Source: a bacterium (GTDB lineage: Bacteria > UBP14 > UBA6098 > B30-G16). From it: a DNA stretch of 14,112 nt. A program made the translations under genes and the position numbers. The stretch is taken from assembly GCA_027007865.1 (NCBI GenBank), contig JALTEE010000004.1, positions 1-14,112 on the forward strand, given 5' to 3'. This document shows, in pieces, positions 1 to 14,112 of the stretch (position 1 is its first letter; each line of letters begins with the position of its first letter). The notes under the pieces were generated by a model. That model was not told the DNA's origin. It did not search any database and saw only the letters and a list, made by a program, of their open reading frames with translations.

Positions 1-57
1 AATGGAGATGGTTGGACCGACCCGAAATTCGGACTTATAACACTGCAATTTAAATAA
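1..57 (+). CDS. C-terminal fragment of an unidentified protein
   Basis: The frame open from the first base reads 18 residues (NGDGWTDPKFGLITLQFK) and stops at a TAA at 55-57; the rest of the gene lies left of the window. The fragment is rich in Gly, Asp and aromatic residues and ends in a beta-strand-like LITLQFK, compatible with the end of an exported or surface beta protein, but this is too short to identify a family. It runs on the plus strand, so it converges on the minus-strand rodA unit. No clear stem-loop terminator follows directly; the repeat region begins about 60 bp later. Confidence 0.5.
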   Translation, partial: NGDGWTDPKFGLITLQFK

Positions 58-116
58 TTCGATTTCTCTCGACAAAACCAATTCTATATTACCAATCCTA
101 AAATATTTTATTCAGA

Positions 117-254
117 CATGACTCCTGCAAAATAAAGGAAAATTCTCACTGTCATTCCCCCGCTTGACGGGGGAATCCAGTAAAAGCAATACTTCTGTCC
201 CGCCGTGGCGGGAAAGTCGGACAATGGCATTTTATCTATTTTGCAGGGTTCATT
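117..254. repeat. MITE-like element with inverted ends and two internal hairpins
   Basis: CCTGCAAAATA at 124-134 is the exact reverse complement of TATTTTGCAGG at 237-247, and the similarity extends a few bases outward on both sides. Between these ends lie two strong stem-loops: ATTCCCCCG / CGGGGGAAT (154-162 / 168-176) and TCCCGCC / GGCGGGA (198-204 / 207-213). The right end, CTATTTTGCAGGGTTCATT (236-254), recurs exactly at 5625-5643. There is no coding capacity of note. Non-autonomous mobile DNA is an inference from this layout. Confidence 0.5.
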
Positions 255-280
255 TTATTCAAACACGATAGAGAAAAGTA

Positions 281-311
281 TTGACTTTTGATTTTTTTTA
301 GATATTATAAT
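281..311 (+). promoter_or_regulatory. Predicted sigma70-type promoter for the small ORF
   Basis: TTGACT (281-286) is followed by an AT-rich spacer and two overlapping -10 candidates: TATTAT (303-308, 16-nt spacer) and TATAAT (306-311, 19-nt spacer). The next purines lie at about 316-318, immediately at the ribosome binding site of the ORF starting at 327, so the 5' leader would be very short. Confidence 0.5.
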
Positions 312-326
312 ATACGAGGTGAGAAA

Positions 327-491
327 TTGGAAAGGCGCGAAGAAAAAGAATCTATTCTCGAACGCTATTTATGCTACCGCGCTCTTGTTCTCGCAGTGCT
401 TGGGAAAAGTGCGGAAGCCGAAACCTGGCGCTTATGGTTGAGAATGCGGAATCGAGAAGAAAGCGTATTACAGAATGCTACGAGTGAATAA
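327..491 (+). CDS. Small charged protein of unknown function (54 aa)
   Basis: The chosen start is the TTG at 327 (LERREEKESILERY...), because GAGGTG (316-321) precedes it by 5 nt. An in-frame ATG at 288 lies inside the promoter, between the -35 and -10 boxes, so it is unlikely to be used. The product would be 54 residues: a highly charged Arg/Glu N-terminus, a short hydrophobic stretch (YRALVLAVLG), then a Trp/Arg-rich amphipathic segment (ETWRLWLRMRN). It is predicted mostly helical and has no signal peptide. I do not recognise a family. Promoter, RBS and a downstream hairpin terminator (588-628) make it a self-contained unit, and about 95 nt of hairpin-bearing 3' UTR precedes the terminator. 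The alternative is that the unit makes a structured RNA of about 300 nt and the ORF is incidental. Confidence 0.45.
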   Translation: MERREEKESILERYLCYRALVLAVLGKSAEAETWRLWLRMRNREESVLQNATSE

Positions 492-587
492 CTCAGAATT
501 TATCATCATTCGGATTCGATGATAGTGGTGCGGCAACCGTGCGCCAAACAAATTTTCTCCAGATGATGGGGTAATAGTGAAGTGTTG

Positions 588-628
588 GCGGAGTATCCCG
601 ATTAGTCGGGAACTCCGCTTTATTTATT
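588..628 (+). terminator. Rho-independent terminator of the small-ORF unit
   Basis: GCGGAGT (588-594) pairs with ACTCCGC (612-618), and TCCCGA (596-601) pairs with TCGGGA (606-611). There is a single bulged A at 595 and a TTAG loop. The 13-bp stem is followed by TTTATTTATT on the plus strand. Confidence 0.65.
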
Positions 629-640
629 CATTGGCGTTCT

Positions 641-683
641 CTTTTGAGTTGTTGCTTTTGACAAATCAAATCTAACTCAAAAG
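641..683. repeat. Nested inverted repeat
   Basis: CTTTTGAGTT (641-650) and AACTCAAAAG (674-683) are perfect 10-bp arms. A second small stem, TTTGA (657-661) / TCAAA (666-670) with a CAAA loop, lies inside. There is no T-tract on either strand, so it is not an obvious terminator. Confidence 0.6.
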
Positions 684-838
684 AAGCCGAAAAAACAGCC
701 TCCGCTGCGGAAACAGGTATGCTATCCTCACCAAATAATAACATACACAACATCAATGAACCGAGCACCAAACCAACTCAATAAAATAATCTCTGGGTGG
801 ATACTATGTAGGTAAAGAATCCAGGTTTATCATTTTTT

Positions 839-1021
839 CTGGATTCCCGTTTTCACGGGAATGACAAATGATGTGCGGGAATGACAGGACAAAGTATGAA
901 AACAACAGAACCGCATTCGAGCGACAGCAAGAAGCGACATCGGTGCACGGCGAAGCGTAGAATCACCCGAAGGGTGTCATTCCCAACTCGATTGGGAATC
1001 CAGTTTGTTTTTATCATTTCT
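839..1021 (+). repeat. Composite dispersed intergenic element, copy A
   Basis: The element is ordered as follows: a GGATTCCCG / CGGGAATGAC hairpin (stem 843-849 / 856-862), a GTGCGGGAATGACAGGACA segment, a CATTCGAGCGACAGCAAG block, a small CACCC-GAA-GGGTG hairpin (964-976), and an ATTCCCAA / TTGGGAAT hairpin (979-986 / 992-999). The same blocks occur in the same order, inverted, at 7151-7313. Relative to that copy, A carries about 22 extra bases after the second block. A further partial unit (hairpin at 1028-1047) follows directly. Confidence 0.7.
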
Positions 1022-1089
1022 TTCTGGATTCCTGTTTGCACGGGAATGACAAACGATATGCGGAAATGACAGATTTCGGCTATCGATGA

Positions 1090-1113
1090 AACAAGGGAGC
1101 ATGCTCCCTTGTT
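1090..1113. repeat. Perfect 24-bp palindrome
   Basis: AACAAGGGAGCA (1090-1101) is followed directly by its exact reverse complement (1102-1113). It lies about 290 bp beyond the rodA stop codon. The following bases on either strand are not a convincing U-tract, so a terminator role for the rodA transcript is possible but weak. It could equally be a protein-binding site or a REP-like unit. Confidence 0.6.
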
Positions 1114-1133
1114 GCCTATTATTATTTATAATT

Positions 1134-1162
1134 TAATAGCCGAAGCCTCCCACTTCGGGAAA
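1134..1162 (+). repeat. 29-nt direct repeat, unit 1
   Basis: A 29-nt stretch beginning TAATAGCCGA and ending CCCACTTCGGGAAA recurs at 1332-1360 with two mismatches. In this unit CCGAAG and CTTCGG can form a 6-bp stem. Confidence 0.6.
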
Positions 1163-1204
1163 TACAATGCGAAACAAAACCCCCTCACTCTCGGTCTCAT
1201 ATTT

Positions 1205-1246
1205 CCCCTCTATTCTCTAACTCCTTTCTCCCCGAGGAGAAAGGAG
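1205..1246 (+). repeat. Hairpin repeat with CTCCTTTCTCC arms, copy 1
   Basis: CTCCTTTCTCC (1221-1231) and GGAGAAAGGAG (1236-1246) are perfect 11-bp arms around CCGA. The 16 bases before them, CCCCTCTATTCTCTAA, are shared with an inverted copy at 5546-5587; over the 42 bases the two copies differ at only two positions. Confidence 0.7.
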
Positions 1247-1331
1247 AACCGATGCGAGCACGCGCTATTAAAGTCCTTTCCCCTACGGGAATCCCGCCAT
1301 TGCGGAGTCGGATGAGTGGGAACAAACAAAC

Positions 1332-1360
1332 TAATAGCCGACGCGTCCCACTTCGGGAAA
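1332..1360 (+). repeat. 29-nt direct repeat, unit 2
   Basis: This is the second copy of the unit at 1134-1162, with two mismatches that weaken its internal stem. It ends about 45 bp from the rodA stop codon. Confidence 0.6.
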
Positions 1361-1403
1361 CGCTCCGATTATAATTCGACAGCATCGCGGCAAAATGATA
1401 AAA

Positions 1404-2588
1404 TTATTCGATTTTCTGCGAAGATATATTCTGCAAAATTCCAATCATCGCCCAAAATACCACGAGCGACGAACCTCCCGACGATAGAAACGGCAGCGGA
1501 ATTCCCGTAATCGGCGCGAGCCCCAGCGTCATCGCTATGTTGATGAATACCTGAAAAGATATTACGGCGGCAATTCCGAATGCGACAATCGAGCCATACG
1601 GCATCCTCGCCTGACTCGCAATTTTCAATATCCGCCACAGCAAGAGCAAATACAAAAATAACACAACAAAACATCCGATAAATCCGAACTGTTCGCCCAG
1701 AACAGCAAATATGAAATCGGAATGCTTTGCGGGCAGGAAAGCGAGTTTTGTCTGCGTTCCTTGCAAAAATCCTTTGCCGAAAACTCCGCCAGAACCGATT
1801 GCAATTTTCGACTGTATCAACTGGTATCCCGCTCCGAACGGGTCGTATCCGGGATTTAGAAATACCATAATTCGTTCTCGCTGGTATGAATGGAGATGCG
1901 CCCATACATACGGCGTCATCAAGCCCACCGATATTGCAAAAATCACTGTGGTTATAAATGTTGCAGGCGTTACCCGCCACTTTACGAGGATGAACAATAG
2001 CAGCACAAAATATATCGCCCACGCTAACCAGTGAAATGCGCTTACCATAGCGAGCGCTGGCGTCAGCAACAAAAACATATGCAGCGGACGAACTCCTGCG
2101 CCATACATCATAACGAATAGCATAACAAAAAATACTATCCCTGTTCCGAGGTCGGGTTCCATCATCACGAGGAAGAAAGGTAGGAGAATGAGCAGTATCG
2201 CAGTTCCGATTGTGATTGGCGATGCGAGCGATTTTGTATGGTCTCGGAACCAGCGCCCGATAACGAGTATCATTACGAGTTTAGATAGTTCCGACGGCTG
2301 AATTCGCAGGGGACCAACCCCGAGCCATCGTTTAACCTCTGCGCCCTGCACAAGTGCAAGAGCGAGTGCGGCGATAATTAAAATGTAATAGATATACGCC
2401 ATCCCGTCGTGGACACGGACAGGAATTCGCCACAAAATTACCATCACGCCAATTGCAACGAATAAAAACGCACTCTGGCGCAGATATAATTTCTGTAATG
2501 GTGTTCCACAAACCGCCGAATAGATTAGCAAAATGCCGATTATCGACAGCAGCAAAGACGATATGAAAAGTCCAAAATCGAACCTCAT
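1404..2588 (-). CDS. rodA: RodA, SEDS-family peptidoglycan glycosyltransferase
   Basis: This is an integral inner-membrane protein of 394 aa, the usual RodA length. SEDS proteins polymerise glycan strands from lipid II; RodA works with a class B PBP and MreB in the elongasome. Visible family motifs are RWLGVGPLRIQPSE (about 87-100), MEPDLGTG (143-150), ERIMVFLNPGYDPFGAGYQ (238-256), IGSGGVFGKGFLQGTQ (264-279), LPAKHSDFIFAVLGEQFGF (285-303) and GIPLPFLSSGGSS (362-374). Asp291 in HSDFIF matches the catalytic Asp of RodA/FtsW. The many hydrophobic segments fit about ten membrane helices. The last motif reads SSGGSS where SYGGSS is usual. No FtsW-type extra N-terminal region is present, and the RQSAFLF / YIYYILIIAAL pattern favours RodA over FtsW. 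The start overlaps the stop of the upstream PAS/GGDEF gene as ATGA (2588-2585), indicating translational coupling. There is no mreBCD or mrdA neighbour within the window. Confidence 0.93.
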   Translation of the reverse strand: MRFDFGLFISSLLLSIIGILLIYSAVCGTPLQKLYLRQSAFLFVAIGVMVILWRIPVRVHDGMAYIYYILIIAALALALVQGAEVKRWLGVGPLRIQPSELSKLVMILVIGRWFRDHTKSLASPITIGTAILLILLPFFLVMMEPDLGTGIVFFVMLFVMMYGAGVRPLHMFLLLTPALAMVSAFHWLAWAIYFVLLLFILVKWRVTPATFITTVIFAISVGLMTPYVWAHLHSYQRERIMVFLNPGYDPFGAGYQLIQSKIAIGSGGVFGKGFLQGTQTKLAFLPAKHSDFIFAVLGEQFGFIGCFVVLFLYLLLLWRILKIASQARMPYGSIVAFGIAAVISFQVFINIAMTLGLAPITGIPLPFLSSGGSSLVVFWAMIGILQNISSQKIE

Positions 2589-3523
2589 GGTATTTTATAT
2601 TCTTCCCAGAATTCCGGTCTCGACGCAATCGATACCATATTTCCGCCGATTTCTTTTGCATAAAGCATTTGTTCGCTCGCCTTACGAAGAACGAAACCTA
2701 TTTTATCACGCTCGCTGGCAACTGTTCCACCAACCGATATGGTGATTTTTATTTCGTTTTGCCCAATCGCTATCGTAGATTTCTCCACAAGTTTTCTAAG
2801 CCGTTCTCCCACAATTTGAAGTTGCTCTTCTACGACATTGGAAACTACGGCTACAAAATATTCGTCTCGCCACCGTCCGATAACATCGAATGGGCGCAAT
2901 GTATTACTCATTGTCATCGCGGCAACACGGAGAACTTTGTTTGCAACATCCTTACCATATTCCTTCTTAATTTTATTAAAATTATCTATCATTATAAACA
3001 GTGTTCCAAATATCCAGCCATATCTCTGAACTTCGGCAAGGCGTGCGATAATGTTCTGCTCGATATATTTTCTATTCGGCAGTTCTGTAATGGGGTCGAA
3101 CATAGCGAGTTGTTCCAATTGTCCCATTATCTGTTCCAGCGTGATATTGGACGATAGGTCGTGAATTATTTCGACCACTCCAACGACGCTGTTCTTAAAT
3201 GTTATCGGCAGCAGTTTCATCGACACAGGAACACGGTAGCCTTCTTTGTGGTGGAAAAATACTTTTTCGATAATCCGCACTTCATCCGGTTTCATCGGAT
3301 TTTTGAACGAGCACAATAAATCGCCGATATTATTGCCATTTTTATCGACATACATCGATGCGACATTTTCACACTCGCGCCCGAGCATTTCCGAACTCTT
3401 ATAACCACTCATATCTTCCGCTGCAGCATTCCAATGAGAAACCTGTCTGTTTTCATCGAAGATACACACGCCATCGAATAGATTTTTCAATATCACACGA
3501 TAGCTTTTCGAACTGATTTCCAT
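2585..3523 (-). CDS. PAS domain plus degenerate GGDEF domain protein
   Basis: A 312-aa soluble cytoplasmic protein without signal peptide or membrane helix. An N-terminal PAS domain (about 8-125) is seen in LFDGVCIFDENRQVSHWNAA and ...MSGYKSSEMLGRE, ending in VVGVVEIIHDLS. After a helical linker a GGDEF fold follows (about 137-300), with FDPITELPNRKYIEQ in place of the usual D.LTGLPNR, then SVGGTVAS and ASEQMLYAKEIGGN. The signature is badly degenerate: the ungapped match to RWGGEEF is RWRDEYF (217-223), both glycines and the catalytic Glu are replaced, and the usual D.D.FK.IND stretch reads MIDNFNKIKK (178-187), losing the first metal Asp and the base-contacting Asn/Asp. An RxxD (RPFD, 210-213) stands at the correct five-residue spacing for an allosteric I-site. 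Diguanylate cyclase activity is therefore unlikely; a c-di-GMP or nucleotide-sensing role is an inference. GGGGGAAAG just before the ATG serves as RBS. It is co-transcribed and translationally coupled with rodA. Confidence 0.88.
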   Translation of the reverse strand: MEISSKSYRVILKNLFDGVCIFDENRQVSHWNAAAEDMSGYKSSEMLGRECENVASMYVDKNGNNIGDLLCSFKNPMKPDEVRIIEKVFFHHKEGYRVPVSMKLLPITFKNSVVGVVEIIHDLSSNITLEQIMGQLEQLAMFDPITELPNRKYIEQNIIARLAEVQRYGWIFGTLFIMIDNFNKIKKEYGKDVANKVLRVAAMTMSNTLRPFDVIGRWRDEYFVAVVSNVVEEQLQIVGERLRKLVEKSTIAIGQNEIKITISVGGTVASERDKIGFVLRKASEQMLYAKEIGGNMVSIASRPEFWEEYKIP

Positions 3524-3572
3524 CGCTTTCCCCCTATTACTTTACATAAACTAATATAATACAAAATAATTC

Positions 3573-3600
3573 ATTATAAAAGAAACTTATACTTCTACAA
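3573..3600 (-). promoter_or_regulatory. Predicted promoter of the PAS/GGDEF-rodA unit
   Basis: On the minus strand TTGTAG (3600-3595), a 16-nt spacer and TATAAT (3578-3573) lie about 50 bp before the PAS/GGDEF start codon. The -10 box is perfect and the -35 weak. The intervening DNA is very AT-rich and has further TATTATA-like boxes. Confidence 0.45.
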
Positions 3601-3633
3601 AAACAGACCGCATAAAAAAACATGGACTGTCTG
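3599..3633 (-). terminator. Weak possible terminator after the hydrolase gene
   Basis: On the minus strand CAGAC (3633-3629) pairs with GTCTG (3608-3604) across a 20-nt loop that itself contains a T-run. The stem is followed by TTTTTG. The 5-bp stem is short, so efficiency is doubtful. Confidence 0.3.
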
Positions 3634-3638
3634 CAGAA

Positions 3639-5345
3639 CTATTTTATAAATAGTGCGCGCTTGGTTATTGTCCTGCCATCATTCATTGTCACACGAATAA
3701 GATATATTCCGCTGGAAATAGACTGGTCAGGCGTCCAGATGAATGTGCGGACACCTTTCGTAGGGGCCGCTCTGTATCCATTTTGGGCAGGTTGTGAACC
3801 TGCCCCTACCACTACATTTCCACGCAAATCGTATATCTCGATATCCGTAGGGGTTTGGCGCGCCGAACCCCTACCATAAAAAATCGTGATTTTGCACGAT
3901 GAATTGAACGGATTTGGCTTCACAGATATGTTTAAAATATTTGGTTTCGAGGAATTATCATCATTGTTGATTATTGTCAAACTATCGTGGCATAGGTCGC
4001 ACATTTCGAGAACCGCAGCGGTTACGATTTCAGCGATGGGGAAATCTGTGACTTCCGGCACAGCGCTATAGTAAAGGCTTTCCCACACCGCGGGCGACCA
4101 GTTCGGAGCATTCTGCGGATAATAAAAGGAATATGAGGGCAGAACTTCTCGAACATAGTTGCTATCCGGATTTATCTTAACCCAGAAACCGTTGCGGCTG
4201 TACCCATCGAAAGCCTGATGAATGTTAGGATAATCAGGCATCGTTTGGTTGTGGTCGTTCTGGCTTATGACGAGAATTACTTTAAAATCGCTATGGAAAC
4301 GCGCAATCGAATCGAACCAGAAAACCGCAGTTCTTCGATACCAAAAATCGTGCGCTTCGCTTGGCGTGGCAACTGTATCTGGCCAATTCAATGTGTCGAG
4401 TATATTATTGTTCCAAAGTTCTTGCGTCACGGGAAAAGTATAAAATATACGCAAATTCCAACCTGCTTCGGGAGCGACACCTGCGTAAGTATCGAAAACA
4501 AAATCTTCCAATGTATCGTATGTGCAATCGTTGTTGTAATCCAGTTTTCCCAAACCATTCAATGTAATTCTGCCATCGGTTCTATTGTCGAGAAAGGCTT
4601 TTCCGCGAAATGGGAAAATTATGCCGTCCGGTGTCTCGTATGTGTCAACGAACATTGTGTCCCACGCGAGATTGGAATAATCGAGCAGGCACTCGACAGA
4701 ACCATAGGAGATATATCGAGCGTTTTTATAGTCGTCGTTTGTGAACGACCACAGGTCTGAGCCATCACAGGTCTGGTTTTCGTCGCCACCTGTTCCGCCG
4801 AAGTCGAATATCATTGTCTGGTCGTTTGTGGGGCTTTCGTAATGCACAACAAAACACACTTTCGAAAACATATATCCCCACATTCCCAGTGTCGTCACAG
4901 CGAGGTTTCCGCCGTTCGAATACGCCGCCATCCCGACGACATCATTATTCACGGGAACGAGAAGCGAATCGCCCATCGAACCGCCGGCGACATCATTAAT
5001 ATCCCCACAGGCATAAGCCATCACCGTTGCAACGACCTGCTCCGTAGCGATGCCTCGGCAATCCCACTGACCCGTTGTGCTGTCCGAACCGAGCGATTTC
5101 CCCGGAAGAAGATATCTTATAAAAATTACGCCATAGGGAACGAAAGTTGTATCGATAGAAAGGTCTCCCATTCCGTGTCCACCGGGAATATATACGGCAA
5201 TCGGCGCGCCATCGACATAGCGCGCAATATCGGGAGCAATTACACGCGCAGTCAGATACCCAAACGGATAGGCTATCCTAACTTTGTATGTCTCGAAGCC
5301 AAAGCAAATCCCAAAAAGCAGTGCTATGATAAACATTTTCCGCAT
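3639..5345 (-). CDS. Secreted alpha/beta-hydrolase-like protein with C-terminal sorting domain
   Basis: A 568-aa protein with an N-terminal signal peptide (MRKMFIIALLFGICFGF). The start is fixed by AGGAGG placed 5 nt upstream. The body resembles an alpha/beta hydrolase: VYIPGGHGMG (51-60) fits an oxyanion-hole loop after a beta strand, and GMAAYSNGGNLAV (138-150) fits a nucleophile elbow with Ser143 in A-Y-S-N-G rather than strict GxSxG. FKVILVISQNDHNQTMPD (354-371) fits the strand carrying the acid residue, with His376 or a later His as candidate general base. The Asp-rich stretches may bind metal. KPNPFNSS (476-483) opens a Por/FlgD-Ig-like tail ending SGIYLIRVTMNDGRTITKRALFIK, probably for outer-membrane export or anchoring. 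The tail contains two in-frame palindrome-encoded insertions (about 491-500 and 512-530). The family is not recognised beyond the fold; substrate is unknown. Confidence 0.75.
   Translation of the reverse strand: MRKMFIIALLFGICFGFETYKVRIAYPFGYLTARVIAPDIARYVDGAPIAVYIPGGHGMGDLSIDTTFVPYGVIFIRYLLPGKSLGSDSTTGQWDCRGIATEQVVATVMAYACGDINDVAGGSMGDSLLVPVNNDVVGMAAYSNGGNLAVTTLGMWGYMFSKVCFVVHYESPTNDQTMIFDFGGTGGDENQTCDGSDLWSFTNDDYKNARYISYGSVECLLDYSNLAWDTMFVDTYETPDGIIFPFRGKAFLDNRTDGRITLNGLGKLDYNNDCTYDTLEDFVFDTYAGVAPEAGWNLRIFYTFPVTQELWNNNILDTLNWPDTVATPSEAHDFWYRRTAVFWFDSIARFHSDFKVILVISQNDHNQTMPDYPNIHQAFDGYSRNGFWVKINPDSNYVREVLPSYSFYYPQNAPNWSPAVWESLYYSAVPEVTDFPIAEIVTAAVLEMCDLCHDSLTIINNDDNSSKPNILNISVKPNPFNSSCKITIFYGRGSARQTPTDIEIYDLRGNVVVGAGSQPAQNGYRAAPTKGVRTFIWTPDQSISSGIYLIRVTMNDGRTITKRALFIK
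3760..3809 (-). repeat. In-frame palindromic element 1 in the hydrolase tail
   Basis: GTAGGGGC (3760-3767) and GCCCCTAC (3802-3809) are perfect 8-bp ends. A second perfect stem, GGGCAGGTT / AACCTGCCC with a 3-nt loop (3785-3805), overlaps the right end. The element is read through in frame as about 17 residues (VGAGSQPAQNGYRAAPT) placed in a loop between two predicted strands of the sorting domain. A near copy lies at 5763-5812. Confidence 0.75.
3847..3874 (-). repeat. In-frame palindromic element 2 in the hydrolase tail
   Basis: GTAGGGGTT (3847-3855) pairs with AACCCCTAC (3866-3874). The centre GGCGCGCC (3857-3864) is self-complementary, and T3856 faces G3865. The 28 bases encode GRGSARQTPT between two strands of the sorting domain. 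The GTAGGGG/CCCCTAC ends are shared with element 1. Confidence 0.75.
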
Positions 5346-5398
5346 TTTCTCCTCCTATTGTTATTTCAGATAATGTTTCCTGCAATTTATTCTAACTT

Positions 5399-5426
5399 GT
5401 TATAAGAGAACTACTTTTACCTCCAA
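5399..5426 (-). promoter_or_regulatory. Possible promoter of the hydrolase gene
   Basis: On the minus strand TTGGAG (5426-5421), a 16-nt spacer and TATAAC (5404-5399) lie about 55 bp before the start codon. GGAGGTAAAA occurs twice just around the -35, at about 5455-5446 and 5424-5415. Confidence 0.35.
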
Positions 5427-5500
5427 TTTTTGGATTTTTTACCTCCATGCCTAACTCATTGTGTTTCATAGTGATAGATATTTCCTGTTTCCCCTCATCT

Positions 5501-5587
5501 GTCCCGACAGGGCGGGACACCTTCTCCCAAAGAGAGAAGGGAATCCTCCTTTCTCCTTGGGGAGAAAGGAGTTAGAGGATAGAGGGG
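5501..5587. repeat. Array of three hairpins, including copy 2 of the CTCCTTTCTCC repeat
   Basis: Three stem-loops follow one another: GTCCCG / CGGGAC (5501-5506 / 5513-5518), CCTTCTC / GAGAAGG (5520-5526 / 5534-5540) and CTCCTTTCTCC / GGAGAAAGGAG (5546-5556 / 5561-5571). The last one with its flank (5546-5587) is an inverted copy of 1205-1246. The array fills the gap between the pseudogene and the hydrolase gene; no gene is seen in 5346-5641. Confidence 0.65.
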
Positions 5588-5624
5588 ATAAATAAAAACG
5601 CATATCAAAGAACTCAAAAATCAC

Positions 5625-5643
5625 CTATTTTGCAGGGTTCATT
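5625..5643 (-). repeat. 19-bp motif directly after the pseudogene stop
   Basis: CTATTTTGCAGGGTTCATT on the plus strand is identical to 236-254. It overlaps two bases of the TAA stop codon of the pseudogene's sorting tail. Confidence 0.6.
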
Positions 5644-6042
5644 ATTTCAGATAGAATATTCGCTTCATTACATTTTTCTCGTCTCCAATTTTTACTCGCA
5701 CAAGATATATCCCGGATAAAACCGATTGGTCAGGCGTCCAGATGAATGTGCGGACACCTTTCGTAGGAGCCGCTCTGTATCCATTTTGGGCATGTTGTGA
5801 ACCTGCTCCTACCACTACATTTCCACGCAAATCGTATATCTCGATATCCGTAGGGGTTTGGTGCGCCAATTCTCATTCGACAAAAAAGAATTTATTCTAT
5901 CGAACGATGTGCATTGCGGCGATGCAAAATTGTTTATCTGTGGAGACCACCTCGAGCATTGCTCTTTCAACACATCGAGCCGACTGCCGAAAAGCACCGA
6001 AGATAGAATTAAAATCGAAACGATAAAAAATTTCTTTCTCAT
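5642..6042 (-). pseudogene. Collapsed secreted-protein gene: signal peptide joined out of frame to a sorting tail
   Basis: An ATG at 6042, with GTGAGGGA just upstream, opens a good signal peptide (MRKKFFIVSILILSSVLFGS) and a short mature stretch with two Cys (RLDVLKEQCSRW...). This frame then enters the palindrome region and stops at 5815. The sorting tail (DIEIYDLRGNVVV...FIWTPDQSVLSGIYLVRVKIGDEKNVMKRIFYLK) is in another frame, closed upstream by a TGA at 5875-5873. The frames can therefore meet only within about 5868-5875, which is also where similarity to the intact hydrolase tail begins. The body of the protein and the left arm of palindrome element 2 are missing. It starts 7 bp after the lipoprotein stop, so it would be the second gene of that operon. 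A functional short peptide from the first frame is possible but unlikely. Confidence 0.65.
5763..5812 (-). repeat. Palindromic element 1, second copy, in the pseudogene tail
   Basis: GTAGGAGC (5763-5770) and GCTCCTAC (5805-5812) pair perfectly. Compared with 3760-3809 one base in each arm has changed so that a G-C pair becomes A-T. The inner stem carries further changes (GGGCATGTT / AACCTGCTC) and is weaker. It lies in a 141-bp near-identical block (5727-5867 against 3724-3864). Confidence 0.7.
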
Positions 6043-6049
6043 ACATCCC

Positions 6050-7108
6050 TCACTTTTCAGATGTTATCGAGTTAAGAAAAATTTTCGAATTGTGCCTAAA
6101 TGAGCGCATAATTACTTCGCAGTGTCGAAGATACGGTTCTTTTTTAATGCTGGGTGCAAAAACAGCGCCATCGAGAATATATCTTCGATGATTTTCCACA
6201 TCGTCAAGAATGAAGCCGACAACAGGACCACCGAGCGTTTTTTTCGCATTGAACCAGCGTGAACGATACATTATTCCCGACAATCCGTCGAGCGATGTTC
6301 GCTCGTATGTTAAAAATCCGTGCTGAAGCGAATCGCCTTCGTAGAAAATTGCGCAAAGGCTGTCTCGAATGTGCGTGAACCATTTGAGCGAAATTTTCCC
6401 CACATCTGCGGGAGCGAGCGGCGTCCAATATACGAAAACCCATCGCTCCGGTTCGAGCGCTCGAAGCCAGAGAAAATGCTCCGCCGCCACACCTTTTTCC
6501 CAATCGAACATCCGCGGCACACGAATCCCGAAGCCGTATTGCCGCGCTATTTTTTTCTCCAAATCTATTTTCTCTCCTTCGCTGCCGTATTCACCGAAAA
6601 GCCATTCCCCAACATTTTCATTACAGTAATCGTTCACGATTTTAAAAAGTTCGTCGGTGTGCGAAATGATATAATCGCTCAATTCATCCACTGTTGGCGC
6701 GGTCAGGATGATGAGAATTTGATTTTTTGCCCAGACATCGTGTTTTATAAAAATATTGTATTTTCCGAGTTTCACGCTGTCCAGCGCTTGCGGAGATAAA
6801 TTCATTCTGATATATGCACCCCAATCACCGGGAGAATTGAGCGATGCAGAAATTAGCACGATATGGTGCACTGTGGCATTGTCCAATGTAGATGTGTCGC
6901 CCCATTCTATTCTGAAAAGTTTTTCAGGGCGCGGAGTTTTTATAGGACGCTCGAATGCTATTTCGAGCGGTTCGCGGAGTTTTTCTATTTCGTATTTGTC
7001 CGCAAATGTGTAAATTGCATTATAACTGCCTATCGCTTCGGGCTTCATTTTTGAGCAGCCGATGACGAACAGCAATAACAAAACGAGAGATGTCCAAAAA
7101 ATCTTCAT
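6050..7108 (-). CDS. DUF4837-like lipoprotein
   Basis: A 352-aa protein starting MKIFWTSLVLLLLFVIGCSK, a lipoprotein signal with lipobox VIGC (Cys18 lipidated). The body matches the DUF4837 pattern as I know it: DVWAKNQILIILTAPTVDEL, FGIRVPRMFDW, HFLWLRALEPERWVFVYWTPL, IRDSLCAIFYEGDSLQHGFLTYER and RSRWFNAKKTLGGPVVGFILDD. The family occurs mostly in Bacteroidetes and relatives, is predicted envelope-anchored, and has no established function. The frame stays open 69 codons further upstream, but that part is only translation of a dispersed repeat (LDSRFHGND...), so the ATG at 7108 is preferred. No good Shine-Dalgarno precedes it, so translation may be leaderless or weak. The pseudogene follows 7 bp after its stop. 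Confidence 0.8.
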   Translation of the reverse strand: MKIFWTSLVLLLLFVIGCSKMKPEAIGSYNAIYTFADKYEIEKLREPLEIAFERPIKTPRPEKLFRIEWGDTSTLDNATVHHIVLISASLNSPGDWGAYIRMNLSPQALDSVKLGKYNIFIKHDVWAKNQILIILTAPTVDELSDYIISHTDELFKIVNDYCNENVGEWLFGEYGSEGEKIDLEKKIARQYGFGIRVPRMFDWEKGVAAEHFLWLRALEPERWVFVYWTPLAPADVGKISLKWFTHIRDSLCAIFYEGDSLQHGFLTYERTSLDGLSGIMYRSRWFNAKKTLGGPVVGFILDDVENHRRYILDGAVFAPSIKKEPYLRHCEVIMRSFRHNSKIFLNSITSEK

Positions 7109-7113
7109 ATTCA

Positions 7114-7143
7114 ATAAGAAAATCCGCAAAAAGCGACGGTCAA
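7114..7143 (-). promoter_or_regulatory. Tentative promoter of the lipoprotein gene
   Basis: On the minus strand TTGACC (7143-7138), an 18-nt spacer and TCTTAT (7119-7114). Transcription would begin at or next to the ATG at 7108, which agrees with the missing Shine-Dalgarno. The -10 is weak. Confidence 0.25.
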
Positions 7144-7150
7144 GGAATTT

Positions 7151-7313
7151 AAATGATAAAAAACAAACTGGATTCCAAACCGAGTTGGGAATGACACCCT
7201 TCGGGTGATTCAGGGCTTCACCATCTATCAAGGTCGCTCCTTGTTGTCGCTCGAATACTGTCCTGTCATTCCCGCACTTTGTCTTGTCATTCCCGTGAAA
7301 ACGGGAATCCAGC
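7151..7313 (-). repeat. Composite dispersed intergenic element, copy B (inverted)
   Basis: Read on the minus strand this has the same order as 839-1021: GGATTCCCG hairpin, GTGCGGGAATGACAGGACA, a TTCGAGCGACAACAAGGAGCG block, GAATCACCCGAAGGGTG, TCATTCCCAACTC hairpin, then CAGTTTGTTTTTTATCATTT. It ends about 40 bp before the lipoprotein start codon and so lies in its upstream region. With the terminator and a 16-nt direct repeat AGCGTTCCGCTT(G/A)ACC (7315-7330, 7359-7374) it fills the gene-free stretch 7109-7518. Confidence 0.7.
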
Positions 7314-7460
7314 AAGCGTTCCGCTTGACCATTCGCCCGTCATACACCCTGCTCCCATAGCGTTCCGCTTAACCGTCCACGCTTCGATATTGCGTGCAAA
7401 TTTGAATTTTTCAATTAAAATTATAAAAATCTCAATAAAATCCACGGCAAATAAATATTT

Positions 7461-7507
7461 TATAAAAAGCCCGATGACACTTCTATCATCGGGCTTCGAT
7501 TTTTTAT
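7461..7507 (-). terminator. Strong bidirectional-type terminator after the giant gene
   Basis: AAGCCCGATGA (7467-7477) and TCATCGGGCTT (7486-7496) form a perfect 11-bp stem with an 8-nt loop. On the minus strand it is followed by TTTTTATAAAAT, immediately downstream of the giant gene's stop. A T-run also follows on the plus strand (7499-7504). Confidence 0.85.
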
Positions 7508-7518
7508 ATTCGGAAATA

Positions 7519-10500
7519 TTATCTCACCAGCAGCGCTTTTGTAACTGCGGCGCCATTCGGAGTATCGATTCTGATGATATATAGTCCGGTCGCTGCGGGT
7601 TCTCCATCGTCGGTTTCGGCATTCCATTCAAGCGAATGAGTTCCAACAGAAAGTTCTCCGGAGAATAGATTACGCACAAGTTTCCCGCTGTAATCGTATA
7701 TTTTCAGAGATGCGTTTCCGTTCTGCGGCATCTGCACCGTGATTTCCGTCGAACTGTTAAACGGCGTCGGCGAAGTTTTTAGTGCCAATTTATCTGGTAT
7801 TGATGCCATTTCTGCAGATGGCGGAGGTGGAGGATTGCCAGTCGCATAACCATTCGATGAATACCCTCGCCCAAATCCTGCATAACTTTCATCGACAATG
7901 AGAGAACAATCACCCGATAAAAATGCCCAATAACCCATTCCCGATTCGAGTTCGGCCGTGCTCGAATATGAATCCCCGTCAAATGAATACACGGGCGGAA
8001 TAAATAATCCATCGGGTGAAGTCGTAATGAGAGTGGTCGAGACTTCCTCCGAAGATGCGGGCGCTGCGATAATATTCCATCCCGCAGAACAAGAAATCGT
8101 GTATGAAAGCATCGGAGTGCCTGTAATGGTAACATCCATTTCGCCGATTGATAGTATCCAGTATCCGCGCCCCATATCGAGTTCGTCTGCGGCAAAATAA
8201 GACGATGTTGCAGGGTCGTATCCGAATGCTTCGATTGCCGTGGGGAACAACTGTCTCCAATCGGTTATATATGGCTGGACAGGCAACGAAATCATATTCC
8301 AGCCATTTTCGAGATGAATTGTGAATGAAATATCGTCGTCATCCGCCGGGTCGTTCGGGTCGGATTCGAGCATAACTTCTTCTCCATCTGACAATCCGCC
8401 ACCATCGGTATCGTAATTGTGCGGGTCTGTGTTGTGTTGATATTCTTCGAGGTTGGATAGTCCATCGTCGTCGTTGTCCATATTTGCCAAGCCACGAATC
8501 GTATCCGAGCCAAAGAAATAATTTTCCCAATCGTCTGGGAGTCTGTCGCCATCAGCATCGGCATCTGAATTCGGGTCGAGTTCGGGCGATGCGATTTCTG
8601 CAAGGTCGGGAACGCCATCGCCATCGGTATCCGAACTGCGAGGATTAGTTCCCGCAAGATATTCATTTCGATTTGTGATAAGGTCTCCATCGTCATCGCC
8701 GTCGGGTGCGCAAGAATCTATGCTGCCAAAGAAATATTCTTCCCACCAGTCGGGAATACCATCGCCATCGCTGTCTGCAATATCATAGAAAGCGACACTT
8801 TCCGAATCGGGAGAACTATAATTGAGCGCAGAATCAACAGCGATTATCGAAACATAATAATCTCCGCCGACAATCAGATTTTCAAATGTATATTCGGTCG
8901 AATCCGCTGGCAGTTGCGTGCTGTATGTGATTTCGCCCGGCGCTGTTCCTACCGTGAGAACATACGAATACACATCGGCATCGCCGTTCCACGAAACGAG
9001 AAGCATTTTGTCCGCAAGATTTGGGATAACCGATGTTATTTCGACAAACGGCGGAATCGTATCCCGTTCCGCAGGGTCGCTTCCAAATGGCGTTACAACA
9101 GTAATTTCACTTTCATTACCAGCATTATCATAAGCGGAAACTCCGAAAACAAAATCGAGCGTATCGGGAACCATCACTTTCGCATTATCGAAAGCATAAT
9201 AGTTCACATCGGCGACATCGATTGTTTCCCACCAATCTATGTGGTCAGATTGCTGCCAGCCTTTGTGAACTTTGTATCCCACGACATCGCGTTCGGGATT
9301 ATACTGCCAAGTTATGCGAACAGTCTCATCGTTCACCCACGACGCCAACGCTCCCGTCGGCGCAGATGGCGCAACATCGTCTTCGGGGAAAGAAATCACA
9401 TCCACAGAATCGACAAGGGAAGCAAATCGGTTGTTCTGGTCTTCGGCGTAAGCAACGAGATAGTAGTTTCCTTCCTGAAAACCGAGTTCGTCGAAATTAT
9501 AAGTTCTATCTATCGAAAAATCATCTGTCAGCGTAATTTTGTCTATCGGCATTGCTCCTGCGGTGATGTCCATCGGCTTTAGCATCAGAGTTACCACAAC
9601 CGTATCGCCTGCTTGCGCTCCGCTTATATCGCCCGATATATCGAAACCACTGCCAGTAGAAGTTGTCGATAGTCCAAGTCCGAGCGCATTTCGGAAACTC
9701 TTTACCTGAACGAGATGGTCGCTGTCACCTGCGGGAAGGTCGTTTATATGCGCTGTCCAAATACCAGCATCGCTCCGCTTTATCATCATCCCTTGATAAT
9801 AGTCGCCATCGTAATATCCATCGAACCTGACTAACTCCGCATCTTCGCTATACGAGCAGGAATCGAGCGTGATTGTGTGTCCTTCGGGTGTTTCCACGGA
9901 GAAGGATGGATGAACATCTTCGTTTGTGCGAAGGATAAACATTTTCATATCATCGTCGTTCATATCATAACTCAGGTCTTCGGACACGAGAGAACTCTTA
10001 CAGTAGAATGTTCGCAACATATCGAGCGGGGTATATGCTCTTGCTTCCGACATCAACGATAGGCTTCCATCGATGTATGCGATACTGGGTCGCAGTCCGA
10101 AGAAGTTGAGATACGCTTCTCCTTTGACACCCCAGTGTCCGCCGGAGTCGCCGCCGTGTTTAAATTCGCCAAAATACAGGTCGCCATCGACTTCGATGTC
10201 GTGAGTTGGAAATAGCCAGGCTATAGCGTGATGGTCGATGTGCACTTCTACACCTGCATCACCAGTGAAGTGGAAATCGCCCACGGGTTCGCGCCACATT
10301 GAAAGTTCAGTTCCGCCCTGTGCCCAAATATGGCTGCTGAAGGTGGTTCTCAAATTAGCGTATCCTGTAAGTGCCCAACCACCGCCGCCATAGTTCCACT
10401 GATACCGAAGTCCAGCCTCACCTCTTGCGAGATGTTCGAGAAAACGAACAGCGCCTTCCAGACCAAATTCATCGTGTTCAAAATCTATCCAAACACTCGG

Positions 10501-13500
10501 TTCCATTCTGACCACAGAACCGAAATAAGGCACCGATGGACCGCCTGTAAGTTGGCAACCGAATTGTATATATATATTGGATGGGTCTGTAATGTGTCGG
10601 ACTTCACCATTTACACCCGTTAAGAAAAATCCTGTCGCACCGAGAGGCACTCCCGGACTCCAGCCCATAAACTCCAGTCTAACATCGTCGAGACCGACAT
10701 CGCGAATAATCGTTACATAAGCGCCGATATATGTATCGCTTCCGAGTCCCGACATAAGCCCCGAAATCTCGAACCTGCCACCGCCAGAGAAGCGTGTTAT
10801 CACACCATCTTCCCACACGAGACGCAATTTGGCGCGCCGAATGCCGACCGTTCGTCCTCCTGCGGGAAATACAAAATCGGGGAAGGTTATGGCGAGGTCG
10901 AGGTCTATCAATTTACCATCGTAAATCGCCAGAGAATGCGCATCTATCTGGAAATAACCGCCATCTATAAAACTCGTCGATGGTATTAATGATGAATTAA
11001 CTTTCATATAGATTCTACCAGCATAAATCGTATCTCCGCTGACATATACATCCTGAAATTTGAATCTAAACGCATTATCCCAAAGACCGATTTCAAATTC
11101 ATCGACATAATATTCCACAGTTCCATCGTAGTAGCTCCTCCTGTAAATTCCAATTGAGCCGATGAAATTTGCGCCGTTATTTATAGAGATGTCCCCGCTT
11201 ATTTGCCACCATCCTTCATCAACATTTATTTCTGCGGGGTCGAGCGAAGCGGTATATGAAAATGGCGCTCCCATAAGCGAATCCGGTGTGATTTTATCGA
11301 GTATCGAATCGGGAAGCATAGATGTGCTCGGGTCAAATCGGAAGCGAATGCCATCGTAGGTCAGGTCGAATGCTCCACCATATACATAGGGTTTCGAGCC
11401 ATCCTCGTGAGCAAAGCGCGCAAGACCTGTTCCTGCTTCGAGGTCGAGGTCGATGTATGCGCCGACATCGCCTATCGAACTAATATATGCAATCGTATCC
11501 CCTGAAGCATTCACCAAACGGATGTTTCCATATACTCTATCTTCGGTTACATTGTCGGAGCAAATCTGGAACGAGCCATAATCGATGCAGGTCATTGCCG
11601 TCCAGGTGTATCCCGCGAGCGGAATCGTATATTCCCCGACTTCCGTCTGAACTATCAATGTGCCAGCATACGCGGAAGAACTGCTATATGGGCAGAACTG
11701 AATCGTTATATATTTCCATTCGTCGGGGTCCACGGTAAAAGTATCGTGTCCTGTAATTGAAAACGCGCCGGAACCAACGAGCGTCATCGATGTTATAGCA
11801 ATCGGCACATCGCCGTTATTTCGCACAGTGATGCGCTTTGTATTGCAATCGTCCATTGCAACACTATCAAAAACGAGCGAGTGAGGAGTTAGCGAAAGCG
11901 CCGATGCCGGCGTTATCACGCCGCTGCCATATAGCCAAACGGGAACGGTAGGATTATGTGTGTCGTTTGTGAACAGTGTCATTATTCCCGAATCCGCTTC
12001 GGCAGCGGTAGGACAATATTGCACGGTAATCGAATCCCATTCCCCCACTTCGATTGTCATCGGCAGAGAAGACGATATCGAGAAATTCGCATTGTCAAAA
12101 TTAACGCTGTCGATTGTGAGTTCCGCAGCACCTGTATTTCCAATACCGAGATATTGCGGTCCGCATCCTCCAACAGATACTTCGCCGAATTCGAGCGCAC
12201 CCGTAGATGCCCTGAATTCCGGACCTGCGGGTTCGTTCACCCAAATCGTTGTCGTTGCGGTATCGACATCGCCGCAAGGGTCATCGACGATTAGGGATAC
12301 CGTGTAATTCCCAACTTCTGTAAATATGTGTTCCACGCTCACATTGGACGATGAGTCTCCATCGCCAAAATACCACATACGCGACGAGACATATCCTTGC
12401 GAACTATCGACAAAAGTAACCGTCATCGGAGCGGTTCCATACATTTCAGATGCCGAAATTCGAGCGGATAGTTCGGGACAGGAAACCGTTATAACAGCGG
12501 TATCGGTTTGCGATGTGCAGAAATTGGAAACCGTGAGTGTGGCATAATAAGTTCCGGGTTCGGAATAAGTGTGAGCGATTGAATCTGTGGATGAAGTATC
12601 GCCGTCGCCAAAATTCATAAAAGCGCTTTCTATTAGCCCTGTGCTGTTATTTCGAAAGATGACTTCGAGTGGTGCGGTTCCCGATGTTGGGACAGCGGAG
12701 AGGTTCGCTGTAAGGTCTTCGCAACAGTTTTTATCGAACAAAACATCGTGGTCACTTTCTGTGAAACGATTTTCCCAAACGATTGCGGGACACCCGCCGG
12801 GCGCTTCATTGGAAACAGCGATTGCAGGAAATGTTTCCTGCGCTGTCGCTTCATCCGATACATCGGACGATGTGCCCCAATATCCGTCGAACGGGCGGGA
12901 AACCATCACTACCTTTCCCTGCTCCCAATATGATACGAGAAAAGCATTATCGCTGCTTACAATATCTGCATATTTTTCGTTTCTGAATGTAAGTGCAACG
13001 AACTCGCTTCCCCAATTTATACCGCCATCGGTAGAAATTGCGCTATAGATATCGTGGTCGCTATCGGAATATTTATATGTATAAACAATTGCGGCATTTT
13101 CACCATCGGCAGCAATACGAGGATACGCTCCCGAAGAAGCGACAGTCGAGCCATCGCTCCATGTAACGCCATAATCGCTGCTGCGTGATGCCCAGATAGA
13201 ACTTTCTTCGCCATCGCCTGTTTGAGTTGTAATCACAAGCCCACCTAATTGAGTATATGCAATATCGCAATAACCTGCGCCCTCGCTGGTGAAATCGATG
13301 AGCGACCAGGTGAGCCCGAAATCCGTCGAGCGGGCAAGATGAACATCGGTGCCCCAAATATTGCTGCGGATATAGGCGACATATACATAATAATACGAAT
13401 CGGTATCTGTGATAATCCGTGCATTAGATTTTCCGGTGAAGGATGAACCATCGATTGAATGGATTTCCCCACCGGCGCCGGTAAAAGAAAATCTCGCAAC

Positions 13501-14076
13501 CTGAACATCGTTGCTGGATGTATGGCAACTGAGGAAAACCCAATTCTGTTCACCTTCGCCGATGGCGATTTGCGGATAATTAAGGTCATAGGAATCGTTT
13601 GTTATTTGGATTAGAGGTGTCCAGGTTTCTCCGCCATCTGTGGATTTTACGACGGCAATATATTTATGGGAATGCTCACTGTCGCTCATCTTAAATGCAA
13701 CGAATATTGCGCCGTCCGATGATGTAGCTATCGCAGGTTTACCTTCAAAATTGCCGCTTGACGCAACATATATATCGCTGCCAAATGATTTTTCAGAAGC
13801 GCGCTCGGGAAGAGCTCGAAGAGGATAGATATGGCTTTCGCAATCGACGCTCACACCAGCAGAAATTCCAGCCATCTCATCTATTCGCTGCTGAATCGAA
13901 ATGACCGAAGCAGCATCGCCGGAATGCTTTGCCGTCGAAAGTTGTTCTATCAGGTCTCCACCAGTAAATGAATTTTCGGCAAGCGAAAATCCCGGCTGAA
14001 GATTTAACACGCCTGCATTGCTCGATGAAATAATAAGCACACACAGCACAAAAAACAACAGTGATTTCTTAAACAT
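7519..14076 (-). CDS. Giant secreted multidomain protein (2185 aa) with C-terminal sorting domain
   Basis: The ATG at 14076 is chosen because GGGAGG sits 6 nt upstream; the frame extends 8 codons to a TTG but those codons contain the RBS itself. Domains by residue: signal peptide (1-21, ...SSSNA); a sialidase-like beta-propeller with four Asp-box motifs (STDGGETW 145, STDFGLTW 250, SSDYGVTW 299, STDGGINW 348); two PKD domains (about 455-532 and 536-614, FGDGDTSS and FGDGDSSS); two HYDIN/choice-of-anchor-D-like domains (620-719, 725-824); an unrecognised beta-rich region (829-1352); an uncharacterised stretch (1358-1562); two Fn3-like domains (1569-1662, 1674-1764); thrombospondin-3-like Ca-binding repeats (1767-1915, DSDGDGIPDWW, DTDGDGVPD); a duplicated GWNMISLP / GWNIIAAP module (1924-2062); a proline linker; and a FlgD-Ig/Por-type tail (2100-2185, KIYDYSGKLVRNL...GLYIIRI). 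No sialidase active-site set was recognised; a surface adhesin or structural role is inferred. Confidence 0.85.
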   Translation of the reverse strand: MFKKSLLFFVLCVLIISSSNAGVLNLQPGFSLAENSFTGGDLIEQLSTAKHSGDAASVISIQQRIDEMAGISAGVSVDCESHIYPLRALPERASEKSFGSDIYVASSGNFEGKPAIATSSDGAIFVAFKMSDSEHSHKYIAVVKSTDGGETWTPLIQITNDSYDLNYPQIAIGEGEQNWVFLSCHTSSNDVQVARFSFTGAGGEIHSIDGSSFTGKSNARIITDTDSYYYVYVAYIRSNIWGTDVHLARSTDFGLTWSLIDFTSEGAGYCDIAYTQLGGLVITTQTGDGEESSIWASRSSDYGVTWSDGSTVASSGAYPRIAADGENAAIVYTYKYSDSDHDIYSAISTDGGINWGSEFVALTFRNEKYADIVSSDNAFLVSYWEQGKVVMVSRPFDGYWGTSSDVSDEATAQETFPAIAVSNEAPGGCPAIVWENRFTESDHDVLFDKNCCEDLTANLSAVPTSGTAPLEVIFRNNSTGLIESAFMNFGDGDTSSTDSIAHTYSEPGTYYATLTVSNFCTSQTDTAVITVSCPELSARISASEMYGTAPMTVTFVDSSQGYVSSRMWYFGDGDSSSNVSVEHIFTEVGNYTVSLIVDDPCGDVDTATTTIWVNEPAGPEFRASTGALEFGEVSVGGCGPQYLGIGNTGAAELTIDSVNFDNANFSISSSLPMTIEVGEWDSITVQYCPTAAEADSGIMTLFTNDTHNPTVPVWLYGSGVITPASALSLTPHSLVFDSVAMDDCNTKRITVRNNGDVPIAITSMTLVGSGAFSITGHDTFTVDPDEWKYITIQFCPYSSSSAYAGTLIVQTEVGEYTIPLAGYTWTAMTCIDYGSFQICSDNVTEDRVYGNIRLVNASGDTIAYISSIGDVGAYIDLDLEAGTGLARFAHEDGSKPYVYGGAFDLTYDGIRFRFDPSTSMLPDSILDKITPDSLMGAPFSYTASLDPAEINVDEGWWQISGDISINNGANFIGSIGIYRRSYYDGTVEYYVDEFEIGLWDNAFRFKFQDVYVSGDTIYAGRIYMKVNSSLIPSTSFIDGGYFQIDAHSLAIYDGKLIDLDLAITFPDFVFPAGGRTVGIRRAKLRLVWEDGVITRFSGGGRFEISGLMSGLGSDTYIGAYVTIIRDVGLDDVRLEFMGWSPGVPLGATGFFLTGVNGEVRHITDPSNIYIQFGCQLTGGPSVPYFGSVVRMEPSVWIDFEHDEFGLEGAVRFLEHLARGEAGLRYQWNYGGGGWALTGYANLRTTFSSHIWAQGGTELSMWREPVGDFHFTGDAGVEVHIDHHAIAWLFPTHDIEVDGDLYFGEFKHGGDSGGHWGVKGEAYLNFFGLRPSIAYIDGSLSLMSEARAYTPLDMLRTFYCKSSLVSEDLSYDMNDDDMKMFILRTNEDVHPSFSVETPEGHTITLDSCSYSEDAELVRFDGYYDGDYYQGMMIKRSDAGIWTAHINDLPAGDSDHLVQVKSFRNALGLGLSTTSTGSGFDISGDISGAQAGDTVVVTLMLKPMDITAGAMPIDKITLTDDFSIDRTYNFDELGFQEGNYYLVAYAEDQNNRFASLVDSVDVISFPEDDVAPSAPTGALASWVNDETVRITWQYNPERDVVGYKVHKGWQQSDHIDWWETIDVADVNYYAFDNAKVMVPDTLDFVFGVSAYDNAGNESEITVVTPFGSDPAERDTIPPFVEITSVIPNLADKMLLVSWNGDADVYSYVLTVGTAPGEITYSTQLPADSTEYTFENLIVGGDYYVSIIAVDSALNYSSPDSESVAFYDIADSDGDGIPDWWEEYFFGSIDSCAPDGDDDGDLITNRNEYLAGTNPRSSDTDGDGVPDLAEIASPELDPNSDADADGDRLPDDWENYFFGSDTIRGLANMDNDDDGLSNLEEYQHNTDPHNYDTDGGGLSDGEEVMLESDPNDPADDDDISFTIHLENGWNMISLPVQPYITDWRQLFPTAIEAFGYDPATSSYFAADELDMGRGYWILSIGEMDVTITGTPMLSYTISCSAGWNIIAAPASSEEVSTTLITTSPDGLFIPPVYSFDGDSYSSTAELESGMGYWAFLSGDCSLIVDESYAGFGRGYSSNGYATGNPPPPPSAEMASIPDKLALKTSPTPFNSSTEITVQMPQNGNASLKIYDYSGKLVRNLFSGELSVGTHSLEWNAETDDGEPAATGLYIIRIDTPNGAAVTKALLVR

Positions 14077-14112
14077 ATTTTTCCTCCCGATTTTTTTCAA
14101 ATGCTAATACAG

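What the first reader, a model, noticed from the sequence alone, without database searches (positions are those of the whole stretch)
3760..3874. Palindromic elements inserted in frame within a protein sorting domain
Two palindromes with the same GTAGGGG / CCCCTAC ends (3760-3809 and 3847-3874) lie inside the coding sequence of the hydrolase tail. They are read through without stop and add about 10 and 17 residues in loops between predicted beta strands; compared with the tail of the giant protein the extra residues fall exactly there. This resembles the coding palindromic elements (RPE) known from Rickettsia, but in an FCB-like secretion tail. It suggests a mobile hairpin family that spreads into coding DNA at permissive loops and makes new peptide segments.
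Basis: partly seen in the sequence, partly recalled or inferred. Interest (0 to 1): 0.75.

Follow-up and report, generated by a model that had tools for sequence, protein, structure and literature searches.

The report
Mobile DNA hairpins inside secretion tails
Short hairpin-forming DNA repeats, of the kind normally found between bacterial genes, sit in frame inside two loops of the export tails of many secreted proteins in an uncultured bacterial group, which makes these tails an unusual home for mobile DNA that adds new peptide pieces to proteins.

Summary
Both palindromes (3847-3874, 28 bp; 3760-3809, a degenerate two-hairpin element) are read in frame in the type IX secretion (T9SS) C-terminal sorting domain of the hydrolase; a structure model puts both between beta strands, and the closest orthologue lacks both. 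Of 35 paralogous tails parsed in this genome, 21 carry in loop 1 an insert of one of five palindrome families and 27 a repeat-derived insert in loop 2 (six kinds, one of them not detectably palindromic). All 73 GTAGGGG...CCCCTAC palindromes in the 17 genomes held for the phylum were read: 32 by rule (36 by eye) lie in frame in these same two tail loops, in 9 genomes, although tails are only about 1.5% of the DNA. The few orthologue pairs compared carry different elements or none. The likeliest reading is that REP/REPIN-type mobile palindromes colonise two permissive loops of a domain that is probably cut off after export, and then spread among about 100 paralogous tails, probably helped by recombination. 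Family B also lies inside a REP-transposase-like (Y1) domain embedded in a DNA methylase, a candidate mobiliser. It works like Rickettsia RPEs but is not one. New variant of a known kind.

The parts
3639..5345 (-).
   Evidence: TIGR04183 28.0 bits (cut-off 23) at residues 477-562; PF18962 23.8 bits, below its cut-off of 27
3642..3950 (-). T9SS type A C-terminal sorting domain (tail) with two insert-bearing loops
   Evidence: best PDB fold matches are T9SS-bound CTD chains 8gl6_D and 8gl8_D (E 5.6e-4 and 6.2e-4)
3847..3874 (-). loop-1 insert, family A palindrome GTAGGGGTTCGGCGCGCCAAACCCCTAC (coding strand), encodes GRGSARQTPT
3760..3809 (-). loop-2 insert, GTAG...CTAC two-hairpin element with a decayed second half, encodes VGAGSQPAQNGYRAAPT; perfect hairpin at 3785-3805
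   Evidence: residues 62-69 of the model have pLDDT < 50
5645..5875 (-). truncated second tail copy, 91% identical to the first over 180 nt, with its own copy of the dimer (5763-5812) and half of palindrome A (5850-5869)
1088..1115 (.). intergenic copy of family B (AACAAGGGAGCATGCTCCCTTGTT core), the family that fills loop 1 of seven other tails
836..867 (.). copy outside tails of family C (TCATTCCCGTGAAAACGGGAATCCAGA), which fills loop 1 of other tails; further copies about 1020-1052 and 7284-7316
1221..1246 (.). copy outside tails of the CTCCTTTCTCC family found in loop 2 of L031; second copy 5546-5571
7314..7386. two copies of the AGCGTTCCGCTTGACC repeat found (reverse complement) in loop 2 of L028, L033 and L035; not palindromic by the test

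Best explanation
The two palindromes are REP/REPIN-like mobile palindromic elements that entered, in frame, two loops between beta strands of a T9SS C-terminal sorting domain. The same two loops in the roughly 100 paralogous tails of this genome, and in tails of other genomes of the phylum, are the main coding niche of such elements. Step 1 (shown): unrelated palindrome families occupy the same loops in frame, several also occur outside tails, and the orthologues compared lack them or carry others. Step 2 (inferred): loops between strands tolerate ten or more extra residues, and the tail is likely cut off by the T9SS sortase after export, so inserts cost little. Step 3 (weakly supported): once one tail has an insert, recombination among similar tail genes copies it to others and swaps stems at a fixed site. 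Step 4 (inferred): the mobiliser is a Y1/RAYT-type transposase; for family B a Y1 domain embedded in an Eco57I-like methylase, containing and bordered by family-B palindromes, is the candidate.
For: In-frame palindromes between strands of a CTD fold. Five loop-1 families and six kinds of loop-2 insert in 35 tails, 17 loop-1/loop-2 combinations counting empty loops. Family B lies in loop 1 of seven tails (frame NKGACSLVD), in loop 2 of L020 in another frame (EQGSMLPRSQ), and outside tails. Census of all 73 GTAG palindromes in 17 genomes: 32 by rule, 36 by eye, in these two loops, about 30 times the share expected from tail length. Orthologues: P0122 without either insert; L028 vs L156, L026 vs L135, L016 vs L100 with other or no inserts. 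SprA in 14 of 17 genomes including this one. Methylase site found empty (P0008), with a family-B peptide only (P0011), and with a Y1 domain plus family B (G000:C236).
Against: No insertion event was observed; the genomes are fragmented assemblies. The orthologue tails differ throughout, so no exact empty site with clean borders was found at nucleotide level. The recombination evidence is weak: its identity measure gives about 0.67 for unrelated gene bodies, and L010 does not show the effect. No GTAG palindrome was found near 22 of the 23 Y1 loci (L292 not scanned). Four genomes of the same family (G004-G007) have no GTAG palindrome, and of 12 of their tails parsed only L109 loop 2 and, weakly, L118 loop 1 look palindromic. 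Net length gain over P0122 is only 5 residues in loop 1, less than the 28 nt of the palindrome.
Confidence: 0.7

Rival explanations
1. Almost no transposition into loops: a few ancient insertions were spread and reshuffled only by recombination (gene conversion, tail swapping) among the paralogous tails, and stems were exchanged through the shared GTAGGGG/CCCCTAC ends.
For: Flanks of the six family-B loop-1 copies shown are nearly identical; for L026 the orthologue tail scores 0.59, the best paralogue tail 0.81, the orthologue body 0.79; within G010 and G014 the same or similar flanks hold different stems, and L306 is a hybrid of two stems.
Against: Families without shared ends (B, C, D and the loop-2 kinds N, P, S, L) sit at the same sites, several of them also outside tails; family B sits in both loops in different frames; f1, G010/G013/G014 and G015/G016 have different insertion points in loop 1; one search is a weak measure (unrelated bodies about 0.67).
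Confidence: 0.18
2. Adaptive diversification: the loops are exposed and new peptides there are selected, so that palindromes serve as raw material for variable surface loops.
For: Loop contents vary combinatorially (17 loop-1/loop-2 combinations, empty loops counted, among 35 tails).
Against: If the tail is removed after export (recalled for type A CTDs) the loops are not exposed for long; many inserts keep recognisable palindromes rather than drifting (18 of the 21 loop-1 inserts reach their score in at most 3 of 60 shuffles); copies also lie in broken tails.
Confidence: 0.08
3. Target choice: the mobile elements home on tail DNA (a transposase that recognises the conserved strand-coding sequence or 3' ends of genes), so that enrichment reflects target preference rather than tolerance.
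For: Insertion points are nearly fixed within a genus; REPs are known to lie close to 3' ends of genes (PMC3733652 section 15), and five family-B copies lie within about 220 nt downstream of tail matches (C11, C74, C239, C245, C354).
Against: Two separate loops, two codon phases in loop 1 and several unrelated families; no common target motif was sought systematically.
Confidence: 0.1
4. Native tail sequence that is palindromic for mRNA-structure reasons; no insertion.
For: The copies lie at conserved places in the tail, and REP hairpins are thought to act in RNA (PMC3733652 abstract).
Against: Unrelated sequences at one site, copies outside tails, insert-free paralogues and an insert-free orthologue; no Rfam family reaches its gathering score in the window.
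Confidence: 0.03

Closest known systems
GTAG-tagged REPs and REP dimers/REPINs (Di Nocera et al. 2013, PMC3733652)
   Same: GTAG ends; 28-bp single units and about 50-bp units with GTAG outside on both sides (the paper's head-head dimers); many stem variants; a minority in frame inside ORFs; hetero- and hybrid dimers (abstract, found passages and section 15 read)
   Different: In what I read, published intragenic REPs lie in assorted proteins, many in DNA repair genes; here one domain family and two loops hold 32-36 of 73 copies in a phylum. The 28-mers are palindromic to the last base, so GTAG is paired, whereas the paper calls the tag unpaired. No Y1 gene with nearby GTAG units was found among 22 of 23 loci.
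Rickettsia palindromic elements (RPE)
   Same: Palindromes kept in frame inside proteins, several families (passages in PMC10969869; PMC3733652 section 15)
   Different: RPEs are about 150 bp, in unrelated genes of Rickettsia, and RPE-4/6 correspond to CGTC-tagged repeats; these are 28-54 bp, GTAG-ended or of other families, in one domain family of another lineage.
RAYT / Y1 REP transposases (PF01797)
   Same: Y1 domain with family-B palindromes inside and at its border in G000:C236
   Different: The domain is embedded in frame in an Eco57I-like methylase instead of being a separate gene flanked by REPs; 103 of the 120 listed homologues carry PF01797 with methylase domains (6574 matches in all, only 120 listed). 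One paper search for it showed nothing on it in the 20 of 79 papers listed, judged by title and start of abstract.
T9SS type A C-terminal sorting domain (TIGR04183, PF18962)
   Same: Profile and fold match, SprA present in the genome
   Different: Loops carry repeat-derived inserts; whether the family literature mentions any was searched only.

Membership tests
GTAG REP / REPIN | palindromic unit of 20-40 bp, or a dimer of such units, with GTAG at an end | tested here: met
   73 units GTAGGGG...CCCCTAC in 10 of 17 genomes; reversed control 6
GTAG REP / REPIN | GTAG tag unpaired at one end | tested here: inconclusive
   unpaired within each hairpin of the two-hairpin units (e.g. G014-G016; window 3760-3809), paired with CTAC in the 28-bp units
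GTAG REP / REPIN | multi-copy, mostly extragenic | tested here: inconclusive
   multi-copy yes; 36 of 73 in tail loops, 3 in broken tails, 25 in short or no open frame, 9 in open frames of 150 aa or more not proven to be genes
GTAG REP / REPIN | associated RAYT gene flanked by the same unit | tested here: not met
   no GTAG palindrome in 22 of the 23 Y1 loci (L292 not scanned; up to 1500 bases each side); family B and other families lie in the methylase-embedded Y1 genes
Rickettsia palindromic element | in-frame palindromic insert in a protein, absent from an orthologue | tested here: met
Rickettsia palindromic element | about 150-bp RPE families, or CGTC-tagged RPE-4/6, in Rickettsia | tested here: not met
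   28-54 bp, GTAG ends, other lineage; definitions
T9SS type A CTD | TIGR04183 above cut-off at the C-terminus | tested here: met
   28.0 bits vs 23, residues 477-562; PF18962 23.8 vs 27 not reached
T9SS type A CTD | CTD fold and a T9SS translocon in the genome | tested here: met
   8gl6_D/8gl8_D top fold hits; SprA_N in G000:C435
T9SS type A CTD | export through T9SS and cleavage by the sortase | not testable with these tools
   needs an experiment; PorU was not searched for

The most novel reading that the evidence does not exclude
In a whole phylum, the two variable loops of the T9SS sorting domain are the principal coding niche of REP-type mobile palindromes: a disposable, hundred-copy domain serves as a safe harbour, stems are swapped at fixed sites by recombination, and Y1/RAYT domains hidden inside restriction-type methylases, which carry such palindromes in their own frame, supply the mobility. 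Proteins thereby gain a combinatorial set of repeat-derived loop peptides.
Probability: 0.35. Interest if true: 0.85.

Novelty: new variant of a known kind. Interest (0 to 1): 0.76.

Why it matters
In-frame palindromes (RPEs, intragenic REPs) have been known for years, but as elements scattered over assorted genes. Here one domain family with about 100 copies per genome collects them at two loops in 9 of 17 genomes, so that insertion, tolerance, spread and stem turnover can be counted and dated. It gives a natural experiment on which loops of a CTD tolerate new peptides, a test of the idea that cleaved targeting segments are safe harbours for mobile DNA, and a candidate link between REP mobility and methylase-embedded Y1 domains. 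It also warns annotators that peptides such as VGAIHELPLQ, NKGACSLV and HSRENGNPEG in such tails are repeat-derived.

Tried and rejected
Stand-alone Y1 genes as the source of the tail palindromes: L058 and the other stand-alone loci (open frames about 120-175 aa) show no GTAG or family-B palindrome nearby; one, L289 in G006, has a CCTTCTCCC...GGGAGAAGG hairpin. Not excluded in trans. An orthologue of the hydrolase in the 20 relatives searched: at E <= 1e-20 only G008 and G011 match its body (37 and 32% identity); the better orthologue P0122 came from the protein search. Exact nucleotide empty sites from orthologue pairs: not obtained, because the tails diverge. Rfam: no family at gathering score in the window. 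Naming the organism: the genome scan gives unnamed MAGs (AUK226 and AUK196 contigs agree in number and length with G001 and G003) and records labelled Zixibacteria/Zixiibacteriota; the window's own record is not named. A wider phylum sample: asked for 120 genomes, the phylum search returned the same 17. Binomial P values are not used as probabilities because copies are not independent.

Limits of the counts. The 35 tails were found by similarity to the window tail, which favours insert-bearing ones, and by a regular expression that mis-split two rows (L013, L019), assigned by hand. Families there were assigned by peptide motif. By the shuffle test, 18 of the 21 loop-1 inserts reach their palindrome score in at most 3 of 60 shuffles (L020 15, L043 6, L013 not tested), and 18 of the 27 loop-2 inserts do; the four members of kind S do not, so S is a repeat without detected palindromy, and L019 was not tested. 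Against the labels, two loops called empty (L031, L032) have a short inverted repeat that scores in 0-1 of 60 shuffles. The 73-site census has no tail bias, but its tail-loop rule was written after seeing examples. Of 7 palindromes in 148.5 kb of random contigs one lies in a tail fragment (L184) and one in a 231-aa open frame that may be a gene (L190). The tail share of 1.5% assumes 290 nt per tail. Papers: PMC3733652 was read as outline and abstract, found passages and section 15; PMC10969869 as found passages; all others only as search listings. Seven paper searches were made; judged by titles and starts of abstracts, none listed a report of palindromic repeats inside T9SS sorting domains.

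Full report
What is in the sequence. Two elements with GTAGGGG/CCCCTAC ends lie inside this tail at the stated coordinates. 3847-3874 is a 28-bp palindrome with one mismatched pair. 3760-3809 is a two-hairpin element: GTAG, a perfect hairpin (3785-3805), a spacer and a decayed second hairpin ending in CTAC, i.e. it reads as a head-to-head REP dimer. 0 of 200 shuffles of the window match the 28-mer pattern and the reversed-pattern control finds none in this genome. An AlphaFold model of the tail (63 sequences, mean pLDDT 77, pTM 0.71) puts the 28-mer (residues 36-45) between strands 29-34 and 44-50, its last two residues in the second strand, and the dimer (residues 58-74) between strands 56-58 and 77-82, where residues 62-69 have pLDDT below 50. 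The two best fold matches in the PDB are T9SS CTD chains bound to the translocon (8gl6_D, 8gl8_D).

The same two loops in paralogous tails. The genome has about 100 tails (95 matches to the window tail at E <= 1; 107 to the profile A2 at E <= 0.001). I parsed 35 of them. Loop 1 holds an insert of one of five families in 21 of 35: A GTAGGGGTTTGGCGCGCCAAACCCCTAC (4), B TCAACAAGGGAGCATGCTCCCTTGTTGA (6), C TCATTCCCGTGAAAACGGGAATCCAGA and variants (8), D GTAGAGACGCATGATTATGCGTCTCTAC (1), E TGTAGGGGCATATCGTGATACGCCCTTACA (2); 14 were classed as without, for example ITAPANADVEIYD. Loop 2 holds a repeat-derived insert in 27 of 35, of six kinds: GTAG dimers (12), GTCAACGG dimers (4), P (5), S (4), L (1) and family B (1); 8 are without or other. 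By the shuffle test 18 of the 21 and 18 of the 27 score as palindromes in at most 3 of 60 shuffles; kind S does not. There are 17 loop-1/loop-2 combinations, empty loops counted. The classes were assigned by peptide motif, two rows by hand. Copies of four of these families lie elsewhere in the window, outside tails: B at 1088-1115, C at 836-867, about 1020-1052 and 7284-7316, the CTCCTTTCTCC family (L) at 1221-1246 and 5546-5571, and S at 7314-7386; the broken tail copy has a GTAG dimer at 5763-5812 and half of palindrome A at 5850-5869.

A census without tail bias. The pattern GTAGGGGN{4,40}CCCCTAC occurs 73 times in 10 of 17 genomes, which are all the genomes that the phylum search returns; the reversed pattern occurs 6 times. 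I read every site. An automatic rule places 25 in loop 1 and 7 in loop 2 of tails, in frame. By eye four more belong there (L367, L375, the second site of L345, L344) and three lie in broken tails (L315, L373, L380). The other 34 lie in short or no open frames (25) or in open frames of 150 aa or more that I could not confirm as genes (9: L002, L005, L355, L362, L365, L371, L374, L377 twice). The 32 sites come from nine genomes of two families (G000-G003; G010, G013-G016). Tails make up about 1.5% of these nine genomes if each is taken as 290 nt (1100 tails, 21.6 Mb), so 32 of 72 is about thirty-fold more than expected; copies are not independent, so no probability is claimed. On the other side, seven genomes have no such palindrome, among them four of the same family (G004-G007), and of 12 of their tails parsed only two loops look palindromic (L109, and weakly L118).

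Family B. Twenty of its 21 copies in this genome were read (C79:1999 was not): seven in loop 1 (frame NKGACSLVD), one in loop 2 of L020 in another frame (EQGSMLPRSQ), two in a methylase with an embedded Y1 domain, one near the start of a tail protein in what looks like its signal peptide (MRNAIVNKGACSLVRTIILSLVFLNVGLSYAQ; not tested with a signal-peptide predictor), one in a short uncertain frame (L034), and eight elsewhere, one of them in a decayed tail (L029:273). It occurs once each in G003 and G016 and in none of the other 14 relatives. Two frames in two loops suggest at least two separate entries of this family into tails.

Orthologues. The closest orthologue of the window protein (P0122; 55% identity over 95% of the query) has neither insert: CVIRLWGITREDVLVVFDLRGVVVERFDVGPQTTQVTW against CKITIFYGRGSARQTPTDIEIYDLRGNVVVGAGSQPAQNGYRAAPTKGVRTFIW, five and eleven residues shorter. 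L028 (family C in loop 1) has an orthologue in G003 (84.5% over 291 residues) with the short loop ITAPAGTEIKIFD; L026 (family B) has one in G001 (79% over 351) without B; L016 (family B) has one in G001 (83% over 475) with an A-like stretch that no longer scores as a palindrome. The tails as a whole differ in these pairs, so the exact empty site is not seen.

How copies may spread. The flanks of the six family-B loop-1 copies shown are nearly identical. In identity over aligned columns L026 has 0.79 to its orthologue's body, 0.59 to its tail and 0.81 to the best paralogous tail; L016 (0.70 against 0.81) and L028 (0.71 against 0.82) go the same way, L010 hardly (0.77 against 0.79 with G003). 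This measure gives about 0.67 for unrelated bodies, so it is weak evidence. In G010 and G014 the same or similar flanks enclose different stems, and L306 is a hybrid of two stems. I infer that recombination among tails copies inserts and swaps stems. Insertion points in loop 1 differ between f1, G010/G013/G014 and G015/G016, which points to several separate entries.

Candidate mobiliser. G000 has two PF01797 loci. One is a stand-alone 137-aa gene without palindromes nearby. The other is embedded in an 818-aa open frame cut by the contig end, of Eco57I/N6-methylase type by the Pfam domains of its homologues; it holds two family-B palindromes and a relative, ACAAGGGGTTGCAACCCCTTGT, in frame, one of them at the border to the resumed methylase. 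Large open frames with Y1 domains in G003, G004 (two) and G015, which I read as methylase-like, carry palindromes of other families. Of the 120 homologues listed (6574 found) 103 have PF01797 beside methylase domains, and some sources name them RayT (my count). The same methylase site is empty in P0008, holds only a family-B peptide in P0011 and holds Y1 with family B in G000 (for P0008 and P0011 only the protein was seen). This ties family B to a Y1 domain by position only. For the GTAG units no such link was found in 22 of 23 Y1 loci.

What it works like and what it is. It works like Rickettsia palindromic elements and like intragenic REPs, which are in print (PMC3733652, PMC10969869). It is not an RPE (size, tag and host differ). 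The GTAG units fit REPs by size, ends and dimers, but not by a flanking RAYT, and in the 28-mers the tag is paired. The new part is the concentration at two loops of one exported, multi-copy domain in a phylum. That such tails are cut off after export is recalled knowledge of type A CTDs; SprA is present in 14 of 17 genomes, PorU was not searched. Seven paper searches listed no report of it, judged by titles and starts of abstracts.

Noticed in passing
G000:C236 (L079:1-2454 minus); L291, L293, L294, L295; P0001-P0120: Y1 (REP-type) transposase domains embedded in frame in Eco57I-like DNA methylases, with in-frame palindromes of local families; one methylase site is seen empty, with a palindrome peptide only, or with the Y1 domain.
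   Followed up: partly
window 5645-5875 (minus), 5850-5869: A truncated tail copy 2 kb from the intact one begins near the centre of a copy of palindrome A, as if broken at the hairpin.
   Followed up: no
L306:1501-1528 (G014:C13): A loop-1 palindrome that is a hybrid of two stems (GCGAGG.. on one arm, ..AATTGC on the other) between unchanged GTAGGGG/CCCCTAC ends.
   Followed up: partly
L019:2822-2849 (G000:C77): A family-B palindrome in frame near the start of a 463-aa tail protein, apparently in its signal peptide, another segment that is cut off.
   Followed up: no
L039 (G000:C55), L051 (G000:C402), L043 (G000:C33): Loops or nearby frames with several repeats in a row (CHSHILF repeats; TCATTCC and FPIELGM repeats in loop 1), so that the stretch between the PNPFN motif and the next strand can grow to about 70 residues.
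   Followed up: no
window 7519-14100 (minus): A 2193-aa protein with a choice-of-anchor D match and a second T9SS tail; no palindrome with arms of 10 or more was found in that tail.
   Followed up: no
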